Of a stretch of 64,000 nt of DNA, positions 1 to 64,000 are shown piece after piece. The stretch is from Myxococcus landrumus (GTDB lineage: Bacteria; Myxococcota; Myxococcia; Myxococcales; Myxococcaceae). Numbering within the stretch: the stretch's first letter is position 1; each line of letters opens with the position of its first letter. The notes beneath the pieces were generated by a model. The model was not told where the DNA came from. It made no database searches and was given only the letters and a program-made list of their open reading frames with translations. The translations under genes and the position numbers were made by a program. The stretch is taken from the NCBI RefSeq assembly GCF_017301635.1, contig NZ_CP071091.1:124001-188000 (forward strand), written 5' to 3'.

Positions 1-475
1 CGCGCTGCGCCGCAACTGTGAGATGCGCCTGTTGGTGGAGGACGCGCTCCAGGCGGTGCGCATGCTGCCCGAGTCGGAGGAGGTGGAGCTGCGCACGTCG
101 CTGGAGGAGAATCTCACCGTGCAGGGGGACGCGGCGCTGCTGGTGTCCGCCATCGACAACCTGGTGCGCAACGCGGTGGAGGCGGGCGCGGTGGCCAAGG
201 ACACGGGCCTGCGGCCCGCGCCGTGGGTGGTGGTGAACCTGTCGAGGGAAGGAACGGACGCGGTGCTGGTGGTGGAGGACAACGCGGGCGGGGTGGACCC
301 GAGGCTCGAGCCTCGGTTGTGGGAGCCTTTCGCGACGGGACGCGCGAAGGGCGTGGGCCTGGGTTTGCCCATGGCGCGCACGTCGGTGGAGGCTCACGGT
401 GGGAGCCTGACCTATACGCGCCGTCCCCTGGGCAGTCTCTTCACGCTGCGCCTACCCCTGGAGTCCACTTCATGA
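1..475 (+). CDS. Sensor histidine kinase, C-terminal part (5' end outside window)
   Basis: Only the ATPase end of a two-component sensor kinase is present; the reading frame is open from base 2, so the sensor and dimerisation parts lie upstream. The visible part shows the HATPase_c boxes: an N-box (DNLVRNAVEAG), a G1 box (VVEDNAGGVDP) and a G2 box (GVGLGLPMAR) followed by AHGG. It would bind ATP and phosphorylate a histidine in the missing dimerisation domain. Its TGA stop overlaps the ATG of the next gene (ATGA), so the kinase and the NtrC-type regulator are translationally coupled and almost certainly cognate. The signal it senses cannot be seen. Confidence 0.9.
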   Translation, partial: ALRRNCEMRLLVEDALQAVRMLPESEEVELRTSLEENLTVQGDAALLVSAIDNLVRNAVEAGAVAKDTGLRPAPWVVVNLSREGTDAVLVVEDNAGGVDPRLEPRLWEPFATGRAKGVGLGLPMARTSVEAHGGSLTYTRRPLGSLFTLRLPLESTS

Positions 476-1815
476 GCACCCATCTGCTGCTGGTGGACGA
501 CGACCGGACCTTCGCCTCGCTGGCGGCCACGGTGCTGCGGCACGAGGGCTTTCGCGTGACGCTGGCGCACTCGCTGCACGACGCCCGCGCGGCGCTGAGC
601 CGGCAGGCCCCGGAGGTGGTCGTGTTGGATCGCCGCCTGCCGGATGGGGACGGCATCCACTTCCTGCCGGAGCTGCGCGCGCAGTTTCCGGACACCGCGG
701 TGATGATGGTGACGGCGCACGGCGACATCGCCAGCGCGGTGGACGCCATCAAGCAGGGCGCGCGCGACTACCTGTCCAAGCCCGTGGAGCTCGACGACCT
801 GGTCCTCCGCGCGCGCCGGGCCGCCGCGGACCTCCAGCTCCACGAGCGGCTGCGTCAGGCGGAGAGCGAGTTGGGAGGTCGGCGGCGCCTCTTGCGTCCG
901 CGCGCGCCCGCCATGGTGTCCGCGCTGCAGATGATTGAGCGCATCGCCACCGCGCCGCGCAGTCCGGTGCTCATCACCGGCGAGACGGGGGCGGGCAAGG
1001 AGGTGCTCGCGAGGCACCTGCACAACGTGCAGGGAGGCCAGGGGCCCTTCGTCCACGTCAACTGCGCCGCGCTGCCATCCTCGTTGGTGGAGAGCGAGCT
1101 GTTCGGCCACGAGCGCGGCGCCTTCACGGATGCACGCGCGGCGCGACGCGGGCTGGTGGAGGTGGCCGACGGGGGCATCCTCTTCCTCGACGAGATTGGC
1201 GAACTGCCGCTGAGCCTCCAGGCCAAGCTGCTCACCTTCCTGGACCAGGGCGCCTTCCGGCGGCTGGGCGGGACGACGGAGCTGACGAGCAACGCGCGCG
1301 TGGTGACGGCCACCAACCGCGACCTCACGCGAGAGGTGGCCGAGGGCCGCTTCCGCGAGGACCTCTACTTCCGCCTCAGCGTCTTCCGCGTGGAGATTCC
1401 GCCCCTGCGTCAGCGGCGCGAGGACGTGCTGCCGCTGGCGGAGTCGCTGCTGGTGGAGTTGTGCGCGGAGCTGGGGCGCAGGCCCGTGGACTTCACCCCC
1501 GCCGCGAGGGCGCGCCTGGAGCGCTATCCCTTCCCAGGCAACGTGCGCGAGCTTCGCAACGTGCTGGAGCGCGCGCTGGTGCTCGAGCCAGGCCCCGCAC
1601 TGGAGCTTCAAGCCCTGGAGCCGAGGGGCCCGCCGGGGCCCGCCGCCGTGGACCCGGATTCCTTCGTCGTCGGGGGACCTCCGCGCGCGCTGGACGACGT
1701 GGAGCGCCTGTACGTGAAGCACGTCCTGGGGCGCCTGGAGGGCCGGCGCATGGAGGCGGCCAAGGTGCTGGGCCTGTCGTACCCCACGTTCCTCCGCAAG
1801 CTCGAGGAGTCCTGA
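472..1815 (+). CDS. NtrC-family sigma-54-dependent response regulator
   Basis: A 447-residue regulator with three domains: a receiver (residues 1-120, acidic pocket D9-D11, phospho-acceptor D53), a AAA+ sigma-54-interaction domain (about 150-380, Walker A GETGAGKE, Walker B ILFLDEIGE) and a C-terminal Fis-type helix-turn-helix (EAAKVLGLSYPTFLRKLEE). The sigma-54-contacting loop reads GAFTDA rather than the canonical GAFTGA. The ATG overlaps the kinase stop. Downstream lie three copies of a 9-bp dyad and a perfect -24/-12 promoter, so the likely target is the sulP-carbonic anhydrase operon. That target is inferred from position; the family assignment is certain. Confidence 0.93.
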   Translation: MSTHLLLVDDDRTFASLAATVLRHEGFRVTLAHSLHDARAALSRQAPEVVVLDRRLPDGDGIHFLPELRAQFPDTAVMMVTAHGDIASAVDAIKQGARDYLSKPVELDDLVLRARRAAADLQLHERLRQAESELGGRRRLLRPRAPAMVSALQMIERIATAPRSPVLITGETGAGKEVLARHLHNVQGGQGPFVHVNCAALPSSLVESELFGHERGAFTDARAARRGLVEVADGGILFLDEIGELPLSLQAKLLTFLDQGAFRRLGGTTELTSNARVVTATNRDLTREVAEGRFREDLYFRLSVFRVEIPPLRQRREDVLPLAESLLVELCAELGRRPVDFTPAARARLERYPFPGNVRELRNVLERALVLEPGPALELQALEPRGPPGPAAVDPDSFVVGGPPRALDDVERLYVKHVLGRLEGRRMEAAKVLGLSYPTFLRKLEES

Positions 1816-1846
1816 GGCGTCGGGCGGGCCCCCACTCCCCCGCCAG

Positions 1847-1909
1847 GCGGGCACTTCAAGTTCCTTGCTTAAATTTCTTGAAGTCCGCCGCGGGCACTTG
1901 AAGTTCCTT
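1847..1909 (+). promoter_or_regulatory. Putative enhancer (UAS): three ACTT-S-AAGT dyads within a 20-bp direct repeat
   Basis: Two 20-bp direct repeats (1847-1866 and 1890-1909) match at 19 of 20 positions and lie 43 bp apart, about four helical turns. Each contains a 9-bp dyad of the form ACTT-C/G-AAGT (1853-1861, 1896-1904). A third copy with one mismatch (TCTTGAAGT) is at 1876-1884. The array sits about 70-130 bp upstream of the -24 element at 1978, the usual distance for enhancer sites of NtrC-type activators. The adjacent regulator is the obvious candidate to bind here. Confidence 0.65.
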
Positions 1910-1976
1910 TCATTGCCCGCCACCCGTTGGAGGCCAAAGTCCCCTGTGAAATCAGTAGGTTGAGGCATTCGCCGCA

Positions 1977-1992
1977 TGGCACGAGCCTTGCC
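1977..1992 (+). promoter_or_regulatory. Sigma-54 (-24/-12) promoter
   Basis: The sequence TGGCACG-AGCC-TTGCC matches the -24/-12 consensus (TGGCACG-N4-TTGCW) at every conserved position, with GG at 1978-1979 and GC at 1990-1991 (12 bp apart). Transcription would start near 2003, about 55 bp before the sulP ATG. It follows a sigma-54 activator gene and an array of dyads. Confidence 0.75.
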
Positions 1993-2058
1993 ATGACGCG
2001 CCGCGAGACTCAGCGCGCGCCACCGTGGGGTGGCGTCTTCTCGTGGAGGTGTTTGGCG

Positions 2059-3600
2059 ATGTCGACGAGTCAAGGCAACGCGGGCTCGGCCTGGAAGTCC
2101 TGGGCCGCGGACCTGCCTGCTTCTCTGGTTGTCTTCCTGGTGGCGCTGCCCTTGTGCATGGGTATCGCGCTGGCGTCGGGTGCGCCCATCGTGTCGGGCC
2201 TCATCGCTGGCGTGGTGGGTGGCGTGGTGGTGGGAGTGCTGGGTGGCGCGCCGTTGCAGGTGAGCGGCCCCGCGGCCGGCCTGGCGGTGATGGTGTTTGG
2301 CTTCATCCAGACGATGGGCCTGGCGATGACGTGCGCGGCGGTGGCCGTCGCGGGGCTCATCCAGATGGCGTTGGGAGGGATGAAGGTCGCTCGCGCGGCG
2401 CTGGCCATCTCCCCGGCGGTGATTCACGGAATGCTCGCGGGCATCGGCATCCTCATCGTGCTGGGCCAGGTGCACATCGTGCTGGGTGGCAGTCCCCAGT
2501 CGAACGCGTGGCAGAACGTGAAGGAGCTGCCCGAGCAGGTGCTGTCGCTGCACGGGCCCGCGGCGGTGCTGGGCCTGCTGACCATCGCGTTGATGGTGGT
2601 GTGGCCGATGGTGGCCAAGGGCAAGCTGAAGCTGGTGCCCGCGCCGCTGGTGGCCGTGGTGGGCGCGTCGGCGGTGTCGGTGCTCTGGGGCGCGGACGTG
2701 GCGCGCGTGGAGCTGCCGGCCAACGTGTTCAGCAACATGCAGTGGCCGGCGCTTCCCTCCGGCAACTGGGGCCCGTTCGTGGCGGCGGTGCTGTCGCTGG
2801 CGCTGGTGGCGAGCGCGGAGTCGCTCCTGTCGGCGGTGGCCACGGACAAGATGCACACGGGGCCTCGCGCCAACCTGGACAAGGAGCTGTTCGCGCAGGG
2901 CGTGGCGAACACGGTGTCCGGGCTCGTGGGCGGTCTGCCGATTACGGGCGTCATCGTCCGCAGCGCGGCGAACATCGCGGCGGGCGCGAAGACGCGCATG
3001 TCCGCGCTGCTGCATGGCATCTGGCTGTTGTTGTTCGTGACGATGCTGGGCTCGGTGGCGGGGCTGGTGCCGCTCACGGTGCTCGCGGGCCTGCTCGTCG
3101 TCGTCGGCGCGAAGCTGGTCAACATGCACCACATCCGCGAGCTGTCGAAGCGCGGTGAGGTGGTCGTCTACGCGGCGACGGTGGCCGGCGTCGTCGGCAT
3201 CAACCTGCTGGCGGGCATTGGCCTGGGATTGCTGGTGGCCATCCTGCGGTTGTTGTGGCGGCTGGGCAGCGTGAAGGTGGACGTGACGCAGGCGAACGGG
3301 GAGCACCTGGTTCGCGTGTCGGGCTCGCTCACCTTCGTGGGTGTGCCGCGGCTGTCTTCCGCGCTCGCGCAGATTCCCTCGGGTTCGAAGGTGCGCATCG
3401 ACCTGTCGGTGGATACGCTGGACCACTCGGGCTTCGAGGCCATCGAAAGCTGGAGTGACACGTATCGCAAGACGGGCGGCTCGGTCGTCATGGAGTCGCT
3501 CGAGGAGGTGTGGGTTCGCAGTGGAACGACTCAGGCCTCGCGTTCTGTTCTCAACACTTCTGTTTCCTCCAACAAACTCGCCTCCGAAGGTGCCCCATGA
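2059..3600 (+). CDS. SulP-family anion (probably bicarbonate) transporter with STAS-like tail
   Basis: A 513-residue inner-membrane transporter with about ten or more hydrophobic segments from residue 12 onwards. It opens with a SulP N-terminal segment (SWAADLPASLVVFLVALPL), has the conserved G/A-rich first membrane helices, and ends in a cytoplasmic STAS-like region (about 430-510: LVRVSGSLTF, then IDLSVDTLDHSGFEAI). The ATG at 2059 is chosen over an upstream in-frame GTG because GGAGG lies a proper distance before it and it keeps the sigma-54 promoter intergenic. The stop overlaps the start of a beta-carbonic anhydrase gene, a pairing that points to bicarbonate rather than sulfate; the substrate remains inferred. 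Confidence 0.88.
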   Translation: MSTSQGNAGSAWKSWAADLPASLVVFLVALPLCMGIALASGAPIVSGLIAGVVGGVVVGVLGGAPLQVSGPAAGLAVMVFGFIQTMGLAMTCAAVAVAGLIQMALGGMKVARAALAISPAVIHGMLAGIGILIVLGQVHIVLGGSPQSNAWQNVKELPEQVLSLHGPAAVLGLLTIALMVVWPMVAKGKLKLVPAPLVAVVGASAVSVLWGADVARVELPANVFSNMQWPALPSGNWGPFVAAVLSLALVASAESLLSAVATDKMHTGPRANLDKELFAQGVANTVSGLVGGLPITGVIVRSAANIAAGAKTRMSALLHGIWLLLFVTMLGSVAGLVPLTVLAGLLVVVGAKLVNMHHIRELSKRGEVVVYAATVAGVVGINLLAGIGLGLLVAILRLLWRLGSVKVDVTQANGEHLVRVSGSLTFVGVPRLSSALAQIPSGSKVRIDLSVDTLDHSGFEAIESWSDTYRKTGGSVVMESLEEVWVRSGTTQASRSVLNTSVSSNKLASEGAP

Positions 3601-4340
3601 AGAAGCTCATCCGTGGACTGCTCGACTTCCAGCTCAAGGGCCGGCCCGCGTATCGGGAGACTTTCGCGCGGCTGGCGAACGGACAGAACCCTGACTGCCT
3701 CTTCATCTCGTGCTCGGACAGCCGGATGGTGCCCAACCTGCTCGTGACGACGGACCCGGGCGACCTGTTCGTGGTCCGCAACGTGGGCAACCTGGTGCCG
3801 CCCTCGGACAGCAAGGGCGTCTCCATGGGCGACCAGTCCGAGGCGGCGGCGCTCGAGTTCTCCTTGAGCAATCTGGAGGTGGAGGACCTGGTCATCTGCG
3901 GCCACTCGAGCTGCGGCGCGATGAAGGCGGTGCTCGCTGGCGGTGAGGTGCCTGGGGCGCCCAACCTCCAGTCCTGGCTGAAGCATGGGAAGGAAGCGCT
4001 GAACACCCTCAACGCGGGCAGCACGGTGGGCGAGGGCCTGGCCGAGTATGATCGGCTCTCCCAGCTCAACGTGCTCCAGCAGCTCCAGCACGTGTCGTCC
4101 TACCCCCTCGTGAAGGAGCGTGTCGCCGCCGGCAAGCTGCGGCTGCACGGCTGGTGGTTCGACATCGCGAGCGCCCAGGTCCATGTCTGGCGCCCCGGGC
4201 ATGGCCGGTTCGTCCCCATGACGGAGCTGGTGGGGGAGGCGCTGCTGCGCGAGCTGAGCGGCGACATCCTCCACCCGGGTGAGGGCACGGCCGCGAACCA
4301 GGAGGGGGGCCCCCGGCTCTCCGTGGCGGGCAGCCACTAG
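3597..4340 (+). CDS. Beta-class carbonic anhydrase
   Basis: A 247-residue zinc enzyme interconverting CO2 and bicarbonate. The beta-class residues are all present: C39, D41 and R43 in CSDSR and H103/C106 in GHSSCGAMK, giving a Cys2His zinc site with the Asp/Arg dyad. There is no signal peptide, so it acts in the cytoplasm. The ATG overlaps the SulP stop (ATGA), so the two products are made together: the transporter brings in bicarbonate and the enzyme equilibrates it with CO2, either for carboxylases or for pH control. A strong hairpin follows at 4371-4394. Confidence 0.95.
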   Translation: MKKLIRGLLDFQLKGRPAYRETFARLANGQNPDCLFISCSDSRMVPNLLVTTDPGDLFVVRNVGNLVPPSDSKGVSMGDQSEAAALEFSLSNLEVEDLVICGHSSCGAMKAVLAGGEVPGAPNLQSWLKHGKEALNTLNAGSTVGEGLAEYDRLSQLNVLQQLQHVSSYPLVKERVAAGKLRLHGWWFDIASAQVHVWRPGHGRFVPMTELVGEALLRELSGDILHPGEGTAANQEGGPRLSVAGSH

Positions 4341-4370
4341 GCCTGGCCTCGCGTCACATGTAGGCCCACG

Positions 4371-4394
4371 GCCACGGCCCCTCGAGGCCGTGGC
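4371..4394 (+). terminator. Hairpin after the sulP-carbonic anhydrase operon
   Basis: A perfect 9-bp GC stem (GCCACGGCC / GGCCGTGGC) with a 6-nt loop lies 30 nt after the carbonic anhydrase stop and 50 nt before the next start. There is no U-tract, as is common in high-GC genomes, so it may be a weak intrinsic terminator or a 3'-end stabiliser. Confidence 0.5.
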
Positions 4395-4443
4395 TCCGGA
4401 TTGGAATTGGGACGGCGGAGAGGAAGGATGCGGCCGGCGCCGC

Positions 4444-5286
4444 ATGACTCCCTTCTTCTTCACGTTCGTCGTCCTGTGCTTCTCCGTGGGTGCGGGACTG
4501 TTGGGCTCGCTGCTGGGTATCGGCGGCGGGCTCATCCTCATTCCCGTACTCACCCTGCTGCTGAAGGTGGATATCCACTACGCGGTGGGGGCTTCCATCG
4601 TCTCCGTCATCGCCACCTCCAGCGGCGCGGCGGCGGCGTACGTGCGTGAGCGCATGGCGAACCTGCGCGTCGCCATGTTCCTGGAGCTGGCCACCACCGC
4701 GGGCGCGCTCACCGGGGCCTTTCTCTCCGGCCGGGTGGGCGGGCGCGGGGTGTACCTCGTCTTCGGCGCCGTCATGGCGTACTCGGCGCTGGTGATGCTG
4801 CGCCGGATGAACGGCGCCGACGATGCGCCCGTGCCCGAGGATGCGCTGGCGGACCGGCTGGCGCTGCACGGTGGCTACTGGGACGAGTCCACGGGCCGCG
4901 AGGTGCGCTACCGCGTCACCCGTCCCCTGGCGGGACTGGGATTGATGTACGTGGCGGGCACGGTGAGCGGCATGTTGGGCATCGGCTCGGGCGCGCTGAA
5001 GGTGCCGGCCATGGACCTGACGATGCGGCTGCCGCTGAAGGTGTCCACGGCCACCAGCAACTTCATGATTGGCGTGACGGCGGCGGCGAGCGCGGGCGTG
5101 TACTTCGCGCGAGGCCACATCGACCCGTTCATCGCCGGGCCCGTGTGCGTGGGCGTCACGTTGGGCGCGTGGCTGGGCTCGCGCCATCTCATGACGCGGG
5201 TGAATGCCCTGTGGCTGCGCGTGCTCTTCGTGGGCGTGTTGTTGTGGGTCGCGTTCGAGATGCTGCACAAGGGGTGGACGTCATGA
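4444..5286 (+). CDS. TauE/SafE (DUF81) family sulfite/anion permease
   Basis: A 280-residue polytopic membrane protein (about eight hydrophobic helices) in two similar halves. The first half has a glycine-rich GSLLGIGGGLILIPVL and the second an equivalent SGMLGIGSGALKVPAMD, the internal duplication typical of TauE/SafE proteins. Members export or import small sulfur anions or organic acids; the substrate here is unknown. The ATG at 4444 is the first plausible start, with an AGGAAGG purine tract about 16 nt upstream. It overlaps the following DUF1634 gene by ATGA, a common pairing for this family. Confidence 0.85.
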   Translation: MTPFFFTFVVLCFSVGAGLLGSLLGIGGGLILIPVLTLLLKVDIHYAVGASIVSVIATSSGAAAAYVRERMANLRVAMFLELATTAGALTGAFLSGRVGGRGVYLVFGAVMAYSALVMLRRMNGADDAPVPEDALADRLALHGGYWDESTGREVRYRVTRPLAGLGLMYVAGTVSGMLGIGSGALKVPAMDLTMRLPLKVSTATSNFMIGVTAAASAGVYFARGHIDPFIAGPVCVGVTLGAWLGSRHLMTRVNALWLRVLFVGVLLWVAFEMLHKGWTS

Positions 5287-5714
5287 AGGAGCCGCCCGTG
5301 CCCCGCGTGTCGCCACCGCCCGAGCCCGAGGCCGTCCCGCTGGTGCCGGAGCTGCTCATCAGCGACCTCTTGCGCCACGGTGTCGTCGCGAGCCTGTCGC
5401 TGGTGACGCTGGGCACGGTGGTGACGTTCTTCCGCCACCCCGACTATCTCGTGTCCTCGGAGGCGCTGGAGCGCCTCACCGCGCCACACCCCGTTCCGCA
5501 TGGGCTGGCGGAGGTGGTGGCGGGAGCGCTGGCCGCGCGCGGCCAGTCGTTCGTCATGGCGGGGCTCCTGGTGATGATGGCCGTGCCGGTGATGCGCGTG
5601 GCGCTGTCGCTGCTCATCTTCCGGCAGCAGAAGGACAAGGTCTTCGTGGCCATCACCACCGCGGTGCTGGTGCTGCTCCTGGTGTCCTTCCTGGTGGGCG
5701 CGGCGGAGGGCTGA
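5283..5714 (+). CDS. DUF1634 family membrane protein
   Basis: A 143-residue protein with a proline-rich N-terminus and three predicted membrane segments (about residues 32-52, 85-105 and 118-140). It matches the DUF1634 proteins that are regularly encoded next to TauE/SafE permeases, and here it is translationally coupled to one (4-nt overlap). It is probably an accessory subunit of the permease; its biochemical role is unknown. It ends only 3 bp from the end of the convergent sixA-like gene, leaving no room for a terminator between them. Confidence 0.75.
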   Translation: MKEPPVPRVSPPPEPEAVPLVPELLISDLLRHGVVASLSLVTLGTVVTFFRHPDYLVSSEALERLTAPHPVPHGLAEVVAGALAARGQSFVMAGLLVMMAVPVMRVALSLLIFRQQKDKVFVAITTAVLVLLLVSFLVGAAEG

Positions 5715-5717
5715 GGC

Positions 5718-6221
5718 TCACCGGTCTCCGTCGTAGCGCCTCAACACGCGGCCAGGAGAGGCCCACCAGACGAGCTGGAAGTCTCCGTCATCCCCCGTGT
5801 GCCGCAGCGCCACGGCGGTGCCCTTGCGCAGCTTCTCCGGGGCCTGAGTGTCGTCTCCCAGCGCGAGCGCCAGGGCCTGCTCCAGCGAGGGGTTGTGGCC
5901 CACCAGCGCGAAGCCCGTGCCCAGCTCCCGCGCCAGCTTCAGGATGCGCCGCGCGCCGCTCCTGCGTGGAATCAGCGCGGGGTGCACCTCCACGCGGGAC
6001 AGGCCCAGGGCCTCGGCCAGGAGCTCCGCGGTCTGGACGGCGCGCACCAGGGGGCTGGTGATGATGCCCCGCAGGGGTGTGAGCCGGGCCAGCTTGCGCG
6101 CGTGCTGGCGGAAGAGGGCGCGGCCTTCGGGCGTCAGCGAGCGGGCCGCATCGCCCAGGACGTGGGTGTCCTCGGCTTCGGCATGTCGGACGAACAACAA
6201 CGGGAGCTCTCGAGGAGACAT
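5718..6221 (-). CDS. SixA-type phosphohistidine phosphatase
   Basis: A 167-residue histidine-phosphatase-superfamily protein. The catalytic motif RHAEAED (R12-H13) is at the N-terminus, followed by TSPLVRAVQTAELL with the second conserved Arg, and a late GHNPSLEQAL motif supplying the second catalytic His. The short length and the RHA motif fit SixA, which removes phosphate from HPt-type phosphohistidines, rather than a phosphoglycerate mutase. It is the last gene of a minus-strand run with a PhoR-like kinase and PhoB-like regulator upstream, which suits a role in phosphorelay tuning. Confidence 0.8.
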   Translation of the reverse strand: MSPRELPLLFVRHAEAEDTHVLGDAARSLTPEGRALFRQHARKLARLTPLRGIITSPLVRAVQTAELLAEALGLSRVEVHPALIPRRSGARRILKLARELGTGFALVGHNPSLEQALALALGDDTQAPEKLRKGTAVALRHTGDDGDFQLVWWASPGRVLRRYDGDR

Positions 6222-6282
6222 GGTGGCCAGCCCTCAACCACTCGGGGCCACGCCTCGCAAGCAACGCCCTGGCGACAAACCC

Positions 6283-7227
6283 CTAGCCGTCCAGGTCGTT
6301 CAACACATCCAGGGGCAGCGGCGCCGCATCTGTCACGGTTCCGTCAAGGTCCGTGGGCAGCGAGGCGGGGTCCACGTCCACCGGAGCACGTCCTTCCAGT
6401 GGCACGGCGGCGTTGCGCACGGGCGCGCCCGGAGGCGGCCGCAGCACGGGGCCCGGAGGAGGCAGGCCGGAGTGGCGGCGCGCGGCCTCCATCAGCGCGT
6501 GGTGGTGGCGGTAGCGCGCCTCCACCAGCTTGTGGATGAGCAGCGGGCCACCGGGGACGCGGCGCGCGGTGAGCGCCTGGGTGGCCTTGCGCACCGGATA
6601 GCGCACGCGGCGAATCTGCACGCGCCAGCCCTTGGGCGTGTACGTGAAGACGCCGTAGGCGGGACGCAAGTCACCATCGCGAGGAATGCCCGCGCTGGCC
6701 ACGTCCGCGATGAGCATGCGGCCCACGCGGCGGCGGTAGGGGAAGTGCAAGTGGCCGAAGGCGCACGCGGCGGCGTCCAGGTGCGCGAAGTAGCGGCGCA
6801 CGGCGACGTCATCCAACGTGGGGTCCAGCGACTCCTCGAGGTTGCGCGGGTTGGCGTGGCAGACGAAGAGGTCCTGGCCCTTGCGCGGCGTGTAGCGCAC
6901 GGAGAAGGGCAGGGCGCCCAGCTTCTGCAGCAGCGACTCACCCAGCTGGTCTCGCGTCCAGCGCAACAGCTCCGTCTTCCAGTGGTCGCGCTCGCGGTAG
7001 GCACCTCCCAGGTAGTTCCCGGCGAGGTAGCAGTCCGTGTTCCCCATCAGCACCGAGTCGCAGCGGTCGAAGAGGAGGTCCACCGTCTCGCGAGGGTGCG
7101 CACCGCGCAGCGCCAGGTCTCCGGCCGCGACGATGTAGTCCGGCGCCACGGAGCGGGCGATGTCCTCGAGGACGGCCTCGCAGGCGGGGAGATTGCCGTG
7201 AATGTCGGCGAGGATTGCGACCCGCAT
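6283..7227 (-). CDS. Calcineurin-like metallophosphoesterase (YfcE/Mpp type)
   Basis: A 314-residue protein beginning with the metallophosphoesterase signature ILADIHGNLPA (D-x-H) followed by VAAGDLALRG (GD) and MGNTD (GN-D), then CHANPRN and FGHLHFPY supplying later metal-binding histidines. The phosphoesterase fold covers roughly residues 1-200; the remaining C-terminal third is basic and proline-rich with no recognised domain. Such proteins hydrolyse phosphodiesters or phosphomonoesters with two metal ions; the substrate is unknown. It starts 12 bp after the PhoR-like kinase stops, so it is probably in the same operon. Confidence 0.8.
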   Translation of the reverse strand: MRVAILADIHGNLPACEAVLEDIARSVAPDYIVAAGDLALRGAHPRETVDLLFDRCDSVLMGNTDCYLAGNYLGGAYRERDHWKTELLRWTRDQLGESLLQKLGALPFSVRYTPRKGQDLFVCHANPRNLEESLDPTLDDVAVRRYFAHLDAAACAFGHLHFPYRRRVGRMLIADVASAGIPRDGDLRPAYGVFTYTPKGWRVQIRRVRYPVRKATQALTARRVPGGPLLIHKLVEARYRHHHALMEAARRHSGLPPPGPVLRPPPGAPVRNAAVPLEGRAPVDVDPASLPTDLDGTVTDAAPLPLDVLNDLDG

Positions 7228-7239
7228 GGTCGCGACATC

Positions 7240-8595
7240 CTACCCGGTCGCAGTGCCGGCGCGAGCCGCCTGGGGCAGAAAAATCGTGAACGTGCTCCCC
7301 TCGTTTGGTTGGCTCTCGACCTTGACCTCGCCGTCCATGGCCTGGAGCAGGTGCTTGACGATGGAGAGGCCCAGCCCCGTGCCGCCCATGTCCCGGCTGC
7401 GCCCTTTGTCCACCCGGTAGAAGCGCTCGAAGATGCGGGACAGGTGGCGCGGCTCGATGCCCACCCCGGTGTCCTGGACCCGCACGACGCACCGCCCGTC
7501 CTCATACGCTCCGTCCACGTCCACGCGTCCGCCAGCAGGCGTGTACTTCACCGCGTTGTCGAGGAGGTTGAGGAGCACCTGCTCCACCGCCCGGGGGTCT
7601 CCCACCGCGATGAGGTCGGGTGGAACCTGGAGTGAAACCACTTGGCCCTTGCCCTCCGCCTTGGGACGCACCGTGTCGGCGGCGCGGGCGGCGGCCTCGG
7701 CGAGCGGGACTTCGGTGAGCTTCAGGCTCACTTCCCGCGACTCCAGCCGCGACAGCTCCAGCAGGTCCTCCACCAGCTCGGACAGCCGCTCGGACTGGCG
7801 GTGGATGATTTCCACCATGCGTGGGGCCATCTGCGCGTCGCCCAGCGCGCCGCCCTGGAGTGTCTCGGCATAGCCGCGGATGGCGGTGATGGGCGTGCGC
7901 AGCTCGTGGGAGACGTTGGCGACGAAGTCCTTGCGCACCTTCTCCAGCCGGCGCAGCTCGGTGACGTCGTGGAACACGGCGGCGCTCCCGGGCAGGTCCT
8001 TGCCCAGGGGCGTGACGCGGATGGCCAGCGTGCGAGGGAACAGGCCCTCGAGCGACAGCTCCAGGCGACTGGAGGCGCCCTCGCGGCAGGCGCGCAGGAC
8101 GGCGTCGTGGAGCTGGTCGTCGCGAATGACGGCGATGGGGCGCTGGCCGGGGATGGGCGCGATGGGCTGGAGGATGTCCCGCAGCGCGTCGTTGTGGCGC
8201 ACCACGGTGCCCTCGGCGTCCGTCACCCAGATGCCCTCGGCCATGCTGTCCAGCACGGCGGTGAGGGTGCGCGACTCCTGGACGAGCTCCGCGTTGCGCG
8301 CCGTCAGCTGGGTGTGCAGCGAGTCGATGGCGCCCTCGAGGCTGGCGACTTCTTCCAGCCGGTCCGGGTCGGGAGACGGGCCCCCGCCGCCCTCGGCGCG
8401 GCCGCGGGTGTTGCGCTCCAACTGGTCCAGCTGGCGCTGCAGCGCGCCTCGGCTGAGCCCCAGCGCCATGAGGGAGCCCGCCAGGGTGATGAGGGCCACG
8501 GGCACCGCGCCGCCGGGAGTTCCCAGGGCGACCACGAGCAACCCCACCAGCGTGGCTGGCAGGAGCAGGGGCAGGAGCGTGTAGCGCAGGGGCAT
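7240..8595 (-). CDS. PhoR-like PAS-domain sensor histidine kinase
   Basis: A 451-residue membrane kinase. Two hydrophobic helices (about residues 7-25 and 30-48) anchor it, with almost no periplasmic loop. A HAMP-like/coiled region and a PAS domain (about 105-215, AVLDSMAEGIWVTDAEGTVV) follow, then HisKA (FVANVSHELRTPITAIRG, phospho-His in SHELRTP) and HATPase_c (LLDNAVKYTPAGG, DTGVGI, GGTGLGLSIVKHLL). Architecture and the upstream PhoB-like gene suggest a PhoR role in phosphate or envelope sensing, although no pst genes are visible. A 40-bp gap separates it from the regulator gene. Confidence 0.9.
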   Translation of the reverse strand: MPLRYTLLPLLLPATLVGLLVVALGTPGGAVPVALITLAGSLMALGLSRGALQRQLDQLERNTRGRAEGGGGPSPDPDRLEEVASLEGAIDSLHTQLTARNAELVQESRTLTAVLDSMAEGIWVTDAEGTVVRHNDALRDILQPIAPIPGQRPIAVIRDDQLHDAVLRACREGASSRLELSLEGLFPRTLAIRVTPLGKDLPGSAAVFHDVTELRRLEKVRKDFVANVSHELRTPITAIRGYAETLQGGALGDAQMAPRMVEIIHRQSERLSELVEDLLELSRLESREVSLKLTEVPLAEAAARAADTVRPKAEGKGQVVSLQVPPDLIAVGDPRAVEQVLLNLLDNAVKYTPAGGRVDVDGAYEDGRCVVRVQDTGVGIEPRHLSRIFERFYRVDKGRSRDMGGTGLGLSIVKHLLQAMDGEVKVESQPNEGSTFTIFLPQAARAGTATG

Positions 8596-8635
8596 GTGTC
8601 GCGGGCCTTCTGGGGACGGGCGGACGGCGGCGCGA

Positions 8636-9319
8636 CTACGGGGGGCTGAGCTTGTAGCCCACGCCGCGCACCGTCTCGATGATGTCGCCCGAGGGGCCCA
8701 GCTTCTCGCGCAGGCGCTTGATGTGCGTGTCTACCGTGCGGGTGTGAATCTCGGCCTGGATGCCCCAGACATCGGAGAGGAGCACCTCGCGCGTCTGCAC
8801 GCGGTCGATTCGCTCCAGGAGCGTCTGCAGCAGGCGGAACTCCAGGGCGGTGAGGATGACCTCCACGTCCTTGACGCGCACCTGGTGGCGCGAGGTGTCC
8901 AGGACGATGTCGCCCGCGGCCAGGACTTGCGCGGGGCCGCTGTCATCCGTGTCGCCCCGGCGCAGCACCGCCTTGACGCGCAGGAGCAGCTCGCGAACGG
9001 AGAAGGGCTTCACCACGTAGTCATCGGCTCCCAGCTCCAGGCCCTGGACGCGGTCCGACTCCTGGCCCTTGGCGCTGACGATGATGACGGACGTCTTGCG
9101 CAGCTCCGGGTCCTGCTTGAGCAGGCGCAGGACTTCTCCGCCGGCGATGTCCGGCAACATCATGTCCAACAGGAGCAGGTCCGGCGGGTTCGCCCGGGCG
9201 CGGGCCAGTCCTCCGGCGCCAGTGTTCGCGGCTTCGGTGTCGAAGCCCGCGGCGCGGAGGTTGTATTCGACGAGCCCGGCGAGGTCCTGCTCGTCCTCGA
9301 TGATCAGGATGCGCGTCAT
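8636..9319 (-). CDS. PhoB/OmpR-family response regulator
   Basis: A 227-residue regulator: receiver (1-118, D9/E10 pocket, phospho-acceptor D52, K in ADDYVVKPFS) and a winged-helix DNA-binding domain (about 130-225, with LLQTLLERIDRVQTREVL and RTVDTHIKRLREKLG). The wing and recognition helix match the OmpR/PhoB subfamily. The ATG at 9319 is preceded by AGAGGAA. It is the likely partner of the kinase encoded 40 bp downstream. The long upstream continuation of the same frame is only absence of stops in GC-rich DNA. Confidence 0.92.
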   Translation of the reverse strand: MTRILIIEDEQDLAGLVEYNLRAAGFDTEAANTGAGGLARARANPPDLLLLDMMLPDIAGGEVLRLLKQDPELRKTSVIIVSAKGQESDRVQGLELGADDYVVKPFSVRELLLRVKAVLRRGDTDDSGPAQVLAAGDIVLDTSRHQVRVKDVEVILTALEFRLLQTLLERIDRVQTREVLLSDVWGIQAEIHTRTVDTHIKRLREKLGPSGDIIETVRGVGYKLSPP

Positions 9320-9384
9320 GGATTCCTCTGGGGAAGGTGTAGCGGCGTGGCGCTGGACGCGCGGAGGTGGAAGCGCCCGCCCGC

Positions 9385-9894
9385 TCAGGGGGCGATGGAC
9401 GGGTCGCAGGACTGCTCGGTCAGCACCAGGGGCGCGGCGACCACGGGTGCGTTGTCCCCGGAGTTGACGACCTTGAGGTAGTTGCAGGAGCTGCCGAGGA
9501 AGCGGGATGGAGAGCCCACGGCCAGGGCCTCGATGACGAGCGCGTAGTCGCGCCCCACGGGCACGTCCACCGCCAGCGCCTGGCTGCCGCCGTTCTGCAT
9601 GGCGGCCAGGTCCACGGTGAATCGCAGCGCGCGGCCTTCGTTGCCGCGAGGGTCCTCGAGCACCACCAGGTCCTCGCGCCTCACCTGCGTGTTGAGGCAG
9701 GTGCGCTGCAGCTCCGTGCAGTTGCGGCGGGAGCCGTCCTTCACGACGCTGACCTGGAGCGCGTGGACCTCGTTGGCCACCGCGCGCGACATCACCACGT
9801 CCAGGCCGAAGCGGCCGGAGGTGGCCGACGTATCGGGGCCACACGCGCACAGGCCCAGGGCGAACGGCAGGAACTTCAAGAGACGCGAGCTCAT
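9385..9894 (-). CDS. Putative lipoprotein of unknown function
   Basis: A 169-residue protein with a short signal peptide and a lipobox ending LCAC-G (Cys near residue 18), so it is probably an outer- or inner-membrane lipoprotein. The mature part is a single predicted beta-rich domain with four further cysteines (near RRNCTELQRTC, SSCNYL and EQSCDP) that could form disulfides. I recognise no family. Its ATG overlaps the stop of the upstream TPR-like protein gene (ATGA), so the two are probably made together as envelope partners. Confidence 0.65.
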   Translation of the reverse strand: MSSRLLKFLPFALGLCACGPDTSATSGRFGLDVVMSRAVANEVHALQVSVVKDGSRRNCTELQRTCLNTQVRREDLVVLEDPRGNEGRALRFTVDLAAMQNGGSQALAVDVPVGRDYALVIEALAVGSPSRFLGSSCNYLKVVNSGDNAPVVAAPLVLTEQSCDPSIAP

Positions 9895-10814
9895 GGCTGG
9901 GAAGGGTCCACGCGAATGGTGATGGGGACGCGGCCCCGGTCCTCGGAAGAGGAGAGCGCCACGATGCCCGCGGTGCCTCCGATGGCCACCGCGCCCACGG
10001 CCACCCAGAGCCAGGGGCTCTTGTACCAGGGGCGTCCCTCGGAGACCTCGGACGCGGCGGTGGCCTGCGCGCGCGAGGAGACCTGGAAGAGCAGGGGCTG
10101 GAACGAGTCGCCACGTCCGGCGAGCCGGCGCTGCGCGGCGTCCACGACCTCGAAGTAGTACTCCACCTCGTAGGGCTCCGGCTCCACGGGCACGTCGTAG
10201 GCGGGCACCACCGCGCGGAAGTGCTCGCGGGCCTCGCGGTCCTTCACGAAGTCCACGGAGTTGTACGCCTGGTCACCCGCGCGCCGGTAGAACAGGCGCG
10301 CGCGGGCGCCCAGGGCCAGCTCCTGGATGGTGGCCTCCACGGTGATGGGCTCGCCGCCGGGGGGATCCGGAATCGGATCCACGTCCAGGGTGACGGGGCG
10401 CACGCGCCGGCTGCGGATGTCCTCCTTGATGCGCGCGTAGAGCGAGCGCAGCTTGGGAGGGGCCGAGCGGGGCAGCTCGTAATCGGGCCGGGCCTGGAGC
10501 AGCTTCTCGTAGGCCTCGCGCGCCTGGGTCTCATCGCCCAGGTACAGCGCGGTGAGGCCCAGGAGGCGGTAGAGCTCCACCAGCTGGTCGTCGGTGACGT
10601 CCGGGGCATCCAGCCCGGCTTGGAGGGTGCGGCGGGCCTCCTCGAACTCGCCGTCGTCGATCTGCTCCCGCGCGCGGGTGATATCGGGGCTTGCCGGCCC
10701 GAGCTGCGAGAGGACAGGCGAGGGGAAGAGAGGACGGGCCAGCCCCGGGGGAGCCAGCAGGCCTACGACGAGGAGCATCGCTCCTACCCGCGACCGAGAA
10801 TCGTGCCTGTGCAT
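9891..10814 (-). CDS. Membrane-anchored TPR-like envelope protein of unknown function
   Basis: A 307-residue protein from the ATG at 10814, chosen because it gives a clean signal peptide (SRVGAMLLVVGLLAPPGLA) and excludes a non-conserved-looking upstream stretch. Two or three TPR-like helical hairpins (about residues 50-120: AREQIDDGEFEEARRTL, YRLLGLTALYLGDETQA) come first, then a beta-sandwich-like region (140-250) and a single membrane helix near the C-terminus (PWLWVAVGAVAIGGTAGIVA). Exported TPR plus C-terminal anchor proteins of this shape are common in myxobacteria. The function is unknown. It heads the minus-strand run ending at sixA. Confidence 0.65.
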   Translation of the reverse strand: MHRHDSRSRVGAMLLVVGLLAPPGLARPLFPSPVLSQLGPASPDITRAREQIDDGEFEEARRTLQAGLDAPDVTDDQLVELYRLLGLTALYLGDETQAREAYEKLLQARPDYELPRSAPPKLRSLYARIKEDIRSRRVRPVTLDVDPIPDPPGGEPITVEATIQELALGARARLFYRRAGDQAYNSVDFVKDREAREHFRAVVPAYDVPVEPEPYEVEYYFEVVDAAQRRLAGRGDSFQPLLFQVSSRAQATAASEVSEGRPWYKSPWLWVAVGAVAIGGTAGIVALSSSEDRGRVPITIRVDPSQP

Positions 10815-10917
10815 CAAATCGACCCTATCAAAGCGTTGTCTGGAGGATCCACGAAGGGCGCCCCACCGGAGGTGACGGCGCAGTGACATCTTCGGGGTGC
10901 TGTCGAACTGGGGCGTG

Positions 10918-10946
10918 TTGACGCTCGGGGGGCCGCCCTCTATGTT
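10918..10946 (+). promoter_or_regulatory. Sigma-70-type promoter of yceD
   Basis: TTGACG (10918-10923), a 17-bp spacer and TATGTT (10941-10946) form a near-consensus promoter. The start point would be near 10953, giving a 5' leader of about 26 nt before the yceD ATG at 10979. Confidence 0.65.
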
Positions 10947-10978
10947 GCCCGCCCCCATTTGACCTGGAAGTCTCGTAA

Positions 10979-11581
10979 ATGCTCGTAAAGGTTGAACAAA
11001 TTCATGAACCGGGGCTCAAGCTGGATGAGCCCCTCGCCCAGGAGTTGCTGGGCACCGCGTTGGAAGGTGGGGAGTCCGGGCAGGACACGGGCTTCCGGGC
11101 CATGCGGCCGTCGCGCCTCAAGGCGACCCTTCGCAGGGTGAGCGGTGGCGTGCTGCTGGAGGGCCACTTCACCGCCCACGTGGGCAGCCCCTGCAAGCGC
11201 TGCTTGAAGGACGTGGAGCTGGCGCTGCCTGTCTCCTTCAACCTCAACCTGGTGCCGGAGTCGATGGCGCGCGGTGAGGGCTTCTCGGACGACGACGAGA
11301 AGTCCATGGAGAAGAAGGAGCGGCAGCAGGGGGAGACCGGTGGCTCCTTCGAGCTGGATGACGTGGACCAGGAGGTCTTCGATGGGAAGACCATCGACCT
11401 GGACCCCATCGTCCGGGAGCAGCTGCTGCTGGCGCTGCCCATGAACATCTCCTGCAAGGACGACTGCAAGGGCCTGTGCTCGCAGTGCGGCACCAACCTC
11501 AACGAGGCGAAGTGCCAGTGTGAGACGAAGCCGGTGGACCCCCGCCTGGCGCCGCTGAAGAACATCAAGCTCAGCAACTGA
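10979..11581 (+). CDS. yceD: YceD/DUF177 family protein
   Basis: A 200-residue protein of the DUF177 (YceD) family, which is linked to 23S rRNA accumulation and is normally encoded just before rpmF. The N-terminal half has the conserved GSPCKRCL pair, and the C-terminus carries four cysteines (NISCKDDCKGLCSQCG) and a final CQC, a probable metal-binding cluster. A long acidic insertion (about residues 95-140) separates the halves. The start follows a good promoter. The usual downstream partner rpmF is present but on the opposite strand. Confidence 0.85.
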   Translation: MLVKVEQIHEPGLKLDEPLAQELLGTALEGGESGQDTGFRAMRPSRLKATLRRVSGGVLLEGHFTAHVGSPCKRCLKDVELALPVSFNLNLVPESMARGEGFSDDDEKSMEKKERQQGETGGSFELDDVDQEVFDGKTIDLDPIVREQLLLALPMNISCKDDCKGLCSQCGTNLNEAKCQCETKPVDPRLAPLKNIKLSN

Positions 11582-11596
11582 AGGACCTGGGACTGG

Positions 11597-11620
11597 GGCC
11601 CCGCCGAAAGAGGCGGGGCC
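11597..11620 (+). terminator. Hairpin after yceD
   Basis: A perfect 9-bp stem GGCCCCGCC / GGCGGGGCC with a GAAAGA loop begins 15 nt after the yceD stop. It is the first of three hairpins packed between the convergent yceD and rpmF genes. Confidence 0.6.
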
Positions 11621-11630
11621 GTGAAAAAGC

Positions 11631-11666
11631 AAGGGCCGCGACCTCCGAGTGGGAGGCGCGGCCCTT
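11631..11666 (-). terminator. Long hairpin with U-tract, terminator for rpmF
   Basis: A 10-bp stem (AAGGGCCGCG / CGCGGCCCTT) continues after one bulged base into a 5-bp stem (CCTCC / GGAGG) with a small loop. Read on the minus strand it is followed by GCTTTTTCAC, so it is a standard intrinsic terminator for rpmF; on the plus strand it can act as a second stop for yceD. Confidence 0.7.
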
Positions 11667-11676
11667 CGCATGACAC

Positions 11677-11698
11677 GACGCTCCTGGAAGGGAGCGTC
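11677..11698 (-). terminator. Third hairpin between yceD and rpmF
   Basis: An 8-bp perfect stem GACGCTCC / GGAGCGTC with a 6-nt loop, 12 bp downstream of the rpmF stop. It has no U-tract and precedes the stronger terminator at 11631-11666. Confidence 0.4.
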
Positions 11699-11710
11699 AT
11701 GAGCAAGTCA

Positions 11711-11899
11711 TCAGGCTTCAGCTTGGGGCAGCAGCTCGCGGCCCTTGTACTGGCCACAGGACGTGCAGGCGCGGTGCGGCATCACCGGCTCCTTGCAGTT
11801 GGGGCACTTGGTGACCTGCACGGCGCTGCGCAGGTTGTTGTTGGCCGCGCGACGGCGGTCACGACGCATCTTGGAAGTACGCTTCTTGGGGACACCCAC
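11711..11899 (-). CDS. rpmF: 50S ribosomal protein L32 (inverted relative to yceD and plsX)
   Basis: A 62-residue L32. The conserved start MGVPKKRTSKMRRDRRRA and the zinc ribbon CPNC...CTSC (CKEPVMPHRACTSCG) are intact, so this is the zinc-binding form. It uses a GTG start preceded by AGAGG (AGAGGTGAGCC). In many bacteria rpmF lies between yceD and plsX on the same strand; here it sits at that place but reads the opposite way, so it must have its own promoter in the 11900-12311 region and terminates into the hairpins at 11631-11698. Confidence 0.95.
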   Translation of the reverse strand: MGVPKKRTSKMRRDRRRAANNNLRSAVQVTKCPNCKEPVMPHRACTSCGQYKGRELLPQAEA

Positions 11900-12311
11900 G
11901 GCTCACCTCTATCTCACGCGCTGTGCCGGGGTCCCCGGCTCCCTGCGCAACATGTCGATCCAACACCAAGCCGGAAGGGTTCGCGAGTGACGCGCGTACT
12001 CCCTGTCCGGCTAGAAAGGCGGCGGAACCTAGCGGCTCGCAAGGCCCGAGTCAATGCGCGTGTACGAGCGCCGGGAGGACCACCGTCCACCGCCCTGATA
12101 CCCCACGCGGCGGGTCAGGACAACGCCCTTGGCGCCCGCCTCATTCTCCTCCCGCGTGGATCATCCGGAGGGCCCGTGGCCCCGAACCCGCGTGCCGGGG
12201 CAGCGAGTCGTTGCCCCCCTGGGAGGTTCCTGGTGTGCTGCGCGCCGCCTGGCCCGGGAGGTGTAGGGACAGGGTCGACATGACAGGCGCACGCAGAAGG
12301 GGATGGTGGGG
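11900..12311. other. Divergent intergenic region between rpmF and plsX
   Basis: This 412-bp gap lies between the starts of rpmF (minus) and plsX (plus), so it must hold both promoters. A perfect 15-bp inverted repeat (GCCGGGG-T-CCCCGGC, 11925-11939) sits 26 bp upstream of the rpmF GTG. I find no convincing -35/-10 pair in either direction and no credible gene; the short open frames crossing it have no ribosome site or recognisable product. Confidence 0.5.
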
Positions 12312-13373
12312 ATGAGGCTGGTCTTGGATGCGATGGGTGGCGATCACGCGCCGGGGGCTCCGGTGGAGGGAGGTGTGCTCTTCGCCCGGGCCCACCCCGA
12401 CCACGAGGTGGTGCTGGTGGGGGACACGGCGAAGGTGACGCCCCTGTTGGGAAAGGGGCTGCCCCCGTCCAACCTGCGCATCCACCATGCCTCGGAGGTG
12501 GTGGAGATGGACGACCATGCCTCCACGGCCTTCCGCCGCAAGCGCGACTCCTCCTTGAGGGTGGGGTTCGAGCTGGTGCGAGACGGTCATGCGGACGCGC
12601 TGGTGTCCGCGGGGAACTCTGGCGCCGTCATGGCGGGAGGGCTGTTGACGCTGGGGCGGCTGCCGGGCGTGGAGCGTCCCGCCATCGCCGCGCTCTTCCC
12701 CGCGCTCAAGGGAGGAGGCCGGTCCCTGCTCCTGGACGCGGGGGCCAACGTGGACTGTCGCCCCTCGCACCTCGCGCAGTTCGCCGTCCTGGGCGAGGCG
12801 TACGTGCGCCTGCGCCTGGGCGTGGCGCGCCCCCGGGTGGGCGTGCTCTCCAATGGTGAGGAGCCCTCCAAGGGGACACCGCTGACGCGCGAGGCGAGCG
12901 AGCTCTTGCGCCAGTCCGACCTGGACTTCGCCGGCTACGTGGAGGGCAAGGACCTGTTCTCCGGCGACGTGCAGGTGGTGGTGACCGACGGCTTCACCGG
13001 CAATGTCGTCCTCAAGACATCCGAGGGCGTGGGCATGGGCGTCGTGGGGCTCTTGCGCCAGGCCATCGAGAAGCGGGGCGGCCTGTCGGAGAAGCTGGGC
13101 GCGCTCCTGCTCCAGCCAGCCCTGGCGGGCCTGCGCCGGATGGTGGACTACGCCGAGTATGGAGGCGCTCCGCTCTTGGGACTGCGCGGCGTGGGCATCG
13201 TGGCGCATGGGCGCTCCAGCCCTCGGGCCATCCACAACGCACTGGGTGCGGCCCTGGCCACGGCCCAGGCGGGACTCCAGGAAGAGTTGACGCGTTGCAT
13301 TGCCAACGCGGCCGCCTGGCTCCCTACCCATCAGAGGGGAAAAAAGGGGACAGACGAAGCTGTTTCCGATTAG
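12312..13373 (+). CDS. plsX: Phosphate acyltransferase PlsX
   Basis: A 353-residue PlsX, which makes acyl-phosphate from acyl-ACP for the first step of phospholipid synthesis. The start MRLVLDAMGGDHAP, the motif LVSAGNSGAVMA and the later GNVVLKTSEG are characteristic. The ATG at 12312 is preferred because the AAGGGG tract is about 9 nt upstream; an alternative ATG at 12303 adds three residues. It is the first gene of the fatty-acid cluster. The fabH gene that commonly follows is represented only by a remnant. Confidence 0.92.
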   Translation: MRLVLDAMGGDHAPGAPVEGGVLFARAHPDHEVVLVGDTAKVTPLLGKGLPPSNLRIHHASEVVEMDDHASTAFRRKRDSSLRVGFELVRDGHADALVSAGNSGAVMAGGLLTLGRLPGVERPAIAALFPALKGGGRSLLLDAGANVDCRPSHLAQFAVLGEAYVRLRLGVARPRVGVLSNGEEPSKGTPLTREASELLRQSDLDFAGYVEGKDLFSGDVQVVVTDGFTGNVVLKTSEGVGMGVVGLLRQAIEKRGGLSEKLGALLLQPALAGLRRMVDYAEYGGAPLLGLRGVGIVAHGRSSPRAIHNALGAALATAQAGLQEELTRCIANAAAWLPTHQRGKKGTDEAVSD

Positions 13374-13383
13374 AGAGCGGGGT

Positions 13384-13610
13384 CCCGTCATGCCCGGCAA
13401 CTCACCGCCCGCTCCTAGGAAGCGCTGCTGGAGCGGCAGGAAATTCCTCGCGACAAGTGCCGGCTGAAGCTGCACAAGTACGGCAACACACCGTCCGCGT
13501 CCCTCCCCCAGGTGCCGGATGGAGCCCACCGCGCCAGTCAGCGCGAGCCCGGAGACGCCGGGAGGTGGGCCCGCGCTGGAGACCTGGGGCGGCGCGAGGC
13601 TGCGCCGGAG
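13384..13610 (+). pseudogene. fabH: Remnant of fabH (3-oxoacyl-ACP synthase III), C-terminal part only
   Basis: The 277-bp plsX-fabD gap contains the decayed end of a KAS III gene. In one frame, after an in-frame TAG at 13416-13418, it reads EALLERQEIPRDK followed by LHKYGNTPSASLP (YGNT codons at 13479-13490), which matches the FabH stretch 'LGIPxDK...RYGNTSAASxP'. Shifted by one base, ETWGGARLRR (about 13579-13608) matches the FabH ending 'GLTWGAALVRW'. Just upstream, 13395-13412 resembles a damaged 'HQAN' active-site segment. The roughly 250 N-terminal codons are gone. The position, between plsX and fabD, is the standard fabH place. Enzyme function is impossible. Confidence 0.75.
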
Positions 13611-13650
13611 CTGTCACGGGACGGGACGATTCAGGAGGCAGAGACCGCAC

Positions 13651-14583
13651 ATGGCGAAGGTCGCATTCGTGTTTCCCGGGCAGGGCAGTCAGACCGTGGG
13701 GATGGGCAAGGACCTCTTCGAGAAGTTCCCGGAGGCTCGCGCCATCTTCGAGGCCGCGGATGACGCGCTGGGCGAGAAACTCTCCAAGCTCTGCTTTGAA
13801 GGGCCAGAAGATGATCTGAAGCTCACGGCCAACACCCAGCCGGCCATCCTCACCGTGTCGGTGGCGGCGCATGCCGTGTTCTCCAAGCGGGGCCCGGTGG
13901 CGTCCTTCGTCGCGGGCCACTCGCTGGGCGAGTACTCCGCGCTGGTGGCGGCGGGTGCCCTGTCCATCGGGGATGCGGCCAAGGCGGTGCGCGCGCGCGG
14001 CACCTTCATGCAGGAGGCGGTGCCCGCGGGCGTGGGCGCGATGGCCGCGGTGCTGGGCCTGGAGCCGGGCAAGGTGAAGGCGGCCTGTGACGAGGCGGCC
14101 GAGGGGCTGGTCGTTTCGCCCGCCAACTACAACTCGCCCGAGCAGACGGTGATTGCTGGCGACGCGAAGGCGGTCGAGCGCGCGGGCGTGAAGTGCAAGG
14201 AGGCCGGCGCCAAGCGGGTGATGCCGCTGCCCGTGTCCGCGCCCTTCCACTGCGCGCTGATGGAGCCCGTGAAGCCTCGGCTGGCGGCGGTGCTGGGCGG
14301 CCTGGTGATGTCCGCGCCCTCGGTGCCGGTGGTGACGAACGTGGAGGCGCGGCCGAACTCGGACGTGGCGCGGGTGGTGCCGCTGCTCCTGGAGCAGGTG
14401 AGCTCGCCGGTGCGCTGGATTGAGTGCGTGGAGGCGCTGAAGGCCGAGGGCGTCACGCGCGTGGTGGAGCTGGGGCCGGGCAAGGTGCTGTGTGGCCTGG
14501 TCAAGCGCATCACCAAGGACATCGAAACCTTCAACGTCGAGGACTCCGCGAGCCTGGAGAAGGCCCTCGCGGCGCTGGGGTGA
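13651..14583 (+). CDS. fabD: Malonyl-CoA:ACP transacylase FabD
   Basis: A 310-residue transacylase loading malonate onto ACP. It begins KVAFVFPGQGSQ, with the nucleophile S91 in GHSLGEYSALVAAG and the catalytic His in VSAPFHCALM near residue 200. The ATG at 13651 follows AGGAGG at the right distance; an in-frame upstream extension belongs to the fabH remnant and is not part of the protein. The fabG ATG lies 4 nt after the stop. Confidence 0.95.
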   Translation: MAKVAFVFPGQGSQTVGMGKDLFEKFPEARAIFEAADDALGEKLSKLCFEGPEDDLKLTANTQPAILTVSVAAHAVFSKRGPVASFVAGHSLGEYSALVAAGALSIGDAAKAVRARGTFMQEAVPAGVGAMAAVLGLEPGKVKAACDEAAEGLVVSPANYNSPEQTVIAGDAKAVERAGVKCKEAGAKRVMPLPVSAPFHCALMEPVKPRLAAVLGGLVMSAPSVPVVTNVEARPNSDVARVVPLLLEQVSSPVRWIECVEALKAEGVTRVVELGPGKVLCGLVKRITKDIETFNVEDSASLEKALAALG

Positions 14584-14587
14584 GCGC

Positions 14588-15334
14588 ATGAGCTTCAAGG
14601 ACAAGGTCGTGCTGGTGACGGGTGGCTCGCGAGGCATCGGCCGCGCGTGCGCGGTGGCGTTCGCGAAGGCGGGGGCCTCCACGGTGGTCATCAGCTATGC
14701 GGGCAACGAGGCGGCGGCCCAGGAGTCGGTGGCGCTCATCCAGGCCGAGGGCGCCAAGGCCGAGGCCATCCGCTTCGACGTGGCGGACACCGCCGCGTGC
14801 GCGAGCGCGGTGGAGGGCATCATCAAGACACACGGCCGGCTGGACGTGCTCGTCAACAACGCGGGCGTCGCGGTGGACGGCCTGGTGATGCGTGTGAAGG
14901 ACGAGGACTGGGACAAGCAGCTGGACACGAACCTGAAGGGCGCCTTCGCCCTCATTCGCGCCGTCAGCCGTCCCATGATGAAGCAGCGCTCCGGCGCCAT
15001 CGTCAACGTCACCTCCGTGGTGGGCGACATGGGCAACGGCGGACAGGTGGCCTACTCGGCCTCCAAAGCAGGACTCGTTGGCCTGACGAAGTCGGTGGCC
15101 CGCGAACTTTCCAGCCGTGGGATTCGCGTCAACGCCGTGTCCCCGGGCTTCATTGGGACGGACATGACCTCCCACCTCAATGACGACCTGCGCCAGAAGA
15201 TGCTTGAGGGCATTCCGCTAGGCCGGCTGGGCAACCCGGAGGAGGTGGCTCAGGCCGTCCTCTTCCTCTCGGGGGATGCCTCGTCCTACATCACCGGCGA
15301 GGTCCTCAAGGTCAACGGCGGCATGTACATGTAA
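14588..15334 (+). CDS. fabG: 3-oxoacyl-ACP reductase FabG
   Basis: A 248-residue short-chain dehydrogenase reducing 3-oxoacyl-ACP with NADPH. It has the TGGSRGIG cofactor loop (residues 11-18), the NNAG motif (90-93), the catalytic S143-Y156-K160 set (YSASK) and the C-terminal [15 protein letters not shown]. It starts 4 nt after fabD, so the two are co-translated. Position in the fab cluster makes fatty-acid elongation its function rather than a generic reductase role. Confidence 0.95.
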
Positions 15335-15342
15335 CCCAGCGG

Positions 15343-15371
15343 TTGGATTGCTGGCGGTCGTGGGATATACC
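15343..15371 (+). promoter_or_regulatory. Internal sigma-70 promoter for acpP
   Basis: TTGGAT (15343-15348), a 17-bp spacer and TATACC (15366-15371) lie in the 106-bp fabG-acpP gap. The expected start is near 15378, leaving a leader of about 60 nt with AGGAGG before the acpP ATG. A separate promoter for acpP is well known in Escherichia coli, where ACP is needed in large excess over the other Fab proteins. Confidence 0.6.
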
Positions 15372-15440
15372 GCCGCCGCTTTCGACAGGGCTCGGGAAGC
15401 CTTCCGGGCCTTCATCTGGTTCCAGGAGGATTCAGCACAT

Positions 15441-15680
15441 ATGTCGACGAACATTGAAGCCAAGGTCAAGGGCATCATCGCGGATCAGCTCGGCGTGGGA
15501 GAGGATGAGATCAAGCCCGAGTCTTCCTTCATCGAGGACCTTGGCGCCGACAGCCTCGACATCGTGGAGCTCGTGATGGCGATGGAAGAGGAGTTCGAGG
15601 TCGAGATTCCCGACGAGGAGGCCGAGAACATCAAGACTGTCGGCGACGCCATCAACTACATCACCACCCACAAGCAGTAG
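15441..15680 (+). CDS. acpP: Acyl carrier protein
   Basis: A 79-residue acidic carrier protein. The 4'-phosphopantetheine attachment Ser is S38 in [13 protein letters not shown], and the helix-2 recognition surface ([20 protein letters not shown]) is canonical. A strong AGGAGG ribosome site precedes the ATG, and a promoter lies in the gap upstream, matching the high expression expected. It sits between fabG and fabF. Confidence 0.97.
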
Positions 15681-15763
15681 GCCGCACCACGGCGTGCCGG
15701 GGGGCGGGGATGACGCCGCAGTCAGCGGCGTCCCCGGCGTCCCAGTCGCCACCGGAGAGGACC

Positions 15764-17017
<1,254 letters not shown>

Positions 17018-17038
17018 GCGACCCGAGGGAGATACCGC

Positions 17039-17482
17039 GTGAAAGTCATCCTTGCTTCGGACCACGCGGGCCTGGAGCTCCGCCAGGAATTGGTGGCGGT
17101 GCTCCGGGAGCGGAATGTGGCCCATGAAGATGTGGGCCCCTTCGCGAAGGACTCGGTGGACTATCCGGACTTCGCCGCCCGCGTCACTCGGGCGGTGGTG
17201 TCCGGCGAGGCCACCCTGGGCGTGCTGGTGTGCGGCACCGGCATCGGCATGAGCATCGTCGCCAACAAGTACCAGGGCATCCGCGCGGCCCTGTGCACCA
17301 CGGAGTTCGAGGCTCGCATGTCGCGGGCCCACAATGACGCCAACGTGCTGTGCCTGGGCCAGCGCGTGGTGGGTGCCGGCGTGGGCCGGGCCATCCTGGA
17401 GGCGTTCCTGGACACGGCGTTCTCGGGCGGTCGCCACGAGCGTCGCGTGCAGATGATTCGCGAGGTCGAGTCCCAGCGCTAG
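17039..17482 (+). CDS. rpiB: Ribose-5-phosphate isomerase B
   Basis: A 147-residue RpiB interconverting ribose 5-phosphate and ribulose 5-phosphate. It has SDHAG near the start, the catalytic Cys C65 in [10 protein letters not shown], and [11 protein letters not shown]. It starts with GTG at 17039, preceded by GAGGGA, 21 nt after fabF. Ribulose 5-phosphate is also a substrate of the riboflavin pathway encoded downstream. Length and motifs match the family. Confidence 0.93.
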
Positions 17483-17522
17483 CGGCTTGTCGCCGTCCCC
17501 CTTTGTCGTGAGGAGATCCGCC

Positions 17523-18779
17523 ATGGAGAACATTCGCACTCTGGCCCAGGTGGACCCCGAGATTGCCCGGGCCGTCCACGAAGAGACGCAGCGCCAGGAG
17601 CATGGCCTGGAGCTGATTGCCTCCGAGAACTTCGTCAGCCCCGCGGTGATGGAGGCGGTGGGCTCCGTGCTCACCAACAAGTACGCGGAAGGCTACCCCG
17701 GCAAGCGCTACTACGGCGGTTGCGAGGTGGTGGACGTGGTGGAGAACCTCGCCATCGACCGCGCCAAGCAGCTCTTCGGCGCCGACTTCGTCAACGTGCA
17801 GGCGCACTCGGGCAGCCAGGCGAACATGGGCGCGTACATGGCGCTGATGAAGCCGGGCGACACGATGCTGTCCCTGGACCTGAACTCCGGCGGCCACCTC
17901 ACGCACGGCGCCGCGTTCAACTTCTCCGGCAAGCTCTACAAGGTCGTCCACTACGGCCTGACGCGCGACACGGAGACCATCGACTACGCGCAGGTGCGTG
18001 CGCTCGCGCAGGAGCACAAGCCCAAGGTCCTCGTCGTGGGCGCCAGCGCCTATCCGCGCACCATCGACTTCGCGAAGTTCCGCGAGATTGCCGACGAGTC
18101 CGGCGCGGCCATGTTCGTGGACATGGCGCACATCGCGGGCCTCGTCGCCGCGGGCGTGCACCCCTCGCCGGTGCCCTTCGCGGACATCGTCACCACCACC
18201 ACGCACAAGACGCTGCGCGGCCCGCGCGGCGGCATGGTGATGGGGCGCGAGGCCTACGCCAAGACCATCAACAGCCAGATCTTCCCCGGCATCCAGGGCG
18301 GCCCGCTGATGCACGTCATCGCCGGCAAGGCGGTGGCGTTCCGCGAGGCGCTGACCCCGGAGTACAAGGCCTACCAGCGGCAGATTGTCGCCAACGCGAA
18401 GGCGCTGGCGGAGGCGCTGAAGTCCGCGGGCCTGCGGCTGACGTCCGGCGGCACCGACAACCACCTGATGCTGGTGGACCTGCGCCCCAAGCAGCTCACG
18501 GGCAAGGTGGCCGAGGCGGTGCTCGACAAGGCCGGCATCACCGTGAACAAGAACATGATTCCGTTCGACCCGGAGAAGCCGATGACGACGTCCGGCATCC
18601 GGGTGGGCACGCCCGCCATCACGACGCGCGGCATGCTGGAGGCGGACATGGCCATGGTGGGCAAGCTCATCGGCGCCGCGCTGGACGCGGCCCAGGATGA
18701 CGCGGCGCTCGCTCGCATCCGGGGCCAGGTGAAGGAGCTCGCGCAGGGCTTCCCGCTGTATGCCTCCCGTCTGAAGTAA
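17523..18779 (+). CDS. glyA: Serine hydroxymethyltransferase
   Basis: A 418-residue PLP enzyme converting serine and tetrahydrofolate to glycine and methylene-tetrahydrofolate. The PLP lysine is K229 in [15 protein letters not shown], and [24 protein letters not shown] and DMAHIAGL are hallmark segments. GAGGAG precedes the ATG. It lies between rpiB and nrdR, a one-carbon/nucleotide metabolism neighbourhood seen in many proteobacteria. Confidence 0.97.
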
Positions 18780-18803
18780 CCAGGAGCCTCGCGCCGCACC
18801 TGT

Positions 18804-19304
18804 ATGCGCTGCCCGTTCTGCCAGGATGCCGAAAACAAGGTCATCGACTCACGCGAGTCGCACGAGGGCTCCGTCATTCGACGGCGGCGCGAGTGTCTGG
18901 CCTGCAAGCGTCGCTTCACGACGTATGAGCGGGTGGAGGAGCTCTACCCGCTCATCGTGAAGAAGGACGGCCGGCGCGAGGCGTTCGACCGCGAGAAGAT
19001 TGTCAGCGGGCTGAAGAAGGCGTGTGAGAAGCGGCCGGTGTCGGCCGAGCAGCTCGAGGAGACGGTGGTCGCCATCGAGCGGCTCCTGCAGGGCATGGGC
19101 GAGAAGGAGATCAACTCGTCCGTCATCGGCGAGGAGATCATGCGCCGGCTGCAGCAGATGGACGAAGTGGCCTACGTGCGCTTCGCCTCGGTGTACCGCA
19201 GCTTCCGCGACATCTCCGAGTTCATGCACGAGCTGAAGGATTTGCTCGAGGACCAGGAGCGCGAGCGCAAGGCGAAGCCGCTCCTCCCGGGCCGAGGAAG
19301 CTGA
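18804..19304 (+). CDS. nrdR: Transcriptional repressor NrdR
   Basis: A 166-residue regulator of ribonucleotide reductase genes. It has an N-terminal zinc ribbon (C3, C6, C31, C34: MRCPFC ... [10 protein letters not shown]) and an ATP-cone domain (about 48-138: [15 protein letters not shown]), which senses dATP/ATP. It starts 24 nt after glyA and ends 8 nt before ribD, an order (glyA-nrdR-ribD) common in proteobacteria. Confidence 0.95.
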
Positions 19305-19312
19305 GGGAACAC

Positions 19313-20476
19313 ATGCGGCTGCTGACGCGGGCACGGCTGGAAGCCACCCGGGCGCCCCGGGCGAAACGGGCGGCGGACTTCGACCGCGCGGTGGCCGAGT
19401 TCTTCATGCGCATCGCGCTGGAGGAAGCCGCCAAGGGCCTGGGCCGCACCAGCCCCAACCCCGTGGTGGGCGCGGTGCTGGTGAAGGGCGGACGCATCAT
19501 CGCCCGCGGCTACCACAAGAAGGCGGGCACGGCGCACGCGGAGGTGGTGGCGCTGGAGGCCGCGGGCTCGAAGGCCCGGGGCGCGGACCTCTACTCGACG
19601 CTGGAGCCGTGTGACCACTATGGCCGCACGCCGCCGTGCAGCCTCGCCATCATCGAGGCGGGCGTGCGCCGCGTCTTCTGCGGCTCGGCGGACCCGAACC
19701 CCAAGGTGAGCGGCAAGGGCGTGGCGCGGATGCGCCGCGCGGGCGTGAAGGTCGTCACGGGCGTGCTCCAGGCGGAGGCCGACAAGCTCAACCGGCCCTT
19801 CTTCAAGGCCATCGCCACGGGGCTGCCGTGGGTGACGCTGAAGGCCGCGGCGACGCTGGATGGCAAGCTGGCCACCGCCACGGGCGACTCGCGCTGGGTG
19901 ACGGGCGAGAAGGCGCGCGAGTGGGTGCACCGGCTGCGCGACTCCGTGGACGTCATCCTCGTGGGCGCGAACACCGTGCGCCAGGACGACCCCAAGCTCA
20001 CCACGCGCCTTCCTGGCGGCAAGGGCAAGGACGCGCTGCGTGTCGTGGTGGACAGCCACCTGCGCCTGTCGCCGCGCTACAGCGTCTTCAGCCAGAAGAG
20101 CTCGGCGCGCACCATCATCGCCACGCTGGAGGACCCGGAGGGCCGCAAGGCCAGGCGCTTCCTGGCCCAGGGCGTGGAGGTGTGGCAGCTGCGCGCGAAG
20201 GCGGACCGGGTGGACCTGAAGGCGCTCCTGCGCAAGCTGGCCCGCTCGGGCCTCAACCACGTGCTGGTGGAGGGAGGGGCGGAGATGTACGGCTCCTTCC
20301 TGCGCGAGCACCTGGCGGATGAGCTGGCCCTGTTCCTGGCGCCCAAGCTGCTGGGCCGCGAGGGACTGTCCTGGGCCGGCGACCTGGGCGTGAAGGAGAT
20401 GACGCAGGCCCTCTCCGTCAAGGACCTCACCTTCGAGCAGCACGGCCAGGACATCCTGCTCCAGGCCCTGCTGTAG
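19313..20476 (+). CDS. ribD: Bifunctional riboflavin deaminase/reductase RibD
   Basis: A 387-residue fusion. The N-terminal deaminase (about 25-170) has the zinc site H75-A-E77 (TAHAEV) and C100/C109 (LEPCDHYGRTPPC). The C-terminal reductase (about 175-385) begins WVTLKAAATLDGKLA and includes the GGAEMYGSFL segment. It carries out steps two and three of riboflavin synthesis. The first 25 residues are a basic extension beyond the usual start; a later start at an internal Met (FMRIALEEA) is possible. Confidence 0.93.
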   Translation: MRLLTRARLEATRAPRAKRAADFDRAVAEFFMRIALEEAAKGLGRTSPNPVVGAVLVKGGRIIARGYHKKAGTAHAEVVALEAAGSKARGADLYSTLEPCDHYGRTPPCSLAIIEAGVRRVFCGSADPNPKVSGKGVARMRRAGVKVVTGVLQAEADKLNRPFFKAIATGLPWVTLKAAATLDGKLATATGDSRWVTGEKAREWVHRLRDSVDVILVGANTVRQDDPKLTTRLPGGKGKDALRVVVDSHLRLSPRYSVFSQKSSARTIIATLEDPEGRKARRFLAQGVEVWQLRAKADRVDLKALLRKLARSGLNHVLVEGGAEMYGSFLREHLADELALFLAPKLLGREGLSWAGDLGVKEMTQALSVKDLTFEQHGQDILLQALL

Positions 20477-20586
20477 CGGCCCCTGCCTCGAGGCCGGCCG
20501 CAAGCCGTCCTGATGCCCCGGTTCAGCGTGTCGGTTCATGGCGGACACCCGGGGCCCGCGAGGGTGGCGGCTCGGGACTGTCGGGT

Positions 20587-20603
20587 ATATGCCCGGGGCA
20601 TAT
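20587..20603 (+). repeat. Perfect inverted repeat overlapping the ribE start codon
   Basis: ATATGCCC-G-GGGCATAT is an exact dyad with 8-bp arms and a single central base. Its right arm includes the first two bases of the ribE ATG (20602). On DNA it could be an operator; RNA folding would require opening the innermost pairs. No FMN-riboswitch sequence is present in the 125-bp ribD-ribE gap, which otherwise contains only GC-rich filler. Confidence 0.45.
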
Positions 20604-21264
20604 GTTCACCGGGCTCATTCAGGACATTGGCAGGGTGGAGCGCGTCATTCCTGGCGGGATGACGGACTTGTGGATTCGCACGTCGCTGGGCGCGGCCTCC
20701 TTCGCGCTGGGCGAGTCCATCGCCGTGGATGGCGCGTGCCTCACGGTGGTGGAGCGCACGGGCGACACGTTCCGCGTGCAGGCGGCGCCGGAGACGCTGC
20801 GGCGCACGACGCTGGACGCCGTGCGGCCGGGCGACAAGGTGAACCTGGAGCGGGCCCTGGCGTTGGGGGACCGGCTGGGCGGGCACCTGGTCTCCGGACA
20901 CGTGGACCAGGTGAGCACGGTGCTGGAGACCCGGCCGGAGGGCGGCTCGTGGGTGATGGTCTTCGGGCTGCCGGAGGCCCTGGCGCCGTACTTCATCGAG
21001 AAGGGCTCGGTGGCCATCGACGGCATCAGTCTGACGGTGAACACCGTGGGGGCGGACCGGTTCAGCGTGCAGCTCATCCCGGAGACGCAGGAGCGCACCA
21101 CCCTGCGGGCCAAGGCGGTGGGGGCCCGGGTCAACCTGGAGGCGGACCCCATTGGAAAGTACGTGGCGCGCCTGTTCCTGCTCCAGCGAGGGCAGGCGGG
21201 GGGACTCCAGACGGGCGGGGTGACGGAGGCGGCCGTCCGGGCGGCGGGGTTCGGCGCGCCGTAG
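20602..21264 (+). CDS. ribE: Riboflavin synthase, alpha subunit
   Basis: A 220-residue enzyme dismutating lumazine to riboflavin. The start MFTGLIQDIGRVE is diagnostic, and the two lumazine-binding repeats are visible: first half with GACLTVVE and GHLVSGHVD, second half with DGISLTVN and NLEADPIGKY. It follows ribD after 125 bp and is followed directly by ribH, without a ribBA gene between them. An inverted repeat covers its start. Confidence 0.95.
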   Translation: MFTGLIQDIGRVERVIPGGMTDLWIRTSLGAASFALGESIAVDGACLTVVERTGDTFRVQAAPETLRRTTLDAVRPGDKVNLERALALGDRLGGHLVSGHVDQVSTVLETRPEGGSWVMVFGLPEALAPYFIEKGSVAIDGISLTVNTVGADRFSVQLIPETQERTTLRAKAVGARVNLEADPIGKYVARLFLLQRGQAGGLQTGGVTEAAVRAAGFGAP

Positions 21265-21304
21265 CAGGCGACGCCGGGGCCCGGGGTGGTGTAGGAAGCG
21301 CCGC

Positions 21305-21808
21305 ATGCCTCGCTACATCGAAGGTGACTTCCTCCCCCCCAAGGGCCGCTTCGCGATTTGTGTCGCCCGCTTCAACGGTTTCATCACCGAGGAGCTGGCC
21401 AAGGGCGCCGTGGACACGCTGGTCCGCCATGGCGTCGCGGACGCCGACGTGGACGTGTACCGCTGCCCTGGCACCTATGAGCTGCCCGGCCTCGTGCGCC
21501 GCGTGACGGAGTCCCGGCAGTACGTGGGCGTCATCGCGCTGGGCGCCGTCATCCGGGGCGGCACGCCCCACTTCGACTACGTGGCGGGCGAGTGCGCCAA
21601 GGGCATTGGGGCGGTGGCCTTCAATGCGGCGGCGGCCAACCCCTCGACGTCCGTCACCTTCGGGGTGCTGACGACGGACACGGTGGAGCAGGCCATTGAC
21701 CGGGCGGGCGTGAAGGCGGGCAACAAGGGCGCCGAGGCCACGCTGGCCTGCATCGAGATGGTGAACCTGTTCTCGCGGATGACCACGCTCGACGCGAGGA
21801 AGGGGTAG
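21305..21808 (+). CDS. ribH: 6,7-dimethyl-8-ribityllumazine synthase
   Basis: A 167-residue lumazine synthase. It has VARFNGFITEELAKGA, the PGTYELPGLV segment, GAVIRGGTPHFDYV with the catalytic His, and FGVLTTDTVEQAIDRAG. It condenses aminoribityl-uracil with dihydroxybutanone phosphate. The gene encoding the enzyme that makes that second substrate (ribB or ribBA), often placed just before ribH, is not in the window. nusB begins 2 nt after its stop. Confidence 0.95.
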   Translation: MPRYIEGDFLPPKGRFAICVARFNGFITEELAKGAVDTLVRHGVADADVDVYRCPGTYELPGLVRRVTESRQYVGVIALGAVIRGGTPHFDYVAGECAKGIGAVAFNAAAANPSTSVTFGVLTTDTVEQAIDRAGVKAGNKGAEATLACIEMVNLFSRMTTLDARKG

Positions 21809-21810
21809 CG

Positions 21811-22233
21811 ATGGGCGCGCGCAGAACAGGCCGTGAGCGGGCGTTGCAGGCGCTCTACCAGATGGAGATGGCGCAGGGCGCGTCGGTGCATGACGCGCTG
21901 GAGTCGGCGTGGTCCGCGTCCGATGAAGACAAGAGGGACCCGGACGCGGTGCGGTTTGCCCGTGAGCTGGTGGAAGGCGTGCAGGGCCACCGCGCGGAAA
22001 TCGACCGGCTCATCGAGTCGCACAGCCACAACTGGCGCCTGGACCGCATGTCCCGCATCGACCGCAACGTGCTGCGCGTGGGCATCTTCGAGCTGAAGTA
22101 CCGTCCCGACATCCCTCGCAAGGTCACCATCAACGAGGCGGTGGAGCTGGGGAAGAACTTCGGGACGGAGGAGTCCAGCGCGTTCGTCAACGGCCTGTTG
22201 GACCGGGTGGCGGTGGCGTTGAACAAGGCGTGA
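21811..22233 (+). CDS. nusB: Transcription antitermination factor NusB
   Basis: A 140-residue helical protein that binds boxA RNA with S10 during rRNA antitermination. Typical segments are RRTGRERALQALYQMEM at the start, MSRIDRNVLRVGIFEL in the middle and INEAVELGKNFGTEESSAFVNGLLD towards the end. The ATG lies 2 nt after the ribH stop, the common ribH-nusB coupling. Confidence 0.95.
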   Translation: MGARRTGRERALQALYQMEMAQGASVHDALESAWSASDEDKRDPDAVRFARELVEGVQGHRAEIDRLIESHSHNWRLDRMSRIDRNVLRVGIFELKYRPDIPRKVTINEAVELGKNFGTEESSAFVNGLLDRVAVALNKA

Positions 22234-22265
22234 GAGCCTAGGCCTCGAGCGGAGGAGCACGCGCC

Positions 22266-22757
22266 ATGAGCCAGACGACGACGCATGACATCGGGATGGA
22301 GGGGCTGGACTCGCTCAGCGGCGTGGACGCCCTCTGCCTCTTTGTTGCGGAAGATGACCGGCCGCTGCCCGCCACCGCGGGGTACGTGGACTGGCGCTTG
22401 TGCGGCGCGTTGTCGCGGGTGCTCAAGGGCGGGTTCTTCTCCGGCGCGAAGGATGACTGGCTGCTGTTGCCCTCCGACGGGAAGCTGGGGGTGCCTCGCA
22501 TCTTCGTCGTGGGGCTGGGGCGCCGCGGCCAATTGGACGCGGGCGGGTTGAGCGAGGCGCTCGCGTCGGCGGGCAAGGTGCTCAGCCGGGCCCGGATGGA
22601 GTCGGTGGCGCTGGAGATTCCCGCCGGAGGTGCGCTGGATGACGCGGCGCGGGCGGAGGGATTCCAGAGGGGTTTCACTCCAGCGTTCAAGGGAGGACGC
22701 GTGGCCCTCCTGGCGGACAAGGGGCTCGTCCGGCTCCTACCAGCCAGGAAGGGTTGA
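22266..22757 (+). CDS. Stand-alone M17 (leucyl aminopeptidase) N-terminal-like protein
   Basis: A 163-residue protein with an alpha/beta fold that resembles the N-terminal macro-like domain of leucyl aminopeptidases: GVDALCLFVAEDDRPL, then GALSRVLKGGFFSGAKDD, then RIFVVGLGRRGQLD. The catalytic metallopeptidase domain is absent, so it cannot be a peptidase; the family's N-domain mediates assembly or, in some cases, DNA contact. It lies between nusB (33 nt upstream) and the chemosensory operon. Function unknown. Confidence 0.6.
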   Translation: MSQTTTHDIGMEGLDSLSGVDALCLFVAEDDRPLPATAGYVDWRLCGALSRVLKGGFFSGAKDDWLLLPSDGKLGVPRIFVVGLGRRGQLDAGGLSEALASAGKVLSRARMESVALEIPAGGALDDAARAEGFQRGFTPAFKGGRVALLADKGLVRLLPARKG

Positions 22758-22815
22758 GACACAGCGACCAGGCGGGCCTTCTGCTAGAGTAGGGGACCGT
22801 CCGGGGCGTGTGCAC

Positions 22816-23190
22816 ATGCGTGTCAAGGTGCTGATTGTCGAGGACTCCAAGGCGTCGCGCGAATACATCGCGTCGACGGTGGAGGCCGTGGAAGGCATCG
22901 AGGCGTTCGTGACGTCGAGCGGCTTCGAGGCGCTGAAGCTCCTGCCGCGCCATCGCTTCGACCTCATCATCACCGACATCAACATGCCCGACATCAACGG
23001 GCTGGAGCTCATCAACTTCGTCAAGAAGAACCCCAACTACCGCGACGTGCCGCTCTTCATCATCACCACCGAGGGGCATGAGCAGGACCGCGACCGAGGC
23101 ATCGCGTTGGGGGCGGCGGAGTACCTGGTCAAGCCGTTCGAGCCCGGGAGCCTGGAAGGGCTCCTGCGCCGATACCTGAAGCTGCCGTGA
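22816..23190 (+). CDS. CheY-like single-domain response regulator (first of operon)
   Basis: A 124-residue receiver-only protein. Acidic pocket E9/D10, phospho-acceptor D54 (IITDINMP), conserved Thr in FIITTEGHE and K in EYLVKPFE. It has no output domain, so it probably signals through protein contact or acts as a phosphate sink for the CheA encoded next. Its stop overlaps the GTG of cheA (GTGA). ATG at 22816 chosen; a GTG six bases upstream is possible. Confidence 0.9.
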   Translation: MRVKVLIVEDSKASREYIASTVEAVEGIEAFVTSSGFEALKLLPRHRFDLIITDINMPDINGLELINFVKKNPNYRDVPLFIITTEGHEQDRDRGIALGAAEYLVKPFEPGSLEGLLRRYLKLP

Positions 23191-25646
23191 GCCCCCCGAG
23201 CAAGGCCCTGGCCGAGTTCGTGGCCGAGGCGACCGAGATTCTGGAGTCGCTGGGCAAGGACCTGCTCGTGCTGGACGAGCGGCGGGGGCAGGAGGCGGAC
23301 CCGGAGCGGGTCAACGGCATCTTCCGCGCGGCGCACTCGCTCAAGGGGTTGGCGGGGCTGTTCGGCCAGGAGCGCATCTCCCGGTTGGCGCATGGGACGG
23401 AGGACCTGCTGGACCGGTTGCGGCTGGGCAAGCTGCTGCTGGACGACGCGGTGCTCGACACGCTGATTGAAGCGCTGGACGCGTTCCAGTCGCTGCTGGC
23501 GGAGACGGCGAGAGGCTCCGAGTCGGAGGTCCTCACCCAGCGCGTCAACGGCATGGCGGAGCGGCTGGCCCGGTTGGGCGAGCCTCCCCCCGCGCAGGAC
23601 GAGGACCCGCTGGAGCGGCTGGAATTGGAAGCGCAGGTGCGCTCGGTCTTCACCGAGTACGAAGAGCACCGGCTTCGCGAGAATGTGCGGCGCGGCGTGG
23701 CGCTGTGGCGCGTGCGCGCGGCGTTTGACTTGTCCGACTTCGACAAGGGGTTGGCGGACCTCAACACGCGCCTCAAGCCGATGGGCGAGGTCATCAGCAC
23801 GCTGCCGTCCGCGCGGCCCGGAGGCGCGCATGGCATCGCCTTCGACCTCATCTTCGGCACGCAGGTGACGTTGGCGGAGCTGGAGGCGGGCCTGAAGGGG
23901 ACGCCCGCGGAGCTCTCGCAGCTCACCGTCCGGCCTCCAGAGCCTTCCGCCGCGGCCCGGTCCGCGGAGGCCTTGCATCGCGCGGTGGAGTCACCGGCCA
24001 TCGTGCTGGGGTCGCCTCCCTCGGTCGAGCCGGTGATTCCTCCTCCCGTGCCCACGAAGCGCGGAGGGAAGAAGCGCGGCTCGCGGGTGTCGGCGCAAGC
24101 CACGCCGGGAGGTCAGCCGCAGCTTCCCCTCGAGAACTCAGTCCCCGAGGTCCCCCGGGGACCCGGTGTCGCCAGTGCGAGCGTGGTGAAGGCGCTGGAT
24201 GACCTCGCGCTGCCCCCCGAGGCGCGCGCCGCGTCCGGGCGATTGCCTTCGGTCGATGGAATGAAGTCGAGGACTGCCTCCTCGGAGGAGGGGAGTGGTT
24301 CCGGAGCGGGGCCGTCGCTGGTGACGTACCTGCAGGGCCCGGGTGGGCGGGCCTCCGTCCGCAAGGCGATGACCTCGACGGAGGCTTCCAGCAAGCCGCC
24401 TCCCGCGGCCGTGGCCGCCGTGGAGCCCTCGCTGCGTTCGCTGACGCAGACGGTGCGCGTGGACATCGGCAAGCTGGATGGCCTCATCAACATGGTGGGT
24501 GAGCTGCTGCTCATCAAGGCCAACCTCCAGCGGCTCGCGGAGTCCGCGCGGCAGGATGGCGTGGTGCCGTTGTCGAAGCTGTTCGGTCAGGAGCTGGCGC
24601 GCGAGACGCGGGGCCTGGAGCGCAAGCTGGAGGCGCTCCAGGAGGGACTGCTGGAAGCGCGCATGGTCCCCGTGGGCCAGGTGTTCGACAAGCTGGCGCG
24701 ACTGGTGCGCCGCATCACTCGCGACGCGGGCAAGGAAATCGACTTTGTCATTGGCGGCGGCGAGGTGGAGCTGGACAAGCTCATCGTCGAGGAGCTGAGC
24801 GACCCGCTGATGCACCTCATCCGCAACGCCATCGACCACGGCGTGGAGGCTCCCGACTCGCGGCTGGCGTCGGGCAAGTCGCGGCGGGCGGTGGTGGCGC
24901 TGCGCGCCGAGCAGAAGGGCAATCACGTCGTCATCGAGGTGAGCGACGACGGCGCGGGCATCGACGAGCTGCGCGTGCGCGAAGTGGCGCTCTCTCGGGG
25001 GCTCATCACCTTCGCCCAGGCGGAGGAGATGGGGCGCCGCGAGCTGCTCAACCTCATCTTCCTGCCGGGGTTCTCCACCGCGCGCAGTGTGTCGGAGCTG
25101 TCCGGCCGAGGCGTGGGGCTCGACGTCGTCAAGAACAACCTGGGCAACCTCTCCGGCATCATCGACGTGTGGAGCGAGCGCGGAAAGGGCACGGCCTTCC
25201 ACCTGACGCTGCCGGTGACGCTCGCCATCATCCGCGCGCTGGTGGTGGGCGTGAGTGCTCGCACGTACGCGGTTCCCCTCAACAGCGTGTTGGAGATTCT
25301 CTCGGTGCAGCCCCGGGAGATTCGCACCGTGGAGCGGCGCGAGGTGCTCGACGTGCGCGGCCAGACGCTGCCCTTCGTGCGGCTGTCGCGCCTGTTCGGC
25401 CTGCCGGAGCGGCCGGTGAGCCGGTACTTCGTGGTGGTGGTGGGGCTGGCGCAGGAGCGCCTGGGCATCGCCGTGGACGAGCTGCACGGCCAGCAGGACA
25501 TCGTCACCAAGCCCCTGGGCGGCCGGCTGCAGTCCGTCCGGGGAATTTCCGGTGCCACGGACCTGGGCAATCGGACGCCCGTGCTGGTGCTGGATGTAGC
25601 GGCGCTGCTCGAGGACGGACTCTCATTGGAGCGCAGGCGGGCCTGA
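23187..25646 (+). CDS. cheA: Chemotaxis histidine kinase CheA
   Basis: An 819-residue CheA starting with GTG. P1/HPt domain (1-110) with phospho-His H50 in FRAAHSLKGLAG; a long low-complexity linker (about 240-410) in place of a clear P2; P3 dimerisation (about 415-480: VRVDIGKLDGLINMVGELLL); P4 kinase (N-box LMHLIRNAIDHGVEAPDSR, G1 DDGAGID, G2 SGRGVGLDVVK); P5 CheW-like domain (about 680-815: YAVPLNSVLEIL). It is coupled to the preceding CheY and followed by two CheW genes. It would phosphorylate the CheY and CheB proteins encoded here. Confidence 0.95.
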   Translation: MSPPSKALAEFVAEATEILESLGKDLLVLDERRGQEADPERVNGIFRAAHSLKGLAGLFGQERISRLAHGTEDLLDRLRLGKLLLDDAVLDTLIEALDAFQSLLAETARGSESEVLTQRVNGMAERLARLGEPPPAQDEDPLERLELEAQVRSVFTEYEEHRLRENVRRGVALWRVRAAFDLSDFDKGLADLNTRLKPMGEVISTLPSARPGGAHGIAFDLIFGTQVTLAELEAGLKGTPAELSQLTVRPPEPSAAARSAEALHRAVESPAIVLGSPPSVEPVIPPPVPTKRGGKKRGSRVSAQATPGGQPQLPLENSVPEVPRGPGVASASVVKALDDLALPPEARAASGRLPSVDGMKSRTASSEEGSGSGAGPSLVTYLQGPGGRASVRKAMTSTEASSKPPPAAVAAVEPSLRSLTQTVRVDIGKLDGLINMVGELLLIKANLQRLAESARQDGVVPLSKLFGQELARETRGLERKLEALQEGLLEARMVPVGQVFDKLARLVRRITRDAGKEIDFVIGGGEVELDKLIVEELSDPLMHLIRNAIDHGVEAPDSRLASGKSRRAVVALRAEQKGNHVVIEVSDDGAGIDELRVREVALSRGLITFAQAEEMGRRELLNLIFLPGFSTARSVSELSGRGVGLDVVKNNLGNLSGIIDVWSERGKGTAFHLTLPVTLAIIRALVVGVSARTYAVPLNSVLEILSVQPREIRTVERREVLDVRGQTLPFVRLSRLFGLPERPVSRYFVVVVGLAQERLGIAVDELHGQQDIVTKPLGGRLQSVRGISGATDLGNRTPVLVLDVAALLEDGLSLERRRA

Positions 25647-25674
25647 CGCGAGAGGCGGCCGGCTGCTATCCTCG

Positions 25675-26247
25675 ATGGCCGTGTCCCGGTTCGCCGAACT
25701 CCTCGACGACTTCTTCTTCCGTCCGGACGAGGACGTCGGTGGGCTGCAGGATTTCGCCGCCGGCAGCGACGGCCTGGCGTCCCTTGCTCCGGAGGAAGTC
25801 CCGGAGGAGTACCTGGCTTTTCGCCTGGAGGGTGAGTCCTACGCGGTGCCCATCCGCGCCGTGCGCGAAATCTCCAAGGTGCCTCCGCTGACGGAGATTC
25901 CTCGCGCGGAGCCGCAGCTCCTCGGGGTGATGAACCTGCGCGGGGAGCTGCTGCCCGTGTACGACGTCAAGGTGCGCTTGGGGCTGGCGGAGCGAGCGCC
26001 CCTGGTCGCCGGGCCCGATGCACCCGCGCCGCCGAAAGACGCGCGCATCCTCGTGCTGCGCACGGAGACAGGCCCCGCGGGAGTGTGGGTGGACAGTGTC
26101 GCGGGCGTGGTGAAGCTCAAGCCGTCGATGTTGGAGCCGCCACCGCAGGGACTGAGATTGGGAGACCGGGACTGCGTCATCGCCATCGGCCGGCGTGGAC
26201 CCTCGCTGTACATCTTGTTGGACGCGGAACAGGCGCTGGCGTCATGA
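25675..26247 (+). CDS. cheW: CheW-like coupling protein (first copy)
   Basis: A 190-residue protein with a 45-residue acidic N-terminal extension, then a CheW domain (EEYLAFRLEGESYAVPI, VREISKVPPLTEIPRAEP, GVMNLRGELLPVYDVKV). CheW links CheA to receptors. It overlaps the second CheW gene by ATGA. An in-frame GTG at 25681 is an alternative start, and a -10-like TATCCT lies immediately upstream. Two adjacent CheW genes imply two receptor classes or a structural division of labour. Confidence 0.9.
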   Translation: MAVSRFAELLDDFFFRPDEDVGGLQDFAAGSDGLASLAPEEVPEEYLAFRLEGESYAVPIRAVREISKVPPLTEIPRAEPQLLGVMNLRGELLPVYDVKVRLGLAERAPLVAGPDAPAPPKDARILVLRTETGPAGVWVDSVAGVVKLKPSMLEPPPQGLRLGDRDCVIAIGRRGPSLYILLDAEQALAS

Positions 26248-26768
26248 GGGACTCGGTGAACCTGTTGGCGCGGCTTCCCTCGGCAGGGCCGGATGCGCCG
26301 GGAGAGTACGCGGACACCGTCGTGCAGTTGTGCGCCTTCTTCGTAGGGGATGACGAGTACGTGCTCGACATCCAGCGCGTGGAGGAGGTGCTCCCGCTCC
26401 AGCGTGTGACGCCCATCCCGCATGCGCCCTCGTTCGTCGAGGGAGTGCTGCACCTGCGAGGCGCCATCCTCCCGGTGGTGGACCTTCGCCGGCAGCTTCA
26501 AGGGACGCCGTCGGTGGAGTCGCGCAAGGGACGGCTGCTGGTCTGCAAGCTGGGGACGAGGCGCGTCGCGGTGCGTGTGGAGCGGGTGGCGGAGGTGATG
26601 CGCTTGCGGCGGGGTGACATCAAGCCCGCGCCCGCGTTGGTGGTCGCGGGGCGCTCACCCTTCGTGGTGGGCGTGTGCGGCCCGCCGGACCGTCTGCGTC
26701 TGTTGCTGGACTTGAAGGCCTTGCTGCGCGCGGAGCTGGAGAAGGAATCCGCGCGACCCCTCAGGTGA
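26244..26768 (+). CDS. cheW: CheW-like coupling protein (second copy)
   Basis: A 174-residue CheW (VVQLCAFFVGDDEYVLDI, VEEVLPLQRVTPIPHAP, GVLHLRGAILPVVDLRRQL). It diverges clearly from the first copy, so the pair is not a recent duplication. Its ATG overlaps the stop of the first CheW. A small coupled ORF and a HEAT-repeat gene follow. Confidence 0.9.
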   Translation: MRDSVNLLARLPSAGPDAPGEYADTVVQLCAFFVGDDEYVLDIQRVEEVLPLQRVTPIPHAPSFVEGVLHLRGAILPVVDLRRQLQGTPSVESRKGRLLVCKLGTRRVAVRVERVAEVMRLRRGDIKPAPALVVAGRSPFVVGVCGPPDRLRLLLDLKALLRAELEKESARPLR

Positions 26769-26785
26769 GCGCGAAGGAGACACCC

Positions 26786-26959
26786 ATGGAGCGCAGTGAC
26801 GTGGACGACCACCGCCGCATCCAGGACTTCCGCTTCGGCCTCTTGCGCACCTCGCGGTGGCGCGGGGTGGAGGGGAGACGAACTCCGCTGGGCATGTTCC
26901 CGAGCACCCACGCCAGTGGCTTCAATGAGCGGAACGGCTCGGACCCGGTCTTCACATGA
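26786..26959 (+). CDS. Small 57-residue protein inside the chemosensory operon
   Basis: A short, basic protein starting MERSDVDDHRRIQDFRFG, with no membrane segment and no recognised domain. It has an AAGGAG ribosome site 6 nt before the ATG, and its TGA overlaps the ATG of the HEAT-repeat gene (ATGA), the same coupling seen at several other junctions in this operon. These signs argue for translation; no function can be proposed. It could instead act mainly as a translational coupler. Confidence 0.5.
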   Translation: MERSDVDDHRRIQDFRFGLLRTSRWRGVEGRRTPLGMFPSTHASGFNERNGSDPVFT

Positions 26960-28932
26960 GTCGCCAGCAAGGCTCGCCCGCGGAGGAGGCCCGGTACCGC
27001 GCGCTTCAAGACCTGGATCCACGCGGGGACAACCTCGTCGAGGTGCTCATCGCGGGCCTCCATGACGAGAGCTGGCGGGTGAGGCATGCGGCGGCGGAGG
27101 GACTTCAGCGCCTGTCGACCCCCTCGCCTGAGCAGGTGGCCACGCGACTGGTGAGTGTGTTGGGCGAGCGGGGCCAGACAGGCGCGCGCAACGCGGCGGC
27201 GGAGGCGTTGGCGGGGCTGGGGCTCGCGGCGCTCGGCCCGCTGGTGACGCTCCTGGGCCATGTAGACCCCGACCAGCGCAAGTTCGCGGCGGACATCCTC
27301 GGACAGCTCCGGCGACGTGAGGCCGAAGTCCCGCTGGTGCAGGCTCTGAGCGACGCGGACCTCAACGTCCGCGTGTCCGTGTCGGAGTCACTGGGGCGGG
27401 TGGGCGGCGAGCACGCGGTGCACGCCTTGGAGCATTTGCTGGGAGATTCAGAGCCGCTCATGCGGCTGTCGGCCTTGGAGGGCCTGGCGAATCTCAGGAG
27501 TCCCCCTTCGCTGCCGGTGGTCGAAGCGCTGCTGGAGGATGCACGGCTGCGGCGGAGTGCGTTCCGCGTGCTCGGCTTGATTCCCGAGGTAGCGGCCACC
27601 GAGCGGCTCTGTGGGGGCCTGGCGTCGGAGCTTCGCTCGATGCGCGAGGCCGCGCTCGCCGCGCTGGGAACACAAGCGGCGCTGGTGGCTCCCGAGCAGC
27701 GAGGCGAACAGGACGCCGTCATCCGAGACGCGTTGCGACGCTTGCCAGACACGCGAGAGCGTCTGGCGCGAGCACTGGAGGTCGAGGACGTCGCGGTGCG
27801 AGCAGGGGCGCTGGTCGCCGTCGCCGCGCTGGGAGATGCGTCCTTGGCGGTGCCGGTGGCGGAGGTGGCGCGCGAGGACCGGTTGTTGCGAGACGTGCTG
27901 TCCACGCTCGGGCGGTTGGGCTTGGAGGGAGGGCGCGCGTTGTTGGCGGCGATGGCGGATTTGTCCGTGCCCGCGAGGGCGGCGGCGGTCGAGGCGCTGG
28001 TGGACCTGGTGGACCCGAGCTCCGTCACGCCGCTGTGTGCGTTGCTCGAGTGGGCGGAGGATGACTTGCGCGGGGTGGTGGTGCGGGCGCTCGGGCGTAC
28101 GCGCTCGGCGGAGGCCGCGAGCCCGCTGGTCGACCTGCTGCGGGATTCGGTGACGGCGGGTGCGGCGACGCGGGCGCTGGGGGTGCTCGCCGGAAGTTGC
28201 AGGGCCGCGGTGGTGGCGACGCTTCAGGACGCGGTGGAGCGGCGTGCCACGCCCGCGGCGGTGGCGGTGTTGGCCCGCGTGGGAGGCCGGCCCGCGCTGC
28301 CGTTGCTGCGGCGGCTGGCGAGGGATGTGGACCCTCGCTGGCGTGCGGCGGCGGTGGATGTCGCGGGCGAGGTGGACGGAGGCGTGGGGAAGGAACTGGC
28401 GCGCGCCGCGCTCGCGGATGAGGCGACGCCCGTGCGGGCGGCGGGTGTGCGCGCCATGGGCCGTCTGGGTGGCTCGGACGCGGGGGCCCTGTTGCGCCCC
28501 GCGCTCCAGGACGAGGATGTCTTCGTGCGCAGGGTGGCGGTGGAGGCGGTGGGCGAGAGCGGTGCGAGCGACAGGGCCGCGGACCTGGAGGCGCTGGTGA
28601 GGCACCCGGATGGGGCGTTGGCGACGGCGGCGGTGCGGGCGTTGTCTCGGCTGGGACTGGTGGAGCTTCGCGTGTTGCGGGAGGCCTCGGAGCATCCCGA
28701 CCCGGAGGTGGTGAAGGCGGTGCTGTCGGCGGTGTCGGGGGAGGGGCTGGCGCTGGCGGTGTCGCTGTTGGAGCATTCCCACTGGGACGTGCGCGCGGCG
28801 GCGGCTCGGGTGCTGGGGGAGTCCGGCGGAACGGAATGCCTGGGGCCGGTCCGGCGAGCGCTGGAGGTGGAGACGGACGTGCTGCCCCGGCAGGCGCTGG
28901 CGGACGCGGTGGCGCGCTTGTCTCGGCGCTGA
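26956..28932 (+). CDS. HEAT-repeat protein of the chemosensory operon
   Basis: A 658-residue all-helical protein built of about 20 HEAT/PBS-lyase-type repeats of roughly 30 residues, each with a pattern like DxxxxVRxxAxxALGxLG (for example DESWRVRHAAAEGLQRL and DADLNVRVSVSESLGRVG). No signal peptide or catalytic motif. Such solenoids are protein-binding scaffolds, and HEAT proteins are known in some myxobacterial chemosensory clusters. Encoded between CheW and CheR and coupled to a small ORF, it probably binds Che components or an effector. Confidence 0.85.
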   Translation: MSRQQGSPAEEARYRALQDLDPRGDNLVEVLIAGLHDESWRVRHAAAEGLQRLSTPSPEQVATRLVSVLGERGQTGARNAAAEALAGLGLAALGPLVTLLGHVDPDQRKFAADILGQLRRREAEVPLVQALSDADLNVRVSVSESLGRVGGEHAVHALEHLLGDSEPLMRLSALEGLANLRSPPSLPVVEALLEDARLRRSAFRVLGLIPEVAATERLCGGLASELRSMREAALAALGTQAALVAPEQRGEQDAVIRDALRRLPDTRERLARALEVEDVAVRAGALVAVAALGDASLAVPVAEVAREDRLLRDVLSTLGRLGLEGGRALLAAMADLSVPARAAAVEALVDLVDPSSVTPLCALLEWAEDDLRGVVVRALGRTRSAEAASPLVDLLRDSVTAGAATRALGVLAGSCRAAVVATLQDAVERRATPAAVAVLARVGGRPALPLLRRLARDVDPRWRAAAVDVAGEVDGGVGKELARAALADEATPVRAAGVRAMGRLGGSDAGALLRPALQDEDVFVRRVAVEAVGESGASDRAADLEALVRHPDGALATAAVRALSRLGLVELRVLREASEHPDPEVVKAVLSAVSGEGLALAVSLLEHSHWDVRAAAARVLGESGGTECLGPVRRALEVETDVLPRQALADAVARLSRR

Positions 28933-28945
28933 GTGGGGGACTCGG

Positions 28946-29827
28946 GTGGCTCGCTTCGACGACAGCCGGCCGGAGATGTCCGCGGAGGAGTTCCGTCTCC
29001 TCAGGGACCACGTGTACTCGCACTGCGGCATCCTCGTGCACGAGGACATGAAGTTCGTGATGGAGCGGCGCCTGTGGCCCCGGCTGGAGGTGCTGGGCAC
29101 GCCGGACTTCAGCGCGTACCACCGCTACCTGCGCTACGACGCGAACCGGCATGTGGAGCTGGAAGCCGCCGTCGAGTCCCTCACGACACACGAGACGTAC
29201 TTCTTCCGAGAGCCTTCGCAGTTGAAGGCGTTCCGCGAGGAGCTGCTCCCCATCCTGGAGAAGCGCAACGCGCGCACGCGCCGGCTGCGGCTGTGGTCCG
29301 CGGGGTGCTCCTCCGGAGAAGAGGCGTACACGCTGGCGATGCTCCTCAAGGACGAGCGCCGCTTCGACGACTGGGACGTGGAGGTCTACGGCACGGACAT
29401 CTCCCGGCGCGTGCTGACGATGGCTCGGCGCGCGGAGTATGGGCCTTCCGCGCTGCGCGCCACGTCGGCGGACCTGCTGGAGCGCTTCTTCCTGCCAACG
29501 GGGCACGCCAAGGTGCGGGTGCGCGATGAAGTCCGCGCGATGGTGTCCTTCGGTCACCACAACCTGCTGGATGAAGCGGGCAGTCAGCTCGTGGCGAAGA
29601 TGGACGCGGTGTTCTGCCGCAACGTGATGATCTACTTCGACCAGTCCGCGCGCAGGAAGGTGCTGCGCATCCTGCGGGACAGGTTGGTGCCTGGGGGATA
29701 TCTGCTGCTGGGGCACTCGGAGAACCTGTTGAACCTGGGCGCGGACTTCGAGCTGGTACACCTGCGAGGAGACCTGGTGTACCGCCGGCCCGAGCTGCCC
29801 GGCCTGGCTGGGAGTGAGCCGCGATGA
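28946..29827 (+). CDS. cheR: Chemoreceptor methyltransferase CheR
   Basis: A 293-residue SAM-dependent glutamate methyltransferase. The N-terminal helical domain is followed by the SAM site RLRLWSAGCSSGEEAYTLAM and the acidic VEVYGTDISRR, then FCRNVMIYFD and PGGYLLLGHSENL. TTHETYFFRE is also typical. It starts with GTG at 28946, 13 nt after the HEAT gene, and overlaps cheB by ATGA. Its receptor substrates are not encoded in this window. Confidence 0.95.
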   Translation: MARFDDSRPEMSAEEFRLLRDHVYSHCGILVHEDMKFVMERRLWPRLEVLGTPDFSAYHRYLRYDANRHVELEAAVESLTTHETYFFREPSQLKAFREELLPILEKRNARTRRLRLWSAGCSSGEEAYTLAMLLKDERRFDDWDVEVYGTDISRRVLTMARRAEYGPSALRATSADLLERFFLPTGHAKVRVRDEVRAMVSFGHHNLLDEAGSQLVAKMDAVFCRNVMIYFDQSARRKVLRILRDRLVPGGYLLLGHSENLLNLGADFELVHLRGDLVYRRPELPGLAGSEPR

Positions 29828-30861
29828 GCGAGCGGACTCCTGTCTCGGTGCTGGTCGTCGACGACTCCGCGCAGAACCGGTACACGCTGACCCGGTTGTT
29901 GGAGTCCACGCCCGACGTGCGGGTCCTGGACCGGGCGGCGGATGGTGAGGAGGGGCTGAAGAAGGTCCTGGAGTTGAAGCCGGACGTGGTGACGTTGGAC
30001 CTGGAGATGCCCAAGCTGGGCGGCTTCACGTTCCTGCGGCTCCTGATGCGCACGTCGCCCACGCCGGTCATCGTCATCTCCAGCTACGCGCACCGCTCGG
30101 ATGTCTTCAAGGCGCTGGAGCTGGGGGCCTTCGACTTCATCGCCAAGCCCACGCGGGGCACGCAGGAAGAGCTCGAGAAGATGCGCGTGGAGCTGCTCGA
30201 GAAGGTGCACGCGGCGCTGCACGTGCGGCCGGGACAGCGTCACGCGTCGCCTGGCGCACGCGCCCTCGCGGTGGCGGGTGAGCTTCCGTTGGTGGTGGCG
30301 GTGGGCGCATCGACGGGAGGTCCGCCCGCGGTGCAGCGGGTCCTGGAAGGGCTCGCCTCGGAGCCGACGCCTTGTGTGCTGGTGAGTCAGCACATGCCCG
30401 CGCAGTTCACCCGGGCCTTCGCGGAGCGGCTGGACCGCATCGGCCCGTTCACCGTGACGGAGGCGAGCGAGGGCGATGTGGTGCAGCCGGGGCACGTGTA
30501 CATCGCCCCGGGGGGCAGGCACCTGGTGGTGGTGGAGCGAGGGACGCGGCTGGAGCTGCATACCCCTCCGCCCACGCCGTTGGACAAGTACGCGCCGAGC
30601 GTGGACCGCCTCTTCACCAGCGTGGCGCAGGTGTTGGGGAATCGAGCGCTGGCGGTGGTGCTGACGGGGATGGGGGCGGATGGGGCCCAGGGGGCGCGGG
30701 AGATTCACCGCGTGGGCGGCGAGGTCTGGGCCGAGTCCGAGGAGACGGCGGTGGTCTTCGGCATGCCGGGCGAGGCCGTCGCCGCGGGGGCGGTGAAGCG
30801 GGTGCTCCGGCTGGGAGAGATTGGACCCGCCCTGGCGGCCTGGGCTCGGAAGCGGCGGTGA
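29824..30861 (+). CDS. cheB: Chemoreceptor methylesterase CheB
   Basis: A 345-residue CheB: receiver (1-125, phospho-acceptor D59, K in DFIAKPT), linker, and methylesterase (about 155-345). The catalytic triad is Ser in VGASTGGPPAV, His in VSQHMPAQFT and Asp in TGMGADGAQGA. It counteracts CheR by demethylating, and possibly deamidating, receptors under control of CheA. Translation is coupled to cheR. Confidence 0.95.
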   Translation: MSERTPVSVLVVDDSAQNRYTLTRLLESTPDVRVLDRAADGEEGLKKVLELKPDVVTLDLEMPKLGGFTFLRLLMRTSPTPVIVISSYAHRSDVFKALELGAFDFIAKPTRGTQEELEKMRVELLEKVHAALHVRPGQRHASPGARALAVAGELPLVVAVGASTGGPPAVQRVLEGLASEPTPCVLVSQHMPAQFTRAFAERLDRIGPFTVTEASEGDVVQPGHVYIAPGGRHLVVVERGTRLELHTPPPTPLDKYAPSVDRLFTSVAQVLGNRALAVVLTGMGADGAQGAREIHRVGGEVWAESEETAVVFGMPGEAVAAGAVKRVLRLGEIGPALAAWARKRR

Positions 30862-30907
30862 GAACACCGGGCGGCGGCCGAGCCCTGGGTGTTAGTGTGC
30901 GCGGGCC

Positions 30908-31288
30908 ATGACGCAGCAGATTCGAGCCCTGGTGGTGGACGACTCGCAGGCCATGCGGCGCAGCATCATGTACGCGTTGCAGCGCATCAGCGGGATGGTC
31001 TGCACCGAGGCACAAGACGGTGCCGAGGGCCTGAAGAAGTTGACCCAGGGGCGCTTCGACCTGGTGCTCACCGACATCAACATGCCGTTGATGGATGGGC
31101 TGAAGCTCATCCACCACATCCGGCAGGCGACGGACCATCGGGGCGTGCCCATCGTCGTCATCACCACCGAAGGCGCCGCGGCCGACCGCGAGCGGGCGAT
31201 GAACCTGGGCGCCAGCGCGTACCTGGTGAAGCCCGTGCAGGCCAAGGTGGTGATGGACACGGTGCGCGACCTGCTGAAGCTGGACTGA
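30908..31288 (+). CDS. cheY: CheY-like single-domain response regulator (second of operon)
   Basis: A 126-residue receiver with D11/D12 pocket, phospho-acceptor D56 (VLTDINMPLMDGL), Thr in VVITTEGAA and K in AYLVKPVQ. It is closer to classical CheY than the operon's first receiver. The ATG follows a 46-bp gap after cheB. It ends 13 nt before an ABC ATPase gene, so the exporter is probably on the same transcript. Confidence 0.92.
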   Translation: MTQQIRALVVDDSQAMRRSIMYALQRISGMVCTEAQDGAEGLKKLTQGRFDLVLTDINMPLMDGLKLIHHIRQATDHRGVPIVVITTEGAAADRERAMNLGASAYLVKPVQAKVVMDTVRDLLKLD

Positions 31289-31301
31289 GGCCGGTGCGCG
31301 A

Positions 31302-32060
31302 ATGGACTTCGTCCTTCGAGTCGCGAACCTGGAGAAGAGCTACGGCGCGGTGAAGGCCGTGCAGGGGCTGACCTTCACGGTGGCGCCGGGAGAGGTGTTG
31401 GGGCTCGTGGGGCCCAACGGCGCGGGGAAGACGTCCACGCTGCGGTGTCTGGCGGGCATCCTGCCGCCCACGTCGGGGCGGGTGGTGGTGGCGGGCTATG
31501 ACCTGGCGAAGGACTCGGTGGATGCCAAGCGGGAGCTGGCCTTCCTGCCGGACGAGCCTCGCTTCTTCGACTACCTCACGGTGTGGGAGCACCTGAACTT
31601 CACGGCGCGCCTCTACGGTGTGGAGGACTGGGAAGCACGAGGCCGGGCGCTGCTGGAGGAGATGGAGCTGACGGGCAAGGAGAAGGCGCTGCCGAGCGAG
31701 CTGTCGCGAGGCATGAAGCAGAAGCTCTCCATCGCCTGTGGCTTCCTGCACTCGCCCAAGCTCATCCTCCTGGATGAGCCGCTCACGGGGCTGGACCCCA
31801 TCGGCATCCGGCGCATGAAGGACTCGCTGCGCCGGCGCGCGGAGGAGGGGGCGGCGTTGGTGTTGTCCTCGCATCTGTTGCCGCTGGTGGAGGAGCTGTG
31901 TCACCGGCTGCTGGTGATTGCCGGTGGACGCGCCATGGCGCTGGGCAGTCTGGATGCGATTCGTGCGCGACTGAGCGGACCGGATGCCGCGAATGCCTCG
32001 CTGGAGGACGTGTTCGTGCGCATCACCAGCGGGGCGGGAACGGAGACACCCTCACCGTGA
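31302..32060 (+). CDS. ABC transporter ATP-binding protein
   Basis: A 252-residue ATPase with Walker A GPNGAGKTST, the signature LSRGMKQKLS (in place of LSGGQ, as in drug- and sodium-export ATPases), Walker B LILLDEPLTGLD and the H-loop SSHLL. Its stop overlaps the GTG of the membrane-subunit gene. The ABC-2/DRA type of ATPase suggests export. Position immediately after cheY suggests co-transcription with the chemosensory genes; a functional link is only inferred. Confidence 0.92.
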   Translation: MDFVLRVANLEKSYGAVKAVQGLTFTVAPGEVLGLVGPNGAGKTSTLRCLAGILPPTSGRVVVAGYDLAKDSVDAKRELAFLPDEPRFFDYLTVWEHLNFTARLYGVEDWEARGRALLEEMELTGKEKALPSELSRGMKQKLSIACGFLHSPKLILLDEPLTGLDPIGIRRMKDSLRRRAEEGAALVLSSHLLPLVEELCHRLLVIAGGRAMALGSLDAIRARLSGPDAANASLEDVFVRITSGAGTETPSP

Positions 32061-33784
32061 GCTTCGCGAGCGCGGTGGCCTTCTTGTGGCTTGCGTCCAC
32101 GCGCAATCGATTGAGGGTCCAGCTCCAGCGGTTGCGCAGGCCGCGCTACCTCATGGGCGCGTTGGTGGGGCTGGGCTACATCTACTTCTTCTTCCTGCGC
32201 CGGTTGGACTTCTCGCCTGGCATGAGACAGGTGCCCGACGGGGTGCGCTTGTTCGCGGAGCTGTCGCTCGTGTCCTCCGCGCTCGTCACGGTGTTCTCCT
32301 CGTGGATTCTGGGGCCGGACCGCCCGTCGTTGACCTTCACGGAGTCGGAGGTGGTGCGGCTGTTTCCCGCGCCCGTCACGAGTCGCGCGCTGTTGCACTA
32401 CAAGCTGGTGCGAAGCTGGATGGGCGCGGGTGTGGGCGCGCTGTTCGCCGCCTTGTTCGTGGGCCGGCTGGTGGGGTCGAGTCCGGGCTTCTTCTTCGTG
32501 GGGGCCTGGCTCTCGCTGGGGACGTTGGCCCTGCACACCACGGCCGCGTCCTTCATCCGCACACGCGTGTTGGCCTGGGGCACGCGGGGGCAGGTGGTTC
32601 GCTGGAGCGTGGTGGGGCTGGTGCTCGCGGTGGTGGTGCTCGCGGTCTCCTCCGCGCTGGACTCACACCCGTTCCCCAGGACGGTGGGCACGCCCGGAGT
32701 CCTGCGGAACTGGGTACAAGCGCTGGTGTCCACGCCGGAGCTGAGCGCGGTGCTGTGGCCTGGACGCTTGCTGGTGGCGCCGGCCCTCGCGCGAAGCTCC
32801 GGTGACTTCCTCGCCGCGCTCCTGCCGGTGGGCGTGCTGCTGGTGGCGCACTACGCCTGGGTGCGCGCGGCGGCCGTGCCCTTCGAGGAGTCGGCGGTGG
32901 AGCAATCCGAGGCGCGCATGCGCGAGCGCGCCCAACAGGGAGAAGGTGCCCCCGCGCGTGGGGTGTCGCTTGCTTCACGCAAGACGCCCTTCCGCTTGTC
33001 TGCGCGGGGGCGTCCCGAGGTGGGGCTCATCTGGAAGAACCTCATCATCCGCAGGCGGATGGCGGGAGGCATGGTGTCGGTGCTGGCCGCGCTGCTGGTG
33101 GGCGTCGCCGTGGTGGCGATGATGGGCGAGGCCCGGCTCTTCACGGACACGCGGCGGGTGCTGGGGCCGATGGCCTTGTCGCTGGCCGCGATGCTCGCGG
33201 TGGTGGGGCCGAGCGTCTTTCGCATGGACCTGCGAATGGACCTGCCCAAGCTGGACTTGCTGCGCGCGTTGCCGCTCGCGGGCTGGCAGGTCGTGGGGGC
33301 GGAGCTGGCGGCCTCCGCGCTGGTGCTGGGCGCGCTGCAATGGGGGCTCCTGGCGGTCGGACTGGTGAGCGGCCCTGGCGCGGAGGACCCCTGGCTGCTG
33401 ACGTGGTGGTGGCCGGGAGGACTGGCGCTGGTGATGGTGCTGCCCTCGATGGCGCTGGCCGGGTTGCTCGTGCAGAACGCGGCGGTGGTCTTGTTTCCCG
33501 CGTGGGTGCCCGCGGACAGGGCAGGGGGCTCGCGGGGAATCGAGGCGTTGGGACAGCGCTTGTTGACGCTGATGGGCTCGCTGGTGGTGTCGCTGCTGGG
33601 GCTGTTGCCGGCGGCGATTGCGGGCGGGCTGGTGGGCTTCGTCCTCGCGGGCACACTGGACGTCTGGGCCGTCCCCATCGCGGGTATGGCCGCTTCAGCG
33701 GTGCTGTTGGGCGAGGTGGTGTTCGGTGTGTTCTGGCTCGGCCGTGCTTTTGAACACCTGGATATCTCCGAGGAGCGTTCTTAG
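32057..33784 (+). CDS. ABC exporter membrane protein
   Basis: A 575-residue polytopic protein with about twelve hydrophobic segments in two clusters separated by a basic cytoplasmic region (about residues 290-325). The stretch FTESEVVRLFPAPVTSRALLHYK is typical of the putative ABC exporter family paired with single ATPases. It begins with GTG overlapping the ATPase stop (GTGA). The substrate is unknown. A 7-bp hairpin follows directly after the stop. Confidence 0.82.
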   Translation: MSFASAVAFLWLASTRNRLRVQLQRLRRPRYLMGALVGLGYIYFFFLRRLDFSPGMRQVPDGVRLFAELSLVSSALVTVFSSWILGPDRPSLTFTESEVVRLFPAPVTSRALLHYKLVRSWMGAGVGALFAALFVGRLVGSSPGFFFVGAWLSLGTLALHTTAASFIRTRVLAWGTRGQVVRWSVVGLVLAVVVLAVSSALDSHPFPRTVGTPGVLRNWVQALVSTPELSAVLWPGRLLVAPALARSSGDFLAALLPVGVLLVAHYAWVRAAAVPFEESAVEQSEARMRERAQQGEGAPARGVSLASRKTPFRLSARGRPEVGLIWKNLIIRRRMAGGMVSVLAALLVGVAVVAMMGEARLFTDTRRVLGPMALSLAAMLAVVGPSVFRMDLRMDLPKLDLLRALPLAGWQVVGAELAASALVLGALQWGLLAVGLVSGPGAEDPWLLTWWWPGGLALVMVLPSMALAGLLVQNAAVVLFPAWVPADRAGGSRGIEALGQRLLTLMGSLVVSLLGLLPAAIAGGLVGFVLAGTLDVWAVPIAGMAASAVLLGEVVFGVFWLGRAFEHLDISEERS

Positions 33785-33793
33785 TAACGACCA

Positions 33794-33811
33794 GCGTCCG
33801 CTGCCGGACGC
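33794..33811 (+). terminator. Hairpin at the end of the chemosensory/ABC operon
   Basis: A perfect 7-bp stem GCGTCCG / CGGACGC with a 4-nt loop lies 9 nt after the exporter stop. There is no U-tract. It marks a plausible end for the run of genes that begins at 22816. Confidence 0.45.
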
Positions 33812-33885
33812 GTGTCGCCGGAGCGCTTGTGTCGCCTGGGCCGCGCGCGCACGTTGGCGCGGACCCAAAGGGACAGGAGCGCGAC

Positions 33886-34776
33886 ATGAAGCTGGGGTTC
33901 GTGGGACTGGGCAATATGGGCTTGCCCATGGCGAAGAACTTGCTCGCCGCGGGGCATGAGGTGGTGGTGTGGAACCGCACCGCCGCGCGAGCCGAGCCCT
34001 TGGTCAGGCAGGGCGCCCGGGTGGCGGCCACGCCCGCGGAGGCGGCGAAGGGCGCGGAGGTCGTCTTCAGCATGCTCGCGGATGACCGCGCGGCGGAGGC
34101 GGTGGCCCTGGGGCCGCAAGGCATCATCGAAGGGCTCTCGAAGGGCGCCGTGCACGTCTCGTCGAGCACCATCTCCGTGGCGCTCTCCCAGAAGCTGACG
34201 GATGCCCACGCGAGCGCGGGCCAGGGCTACGTGTCTTCGCCCGTGTTCGGCCGTCCCGAGGCCGCCGACGCGAAGCAGCTCTGGGTGCTGGCCGCGGGCG
34301 CGAAGGCGGACGTGGAGCGCTGCCGGCCCGCGCTGGAGGCCCTGGGGCGCGGCCTCACGGTGCTCGGTGAGCAGGCGTCCATGGCCAACGTGGCGAAGCT
34401 GTCCGGCAACTTCCTCATCGCGGCGATGTTGGAGACGCTCGCGGAGGCGTTCGCCTTCACGCGCAAGTCCGGCATCGAGCCGAAGCAGTTCATGGAGCTC
34501 TTCCAGAGCGTCTTCGCGCGCTCGCCCATCTTCGAGCGCTACGCGCAGGCCATCGCCGACGAGAAGTACTCCCCCGCGGGCTTCGCCATGCGGCTGGGGC
34601 TCAAGGACGTGGGCCTGGTGCTGGACGCGGCGCGCGCGGCGGAGGTGCCCATGCCGCTGGCCAGCCTCGTGCGGGACCAGTACCTCGGGGGCGTGGCTCA
34701 AGGGCATGGGGACCTGGACTGGTCCGCCTTGGGGGCGCTCGTCGCGGAGCGCGCCGGCCTGCCCGGGCCTCGGTGA
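33886..34776 (+). CDS. NAD(P)-dependent beta-hydroxyacid dehydrogenase
   Basis: A 296-residue enzyme of the 3-hydroxyisobutyrate/glyoxylate-succinic semialdehyde reductase family. It has the Rossmann motif GFVGLGNMGLPMAKNL, NRT after the second strand (NADP-type Arg), the substrate loop VSSPVFGRPEAADAKQL, and the catalytic Lys in VAKLSGNFLIA. It reduces or oxidises short hydroxyacids or aldehydes; the exact substrate is not visible. An ACAGGAG ribosome site precedes the ATG. A strong hairpin follows. Confidence 0.88.
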   Translation: MKLGFVGLGNMGLPMAKNLLAAGHEVVVWNRTAARAEPLVRQGARVAATPAEAAKGAEVVFSMLADDRAAEAVALGPQGIIEGLSKGAVHVSSSTISVALSQKLTDAHASAGQGYVSSPVFGRPEAADAKQLWVLAAGAKADVERCRPALEALGRGLTVLGEQASMANVAKLSGNFLIAAMLETLAEAFAFTRKSGIEPKQFMELFQSVFARSPIFERYAQAIADEKYSPAGFAMRLGLKDVGLVLDAARAAEVPMPLASLVRDQYLGGVAQGHGDLDWSALGALVAERAGLPGPR

Positions 34777-34788
34777 AACACACCGCCC

Positions 34789-34818
34789 GGGCCTCCAAGG
34801 CTTCAACCTTGGAGGCCC
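34789..34818. terminator. Bidirectional terminator between convergent genes
   Basis: A perfect 12-bp stem GGGCCTCCAAGG / CCTTGGAGGCCC with a 6-nt loop occupies the 51-bp gap between the dehydrogenase (plus) and susD (minus). It is symmetrical enough to stop transcription from both sides. Confidence 0.7.
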
Positions 34819-34827
34819 CGGCGTGAA

Positions 34828-36207
34828 CTACTTCCGGCTGTCGATTTCAGCGACCGGAATGGGGAACCACGGGTGCGGCGCGTAGTCCGGGCTCAGGTTG
34901 CGCGGGAGCGTGTCCAGCCGGTTGTAGCGACGCAGGTCGATCCACCGGTGGCCGCCCTCGAACAGCAGCGAGTAGCGCTTCTGCTGCAGGAGCTCGTCGA
35001 GGATGTTGGACTCGTCGAGCGCCTTCTCCGGGAGCCGGCCGGAGCGCGTGCGGATGTAGTTGATGTCTTCCGCCGCGGGGCCGAAGTTGCGCAGCCCGAT
35101 GTTGGCCTCCGCCCGCAGGAGGATGAGCTCCTCGTTGCGGATGATGGGAATCGGGGTGTCCGCGCTCGGGTACATGATGAAGCGCAGGTCCGTCGACAGC
35201 CGGCCGCCCGCCGCCGTGGCGAGGGTGGCCTGCTTGGTCATCTTGCGCGTGAAGCGGTCATCCACCACGCCCGCGGGGGTCTTCTCGGCGTCCAGCTCGA
35301 CGGAGGGGTGTCCGTAGACGGTCCGCGCGAGCAGGCCGTTGTCCGTGTCGCCCGAGGACGCGCGGAACACGTGGTACACGCCGATGTTCAGCGAGGTGAG
35401 CGCCGCGACCTTCGAGCCCTCGTCGGCCCCGACGTTCGAGACGATGAAGGACTCGCTCAGCGCCGTCAGCGCCTCCTGGTTCCGGCCCGTGTAGACGGAC
35501 ACGCGAGCACGCACCGCGCGGTTGAACTTGCGGAACGTGGCGGGCGTGTCGAAGCCCCGGAAGCCCGTGGTCAGGCGGAACGAGAACGCCGGGCTCGCGC
35601 GGGACAGGTGCCCATCCGCCTCATCGAGCAGCTTGATGATGTGGTTGAACACCGCCTCCTTGTTCTCGATGGGCGCCAGCTGGCCCAGCGGGCGGTCCAC
35701 GTCGATGGGGGCGCCGTTGGTGTCCCGGGTGTTGATGATCACCAGGAAGTCCAGCGCCATGATGGTCTTCGCGAAGCCGCGGATGCCTTCCTTCTCCGCG
35801 TCGGTCGGGCGTCCGCCGACCTTCTCCAGCGCGGCCAGGAGCGTGTTGGCGTTGCGGATGTTGCCGTAGGGCGCCGCCCAGTGGTTGCCACCGTACGCGC
35901 CGCCACCCGGGTCCATGGTGGGCCCGAGCATCTCGTCGATGGCGCGGGGGTCCGCCGGGTCGAAGACGTACGCCTCGCGCCCGATGACACCCAGCTGCGC
36001 GACGTAGCCGTTCGGCGGGGACACGTTCGCGCGGTGGCCGATGATGAGGCCCGTGGACGCGCTGTTCACGCCGGACTCGGTGGGGTTGTTCCGGAAATCA
36101 TCCAGGCTGGGATTGTTGAGGTCGCCGATTTCCAGGCTGCCGCAGCCGCCCAGTCCGAGCGCCGCGCACAACGCCACCAATGCTCTCTTCGTCTGGTAGA
36201 TGTTCAT
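34828..36207 (-). CDS. SusD/RagB-family nutrient-binding outer-membrane lipoprotein
   Basis: A 459-residue lipoprotein with signal peptide and lipobox LGGC (Cys 22). It carries SusD features: an early DLNNPSLDDF segment, helical TPR-like repeats, a late ELILLRAEANIGLRN, and RYSLLFEGGHRWIDLRRY near the C-terminus. SusD captures ligand at the cell surface for import through its SusC partner. It lies 2 bp downstream of susC on the same strand. SusCD pairs are a Bacteroidota hallmark and uncommon in myxobacteria. No glycoside hydrolase gene accompanies it, so the ligand is unknown. Confidence 0.85.
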   Translation of the reverse strand: MNIYQTKRALVALCAALGLGGCGSLEIGDLNNPSLDDFRNNPTESGVNSASTGLIIGHRANVSPPNGYVAQLGVIGREAYVFDPADPRAIDEMLGPTMDPGGGAYGGNHWAAPYGNIRNANTLLAALEKVGGRPTDAEKEGIRGFAKTIMALDFLVIINTRDTNGAPIDVDRPLGQLAPIENKEAVFNHIIKLLDEADGHLSRASPAFSFRLTTGFRGFDTPATFRKFNRAVRARVSVYTGRNQEALTALSESFIVSNVGADEGSKVAALTSLNIGVYHVFRASSGDTDNGLLARTVYGHPSVELDAEKTPAGVVDDRFTRKMTKQATLATAAGGRLSTDLRFIMYPSADTPIPIIRNEELILLRAEANIGLRNFGPAAEDINYIRTRSGRLPEKALDESNILDELLQQKRYSLLFEGGHRWIDLRRYNRLDTLPRNLSPDYAPHPWFPIPVAEIDSRK

Positions 36208-36209
36208 GG

Positions 36210-39293
<3,084 letters not shown>

Positions 39294-39652
39294 TCGGATA
39301 GTTCCTCGCAACGGTGGGAACGGCCCCCCCAGCAGGTGCCGTGGGCGCGAATCGTCACTGGCTGAACTGAATCAAGTCAATGGCAGTCCCAGTATTTCAA
39401 GAACGTTGGCCAAATCCATCCAAACGGAAATATTCCGATCTCGTATCGAGCGAGGCTGACGCGCAGCGCGATGAACACCTGGTCGGGAGGAGCAAGAGGC
39501 CCTACCTGCCCGGGTGCATCGTGGATCTCCGCGAGCCCGACCCATGGGGATGGGTGTTGAAACCGGTTTCAGGGCACGGCCCGCATGACAGGCTTTGCCA
39601 GCCCGCGTCAGCACGAACCCTCGGCAGGCGCGTCGCGGCATCTGCGGGACGA
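39294..39652. promoter_or_regulatory. Upstream control region of the susC-susD operon
   Basis: This 359-bp gap is more AT-rich than its surroundings near 39365-39440. It holds three dyads: CGGAA-ATA-TTCCG (39425-39437), CTCG-TAT-CGAG (39440-39450) and the LacI-type palindrome at 39558-39571. Several TTG-containing hexamers exist on the minus strand, but I cannot pick a convincing -35/-10 pair. No gene is visible. Confidence 0.5.
39558..39571. promoter_or_regulatory. Perfect 14-bp palindrome resembling a LacI-family operator
   Basis: TGAAACCGGTTTCA is an exact palindrome with a central CG, fitting the general LacI/GalR operator form TGnAAnCGnTTnCA. It lies 265 bp upstream of the susC start and 82 bp beyond the stop of the neighbouring gene, so the susCD operon is the only apparent target. 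No LacI-type gene is in the window. Confidence 0.5.
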
Positions 39653-40147
39653 TCAGGCCGCGAGCCTGCGGGCGCGCGCGAGATATCCGCGAAGCAGCGC
39701 GGCGAACTCATCGTGGAGCGCGCGAGACGCGAGGGACGGACGGCTTCTCAAGGGAACGACGTGCCCGTCCTGGAGGCGCAGGGCCAGTGCGTGAGTGGGG
39801 AGTCCCTTGGCGCGAGCGGGAGTCACCTCGACGATGACGTCCGCGATGTCCTCCGCGCCATACGCGTGCTCGAAGCGTCCCCCGAGCGAGCGACGCTCCA
39901 CCGTCACCTGTCGGGTGTGGCAGTCCACGGTGCACACCGTGAAGGCGTAGCTGTTGAGGAAGACGAACCAGAGGAACGCGGCGACCAGGAGGAAGACGAG
40001 GGGGCCCGGCGTGGAGAAGGGGCTGGAGGCCTCCCAGAACACGCCCGCGACGAAGAGCGTGGCGATGAGCGCGAGGAAGAGGACGAGTGGGGACGGCCGC
40101 TCCGTTCGCACTCGCACCCGGGAAGATGTCTGCTCCAGGACCTTCAT
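39653..40147 (-). CDS. Hypothetical membrane protein
   Basis: A 164-residue protein with two adjacent membrane helices (about 20-38 and 48-68) separated by a short proline-rich turn, then a soluble beta-rich C-terminal domain of about 95 residues that resembles a PH-like or bPH domain in shape (AFTVCTVDCHTRQVTVERR). I do not recognise a family. It has its own start after the leuS divergent gap and ends 359 bp before susC, so it is probably not part of the susCD operon. Confidence 0.6.
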   Translation of the reverse strand: MKVLEQTSSRVRVRTERPSPLVLFLALIATLFVAGVFWEASSPFSTPGPLVFLLVAAFLWFVFLNSYAFTVCTVDCHTRQVTVERRSLGGRFEHAYGAEDIADVIVEVTPARAKGLPTHALALRLQDGHVVPLRSRPSLASRALHDEFAALLRGYLARARRLAA

Positions 40148-40484
40148 CCGCGTTGCCCCCGTGTGCAGCCAGGCCGTGCTCGGCCCTGTCTAAGCGCGGA
40201 GGCCCGGGCACGGAAACAGCCCTGTGCAGGTGGCGGGCCGGAACTTCAGGGTTTCCATGTGGGATAGGGGTTGGCGCGCCGACTGGGGAGAGGCGGAGCG
40301 GCCGGCTCTCCTGGGGAGGGGCACAAGGGGCGGGCGCTGGGGGTTCTCCCGGGTCAGCCCGAGAAATCGGGTCCCGTCGGCCCTTCGAAGGGCCGCGTCC
40401 TGGCCGGTGGTCGGCGAGGACGACGGGAGCCCGGCAAGACTAGTTGCCCCCAGGGCCAGCCCTCCCATAAGAGGCGCAGCGGAC
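40148..40484. other. Divergent region and possible RNA leader upstream of leuS
   Basis: This 337-bp gap separates the small membrane protein gene (minus) from leuS (plus). Near leuS it contains two tandem hairpins: CCCGA-GAAA-TCGGG (40358-40371), capped by a GNRA tetraloop, and the exact 18-bp palindrome CGGCCCTTC/GAAGGGCCG (40378-40395), 90 nt before the leuS ATG. They may form a leader or attenuator. I see no T-box element, no leucine-rich leader peptide and no clear promoter. Confidence 0.4.
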
Positions 40485-42986
40485 ATGGCGATGAACGAGC
40501 GTTACGAGCCCCAGGCGATTGAAGGTAAGTGGCAGGCCCGTTGGGACGAGGCCGGCATCTTCCGGGCGGGCAAGCGCCCGGGCGCACCCAAGAAGTACGT
40601 GCTCGAGATGCTGCCGTACCCCAGTGGCAAGATGCACATGGGCCACGTGCGCAACTACCTCATCGGGGATGTGTACGCGCGCTACTTCCTGATGCGCGGC
40701 TATGACGTGCTGCACCCCATGGGGTGGGACGCGTTCGGGTTGCCGGCGGAGAACGCGGCCATCAAGGAAGGCGTGCACCCGGCCGTCCGCACCGCGGAGA
40801 ACATCATCTCCTTCAAGAAGGAGATGAAGAGCCTGGGCTACAGCTACGACTGGGAGCGCGAAGTCAACACCAGCGCGCCCGAGTACTACCGCTGGAACCA
40901 GTGGTTCTTCATCCAGATGCTGGAGCGAGGGCTCGTCTATCGCCGCTTCAGCAAGGTGAACTGGTGCACCGGCTGCCACACCGTCATCGCCAACGAGCAG
41001 GTGAAGGACGGCGTCTGCGAGCGCTGCTCGTCGCCCGTGGTGGACAAGGAGATGCCCGAGTGGGCGTTCCGCATCACCCGCTTCTCGCAGGACTTGTTGT
41101 CCTCGCTGGACACCCTCAAGGAGTGGCCGGACCGCATCACCTCCATGCAGCGCAACTGGATTGGCCGCTCGGACGGTGCCGAGGCGGACTTCCGCGTCCA
41201 GGGGCACGACGCCTCGCTGCGCGTCTTCACCACGCGCGTGGACACCATCTACGGCTGCACCTACGTGGTGCTCGCGCCGGACCACAAGCTGGTGGACCAG
41301 GTGACGACGCCGGAGCGGCGCGCGGAGGTCGCGGCCTTCGTCAAGCGCATGGCGACGCAGTCCAAGACGGAGCGGATGGGGGAGGGGACGGAGAAGGAAG
41401 GCATCTTCACCGGGGCCCACGCCATCAACCCCTTCACGGGGCAGCAGGTTCCCATCTGGATCGCCAACTTCGTGTTGAGCGACTACGGCACCGGCGCGGT
41501 GATGAGCGTGCCCGCGCACGACGAGCGGGACTTCTCCTTCGCGCGCAAGTACGCGTTGCCGGTGAAGGTCGTCATCCAGCCGGCCACGGGCGACAAGCTG
41601 CCCGCGGGTGAGGCGCTGGAGGCCGCGTATACCGAGTACGGCGTGCTGGTGGACTCGGGTGAGTACACCGGGAAGACGTCCGAGGTGGCTCGCCAGGAGA
41701 TGGCGAAGAAGCTGGAGCAGGAGGGCCGGGGCAAGGCGACGGTGACGTACCGCCAGAAGGACTGGGGCTTCAGCCGCCAGCGCTACTGGGGCACGCCCAT
41801 CCCCATCGTCTACTGCGAGAAGTGCGACCCGGAGCGCCAGGGCATCCCTGTTCCGGTGGAGCAGTTGCCGGTGCGCCTGCCGGAAATCGACGTCCAGGAG
41901 GTGTTGACCGGCAAGGGCGAGCCCCCGCTGGCCAAGGTGCCCTCGTGGGTGAACACGACCTGCCCGAAGTGCGGCGGTCCCGCCCGGCGTGAGGCGGAGA
42001 CGATGGACACCTTCGTCGACTCCTGCTGGTACTTCGCGCGCTACCTGTCGCCGCACTACGACGCCGCGCCGTTCGACCCGAAGGAGGCCCAGCGCTTCCT
42101 GCCCGTGGACATCTACGTGGGCGGGCCCGAGCACGCGGTGATGCACTTGCTCTACTTCCGGTTCTGGACCCGCGTGATGAAGCTGTTGGGTCTCAGCCCC
42201 GTGGACGAGCCCGTCACGCGCTTGATTACGCAGGGCATCGTCAACGGTCCGGATGGCCGCAAGATGTCCAAGCGCTGGGGCAACGTGGTGGCGCCCGCCT
42301 CCATCGTCCAGAAGTACGGCGCGGACACGGCCCGGGCCTACGTGATGTTCGCGGGTCCCCCCGAGCGCGACTTCGACTGGTCCGACGACCAGGTGGAGGG
42401 CGTGTTCCGCTTCCTCAAGCGCGTCTGGACGTTGGCGGCCACGCACCACGCCGCGGCGGCGGGTGCCACCCACGCGGGCCCTTTCGAGGGCAAGGCGCTG
42501 GAGATTCGCCGCGCCGCGCACAAGGGCCTCAAGCGCGTGAGCGAGGCCATCGAGCGGCTGTCGTTCAACACGGCCATCGCCGGCACCATGGAGTGCGTCA
42601 ACGCGCTCTACGCGACGGGCACGCCCGAGACGCCCGCGGAGAAGGCGGCCATGGCGGAGGCGGTGCGGCTCCTGGCGGCGATGCTCACGCCCTTCGCGCC
42701 GCACATCGCGGACGAAATCGCGGAGGCGTACGGGAGCAAGGAGCTCACCGTGGCCCAGTCGTGGCCGGACTTCGACCCCGCGCTGGTGGTGGATGACGTC
42801 ATCCCCTACGCGGTGCAGGTGAACGGCAAGCTGCGCGCGGAGATTCAGGTGGCCGCCAACGCGGTGGAGGCGGATGTTCGCGCCGCGGCGGAGGCGGACG
42901 AGCGGGTTCAGGCCGCCATCACCGGCAAGACGGTGCGCAAGTTCGTCTTCGTGCCCAAGCGCCTGGTGAACTTCGTCGTCGGCTGA
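40485..42986 (+). CDS. leuS: Leucyl-tRNA synthetase
   Basis: An 833-residue class I synthetase charging tRNA-Leu. The HIGH-type motif is PYPSGKMHMGH (44-54), a zinc-binding CTGC...CERC cluster lies near 165-190, the CP1 editing domain includes FTTRVDTIYG and SVPAHDERD, and the KMSKS-type motif is DGRKMSKRWGN. The start MAMNERYEPQAIEGKWQ matches the family. A second CxxC pair occurs at KCDPE and CPKCGGPA. Length is normal for bacterial LeuRS. Confidence 0.97.
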   Translation: MAMNERYEPQAIEGKWQARWDEAGIFRAGKRPGAPKKYVLEMLPYPSGKMHMGHVRNYLIGDVYARYFLMRGYDVLHPMGWDAFGLPAENAAIKEGVHPAVRTAENIISFKKEMKSLGYSYDWEREVNTSAPEYYRWNQWFFIQMLERGLVYRRFSKVNWCTGCHTVIANEQVKDGVCERCSSPVVDKEMPEWAFRITRFSQDLLSSLDTLKEWPDRITSMQRNWIGRSDGAEADFRVQGHDASLRVFTTRVDTIYGCTYVVLAPDHKLVDQVTTPERRAEVAAFVKRMATQSKTERMGEGTEKEGIFTGAHAINPFTGQQVPIWIANFVLSDYGTGAVMSVPAHDERDFSFARKYALPVKVVIQPATGDKLPAGEALEAAYTEYGVLVDSGEYTGKTSEVARQEMAKKLEQEGRGKATVTYRQKDWGFSRQRYWGTPIPIVYCEKCDPERQGIPVPVEQLPVRLPEIDVQEVLTGKGEPPLAKVPSWVNTTCPKCGGPARREAETMDTFVDSCWYFARYLSPHYDAAPFDPKEAQRFLPVDIYVGGPEHAVMHLLYFRFWTRVMKLLGLSPVDEPVTRLITQGIVNGPDGRKMSKRWGNVVAPASIVQKYGADTARAYVMFAGPPERDFDWSDDQVEGVFRFLKRVWTLAATHHAAAAGATHAGPFEGKALEIRRAAHKGLKRVSEAIERLSFNTAIAGTMECVNALYATGTPETPAEKAAMAEAVRLLAAMLTPFAPHIADEIAEAYGSKELTVAQSWPDFDPALVVDDVIPYAVQVNGKLRAEIQVAANAVEADVRAAAEADERVQAAITGKTVRKFVFVPKRLVNFVVG

Positions 42987-42998
42987 GCGAGGACCCGG

Positions 42999-43595
42999 GT
43001 GCCCACCGAGGTCCTCGTCATGTGCCCCGCGTGTGGCCACCCCCAACCGGCGGGTGGCCCCCGGTGCAGTGCCTGTGGTGCCTCGCTCCCCGAGGCGCCC
43101 GTGCCCACGCCCTCGGGGCCCTTCGTCTCGGTGGAGCTGGGCGCGGGGCACTCCCTCGAGGGGGAGCATGGGCGGCTCACCTACCGCATGGCTCCGGGGA
43201 TTCCTCCCAGTGTGGTGGAGCTCGCCCAGCTCCGCGCGCTGACGCTGGAGTCACGCCCCTTCTTCGAGGCGCTGCTGCTGACGGCCTTCGGGGTGCTGGG
43301 TGTGGTGGCCTCCAGCCTCGCGCTCAAGCTCGTGGCCTTCGCGCTCGCGGGGCTGGGCGTGTTGCTGGCCGCGGTGTGCCGGGTGCACGCCCTGGTGCTC
43401 GAGGTGTCCTCGGGTGCGAGTGTCCGCTGGTCGCTGGGGCTGGCCCGGCGGGGCTCGGAGCGGGACGCGAAGCTCCTGGGGGCCTGGCGGGCGCTGGCCC
43501 AGGCGCTGCGGGCGCGGGACGTCGTAGTGCGGGACGCGGACGGCGCGGCGCCACTTCCTCCGCCGTCGGAGCCTCCCGAGGGGCCTCGCGCTTGA
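42999..43595 (+). CDS. Zinc-ribbon membrane protein of unknown function
   Basis: A 198-residue protein with an N-terminal zinc ribbon (CPACGHPQP...CSACG), a central soluble stretch and two adjacent membrane helices (about 90-110 and 112-132), then a basic cytoplasmic tail ending in prolines. It starts with GTG at 42999, 12 nt after leuS and preceded by GAGGA; an in-frame ATG at 43020 is possible. Its TGA stop is embedded in the -35 element of the following lptE gene. Function unknown. Confidence 0.65.
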   Translation: MPTEVLVMCPACGHPQPAGGPRCSACGASLPEAPVPTPSGPFVSVELGAGHSLEGEHGRLTYRMAPGIPPSVVELAQLRALTLESRPFFEALLLTAFGVLGVVASSLALKLVAFALAGLGVLLAAVCRVHALVLEVSSGASVRWSLGLARRGSERDAKLLGAWRALAQALRARDVVVRDADGAAPLPPPSEPPEGPRA

Positions 43596-43619
43596 CGGAG
43601 GGGCGCGGCCGGGTAGGGT
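43592..43619 (+). promoter_or_regulatory. Promoter for lptE, implying a leaderless mRNA
   Basis: TTGACG (43592-43597), a 16-bp spacer and TAGGGT (43614-43619). The predicted start point (about 43626) coincides with the lptE ATG at 43627, and there is no ribosome-binding sequence in front of that ATG. Both facts suggest a leaderless transcript. Confidence 0.5.
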
Positions 43620-43626
43620 GCCGCGC

Positions 43627-44148
43627 ATGTTGCTTCCCTTCAGGTCCGCCTCACGGCGTCTCCGTCTGGCCGTGCTGCTGGGTGGAGGGACGTGCCTGGC
43701 GCTCTCCGCGGGGTGTGGTTATCGCCTCACGCCCCGAGGCGAGGGGCTGCCCGCCGGTGCGAAGACGGTGTGCGCCCCCATCTTCACCAATGAAACCCCG
43801 GAGCCCGCGCTGGAGACGCTCTTCACGCGCTACCTGCGCCAGGAGCTGACGCGGGTGGGGAAGCTCGGCGCCGGGACTTCCTGCGACGCGAAGGTGGAGG
43901 GGACGGTGCTTCAGGTGTGGAGCTCGCCGACCATCGTCGGGCGCTTCTTCCGTGTCCATGCGCAGGTGCGACTGCGGTGGGTGAAGGAAGGGCAACAGCC
44001 CCAGGAGACGGTCGTCTTCGGCACCGAGGACTATCTGCCGGGAAGTGGCGACGTCCTCGAGGCGGAAGCGAATCGTCAAGCCGCCATGGACCGGCTGGCA
44101 GCGGTGTTGATGCGCGATGGATTTGATCGGCTGGCCAACGCCTGGTGA
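43627..44148 (+). CDS. lptE: LptE-like LPS-assembly lipoprotein
   Basis: A 173-residue lipoprotein with signal peptide and lipobox SAGC-GY (Cys 30). The GCGYRLTP start of the mature protein and the pattern IFTNETPEPALETLFTRYLRQEL are typical of LptE, which plugs the LptD barrel and helps insert lipopolysaccharide into the outer membrane. The ATG at 43627 fits the promoter; a GTG nine bases upstream is less likely. lptE after leuS is a conserved arrangement in proteobacteria. Confidence 0.85.
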   Translation: MLLPFRSASRRLRLAVLLGGGTCLALSAGCGYRLTPRGEGLPAGAKTVCAPIFTNETPEPALETLFTRYLRQELTRVGKLGAGTSCDAKVEGTVLQVWSSPTIVGRFFRVHAQVRLRWVKEGQQPQETVVFGTEDYLPGSGDVLEAEANRQAAMDRLAAVLMRDGFDRLANAW

Positions 44149-44166
44149 GGAGGCGAGCGCCTCCTC
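44147..44166. terminator. Inverted repeat between convergent lptE and rpsT
   Basis: GAGGAGGCG / CGCCTCCTC forms a 9-bp dyad with a 2-nt centre directly over the lptE stop; a second imperfect GC hairpin lies at about 44200-44218. Together they fill the 73-bp gap between lptE and rpsT and may stop transcription from both sides. Confidence 0.4.
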
Positions 44167-44221
44167 CCAGCGAGCCTGCTTCGGAGCCTGCGAGGGGACT
44201 TCGAGAAGCCCCCCAGGTGCA

Positions 44222-44494
44222 TCAGGCCTGGCGCGCGCTCTTGGCGGCGGCCTTGGCAAGGCGCGAGATGCGGCGCGAAGCCGTGCGCTTGTGCAGCACG
44301 CCCTTGGAGGCGGCCTTGTTCAGCGCCTTGGAGGCCGCCTTGACCGCGTCCGTCTTCTTGGCGGTGTCCTTGGTGCCAATGGCCTCACGGGCGGACTTCA
44401 CCGCGGTCTTCACCTCGGTGCGGACGGTGACGTTCCGGGCGCGGCGCTTCTCGGACTGACGGTAACGCTTCTCTGCGGACTTGGTGTTGGCCAA
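44222..44494 (-). CDS. rpsT: 30S ribosomal protein S20
   Basis: A 90-residue, very basic helical protein with the typical start ANTKSAEKRYRQSEKRRARN and the late GVLHKRTASRRISRLAK segment. It uses a TTG start (44492-44494) preceded by GGAGA. A UUG start is also found in Escherichia coli rpsT, where it is linked to autoregulation. It is a single-gene unit convergent with lptE. Confidence 0.95.
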   Translation of the reverse strand: MANTKSAEKRYRQSEKRRARNVTVRTEVKTAVKSAREAIGTKDTAKKTDAVKAASKALNKAASKGVLHKRTASRRISRLAKAAAKSARQA

Positions 44495-44536
44495 GAGAAA
44501 TCTCCAAGCAAAAGGCAGGCTAAAAAGAGGGGGCCG

Positions 44537-44565
44537 TCCTTACTGCGACGCTTCGAAAGCGTCAA
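44537..44565 (-). promoter_or_regulatory. Candidate rpsT promoter
   Basis: On the minus strand, TTGACG (44560-44565) is followed after 17 bp by TAAGGA (44537-44542), then a GC block and a T-rich run before the ribosome site. The -35 is strong, the -10 is weak. It would give a leader of about 35-40 nt. Confidence 0.35.
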
Positions 44566-44634
44566 GGCGGGCGTGCGCATCCAGCAGGGATTTCTGGACT
44601 GTGGCTGCGATCAGCAACCTGCGCGGGGGCAAAA

Positions 44635-45822
44635 TCATCCGGCAATGGAGGTGTATTCCCACATCAGGCCGGCGGGATCACGAAAAGTCAGGCGTCCCTC
44701 GGCGGAATCCACGACGGAGCCGGCGGGGGCTTGCTCCATCACCTGCCGCAGCCGGGCCACGGCCAGGGTGGAAGGGGCCTCCAGCGTGAAGGAGGCCCCC
44801 GAGGCGGGGTGCTCCGCGCGGTGGAACACCAGGCGCACCGAGCCGCTGTCGTAGCAGGCCGTGTCGGGCGCCGACCGGGAGGTGCTCCATCCCAGGGTGG
44901 TGGCCACCGAGTCCCAGAAGGCGCGCTGGGCCTCGAGGCTGGAGACACCCAGCCGGAGGGTGGAGACCGGGGCGCGAGGCAGCGACAGGGGCGGCGGGAG
45001 GGACTTCTCCTGGGCCTTGGCGGCCTGCCAGTGGCGCTCCATGTGCTCCAGGGTGGCGCCGCCGAAGGGGACGCCCTCGGCGTGCAGGGCGGACTCGATG
45101 TGCTGGAAGCGCGTGGTGAAGCGGCGGATGGCCATGCGCAGCGCGTCCTCGGCGGGGGTCTTCACGAAGCGCGCGAGGTTGGCGAGCGAGAACAGGACGT
45201 CTCCCAGCTCGTGCTCGATGGCGTCGCGCTCCCCGGTGGCGATGGCGGCGTCCAGCTCGGCCAGCTCCTCGGCCAGCTTGCCGCGCACGCCCGCGAGGTC
45301 GGGCCAGTCGAAGCCGATGCGGCTGGCCTTCTCCGTGAGCCGCTCGGCGCGCAGCAGGGCGGGGGCGGCCGTGGGGACTCCGTCGAGGACCGAGCCTTCC
45401 TTGCCTGTCTTGCGCTTGCGCTCCTCGGCCTTGAGCTTCGCCCAGTTGGCCAGCACCTGCTCGGCGCCATCCACCTGGACCTGCCGCTCGCCGAAGACGT
45501 GGGGGTGGCGGCTGGTGATTTTGTCGCTGATGGCCTTGCTGACGTCGGCCATGGTGAACTCGCCCAGCTCCGAGGCGAGCTGGGCATGGAAGACAATCTG
45601 GAAGAGCAGGTCGCCCAGCTCCTCGCAGAGCGGGTGCCAGGGGCCACCCTGGGCCACGCGGTCCATCTCATCCAGGACCTCGAAGGCCTCCTCGACGAGG
45701 TAGGGCCTCAGGGAGCGCAGGTCCTGCTCCCGGTCCCAGGGGCAGCCGCCCTCGGCGCGCAGCCGCCGCATGATGTCCACCAGACGTTCCAGCTCCGCCC
45801 CAGGGGTCCCCATTTCGTTCAC
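44635..45822 (-). CDS. mazG: MazG nucleotide pyrophosphohydrolase fused to a glyoxalase/VOC-like domain
   Basis: A 395-residue protein. Residues 1-270 are a full two-domain MazG (GCPWDREQDLRSLRPYLVEEAFEV, CEELGDLLFQIVFHA, RHPHVFG, then a second EHELGDVLFSLANLARF). After a proline-rich linker, residues 285-395 form a VOC-like domain (LRLGVSSLEAQRAFWDSV ... FRDPAGLMWEYTS). MazG hydrolyses non-canonical or alarmone nucleoside triphosphates. The GTG at 45822 is chosen because GGAGGG lies 4 nt before it; an ATG at 45813 is the alternative. The fusion to a VOC domain is unusual and its ligand is unknown. Confidence 0.88.
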   Translation of the reverse strand: MNEMGTPGAELERLVDIMRRLRAEGGCPWDREQDLRSLRPYLVEEAFEVLDEMDRVAQGGPWHPLCEELGDLLFQIVFHAQLASELGEFTMADVSKAISDKITSRHPHVFGERQVQVDGAEQVLANWAKLKAEERKRKTGKEGSVLDGVPTAAPALLRAERLTEKASRIGFDWPDLAGVRGKLAEELAELDAAIATGERDAIEHELGDVLFSLANLARFVKTPAEDALRMAIRRFTTRFQHIESALHAEGVPFGGATLEHMERHWQAAKAQEKSLPPPLSLPRAPVSTLRLGVSSLEAQRAFWDSVATTLGWSTSRSAPDTACYDSGSVRLVFHRAEHPASGASFTLEAPSTLAVARLRQVMEQAPAGSVVDSAEGRLTFRDPAGLMWEYTSIAG

Positions 45823-45966
45823 TTGTCCCTCCGTGTGGGGGTGCTCCCCCGGCGTGAGTTCCTCTAACACGCGGCCCCCCAGCCGCATCCGGGAAAGGCG
45901 GAGCGGACCTGGGAGGTGTCGTTCGTTTCGTGCCTGGGCCAGGGTCGCCTATCATCCGAGCCCTGG

Positions 45967-48150
45967 ATGATCCGCCTCCCGCTTTCCGCCTTGCTCCTCT
46001 GGGGCCTCCTACTCCTGACTCCGGCGTTGGCATCCGCGCAGCTCGAAGCGCCCACCCGCCTCCAGGAGGTGGATCCAGGTCCGCTCGAGCCCGACCTCCA
46101 GGAAGAGCCCCTGGACGCCCAGGAGTCGGACGACGCTGGTGCGCCCGACGACGAGGAGGTCGAGCGCGACGAGGCGCCCCGCAAGTCACCGCGAGGGGCG
46201 AAGGCCAAGGAGGAGGCCCCGTCGGCGCAGGTGCGCCCGGTGGGAGGCACGCTGCCGCCACAAGCGGGCGGAGCTGCTCCCGTCGTCGTCCCGCCACGGC
46301 CCGTGTTGAGCCCGGTGCTGGTGCCGCGCATGTCGGATGCCGAGGTGCTCCAGGTCTGGGACCGGTGGCGCAAGGCCCGCGCGACGAATGACTCGGTGTC
46401 GGCGGAGAAGGCGCAGCGGGAGCTGGCGACCCTAAGGCAGGAGCTGTTGGCGGCGGACCTGGAGCCCATCAGCGTGGGCTTCGTGCGCGAGGCCGGCGTG
46501 CGCGGACGGGCAGGTGACATGGCCGGGGCCCTCCAACTGGCGGAGCTGGCGGTGGAGCTGTCGCCCAGGCTGCCTCAGGCGCGCTTCGAGTTGGCGGAGC
46601 TCTACGCGCTGGCCGCACCCGAGAAGGTGGGCAGGGTCTTCGGGCAGCTTCGCGCGGCCTTCGTGTCCATGGCGTTGGATCCACGCTACCGGGGGCCGGC
46701 GCTGGCGGACCTGGGCTCGCTGTTGCTCTTGGCGTGGTCGGCCACGGCCGTGGCCCTGGTGGGGCTGCTGTTCATCCGCCGGGTGCGCTACGCGCTGCAT
46801 GACTTCCACCACCTGCTGCCGCGCGCCGTGGCCCGGTGGCAGTCCGGGCTGTTGGGGGTGCTGCTGCTCGGCCTGGCGCTGACATTGGGGATGGGGCTGT
46901 TGCCTCGGCTGCTCGTGCTGCTGGCCGTGGTGGTGCCCTACCTCACGCGGCGCGAGCGGGTGCTGTCGGCCGTCCTGCTGGCGGGGTTGGGGCTGGCGCC
47001 GCTGGCGGCCGGACAGCTCACGCGGGTGACGGCCTTCGCGGGGACTCCCGCCGAGGATGTCTTCGTGCTGGAGCGCGGAGGCTTGTCCGCGGAAGGCGCG
47101 GTGGCTCGCGTCAAGGCCCGCCACGAGTCGCGCGCGGCCACCTACGCGGAGCTGATGGCGCTGGGGTACTACGAGTCGCGGCGAGGGCTGCTCGAGGATG
47201 CGCGGGCGCACTTCAAGGCGGCTTCGGCCCTGCGCAGCGGAGATGCGCGGCTGTTGACCCGCTTCGGCAACACGTTGGTGGGGCTGGGGGATGTGGACGG
47301 GGCCGCGCAGCTCTATGCCCAGGCATCGCAAGCGGACCCGAGGATGGCCGCGCCCCACTACAACCTGGCGCAGATCTACCGGCGCAAGGCCAAGACGCTC
47401 CCGGACGAGGAAGTGGGCAAGGAGCTGGACCGCGCGGCGACGGCTACGGCCTCCGCGCAGGCGCTGGATGGCTCGCTCCTGTTGCGCGAGCCGCCTCCGG
47501 ATGACCGCCTGCTGCTGAACCTCTTGATGTTGTCGCCGCTGGTGCCGGAGTCGGAGTGGCTGTCGCTCGCGGATGGGCGCGTGGCGGGCCAGCGCGTGGA
47601 GGCGCAGCTTGGGCGCTGGCTGTTGCCTGGGGTGGAGCCGGGGCCAGTGGCCTGGGCGCTCCCCGCGGTGGTGGCGGTGCTGCTGGGCCTCTGGGGAATG
47701 CTGGCGGAGAAGCTGAAGGCGGCGAACGGGTGTGAGCGGTGTGGCCGGCCTGTGTGCAGGCGGTGCGACCCGGAGCTCGTCAGCGGCGGAACCCAGTGTG
47801 GCCAGTGTGTGAACGTCTTCTCGCGGCGGGGGCTGGTGCCGCAGAACCTTCGCCAGCGCAAGGCGGACCAGGTGGAGCGTCACCAGGCCTGGGCGGGACG
47901 TGTCGCGTATGCCGTGGGGGCGGTGCTCTCGGGCGCGGGACACGTCTTCTCGGGAGGGGCGGTGCGCGGCGCGCTCTACGCCTTCCTCTTCCTGTTCGCG
48001 CTGGCCGCGACGCTGCTGCACCACGGCCTGGTTCGAGCGCCGTATGGAGATGTGCCGCTGTACTTCAAGCTGGTGCCGGCGGTGGTGTTGCTGGTGGGCG
48101 TCCACCTGATGTCGCTGCGTGGCCTGCGCCGGCTGCGGCGAGGGGAGTAG
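45967..48150 (+). CDS. TPR membrane protein with C-terminal zinc ribbon
   Basis: A 727-residue protein: signal peptide or first helix (LSALLLWGLLLLTPALASA), an acidic and proline-rich region (25-115), a helical stretch, a central cluster of membrane helices (about 240-345), TPR repeats (about 385-480: YAELMALGYYESRRGLLEDA, LYAQASQADPRMAAPHYNL), another membrane helix, a four-Cys ribbon (CERCGRPVCRRC ... CGQC) near 595-625, and terminal helices. I recognise no named family. No ribosome site precedes the ATG; a -10-like TATCAT at 45950-45955 suggests a nearly leaderless mRNA. It is followed 5 nt later by a DUF4388 gene. Confidence 0.75.
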   Translation: MIRLPLSALLLWGLLLLTPALASAQLEAPTRLQEVDPGPLEPDLQEEPLDAQESDDAGAPDDEEVERDEAPRKSPRGAKAKEEAPSAQVRPVGGTLPPQAGGAAPVVVPPRPVLSPVLVPRMSDAEVLQVWDRWRKARATNDSVSAEKAQRELATLRQELLAADLEPISVGFVREAGVRGRAGDMAGALQLAELAVELSPRLPQARFELAELYALAAPEKVGRVFGQLRAAFVSMALDPRYRGPALADLGSLLLLAWSATAVALVGLLFIRRVRYALHDFHHLLPRAVARWQSGLLGVLLLGLALTLGMGLLPRLLVLLAVVVPYLTRRERVLSAVLLAGLGLAPLAAGQLTRVTAFAGTPAEDVFVLERGGLSAEGAVARVKARHESRAATYAELMALGYYESRRGLLEDARAHFKAASALRSGDARLLTRFGNTLVGLGDVDGAAQLYAQASQADPRMAAPHYNLAQIYRRKAKTLPDEEVGKELDRAATATASAQALDGSLLLREPPPDDRLLLNLLMLSPLVPESEWLSLADGRVAGQRVEAQLGRWLLPGVEPGPVAWALPAVVAVLLGLWGMLAEKLKAANGCERCGRPVCRRCDPELVSGGTQCGQCVNVFSRRGLVPQNLRQRKADQVERHQAWAGRVAYAVGAVLSGAGHVFSGGAVRGALYAFLFLFALAATLLHHGLVRAPYGDVPLYFKLVPAVVLLVGVHLMSLRGLRRLRRGE

Positions 48151-48155
48151 AGACC

Positions 48156-49277
48156 ATGTCCCTGAAAGGAACCCTCAAGGACTTCGGCATCGGCGACATC
48201 CTGCAGCTCATCGGGCAGCAGCAGAAGACGGGCACGCTCCAACTGGACAACAAGGACCAGGAGGTGCGCATCGGCTTCCAGGACGGCCACATCATCAAGG
48301 TCGAGAGCGTCACCCGGAAGCGCAAGGACCTCATCGGCGCCATGCTGGTGCGCGCCGAGCTCATCACCGAGACGCAACTGGAGGCCGCGCTGGAGACGCA
48401 GCGGCGCACCCTCAAGCGCCTGGGGGACGTGCTCGTCTCCAGCCATGCCCTCACCGCGGACCGCTTCCAGGCGATGATGCAGCTGCAGGCGACGGAGACG
48501 CTCTACCGCCTCTTCACCTGGAAGGCCGGCACGTACGAGTTCATCCAGGGGCCGGTGGAGCCCGGAGCGGAAGCCATCCATCCGCTGCGCGCCGAGACGG
48601 TGCTCATGGAAGGCTTCCGGATGGTGGATGAGTGGCCCGTCATCCGGAAGTCCATCCACCGCGACGACCTCGGCTTCGAGCGCCTCAAGGCGCTGCCTCC
48701 GCCGCGCGAAGGCGAGGAGGGCGGAGAGCTGGGCTCCATCGGGGGCACCGAGCGCCGCGTCTACGACGAAATCGCGGTGGGGCGCGATTTGCGCAAGCTG
48801 GTGGATGTCTGTTGCCTGGGCGAGTTCGAGACCTGCAAGGCCCTGCACAACCTGGTTCGGGGCGAGTACGTGCGCGTCGTCCACCCCGAGGGGGCTCCGG
48901 CTCCCGCGCCAGGTGAGGAGCGGCTGGTCTCCCGCATGGTGGGCGTGGTGGGGCGGGTGGTGGCCACCATGGTCGTCCTGGCGGCGCTGGCGGTGGTGGT
49001 GTCCCGGGTGGCGCTCGCCGACCCGGAGCACACGCGAGCAGCCACCGCTTTCGCCGACGCCGCGGCGCAACGTCATGTTTCCGATGCCCAACGCGTCCGA
49101 ATCGAGTCCGCCCTGGAAGTGTTCCTTCTGGAACGAGGGGAACTGCCGGAGCGTCTGGACGCCCTGGTCCAGGCTGGATTGTTGAGTTCAGACGAACTCA
49201 GATACCCGTGGCGGGAGGAATTCTACTACCGGCGGTTGCCCGCTCGGCGGTTCGTCCTCCTGCCTCCCCTGCGCTAG
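48156..49277 (+). CDS. DUF4388 (PATAN-like) domain protein with membrane anchor
   Basis: A 373-residue protein. The N-terminal DUF4388 domain (about 1-175: LKGTLKDFGIGDILQLIGQ, QQKTGTLQLD) is common in myxobacteria and in some cyanobacterial and two-component proteins, where it is thought to be a regulatory protein-binding module. A winged-helix-like middle part, one membrane helix (about 273-293: VVGRVVATMVVLAALAVVV) and a small periplasmic domain follow. It starts 5 nt after the TPR protein, so the two probably act together. Function unknown. Confidence 0.75.
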   Translation: MSLKGTLKDFGIGDILQLIGQQQKTGTLQLDNKDQEVRIGFQDGHIIKVESVTRKRKDLIGAMLVRAELITETQLEAALETQRRTLKRLGDVLVSSHALTADRFQAMMQLQATETLYRLFTWKAGTYEFIQGPVEPGAEAIHPLRAETVLMEGFRMVDEWPVIRKSIHRDDLGFERLKALPPPREGEEGGELGSIGGTERRVYDEIAVGRDLRKLVDVCCLGEFETCKALHNLVRGEYVRVVHPEGAPAPAPGEERLVSRMVGVVGRVVATMVVLAALAVVVSRVALADPEHTRAATAFADAAAQRHVSDAQRVRIESALEVFLLERGELPERLDALVQAGLLSSDELRYPWREEFYYRRLPARRFVLLPPLR

Positions 49278-49292
49278 CCTTCACGCGAAGTC

Positions 49293-50447
49293 GTGTTTCG
49301 GAGGCAGGGGAGCGGCGTTACGTTGAAGACAGCGGTACCGACCGAGGAACGACACGCATTGCGAAACCCCGCCACGTTGGAAGCGCCCGCAGCCGTCACC
49401 GCCTCCGCCAAGGTGGACGTCCGTGACAATGAGACGGCCCTTGCGCTGTGCGGCAACCAGAACGAAAACCTCAAACTGATGGAGCGACGCCTCGGGGTCC
49501 GGGTGGGACAACGGGGGACGGAGTTCCACTTGTCCGGCCCCTCCGACGCGGTCGCCTTCTCCGTGCGTCTGCTGGAGAACCTGGAGGGGATGATTCGCGC
49601 GGGGCGTCCTGTCTACCGCGAGGACGTCGAGCAGGGCATCAAGGTGCTTGGCCGGGGCGCGGAGTCGCTCCAGGAAGTCATGCTGGGTCCGGTGCTGAAG
49701 AGCTCCGGCAACCGGCAGATTGCTCCGAAGAGCATCGCCCAGAAGCGGTACGTGGACGCCATCCGGGCCCACGACATCGTCTTCGGCATCGGTCCCGCGG
49801 GTACGGGCAAGACGTACCTGGCCATGGCCATGGCGGTCGCCTTCCTCCAGGAGCGCAAGGTCAAGCGCATCATCCTGGCGCGTCCCGCGGTGGAGGCGGG
49901 TGAGAAGCTGGGCTTCCTGCCCGGCGACTTGCAGGAGAAGGTGAACCCCTACCTGCGGCCGCTCTACGACGCGCTCCACGACATGATGGCCGCCGAGCGC
50001 GCGGCCCATCTAGTGGAGGAGGGCGTGGTGGAAGTCGCGCCGTTGGCCTTCATGCGTGGCCGGACGCTCAACGATGCCTTCGTCATCCTCGATGAGGCGC
50101 AGAACACCACCGTTGAGCAGATGAAGATGTTCCTGACGCGCCTGGGCTACAACAGCAAGGCCGTCATCACCGGCGACGTGACGCAGGTGGACCTCCCCAC
50201 GGGGAAGCTGTCCGGCCTGTCCCACGCCCGCGCGGTGCTCAAGAACATCGAGGGCATCCACTTCGCGGAGTTCTCCGACCTGGACGTCGTCCGCCACCCG
50301 TTGGTGCAGGAAGTCATCCGCGCCTACGACAAGGCGGAGGTGGCCCAGAAGGAGGCCCAGGCCGCTCGCGAAGCCGCGCAGTCGGCCATCCTGGCGGCCC
50401 CGGAGCCCAGCGTGGCCCCAGTGCCCCCAGAGGCAGCTGTCGGCTGA
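49293..50447 (+). CDS. phoH: PhoH-family ATPase
   Basis: A 384-residue PhoH-like P-loop ATPase with an N-terminal KH-like domain (about 55-125). It has Walker A GIGPAGTGKTYLAMA, RPAVEAGEKLGFLPGD, and Walker B FVILDEAQNTT followed by GDVTQVDLP. The family is linked to RNA metabolism. It is followed by pgpH-like and ybeY genes, the common phoH-pgpH-ybeY order. Start at GTG 49293; an in-frame TTG at 49323 with an upstream GGGGAG is an alternative. The Ala/Pro-rich tail is variable. Confidence 0.9.
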   Translation: MFRRQGSGVTLKTAVPTEERHALRNPATLEAPAAVTASAKVDVRDNETALALCGNQNENLKLMERRLGVRVGQRGTEFHLSGPSDAVAFSVRLLENLEGMIRAGRPVYREDVEQGIKVLGRGAESLQEVMLGPVLKSSGNRQIAPKSIAQKRYVDAIRAHDIVFGIGPAGTGKTYLAMAMAVAFLQERKVKRIILARPAVEAGEKLGFLPGDLQEKVNPYLRPLYDALHDMMAAERAAHLVEEGVVEVAPLAFMRGRTLNDAFVILDEAQNTTVEQMKMFLTRLGYNSKAVITGDVTQVDLPTGKLSGLSHARAVLKNIEGIHFAEFSDLDVVRHPLVQEVIRAYDKAEVAQKEAQAAREAAQSAILAAPEPSVAPVPPEAAVG

Positions 50448-50543
50448 GCCAGTCAACGTTGCACACGTACGCCCACTCGCCCTCACCCTGGCGGGCGGGC
50501 ATACGTATTTCCGGCCCCGTGAATTTTCCGGCGCGCTGCGGCC

Positions 50544-50572
50544 TTGATGGAGCCACGGCCCCTATCTAGGGT
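50544..50572 (+). promoter_or_regulatory. Candidate promoter for the PgpH-type gene
   Basis: TTGATG (50544-50549), a 17-bp spacer and TAGGGT (50567-50572). The start point would fall near 50579, only a few bases before the ATG at 50583. The -10 is identical to that of the lptE promoter. Confidence 0.4.
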
Positions 50573-50582
50573 GAGGACCTCC

Positions 50583-53075
50583 ATGGACGAACCGGAACCG
50601 CAGTCCCCCGCGCCCAGTCCGTTGGACGCGCTCGCAGCACGCCTGGGTCTAGGAAACGGCGTCTGGGGGCGGCGTGCGGTCCAGGTGTTCCTTCTCTTGA
50701 TGGTATCGGTGGGGGCGGGCTTTGCCATCTCCCCCGGCCTCTACAGCCAGCAGATCCCCGCCTTGACGGGCGAGAACCTGGGCAAGCCCTTCCGCGCCAG
50801 CTCGCCCGCCGGCTTCAAGGCGGCTCGGGACTACGAGGTGGTCCACCGGGCCATGACGACGCAGCGGCGCCAGGACGCTCGGGCCGCCGTCAAACCCGTC
50901 TACGACTTGAACCCGGCGGTGGTGGGACATCTGCGCACCGTGGTGCGTGCGTCCTTCGCCACCATGCGCGAGCGGCTGATGGAGCTCGCCGAGGCCAAGG
51001 CGGAGAGCGAGCCGGACGAGGGCCGGAAGTCGCGGCGCAGCCCACCGCCCACTCCTGAACAAGTCGAGCGCGACCGCCGCGCCCGCGAGGAGATGCAGGC
51101 GGAGCTGCAGGAGCTGCTCTTCGGCCAGCGCGACGCGGGGCTGGAGTCGGAGGACTTCCAGGCGCTCTTCGCGAAGGGGTTCTCGGACGAGGTGGAGGTG
51201 GCCACCCTGGCGTTGCTGGAGCGGGCCTACCGCTCCGAGCAGGGCCCGGTGCACGTGGCGGGCTCCCGGGAGGAGCTGGCGCGTGAGGCTCCCCAGGGGC
51301 TCACGGTTCGGGACGTGGTGAACAAGGGCGAGGAGACCCTGCCCAACGGCGCGCCCCAGGTGGTCGACGTGCGCGAGGCGCACCAGGAGATGGACCGCTT
51401 CGCCTCCATCCCTGGCAACCTCCTGCCGGATGCGCCGGGTGTGCAGCGCCGGGCCGTGCTGCGGCTGGCCAAGCGATTGGTGCGGCCCAACCTCACCATC
51501 AACATCGCGGAGACGGATGCGCGCCGGAACCAGGCCGCGCAGGCGGTGAAGGACGCCGTCATCTCCATCAAGAAGGGGCAGCGCGTCATCGGTGATGGCG
51601 AGCTGGTGAACGAAGGCCACCTCGTTGTCCTGCAAGGGATGCGGGCGGAGACGGACGGGCTGGACCTGGTGCAGGTCCAATTGGGCGGCACGGGGTTGGT
51701 GGCGCTGCTGGTCGTCTCCTCGTACTTCTTCTGCATCACCGCGTTCCGGCGCTTCCGGCCCACGCGCAAGGATGGGCTGCTGCTGGGCATCCTGCTGGTG
51801 GGGATGCTGGCGCTGTTGCAGCTCTGGGTGTCCATCGCGGACGCCATCCAGGACCGCTACACGGCGCTGCCCATCGAGGCGCTGTACTACGTGTTCCCGG
51901 TGGCCGCGGGCGCCATGCTGGTGCGCTTCATCCTCACGCAGGAGCTGGCGCTCTTCTTCGCCGTGGTGTTCGCGAGCCTGGCGGGCGTGATGCTCGGCAA
52001 CTCGCTGGCGTTCGGCATCTACACGCTCGTGGGCTCGCTGGTGGCGGCCGACCGCATCGTCAAGGCGAAGGACCGCGTGGGCATCTTCCGGGCGGGCCTC
52101 GTCACAGGCTCGGCCAACACCGTGGCGGTGCTCTTCCTGTTCCTGGTGGAGGGCAAGGGGCTCTCGGCGGACACGGCCATCACCGCGGTGAGCGCGTTCA
52201 TCGGCTCATCGCTCGCGGTGCCGGTCATGGTGATGGCGCTCACGCCGCTCATCGAGATGACGTTCGGCTACGCGTCAGACATCAAGCTGCTGGAGCTGGC
52301 GAACCTCAACCACCCCGCGCTCAAGGAACTCATCGTCCAGGCGCCGGGCACCTACCACCACTCCATCATCATCGGGACGCTGGTGGAGAACGCCGCCGAG
52401 ACGATTGGCGCCAACCCGCTGCTCGCGCGTTCGTGCGCGTACTACCACGACATCGGAAAGGGCCGGAACCCGCTCTACTTCGGGGAGAACCAGAAGGGGG
52501 AGAACCGGCATGACGGGCTCGCGCCCGCGATGAGCGCGGTCATCATCAAGCGCCACGTGACGGAGGGGCTGGAGATGGCGCGGCAGTACCGGCTGCCCAA
52601 GCTGGTGGCGGATGCGATTCCCCAGCACCACGGCACGCGCACGGTGGGGTATTTCTACCACAAGGCCCTGAAGGAGCAGGAAGGCAAGGAAGGCGCGCCG
52701 CCCATCGACGAGAGCATCTATCGCTACCCGGGCCCCAAGCCTCAGTTCCGCGAGGCGGCGCTGGTCATGATTGCCGACGCGGTGGAGGCCTCCACGCGCT
52801 CGATGTCGGAGCCCACCACGTCCAAGCTCCAGGGCCAGGTGCAGAAGATCATCAACCTCATCTTCTCCGAGGGGCAGCTCGACGAGTGCGACCTGACGCT
52901 GAAGGACCTGAACCTCATCTCGCAGTCCTTCCTGCACACGCTGGAGGGCATCTATCACACGCGTCCCGTCTACCCGGCGGGCGCGGTGGGCGGTGGCAAG
53001 GTGCCGCCGCTGGTGGTGGCGGGAGGCAAGGCGATGGATGTGAAGGACAAGGCCCGTTCGGCGGGGGCTTCGTGA
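50583..53075 (+). CDS. 7TM-HD phosphodiesterase (PgpH type, probable c-di-AMP hydrolase)
   Basis: An 830-residue membrane enzyme. One N-terminal helix (about 35-52), a 300-residue extracytoplasmic 7TMR-HDED region, a seven-helix membrane block (about 370-560), then a cytoplasmic HD domain (LNHPALKELIVQAPGTYHHS, YYHDIGKGRNP, IPQHHGT). The HD residues for metal binding (HH, HD, HH) are present. PgpH proteins hydrolyse cyclic di-AMP. The ATG at 50583 has TGAGGA upstream. It lies between phoH and ybeY as in many bacteria. c-di-AMP as substrate is known for the family, not shown here. Confidence 0.88.
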   Translation: MDEPEPQSPAPSPLDALAARLGLGNGVWGRRAVQVFLLLMVSVGAGFAISPGLYSQQIPALTGENLGKPFRASSPAGFKAARDYEVVHRAMTTQRRQDARAAVKPVYDLNPAVVGHLRTVVRASFATMRERLMELAEAKAESEPDEGRKSRRSPPPTPEQVERDRRAREEMQAELQELLFGQRDAGLESEDFQALFAKGFSDEVEVATLALLERAYRSEQGPVHVAGSREELAREAPQGLTVRDVVNKGEETLPNGAPQVVDVREAHQEMDRFASIPGNLLPDAPGVQRRAVLRLAKRLVRPNLTINIAETDARRNQAAQAVKDAVISIKKGQRVIGDGELVNEGHLVVLQGMRAETDGLDLVQVQLGGTGLVALLVVSSYFFCITAFRRFRPTRKDGLLLGILLVGMLALLQLWVSIADAIQDRYTALPIEALYYVFPVAAGAMLVRFILTQELALFFAVVFASLAGVMLGNSLAFGIYTLVGSLVAADRIVKAKDRVGIFRAGLVTGSANTVAVLFLFLVEGKGLSADTAITAVSAFIGSSLAVPVMVMALTPLIEMTFGYASDIKLLELANLNHPALKELIVQAPGTYHHSIIIGTLVENAAETIGANPLLARSCAYYHDIGKGRNPLYFGENQKGENRHDGLAPAMSAVIIKRHVTEGLEMARQYRLPKLVADAIPQHHGTRTVGYFYHKALKEQEGKEGAPPIDESIYRYPGPKPQFREAALVMIADAVEASTRSMSEPTTSKLQGQVQKIINLIFSEGQLDECDLTLKDLNLISQSFLHTLEGIYHTRPVYPAGAVGGGKVPPLVVAGGKAMDVKDKARSAGAS

Positions 53076-53097
53076 GTAGGACGCGAGGAGTGACGGC

Positions 53098-53955
53098 GTG
53101 AGACTGCGCAAGGGCAAGGTCATCCCTCGGGACGACGGCAAGCGCATCGAGGAGTTCGTGGGCGCGGCGACCACGGGCACGGATTCGGCATCGGTGGCGC
53201 GGATGCTGGCGCCGCCCGGCTGGTCCGAGCCCGCCCAGCGGCCGGAGTTCGACGAGGTCGTGCTCGTCCTCAAGGGCGAGCTGACGCTGGTGGTGGAAGG
53301 TCGCCGGGAGCGCATCGCCGCGGGCGAGGTGGGCCTGGTGCCGCGCGGCAAGCGCGTGGTGTATCGCAACGACGGCAAGGGCGCGTGTGACTACTGGTCC
53401 ATCTGCGCTCCCGCCTTCAAGCCGGAGCGGGCCCACATCGAGCCGCCCGCGCCACGTGTGCGGGAGAACGTGGTGACGGTGCAGGTGGCGCACCCCCAGG
53501 GCAAGGAGTGGGGCCGGCAGCTGACGGCATGGTCTCGTGACTACCTGCGGCGCCTGTCGCTGGCGGACTGCGAGCTGTCCCTGTCCGTGGTGGATGACCG
53601 GGCCATCCGCCGTCTCAACCGCACCTGGCGGGACAAGGACAAGGCGACCGACGTGCTGAGCTTCCCCGCGGGAGAGCTGCCCCGGGGCACTCCAGGCCCG
53701 CGTCCGCTGGGGGACGTGGTCATCTCGCTGGACACGGCGAAGCGGCAGGCGAAGGAGTACGGCCGGACGCTGGAGTCGGAGATGGCGCGTTACCTGGCGC
53801 ACGGCCTGCTGCATCTGTTGGGTCATGACCACGAGCGCCCTCGCGACGCGAAGCGCATGGCCGCGTTGGAAGAAGAGCTCCTGGGCGAGCGAGGTATGGT
53901 GGCGGACTCTCTCCAGGTGGACGCGAAGGCCCGGCGGGCGAGAAGTCTGATGTAA
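53098..53955 (+). CDS. ybeY: Cupin domain fused to YbeY endoribonuclease
   Basis: A 285-residue fusion. Residues 1-115 form a cupin (FDEVVLVLKGELTLVVEG, LVPRGKRVVYRN), as in small-molecule-binding cupins. Residues 120-285 are YbeY, with LNRTWRDKDKATDVLSFP and the metal-binding motif HGLLHLLGHDH (H235, H239, H245). YbeY is a zinc endoribonuclease for 16S rRNA 3' maturation and ribosome quality control, usually about 150-160 residues long and stand-alone. The GTG start at 53098 lies 22 nt after the phosphodiesterase gene. The reading frame is continuous across the junction, so the fusion is real in this sequence. Confidence 0.88.
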   Translation: MRLRKGKVIPRDDGKRIEEFVGAATTGTDSASVARMLAPPGWSEPAQRPEFDEVVLVLKGELTLVVEGRRERIAAGEVGLVPRGKRVVYRNDGKGACDYWSICAPAFKPERAHIEPPAPRVRENVVTVQVAHPQGKEWGRQLTAWSRDYLRRLSLADCELSLSVVDDRAIRRLNRTWRDKDKATDVLSFPAGELPRGTPGPRPLGDVVISLDTAKRQAKEYGRTLESEMARYLAHGLLHLLGHDHERPRDAKRMAALEEELLGERGMVADSLQVDAKARRARSLM

Positions 53956-53973
53956 GGGCCTCGCATGGCCCCC

Positions 53974-53990
53974 TGGCGGACATTCCGCCA
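53974..53990 (+). terminator. Short hairpin after ybeY
   Basis: TGGCGGA / TCCGCCA forms a 7-bp stem with a 3-nt loop, 19 nt after the ybeY stop and upstream of the next promoter. It may end the phoH-pgpH-ybeY transcript; there is no U-tract. Confidence 0.4.
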
Positions 53991-53999
53991 TCCTGCCGA

Positions 54000-54027
54000 T
54001 TGAGTCGCGCGGCGTGCATGATAGGTA
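54000..54027 (+). promoter_or_regulatory. Candidate promoter for the DUF4105 gene
   Basis: TTGAGT (54000-54005), a 16-bp spacer and TAGGTA (54022-54027). The start point would be about 54034, 22 nt before the ATG at 54056. Confidence 0.35.
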
Positions 54028-54055
54028 GGCCGCCTCCCGCGTGTTGGACACAGCC

Positions 54056-55381
54056 ATGCTCCGCTTGTCGCTCATCGTCCTTTGCCTGCTCGGCTCGTTG
54101 CTCGCGGTGCCCGCTCGTGCGCAAACGAACGCCGTGCCGCCCTGGGGAACGGGCGAGAGTCAGGCCGAGGACCTTGTCGTCTCGCTGGTGACCTTCAGCC
54201 CGGGCGATGACGTGCCGTCCTGGTGGGGGCACGGCTCGCTCGTGGTCGAAGACCGCCGGCTGGGCGTGGCCCGTGTCTACAACTACGGGATGTTCACCTT
54301 CGACGAAGCGATGCTGGCCCGCTTCGCGATGGGGCGTCTGGAGTTCTGGGTGGGGCAGGCCCGGGTGGATGGCACCTACCGCTACTACCGCGCCGAGGAC
54401 CGCGACGTCCGCATCCAGGAGCTGAACCTCACCACGGAGCAGCGACTCCAGGTCTCCAAGCGGCTGGCCGACAACGTCCTGCCCGAGAATCGCGAGTACC
54501 TGTATCATCATTACAACGACAACTGTGTCACGCGACTGCGCGACATGATTGACGTGGCCACTGGTGGCCAGCTCCGCGAGGCGGACCGGGCCCCTGGGCG
54601 GATGACGTTGCGCGAGCACACGCGGCGCTACACGGCGCCGAATCCGCCCATGAGCGTGCTGCTCGACTTCATGATGAACGACGAAATCGACCGCCCCATC
54701 ACTCGCTGGGAGGAGGCCTTCCTCCCGGACGAACTGGAGGCGCAGGTGGCGTCGCTTCAGGTGAAGGACGCGCAGGGGCAGCCGCGCCCCTTGGTGGCCC
54801 GGCAGTGGAACTACTACCTGTCTCCCGACCGTGCGCGTCCTCCCGCGGAGCCGCCCCCCTGGGGGCCGTGGATCCTCGCGTTGGGGCTCGCGCTGGGCGG
54901 TGGGGCGCTCGGGCTCTCGGCCTGGGAGCGACAGGGCAGCCGGTTGGCGCGAGTGCTCCTGGGTGCGGAGAACGCACTCCTGGGCCTGGTGCTGGGGATT
55001 CCGGGCACGGCCCTCTTCGTCATGTGGTGGGTGACGGACCACACGGTGACGTATCGCAACGAGAACCTGTTCCTGGCCAACCCGCTGACGCTCCTGGCGT
55101 TGCCCTGGGGCATCTCGCTCATGCGGGGCAAGAACCCCAAGGCGCGTGCGCGCCTGTTCAAGCTCTGGGGGATGTTGGCGGCGCTGGGGGGGCTGGGCGT
55201 GGTGCTCAAGCTCCTGCCTCCCTTCGACCAGGACAACTGGCGGCTCATCGCGCTCATCCTCCCCATCTCCCTGGGAATGGCGGGGGCGTTTGGCCTGGAC
55301 CGGGTCCTGGCGCGTTTCACGGGCGCGGCCCGCGTGTCAGCTCCCCGAGACGAGGCCGTGGCTTCGCTCAAGTCCCCCTGA
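54056..55381 (+). CDS. DUF4105 (Lnb-like periplasmic domain) membrane protein
   Basis: A 441-residue protein with signal peptide (LSLIVLCLLGSLLAVPARA). The periplasmic DUF4105/Lnb-N domain (about 35-260) has SWWGHGSLVVED with a conserved His and YHHYNDNCVTRLRDMID, where the Asn-Cys pair resembles the papain-like catalytic Cys of this family. Five or six membrane helices follow (about 265-425). Related proteins are proposed lipoprotein or lipid processing enzymes. Start at ATG 54056; a GTG 15 bp upstream is possible. The catalytic role is inferred. Confidence 0.78.
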   Translation: MLRLSLIVLCLLGSLLAVPARAQTNAVPPWGTGESQAEDLVVSLVTFSPGDDVPSWWGHGSLVVEDRRLGVARVYNYGMFTFDEAMLARFAMGRLEFWVGQARVDGTYRYYRAEDRDVRIQELNLTTEQRLQVSKRLADNVLPENREYLYHHYNDNCVTRLRDMIDVATGGQLREADRAPGRMTLREHTRRYTAPNPPMSVLLDFMMNDEIDRPITRWEEAFLPDELEAQVASLQVKDAQGQPRPLVARQWNYYLSPDRARPPAEPPPWGPWILALGLALGGGALGLSAWERQGSRLARVLLGAENALLGLVLGIPGTALFVMWWVTDHTVTYRNENLFLANPLTLLALPWGISLMRGKNPKARARLFKLWGMLAALGGLGVVLKLLPPFDQDNWRLIALILPISLGMAGAFGLDRVLARFTGAARVSAPRDEAVASLKSP

Positions 55382-55453
55382 CGGCTTCAGTATCAACCCC
55401 TTCGCGCGTGGTGACCGCTGGAGGCACCGCGCGCCCGACGAGGAAGCAAGCAC

Positions 55454-56576
55454 ATGGCGAACGATTCGATGGAGAAGATCAACGGCCTCAGAGAGCGCGT
55501 GTTGGCGCTCCGGGGGCATCTTTGACCTGGACCGCAAGCGGTCCCGCATTGCGTTGATTGAGCGTGACAGCACGCTGCCGAACTTCTGGGACGACAACAC
55601 CAAGGCCCAGGCGATGTTGAAGGAGAAGTCCACGCTGGAGCTCAGCGTGGGCGCCTACGACAAGGTGATGCGCGGCCTCGACGACGCGCAGACCCTGCTG
55701 GAGCTGGCGGCGGAGGCCGCGGACGAGGCCACGGCCCAGGAGGCGGAGTCCTCGCTGGAGGGGCTGGACGGCGACGTCGCGAAGCTGGAGCTGGCGCGCA
55801 TGCTGTCCGGCGAGCAGGACCGCAGCAGCTGCTTCATGGACATCAACGCCGGCGCCGGTGGCACCGACTCGATGGACTGGGCCGCGATGCTGCTGCGCAT
55901 GTACTCGCGCTACTGCGAGGCGAAGGGCTGGAAGGTCGAAATCAGCGACGAGGTGCCGGGCGAAGAGGCGGGCTTCAAGAACGTCTCGCTGCGCATCGAG
56001 GGTGACTTCGCCTACGGCTATCTCAAGGCCGAGGTGGGCGTGCACCGGCTGGTGCGCATCTCCCCGTTCGACGCCAACGCACGGCGCCAGACGGCCTTCG
56101 CGTCAGTGGACGTCTATCCGGAAGTCGACGACACGATTCAAATCGACATCCCGGAGAAGGACATCGAGCTGAAGTTCATCCGAGGCGGCGGCGCCGGTGG
56201 ACAGAAGGTGAACAAGACGTCCTCCACCGCGCAGCTGCGCCACCTGCCCACGGGCATCATCATCACCTGCCAGACGGAGCGCTCGCAGTCGGCCAACAAG
56301 GACATGGCCTTCAAGATTCTGCGCGGCCGCCTGTACGAGCTGGAGATGAAGAAGCGCGAGGCCGCCCGCGACGCCGCCGAGGCCGCGAAGAAGGACATCT
56401 CCTTCGGCTCGCAGATTCGCTCCTACGTCCTGGCCCCCTACCGCATGGCGAAGGACCTGCGCACCGGCGTGGAGACGGGCAACGTGGACTCGGTGCTGGA
56501 CGGAGACCTGGAGGAGTTCATCACCGCGCAGTTGTTGGGTGTGAAGAACCCCAACCGCAACGCGGCGTTGGACTGA
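55454..56576 (+). CDS. prfB: Peptide chain release factor 2, made by programmed +1 frameshift
   Basis: RF2 terminates at UGA and UAA. The first frame (55454-55522, 23 codons, [12 protein letters not shown]...) ends at the in-frame TGA 55523-55525; reading continues in +1 from 55524 ([15 protein letters not shown]...) to 56576, giving 373 residues, normal for RF2. The site reads CGG-GGG-CAT-CTT-TGA-C, equivalent to the classic AGG-GGG-UAU-CUU-UGA-C. RF2 recognition SPF ([12 protein letters not shown]) and the catalytic GGQ ([11 protein letters not shown]) are present. GAGGAA precedes the ATG. Without the shift only a 23-residue peptide is made, so RF2 limits its own synthesis. Confidence 0.95.
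55511..55526 (+). promoter_or_regulatory. prfB +1 programmed frameshift site
   Basis: The internal Shine-Dalgarno-like CGGGGG (55511-55516) lies three bases before the slippery CTT (55520-55522), followed by the stop TGA and C. Slippage of the peptidyl-tRNA from CUU to UUU restores the RF2 frame. The first base differs from the usual AGGGGG. Confidence 0.92.
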
Positions 56577-56635
56577 GCCTCCCTACCGGCGGAGGCGGGC
56601 ACACCCCCCGCCACGCCGGCCCTCGACGAAGTCCG

Positions 56636-56663
56636 GGAACCTTTTTCCCGCCGTGGTGTCGGA
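56636..56663 (+). promoter_or_regulatory. Candidate ECF-type promoter for the sigma gene
   Basis: GGAACCT (56636-56642), a 16-bp spacer and TCGGA (56659-56663) resemble an RpoE-type promoter (GGAACTT-N16-TCTGA). It lies 80 bp upstream of the sigma gene's GTG, consistent with autoregulation. The -10 match is imperfect. Confidence 0.4.
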
Positions 56664-56742
56664 CGCGCGGCGGGGAAGGGGAACGGATAGGCTTCAGGGG
56701 CAAGGCCCTTCTTTCTGGGAGGGCCGTCGCGGGAGGACACCG

Positions 56743-57369
56743 GTGCAACCGGGCGGGGTGCTCGAAATCGGACAGGACGGGTCCGCTGGCGAAGCGGCCG
56801 AGGCACGGCGCGACGACGCGGCGCTGCTGGCCCGGCTGCGCCAGGGCGACTCCGACGCCTTCGAGCAACTGGTGCACCTGCACCAGGACCGGCTCTACGA
56901 CTTCTGCGTCCGCATGGTGGGAGACCGTGAGGAAGCGCATGACCTGGTGCAGGAAATCTTCGTCAGCGTGCACCAGAACGTCCGCCGCTTCCGCGAGGAC
57001 TCGAGGCTGTCCACCTGGCTGTTCCGCATCACCAAGAACCACTGCATCAACCGACTGAAGTACCTCAAGCGCCGGGGCCGGGGCCGCTCGGAGGAGTACG
57101 ACGAGGCGAGCGCTGCCTGGGTAGATGGCCCAGGGGCCCCTCCCACGCCGGATGTCGCGCTGGAGTCCGCGCGCGAGCGGGCCCGGGTCCAGTGGGCCAT
57201 CTCCCAGCTCGAACCCGACGCGCGCATGCTGGTGGTGCTTCGCGACATCGAAGGGTTGAGCTACGACGAAATCGTGGACATCACGGAGCTGCCCGAGGGC
57301 ACGGTGAAGAGCCGGCTCCACCGGGCGCGTGAAAAGCTGGCGAACCTCCTGGGGCGGCTTGAGCCATGA
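56743..57369 (+). CDS. ECF (RpoE-like) RNA polymerase sigma factor
   Basis: A 208-residue group 4 sigma factor. Region 2 (about 30-105: FEQLVHLHQDRLYDFCVRMV, DLVQEIFVSVHQNVRRF, STWLFRITKNHCINRLK) and region 4 (about 145-200: EGLSYDEIVDITELPEGTVK, SRLHRAREKL) are clear. The GTG at 56743 follows GGGAGG. Its end overlaps the ATG of a membrane anti-sigma factor gene, the usual pair organisation. The signal is unknown; the partner's membrane helix suggests an envelope stress. Confidence 0.92.
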   Translation: MQPGGVLEIGQDGSAGEAAEARRDDAALLARLRQGDSDAFEQLVHLHQDRLYDFCVRMVGDREEAHDLVQEIFVSVHQNVRRFREDSRLSTWLFRITKNHCINRLKYLKRRGRGRSEEYDEASAAWVDGPGAPPTPDVALESARERARVQWAISQLEPDARMLVVLRDIEGLSYDEIVDITELPEGTVKSRLHRAREKLANLLGRLEP

Positions 57370-57749
57370 GTGGTTTCCATCGCAGACTTCCGGACGTGGA
57401 CCCGCGGATGAACCACCGCGAGGCGAGGGCCCTGTTCCTCGCGCTCGCCGACGACGAGCTGCCTGCCCCTCAGGCGCAGGCGGTGCGCTCGCACCTGGAT
57501 GGCTGCGATGAGTGCCGCCACGGGTGGGAGGGATATTCGCGCACGGTGCGGCGTCTTCAGAACGTGGAGCGAGAGAAGGCACCACCCGCGCTGGCCTCGG
57601 TGGTGATGACTCGCGTGCGCCGGCAGCGCCGTTTCGGTCTGCGGGGCCTGCACATGGCTCATATGCAGCACCGCTTCCCCGTCGAGATTCTCATCCCCAT
57701 CCTGCTCGCCGTGGCCGTGGCCGCCTTCCTGGTGTTGGCGGTCCCCTGA
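57366..57749 (+). CDS. Zinc-finger anti-sigma factor with membrane anchor
   Basis: A 127-residue protein. The ZAS domain (about 15-60) has the H-x3-C-x2-C motif in HLDGCDECRHGW, preceded by ALADDELPAPQAQAV. A single membrane helix follows near the C-terminus (ILIPILLAVAVAAFLVLAV) with almost no periplasmic part. It would hold the ECF sigma factor inactive at the membrane. It overlaps the sigma gene by 4 nt (ATGA). The absence of a sensor domain outside the membrane suggests it responds to a cytoplasmic or membrane cue, or to a partner. Confidence 0.87.
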   Translation: MSGFHRRLPDVDPRMNHREARALFLALADDELPAPQAQAVRSHLDGCDECRHGWEGYSRTVRRLQNVEREKAPPALASVVMTRVRRQRRFGLRGLHMAHMQHRFPVEILIPILLAVAVAAFLVLAVP

Positions 57750-57822
57750 ACCTTCCCGATGTGTTGCGTTGCGTCCTGAGGGAGGCTTGGCTACGGTGCC
57801 GCGCCTCTTGGAAGGGCGCGCG

Positions 57823-59352
<1,530 letters not shown>

Positions 59353-59364
59353 CCAGGAGGCCTC

Positions 59365-61752
59365 GTGCACTCGGCAGAACGGCAGACCGTCCACCGCTGG
59401 AGCTTCATCTGGGCCGGGGCTCTTGTCGCCTTGGTGGGGTTCATCCTCTTGGGGGTGTCCATCTCCGCGTCCGGTGCCTGGGCGGAGGTGGGCTCCATCC
59501 TGGGCCTCTCCCTCTTTGGTTGGGGCGGGGTGGTCCAGGCGGTGAACGGGGCGGTGCTGCTGCCGGCGCAGGCGGCCATCAAGGACTCCCTGGTGCTGGG
59601 CCGACAGGGGTTCCTGCTGCTGGGGGCCCTGGTCTGGGTGGCGGGCTGGGGACTGGTGGCCCTGGGAATCCGGCGCGCGCCGGAGCCCACCGGAGGTCCG
59701 AGCCCCGCGGCCGGGGCGCCGCTGTACCCGCGCCTGGCGCGCTACCGTGACTTCTACTGGAGCACGCTGGGAGCCTACGGCGGCGGTGTGCTGCTGGCGG
59801 AGTTGGTCTACATCTTCCTGCAGACGATGCTGTCCAGCGGCGTGCCCTCCACGGAGCTGGGCATCGCGCGCGACGCGGGCGGGGGGCTGGCCATGCCGCC
59901 CACCGTCGCGTTCGGCATCTCGCTGGTGGGGGCGGCCTTCGTCGCCTTCGTCTCCGGCTTCATCGGGGCCTCACGTGCCCAGCGGCTGGCGCTGCCGGAA
60001 GCCACCATCGGTGTCTTCTACCTGGGCCTGCCCGTCCCCATCCTCCTGACGTTGATGGAGCGCATCCCCGCGCTCCAGCTCGCGCTCGGCTACCGGCTGC
60101 GTGAGGTGACGTACGTGGCGGGCCTGATTGGCCGGCCCGAGCTGGCGTACTGGCTGACCTTCACGGGGCTGGTGCTCGCGCTGGTGCTGGGCATCAACAC
60201 GGGCTTCATCGCCGCGGGCAGCGGGCGCGTGGACTTGAGGCTGGGCTTCGAGTTGTTCGTCGCCCGCCGCCACGTGGCGGTGTTCCGGCCTTCGCTGCTC
60301 CTGGGGACGCTGGCGGTGTTGATGTTCGGCATCATCCCGCCGCTGCTCGTCTACTTCATCATCCGCTCCGCCGAGGCCGCCGTGGAGCGCACACGCATCC
60401 GCGCGCTGGGCATGGCGGACCCGCTGGCCGCGTCGGAGGCGCTGCACTCGCTGAAGCTCCGTGAGCAGTCGCCCACCATGATGATGACCGCGCTGTCCGT
60501 GGGCGGCGTCGGGGTGGGCGTGATGGCGCTCATCATCGTGCTGTCGGTGATGAGCGGCTTCGAGGCCGACCTTCAGAAGAAGATTCTCGGCACCAACGCC
60601 CACGTGGTGGTGACGCGGTACGCGGGCGACCTGCCCGAGTACAGCAAGGTGATGGACACCGTCGGCAAGGTGCCCGGTGTCGAGGGGCAGACGCCCTTCA
60701 TCATCAACCAGGTGATGATTGCCTCCGAGGGCAACGTCGACGCCGTCATTATCAAGGGCATCGACCCCGCCTCGGTGGGCGAGGTGACGGACCTGCCCAA
60801 GAACATCCTGGGCGGGGGCTCGCTCGACATCCTCAACACCCCGGAGAAGATCCTCTCGCGGGGTGTGGATGAGGAAGAGGCGCCCTCAGGTGGCGGGGCA
60901 GGGGAGGACGCGGGCGACGACATCATCCGCCGCTCGGGCAAGCCGAAGAAGACGCCCGTGCTGCCAGGCATCGTCATTGGCCGCGAGCTGGCCTCCCAGC
61001 TCCGCGTGGTGGTGGGCGACCGGGTGAATGTGGTGTCTCCGCTGGGCACGGAGCTGGGCCCCATGGGGCCGCTTCCCAAGAACCGGGCCTTCCGCGTGGC
61101 GGCCGTCTTCTACTCGGGGATGTACGAGTACGACGCCAAGTTCGTCTACATCCTGCTCAAGGAAGCGCAGGACTTCTTCAGCGTCCATGGCGCCACGGGC
61201 ATCGAGCTGAAGGTGGCGGACATCGACGACGCGCGCCGCATCGCCGGGCAGGTGGTGAAGACGCTGGGCGGATATCCCTACCGGGCTCGCGACTGGGGCG
61301 AGATGAACAAGAACCTCTTCTCCGCGCTGCGCCTGGAGAAGCTGGTGATGGGGATCATCCTGTCCATCATCATCATCGTGGCCGCGGGTCTCATCGTCGC
61401 CACGGTCATCATGCTGGTATTGGAGAAGCGCAAGGAGATCTCCGTCCTCAAGGCGCTGGGCGTCCCGGATGGAGGCATCGTGAAGATATTCCTCGCCGAA
61501 GGTCTCCAGATTGGCGTCGCAGGGGGCGTCCTGGGCCTGTTCTCCGGCCTGTCCTGGTGCCTCTTCATCGAGAAGGTAGGCATCAAGCTGGACCCGGAGG
61601 TCTATTACATTCCCGCGCTTCCCGTGCGCATCGAACCTTTGCAGACCGCGTTGGCCGTCGTCATCGCGGTGCTCGTCACCTACCTGGCTTCCATCTATCC
61701 GGCCCTCAAGGCCAGCAGCGTGGAACCGGTGGAAGGGCTCAAGGCGGAGTAG
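59365..61752 (+). CDS. LolC/LolE-type lipoprotein-release permease with large N-terminal membrane domain
   Basis: A 795-residue protein. The C-terminal 400 residues are a LolC/E permease: first helix with MMTALSVGGVGVGVMALIIVLSVMSGF split by the long periplasmic MacB-like region, then three FtsX helices (VMGIILSIIIIVAAGLIVAT, LEKRKEISVLKALGVPDG). About 340 N-terminal residues contribute eight or so extra membrane helices not found in ordinary LolC/E (about 400 residues). It starts with GTG after AGGAGG and is followed by lolD. With LolD it would extract lipoproteins for the outer membrane. The role of the extra domain is unknown. Confidence 0.85.
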   Translation: MHSAERQTVHRWSFIWAGALVALVGFILLGVSISASGAWAEVGSILGLSLFGWGGVVQAVNGAVLLPAQAAIKDSLVLGRQGFLLLGALVWVAGWGLVALGIRRAPEPTGGPSPAAGAPLYPRLARYRDFYWSTLGAYGGGVLLAELVYIFLQTMLSSGVPSTELGIARDAGGGLAMPPTVAFGISLVGAAFVAFVSGFIGASRAQRLALPEATIGVFYLGLPVPILLTLMERIPALQLALGYRLREVTYVAGLIGRPELAYWLTFTGLVLALVLGINTGFIAAGSGRVDLRLGFELFVARRHVAVFRPSLLLGTLAVLMFGIIPPLLVYFIIRSAEAAVERTRIRALGMADPLAASEALHSLKLREQSPTMMMTALSVGGVGVGVMALIIVLSVMSGFEADLQKKILGTNAHVVVTRYAGDLPEYSKVMDTVGKVPGVEGQTPFIINQVMIASEGNVDAVIIKGIDPASVGEVTDLPKNILGGGSLDILNTPEKILSRGVDEEEAPSGGGAGEDAGDDIIRRSGKPKKTPVLPGIVIGRELASQLRVVVGDRVNVVSPLGTELGPMGPLPKNRAFRVAAVFYSGMYEYDAKFVYILLKEAQDFFSVHGATGIELKVADIDDARRIAGQVVKTLGGYPYRARDWGEMNKNLFSALRLEKLVMGIILSIIIIVAAGLIVATVIMLVLEKRKEISVLKALGVPDGGIVKIFLAEGLQIGVAGGVLGLFSGLSWCLFIEKVGIKLDPEVYYIPALPVRIEPLQTALAVVIAVLVTYLASIYPALKASSVEPVEGLKAE

Positions 61753-61754
61753 CC

Positions 61755-62429
61755 ATGACGCTGTTGTCCATCCGCAACGTCTTCAAGAGCTACTTCCTGC
61801 ACGGAAAGCGCATCGACATCCTGCGCTCCGTGTCGCTTGATATCGCCAAGGGAGAGCTCGTCTCGCTGGTGGGAGCCTCCGGCGCGGGCAAGAGCACCTT
61901 CCTGCACGTGCTGGGCACCCTGGACGCCCCCGCCGCGGGCGAGGTCTTCTTCGAGGGGCGCTCCGTGTTCGCCATGAACGACGCGGAAATCGCCGAGTTC
62001 CGCAACCGCACCATCGGCTTCGTCTTCCAGAGCCACTACCTGCTGCCGGAGTTCACAGCCCTGGAGAACGTGGCCATGCCGGCCCTCATCCAGCGCCGGG
62101 AGCGCACTGGCGCCTACGCCTACGCCCGGGAGCTCCTGGAGCGGGTGGGATTGGGTCAGCGGGTGGACCACAGGCCAGGGGAACTGTCCGGTGGTGAAGC
62201 CCAGCGGGTGGCCCTGGCCCGCGCCCTGGTCCTCAAGCCCGCCGTCCTCCTCGCCGACGAGCCGACGGGCAACCTGGACCCGGCCACGGGCGAGGGCATC
62301 CACCAGCTCCTCCGGGACGTCAACCGGGAGCTGGGCATCACCGCCGTGGTGGTCACACACAATGAGACCCTCGCCCGTTCCATGCCCCGCCGCCTGCGGC
62401 TGGCTGGCGGGCAGGTGTCGGAGGCTTGA
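61755..62429 (+). CDS. lolD: Lipoprotein-releasing ABC ATPase LolD
   Basis: A 224-residue ATPase of the LolD/MacB class. Walker A is GASGAGKST, the Q-loop FVFQSHYLLPEFTALENV is LolD-like, the signature is LSGGEAQRVALARAL, Walker B is VLLADEPTGNLD and the H-loop VVVTHN. It starts 2 nt after the permease gene. The pair resembles a LolCD(E) transporter in which one permease gene may form a homodimer. Confidence 0.93.
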   Translation: MTLLSIRNVFKSYFLHGKRIDILRSVSLDIAKGELVSLVGASGAGKSTFLHVLGTLDAPAAGEVFFEGRSVFAMNDAEIAEFRNRTIGFVFQSHYLLPEFTALENVAMPALIQRRERTGAYAYARELLERVGLGQRVDHRPGELSGGEAQRVALARALVLKPAVLLADEPTGNLDPATGEGIHQLLRDVNRELGITAVVVTHNETLARSMPRRLRLAGGQVSEA

Positions 62430-62447
62430 TGGCTCCGCGCTTTTGGA

Positions 62448-62477
62448 TTGAGGGCGTCGCGCCCCTTCCCGTACATT
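62448..62477 (+). promoter_or_regulatory. Candidate bamA promoter
   Basis: TTGAGG (62448-62453), an 18-bp spacer and TACATT (62472-62477). The start point would be near 62484, 22 nt before the proposed TTG start of bamA. Confidence 0.35.
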
Positions 62478-62505
62478 GCCCCGCCTTTTCCCGGCCGGTC
62501 TCCCC

Positions 62506-64000
62506 TTGAGGCACCCCGTTCTGTCGCGCAAGTCACTGCTCCCGCTGATAGCGGTCGTCCTGTGGTCGCTCGTGCCTGGCCCCGTCCGGGCACAGGTGAA
62601 CGGGGGTGCGCCTTCTCGGGCCCCATCTCCGAGTACTCCCGCGCCCACTCCCCAAGAGCCCGAGCGTCCCTCGGACGCCCCCGTTGAAGAAGAGCCCGCC
62701 TCGTCCGAGGACGAGGCGAACCGGGTGGTGGAGATTCGAGTCGAGGGCAACAAGCGGGTGGAGGCCGAGGCCATTCGCCGCGCCCTTCGCACCAAGGTGG
62801 GTCAGCCTTGGGACCCCTCCCGCAGCGCCGAGGACCTCCGGGCCGTGTGGGCCCTGGGGTACTTCCAGAACGTGGAGCTGCTGCGGCAGAAGATGCCGAG
62901 CGGCATCGCCTACGTCGTCCGGGTGGAGGAGCGGCCCGTGGTCCGCTCCGTCGCGCTCAAGGGCAACGAGGAGCTCAACAAGGACGACTTCAAGGACGAC
63001 ATCGAGGTCAAGTCCAACACCATCCTGGACATGGAGACCGTGCGCAGCACGGTGAAGAAGATCCAGGCCAAGTACGTGGAGAAGGGCTTCTTCCTCGCCG
63101 AGGTCTCCCACGAGATCAAACCCGCCGAAGGCGGCGGGAGCGTGGACGTCGTCATCGTCATCAACGAGCACGCCAAGGTGATGGTGAAGCAGATCACCCT
63201 CATCGGCGCGGAGAAGGTCCCCGCGTCGGTGCTCAAGGAGACGATGATCACCCGCGAGGGAGGCTTCTTCTCCTTCTTCACGGGCGAGGGCACGTACCGC
63301 GAGGACGCCTTCCAGCGCGACCTGGCCGTCATCCAGATCGCCTACTACGACCGCGGTTTCATCAACGTCAAGATCGACAAGCCCACGGTCCAGCTCTCCG
63401 CGGACAAGCGCTACATCTACATCACCCTGCGCATCACCGAGGGCGAGCCGTACGACATCGGGAAGATCGACATCGCTGGTGACCTGCTCCCCGACGTGCC
63501 GAAGGAGCGGATGATGGGGCTGATGCGGTCGCGCACCAAGGACCGCTTCAACCGCTCGCAGCTGTCGCAAGACATCCTGGGCCTGTCGGACGTGTATTAC
63601 GACCGCGGCTACGCGTACGCGAACATCAACCCCGTCACGAGCGTCAACGCGGACAACCGCACGGTGGACCTGACCTTCGATGTTCAGAAGGGCCCTCAGG
63701 TCACCATCGAGCGCATCGACATCAGCGGCAACACGAAGACGCGCGACAAGGTCATCCGTCGCGAGCTGCGCGTGTACGAAGGTGAGCTCTACAGCGGCAC
63801 GGGTGTGCGCCGCAGCAAGGAGCGCGTCACCGCCCTGGGCTACTTCGAGACGGTGGAAGTCACCCAGCGCCCGGGCAGCACCGACGACACCATCGTCCTC
63901 CAGGTGGAGGTGAAGGAGAAGGCCACCGGTACCTTCCAGGTCGGCCTGGGCTTCTCCAACGTGGAGAACTTCATCTTCACGGCGCAGATCTCCCAGAACA
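62506..64000 (+). CDS. bamA: Outer-membrane assembly factor BamA (3' end outside window)
   Basis: The frame from the TTG at 62506 is open to the window end (498 residues visible). A signal peptide (SLLPLIAVVLWSLVPGPVRA) is followed by an acidic, proline-rich linker and five POTRA domains (from RVVEIRVEGNKRVEAEAI to VTIERIDISGNTKTRDKVI and FETVEVTQRPG), then the beginning of the barrel (ATGTFQVGLGFSNVENF). BamA folds beta-barrel proteins into the outer membrane. No ATG or GTG fits, hence the TTG; it has no good ribosome site, so the exact start is uncertain. Placement after lolCD groups envelope biogenesis genes. Confidence 0.9.
   Translation, partial: MRHPVLSRKSLLPLIAVVLWSLVPGPVRAQVNGGAPSRAPSPSTPAPTPQEPERPSDAPVEEEPASSEDEANRVVEIRVEGNKRVEAEAIRRALRTKVGQPWDPSRSAEDLRAVWALGYFQNVELLRQKMPSGIAYVVRVEERPVVRSVALKGNEELNKDDFKDDIEVKSNTILDMETVRSTVKKIQAKYVEKGFFLAEVSHEIKPAEGGGSVDVVIVINEHAKVMVKQITLIGAEKVPASVLKETMITREGGFFSFFTGEGTYREDAFQRDLAVIQIAYYDRGFINVKIDKPTVQLSADKRYIYITLRITEGEPYDIGKIDIAGDLLPDVPKERMMGLMRSRTKDRFNRSQLSQDILGLSDVYYDRGYAYANINPVTSVNADNRTVDLTFDVQKGPQVTIERIDISGNTKTRDKVIRRELRVYEGELYSGTGVRRSKERVTALGYFETVEVTQRPGSTDDTIVLQVEVKEKATGTFQVGLGFSNVENFIFTAQISQN

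Follow-up and report, generated by a model that had tools for sequence, protein, structure and literature searches.

Heterotrophs need bicarbonate for their carboxylases, and the regulation of bicarbonate supply has been little described. The locus considered here raises the question of whether the genes for a SulP-type transporter and a β-carbonic anhydrase (CA) are governed by a two-component, sigma-54-dependent switch of their own and, if so, what that switch serves. It lies within the window, by which we mean the whole 64-kb stretch of DNA that was analysed (G000:C1:124001-188000), in a Myxococcus-like genome comprising a single contig of 10.37 Mb. We favour the view, with a probability of roughly 0.68, that a dedicated two-component sigma-54 switch drives sulP-CA, most likely for bicarbonate import. 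In the proposed mechanism, a membrane-bound kinase, its sensor periplasmic and dCache-like, would phosphorylate its overlapping partner, an NtrC-family activator (EBP), which would then bind two or three 19-bp operators, whose centres lie ∼98, 128 and 141 bp before the predicted transcription start, and remodel the sigma-54 polymerase at a −24/−12 promoter. The sulP and CA genes would share a single transcript; the transporter is most likely a bicarbonate importer, and the anhydrase would bring the bicarbonate into equilibrium with CO2 for the carboxylases of anaplerosis and biosynthesis. Within this scheme, the gene order, operator, promoter and catalytic residues are supported by the comparative data.

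The features of the locus are collected in Table 1. The original prediction called the switch complete, which is nearly right: the kinase gene starts 1.2 kb upstream of the window edge, and a terminator is not established. The 4-nt ATGA overlaps, proposed to couple the kinase gene to the EBP gene and sulP to CA, are both in place, and the EBP-sulP intergenic region spans 243 bp. In the region examined upstream of the kinase, there is neither an operator half-site nor a promoter and, hence, no sign of autoregulation at that point. A hairpin does follow CA, where the operon was thought to end, but it has no T-run and its fold is only a little better than those of shuffled sequences; therefore, it is not taken as the demonstrated end of the operon. 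Two genes on the same strand start 103 nt downstream of CA: these encode a TauE/SafE-type permease and a DUF1634 protein (4444-5714), homologues of which follow CA in the genus Myxococcus only among the loci inspected.

Table 1. Positions of the features of the locus, in window coordinates
Feature	Position	Strand	Remarks
Sensor histidine kinase gene, 3' part	1..475	+	558 aa in full; start L033:2799
NtrC-type response regulator/sigma-54 EBP	472..1815	+	Response_reg, Sigma54_activat and HTH_8 over cut-off
Distal 19-bp operator ACTTCAAGTTCCTTGCTTA	1853..1871	+	15.7 bits, rank 2 in 64 kb
Middle 19-bp operator TGCTTAAATTTCTTGAAGT	1866..1884	+	13.1 bits, rank 3 in 64 kb
Proximal 19-bp operator ACTTGAAGTTCCTTTCATT	1896..1914	+	19.5 bits, rank 1 in 64 kb
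−24/−12 sigma-54 promoter TGGCACGAGCCTTGC	1977..1991	+	predicted +1 at 2003; core in 43/43 orthologous regions
Leader hairpin, promoter-to-start-codon interval	2017..2036	+	fold z −1.87; putative function
sulP, anion transporter with weak C-terminal STAS-like region	2059..3600	+	Sulfate_transp 221.1 bits
β-Carbonic anhydrase (CA) gene	3597..4340	+	Pro_CA 154.2 bits
9-bp GC-rich hairpin 3' of CA, no T-run	4371..4394	+	fold versus shuffles z −1.66

The activator, its proposed operator and the promoter

The EBP has the make-up of an NtrC-type activator: a receiver, an AAA+ sigma-54 interaction domain with a GAFTGA-type loop and a C-terminal Fis-type HTH, all of which exceed the Pfam cut-offs (Response_reg 94.5 bits, Sigma54_activat 209.7 and HTH_8 25.6). 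The loop itself reads GAFTDA and is kept across 44 loci, except for GSFTDA in two of them. An aspartate or glutamate occupies the altered position in five of the 45 matching loops of this genome, with GAFTDA also present in other EBPs; moreover, GAFTDA has been listed as an activation-compatible variant in Desulfovibrio (PMC4641369). The genome carries one rpoN gene.

The intergenic region had been read as presenting three 9-bp dyads inside a 20-bp direct repeat. The repeat is present (1847-1866 and 1890-1909, with one mismatch) and two of the dyads are perfect (ACTTCAAGT at 1853 and ACTTGAAGT at 1896), but the middle one, TCTTGAAGT, matches at eight of nine positions and falls outside the repeat. 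Conservation was assessed by alignment of this region across the Myxococcaceae; it holds for the promoter and for a 19-bp operator, but not for the 9-bp dyad, which as such is absent from most orthologues. Perfect copies of ACTTSAAGT were found only in the window's sub-group of the genus Myxococcus, and it was rejected as the binding unit. When a motif search was started from the alignment, the conserved unit emerged as a 19-bp dyad, ACTTCAAG-N3-CTTGAAGT, of which the 9-bp dyads are half-sites. When scored with a matrix built from other genera alone, the three sites in the window occupy the first three ranks across 64 kb, the next best position reaching 3.8 bits; in each of 43 loci, the sum of the top two operators was equalled by none of 200 dinucleotide shuffles. 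In most loci, one operator begins 68-72 bp, and a second 99-104 bp, upstream of the −24 element. Within the window's clade (L003-L006), the operators begin at −81, −111 and −124, that is about one helical turn further out, and from this displacement we infer that the spacing fits a helical-phase constraint.

The −24/−12 element is as predicted, with GG-N10-GC set in a TGGCACG-N4-TTGC-like context. The pattern GGCAYR-N4-TTGC is found in all 43 orthologous intergenic regions, where the mean consensus frequency is 0.98 at the core positions, a value that is partly by construction given that the regions were anchored on this very pattern, compared with 0.41 for the spacer bases and 0.47 for those upstream. 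On the basis of a match in every region combined with the drift of the neighbouring bases, the element is taken to be under selection.

The matrix scan covered the 64-kb window, and genome-wide scope was provided by pattern searches. The sequence TGGCACGNNNNTTGC has two copies in the 10.4-Mb genome, and its reversed control one; the second exact −24/−12 match has no operator upstream. Paired 9-bp dyads occur at this place only (the reversed control pattern once), and the promoter with a spaced operator core also occurs once (control, none). This latter search thus returned no further targets in the genome itself, although the pattern is of limited sensitivity, having missed true sites in three relatives (G062, G077 and G038). 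Subject to the same caveat, the restriction of both patterns to this one place suggests that the EBP may be dedicated to the sulP-CA operon.

The kinase-EBP-sulP-CA order is intact in all Myxococcaceae loci inspected at full length, and the EBP, sulP and CA genes occur together in every fetched locus that has a SulP orthologue (∼70% identity or more). Conversely, the SulP and EBP orthologues are missing together in G079, G041 and G042. Provided that the operator is taken as the 19-bp unit and not the 9-bp dyad, this comparative evidence lends strong support to the proposed control of sulP-CA by sigma-54 and the EBP. Orthologous loci of Myxococcus species share this type of operator and the promoter; a dedicated switch of this kind, family-wide and with a defined operator, would make the regulation of bicarbonate supply testable in those species. 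Among 80 relatives of SulP, mostly from Actinobacteria, CA lies nearby in 66, and an adjacent kinase with a full EBP is seen in three myxobacterial loci only, the other EBP matches being short, receiver-sized stretches. A candidate for kinase/EBP control outside the Myxococcaceae (G113) was dismissed as coincidence: a kinase and an EBP lie near sulP, and there is no matching promoter. Its EBP-sulP gap of ∼1.15 kb seems, on inspection by eye, to contain a LysR-type gene in divergent orientation.

The sensor kinase and a related switch on metal-efflux operons

The kinase is conserved in the orthologous loci, and its HisKA and HATPase_c domains exceed the Pfam cut-offs. Its best curated models are AtoS and ZraS, and it scores far below their equivalog cut-offs. 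The pair therefore resembles two-component systems of the AtoSC, ZraSR and DctBD type in combining a kinase and a receiver-AAA+-Fis activator with upstream dyads and a −24/−12 promoter, but it differs from them in its operator and target operon. The sensor gives a weak match to dCache_1 (24.8 bits, below the gathering score of 45). A model of the kinase, of moderate confidence, has two successive mixed α/β units flanked by two long helices; a fold search of this model against the PDB matched mainly kinase cores, and a sensor-only model built without an alignment was discarded at a pLDDT of 37. The idea that inorganic carbon (CO2 or bicarbonate) is the signal finds no support here: given the weak dCache_1 match and the homology of the sensor to that of kinases linked to CzcCBA-type metal efflux, it is not accepted as established.

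These latter kinases belong to a second switch. A further group of EBPs, 59-68% identical to the first and preceded by a homologous kinase, is widespread in the Myxococcaceae, and some genomes have both groups; the two groups separate in a tree, the root of which is unsure owing to a too distant outgroup. Of 20 of these paralogous loci, ten have a CzcC-like gene downstream and ten do not. Where a CzcC-like reading frame lies directly 3' (judged by eye), the operator is present in all ten, and none of 200 shuffles scored as high, albeit narrowly for L190; before other DNA, it is present in none of the ten, 8-166 of 200 shuffles scoring as high. The right half-site of the CzcC-linked operators is more often CTTTCAG, and a −24/−12 element is clear in several of the loci, with a clean match missing at several. 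The three pumps tested (L180, L181 and L193) are of the CusA/CzcA heavy-metal RND family (957-1006 bits versus a cut-off of 701), such that the target of this switch would be heavy-metal efflux. Additionally, in G063, there is one promoter-operator match before a TolC/CzcC-like gene. The CzcC-linked operator loci are L180, L181, L184, L185, L190 and L193-L197, all from other Myxococcaceae. It appears, then, that one regulatory cassette has been re-used for different target genes, and comparison of the two sensors, those of the SulP-CA and CzcCBA-linked kinases, offers a handle on the signal.

Such kinship gives some substance to an alternative that we consider possible but unlikely, in which the switch and promoter operate as described and what the kinase detects is a metal ion, pH or some other periplasmic ligand, with SulP-CA serving a stress response (pH balance or carbonate chemistry). 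It would be in keeping with the homologous kinases, the EBP identities and the shared operator type before CzcC-like genes, together with the family of the three pumps; however, the two groups of kinases are divergent in their sensors, their targets differ, and SulP relatives elsewhere are paired with CA or DabA without this kinase/EBP pair. In evolutionary terms, and on an equally tentative footing, a kinase/activator/operator family would have been duplicated and wired both to CzcCBA-type efflux and to SulP-CA, the SulP-CA branch still answering periplasmic stress (metal or pH) and not CO2. If true, this would tie inorganic-carbon chemistry to metal stress.

Transporter substrate and the remaining alternatives

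The assignment of bicarbonate as the substrate depends on gene context. SulP is a clear member of its family (Sulfate_transp 221.1 bits versus a cut-off of 23.2), and it falls far below the cut-offs of the curated subfamilies: DauA (169.8/614 bits), which is the best of these models, sulP (154/380) and BicA (150.5/880). Glu254 and Arg301 are present in 44 of 44 loci. At the equivalent sites, the aligned sequence of the BicA structure has aspartate and glycine, and the acidic residue in BicA forms part of the Na+ site; thus, BicA-type coupling is not indicated by these residues. An arginine at the Arg301 site is common to other SLC26 carriers, for example, prestin. The protein would consequently resemble BicA, the cyanobacterial SulP bicarbonate transporter, in its fold and proposed substrate, but differ from it in subfamily score and at both of these sites. 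For the anhydrase, which has a Pro_CA domain, the zinc and catalytic residues (Cys39, Asp41, Arg43, His103 and Cys106) are retained in 44 of 44 loci.

In G038, G004 and G090, SulP paralogues with 50-52% identity to the present SulP adjoin dabA, which in G038 and G004 is followed by a dabB-like gene. The genome of the window has a sulP-dabA-dabB locus of its own, with a more distant SulP, and a second β-CA besides that of the operon; hence, the sulP-CA operon is not its sole inorganic-carbon system. Bicarbonate transport has been proposed for SulP-CA pairs and fusions (Felce and Saier 2004, as cited in PMC3924187); the present case shares with these the coupling of a SulP carrier to CA, as do the 66 relatives noted above, but the two proteins are encoded by separate, overlapping genes, and elsewhere such pairs were not seen under a sigma-54 two-component switch of their own. 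That the family name alone does not reveal the substrate is illustrated by the two SulPs of Thiomicrospira pelophila: the one encoded next to a carboxysome locus has experimental support as a DIC transporter, whereas the second did not rescue the growth of CA-less Escherichia coli (PMC12628692). On balance, a role for SulP-CA in inorganic carbon is likely, with the adjacency of CA and the SulP paralogues beside dabA arguing for the predicted supply function, and the lack of a curated subfamily and of BicA-like residues at the two aligned sites weighing against it.

The same features bear on a second alternative, which we rate as somewhat less likely still: SulP would carry sulfate or a C4-dicarboxylate under a kinase/EBP pair akin to DctBD or to a sulfur-source regulator, with CA merely supporting carboxylation or pH balance. 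DauA as the best model, even at a score far below cut-off, and the resemblance of Glu254 and Arg301 to general SulP/SLC26 carriers rather than to BicA would suit this reading, as would the TauE-type gene that comes next in Myxococcus. The coupling to CA and the SulP paralogues beside DabA speak against it, and the TauE gene is not kept with the unit outside that genus. Moreover, the CysT sulfate permease exceeds its cut-off in five of six genomes, including that of the window; the exception, the Corallococcus-group genome G018, has the SulP-CA switch and no CysT above cut-off, which would favour a sulfate carrier, although sulfate uptake there may proceed through another carrier.

Finally, it is very improbable that the dyads and −24/−12 element are matches due to chance or shared ancestry and that sulP is transcribed otherwise: consensus matches do arise by chance in a 10-Mb genome, as the two exact copies and the single reversed control illustrate, but the core persists in every orthologous region while the spacer and flanks have diverged, the operator was validated across genera, and the paralogous loci carry it only where a CzcC-like gene follows. 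We therefore return to bicarbonate import under a dedicated switch as the preferred reading. All of its parts are of known kinds. In the open-access papers searched on SulP and CA with sigma-54, RpoN or a response regulator, we found no description of such control; nor were the combination, the operator or the sister wiring to metal efflux found described there.

Leader hairpin and neighbouring loci

The sulP leader (2003-2058) contains a GC-rich hairpin between the promoter and the start codon, which is predicted in most loci. The Corallococcus hairpin covers the ribosome-binding site and has a z-score of −3.1 (for one sequence); three of its 17 pairs are changed on both sides, a modest covariation equalled by 21 of 500 shuffles. 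The support for the Myxococcus hairpin is weaker. The hairpin may add a translational layer.

SulP is linked to the DAB inorganic-carbon complex in several genera: the sulP-dabA loci lie at L200:4057-10458 (in the genome of the window), L201:3505-8856, L206:4375-9768 and L204:1298-5243, and most of them continue into a dabB-like gene. Just before the window, a gene for a degradative-type HMG-CoA reductase (L033:1348-2739) ends 59 nt 5' of the kinase start; not seen in the other loci, it recurs in this position in the M. stipitatus-like L138.
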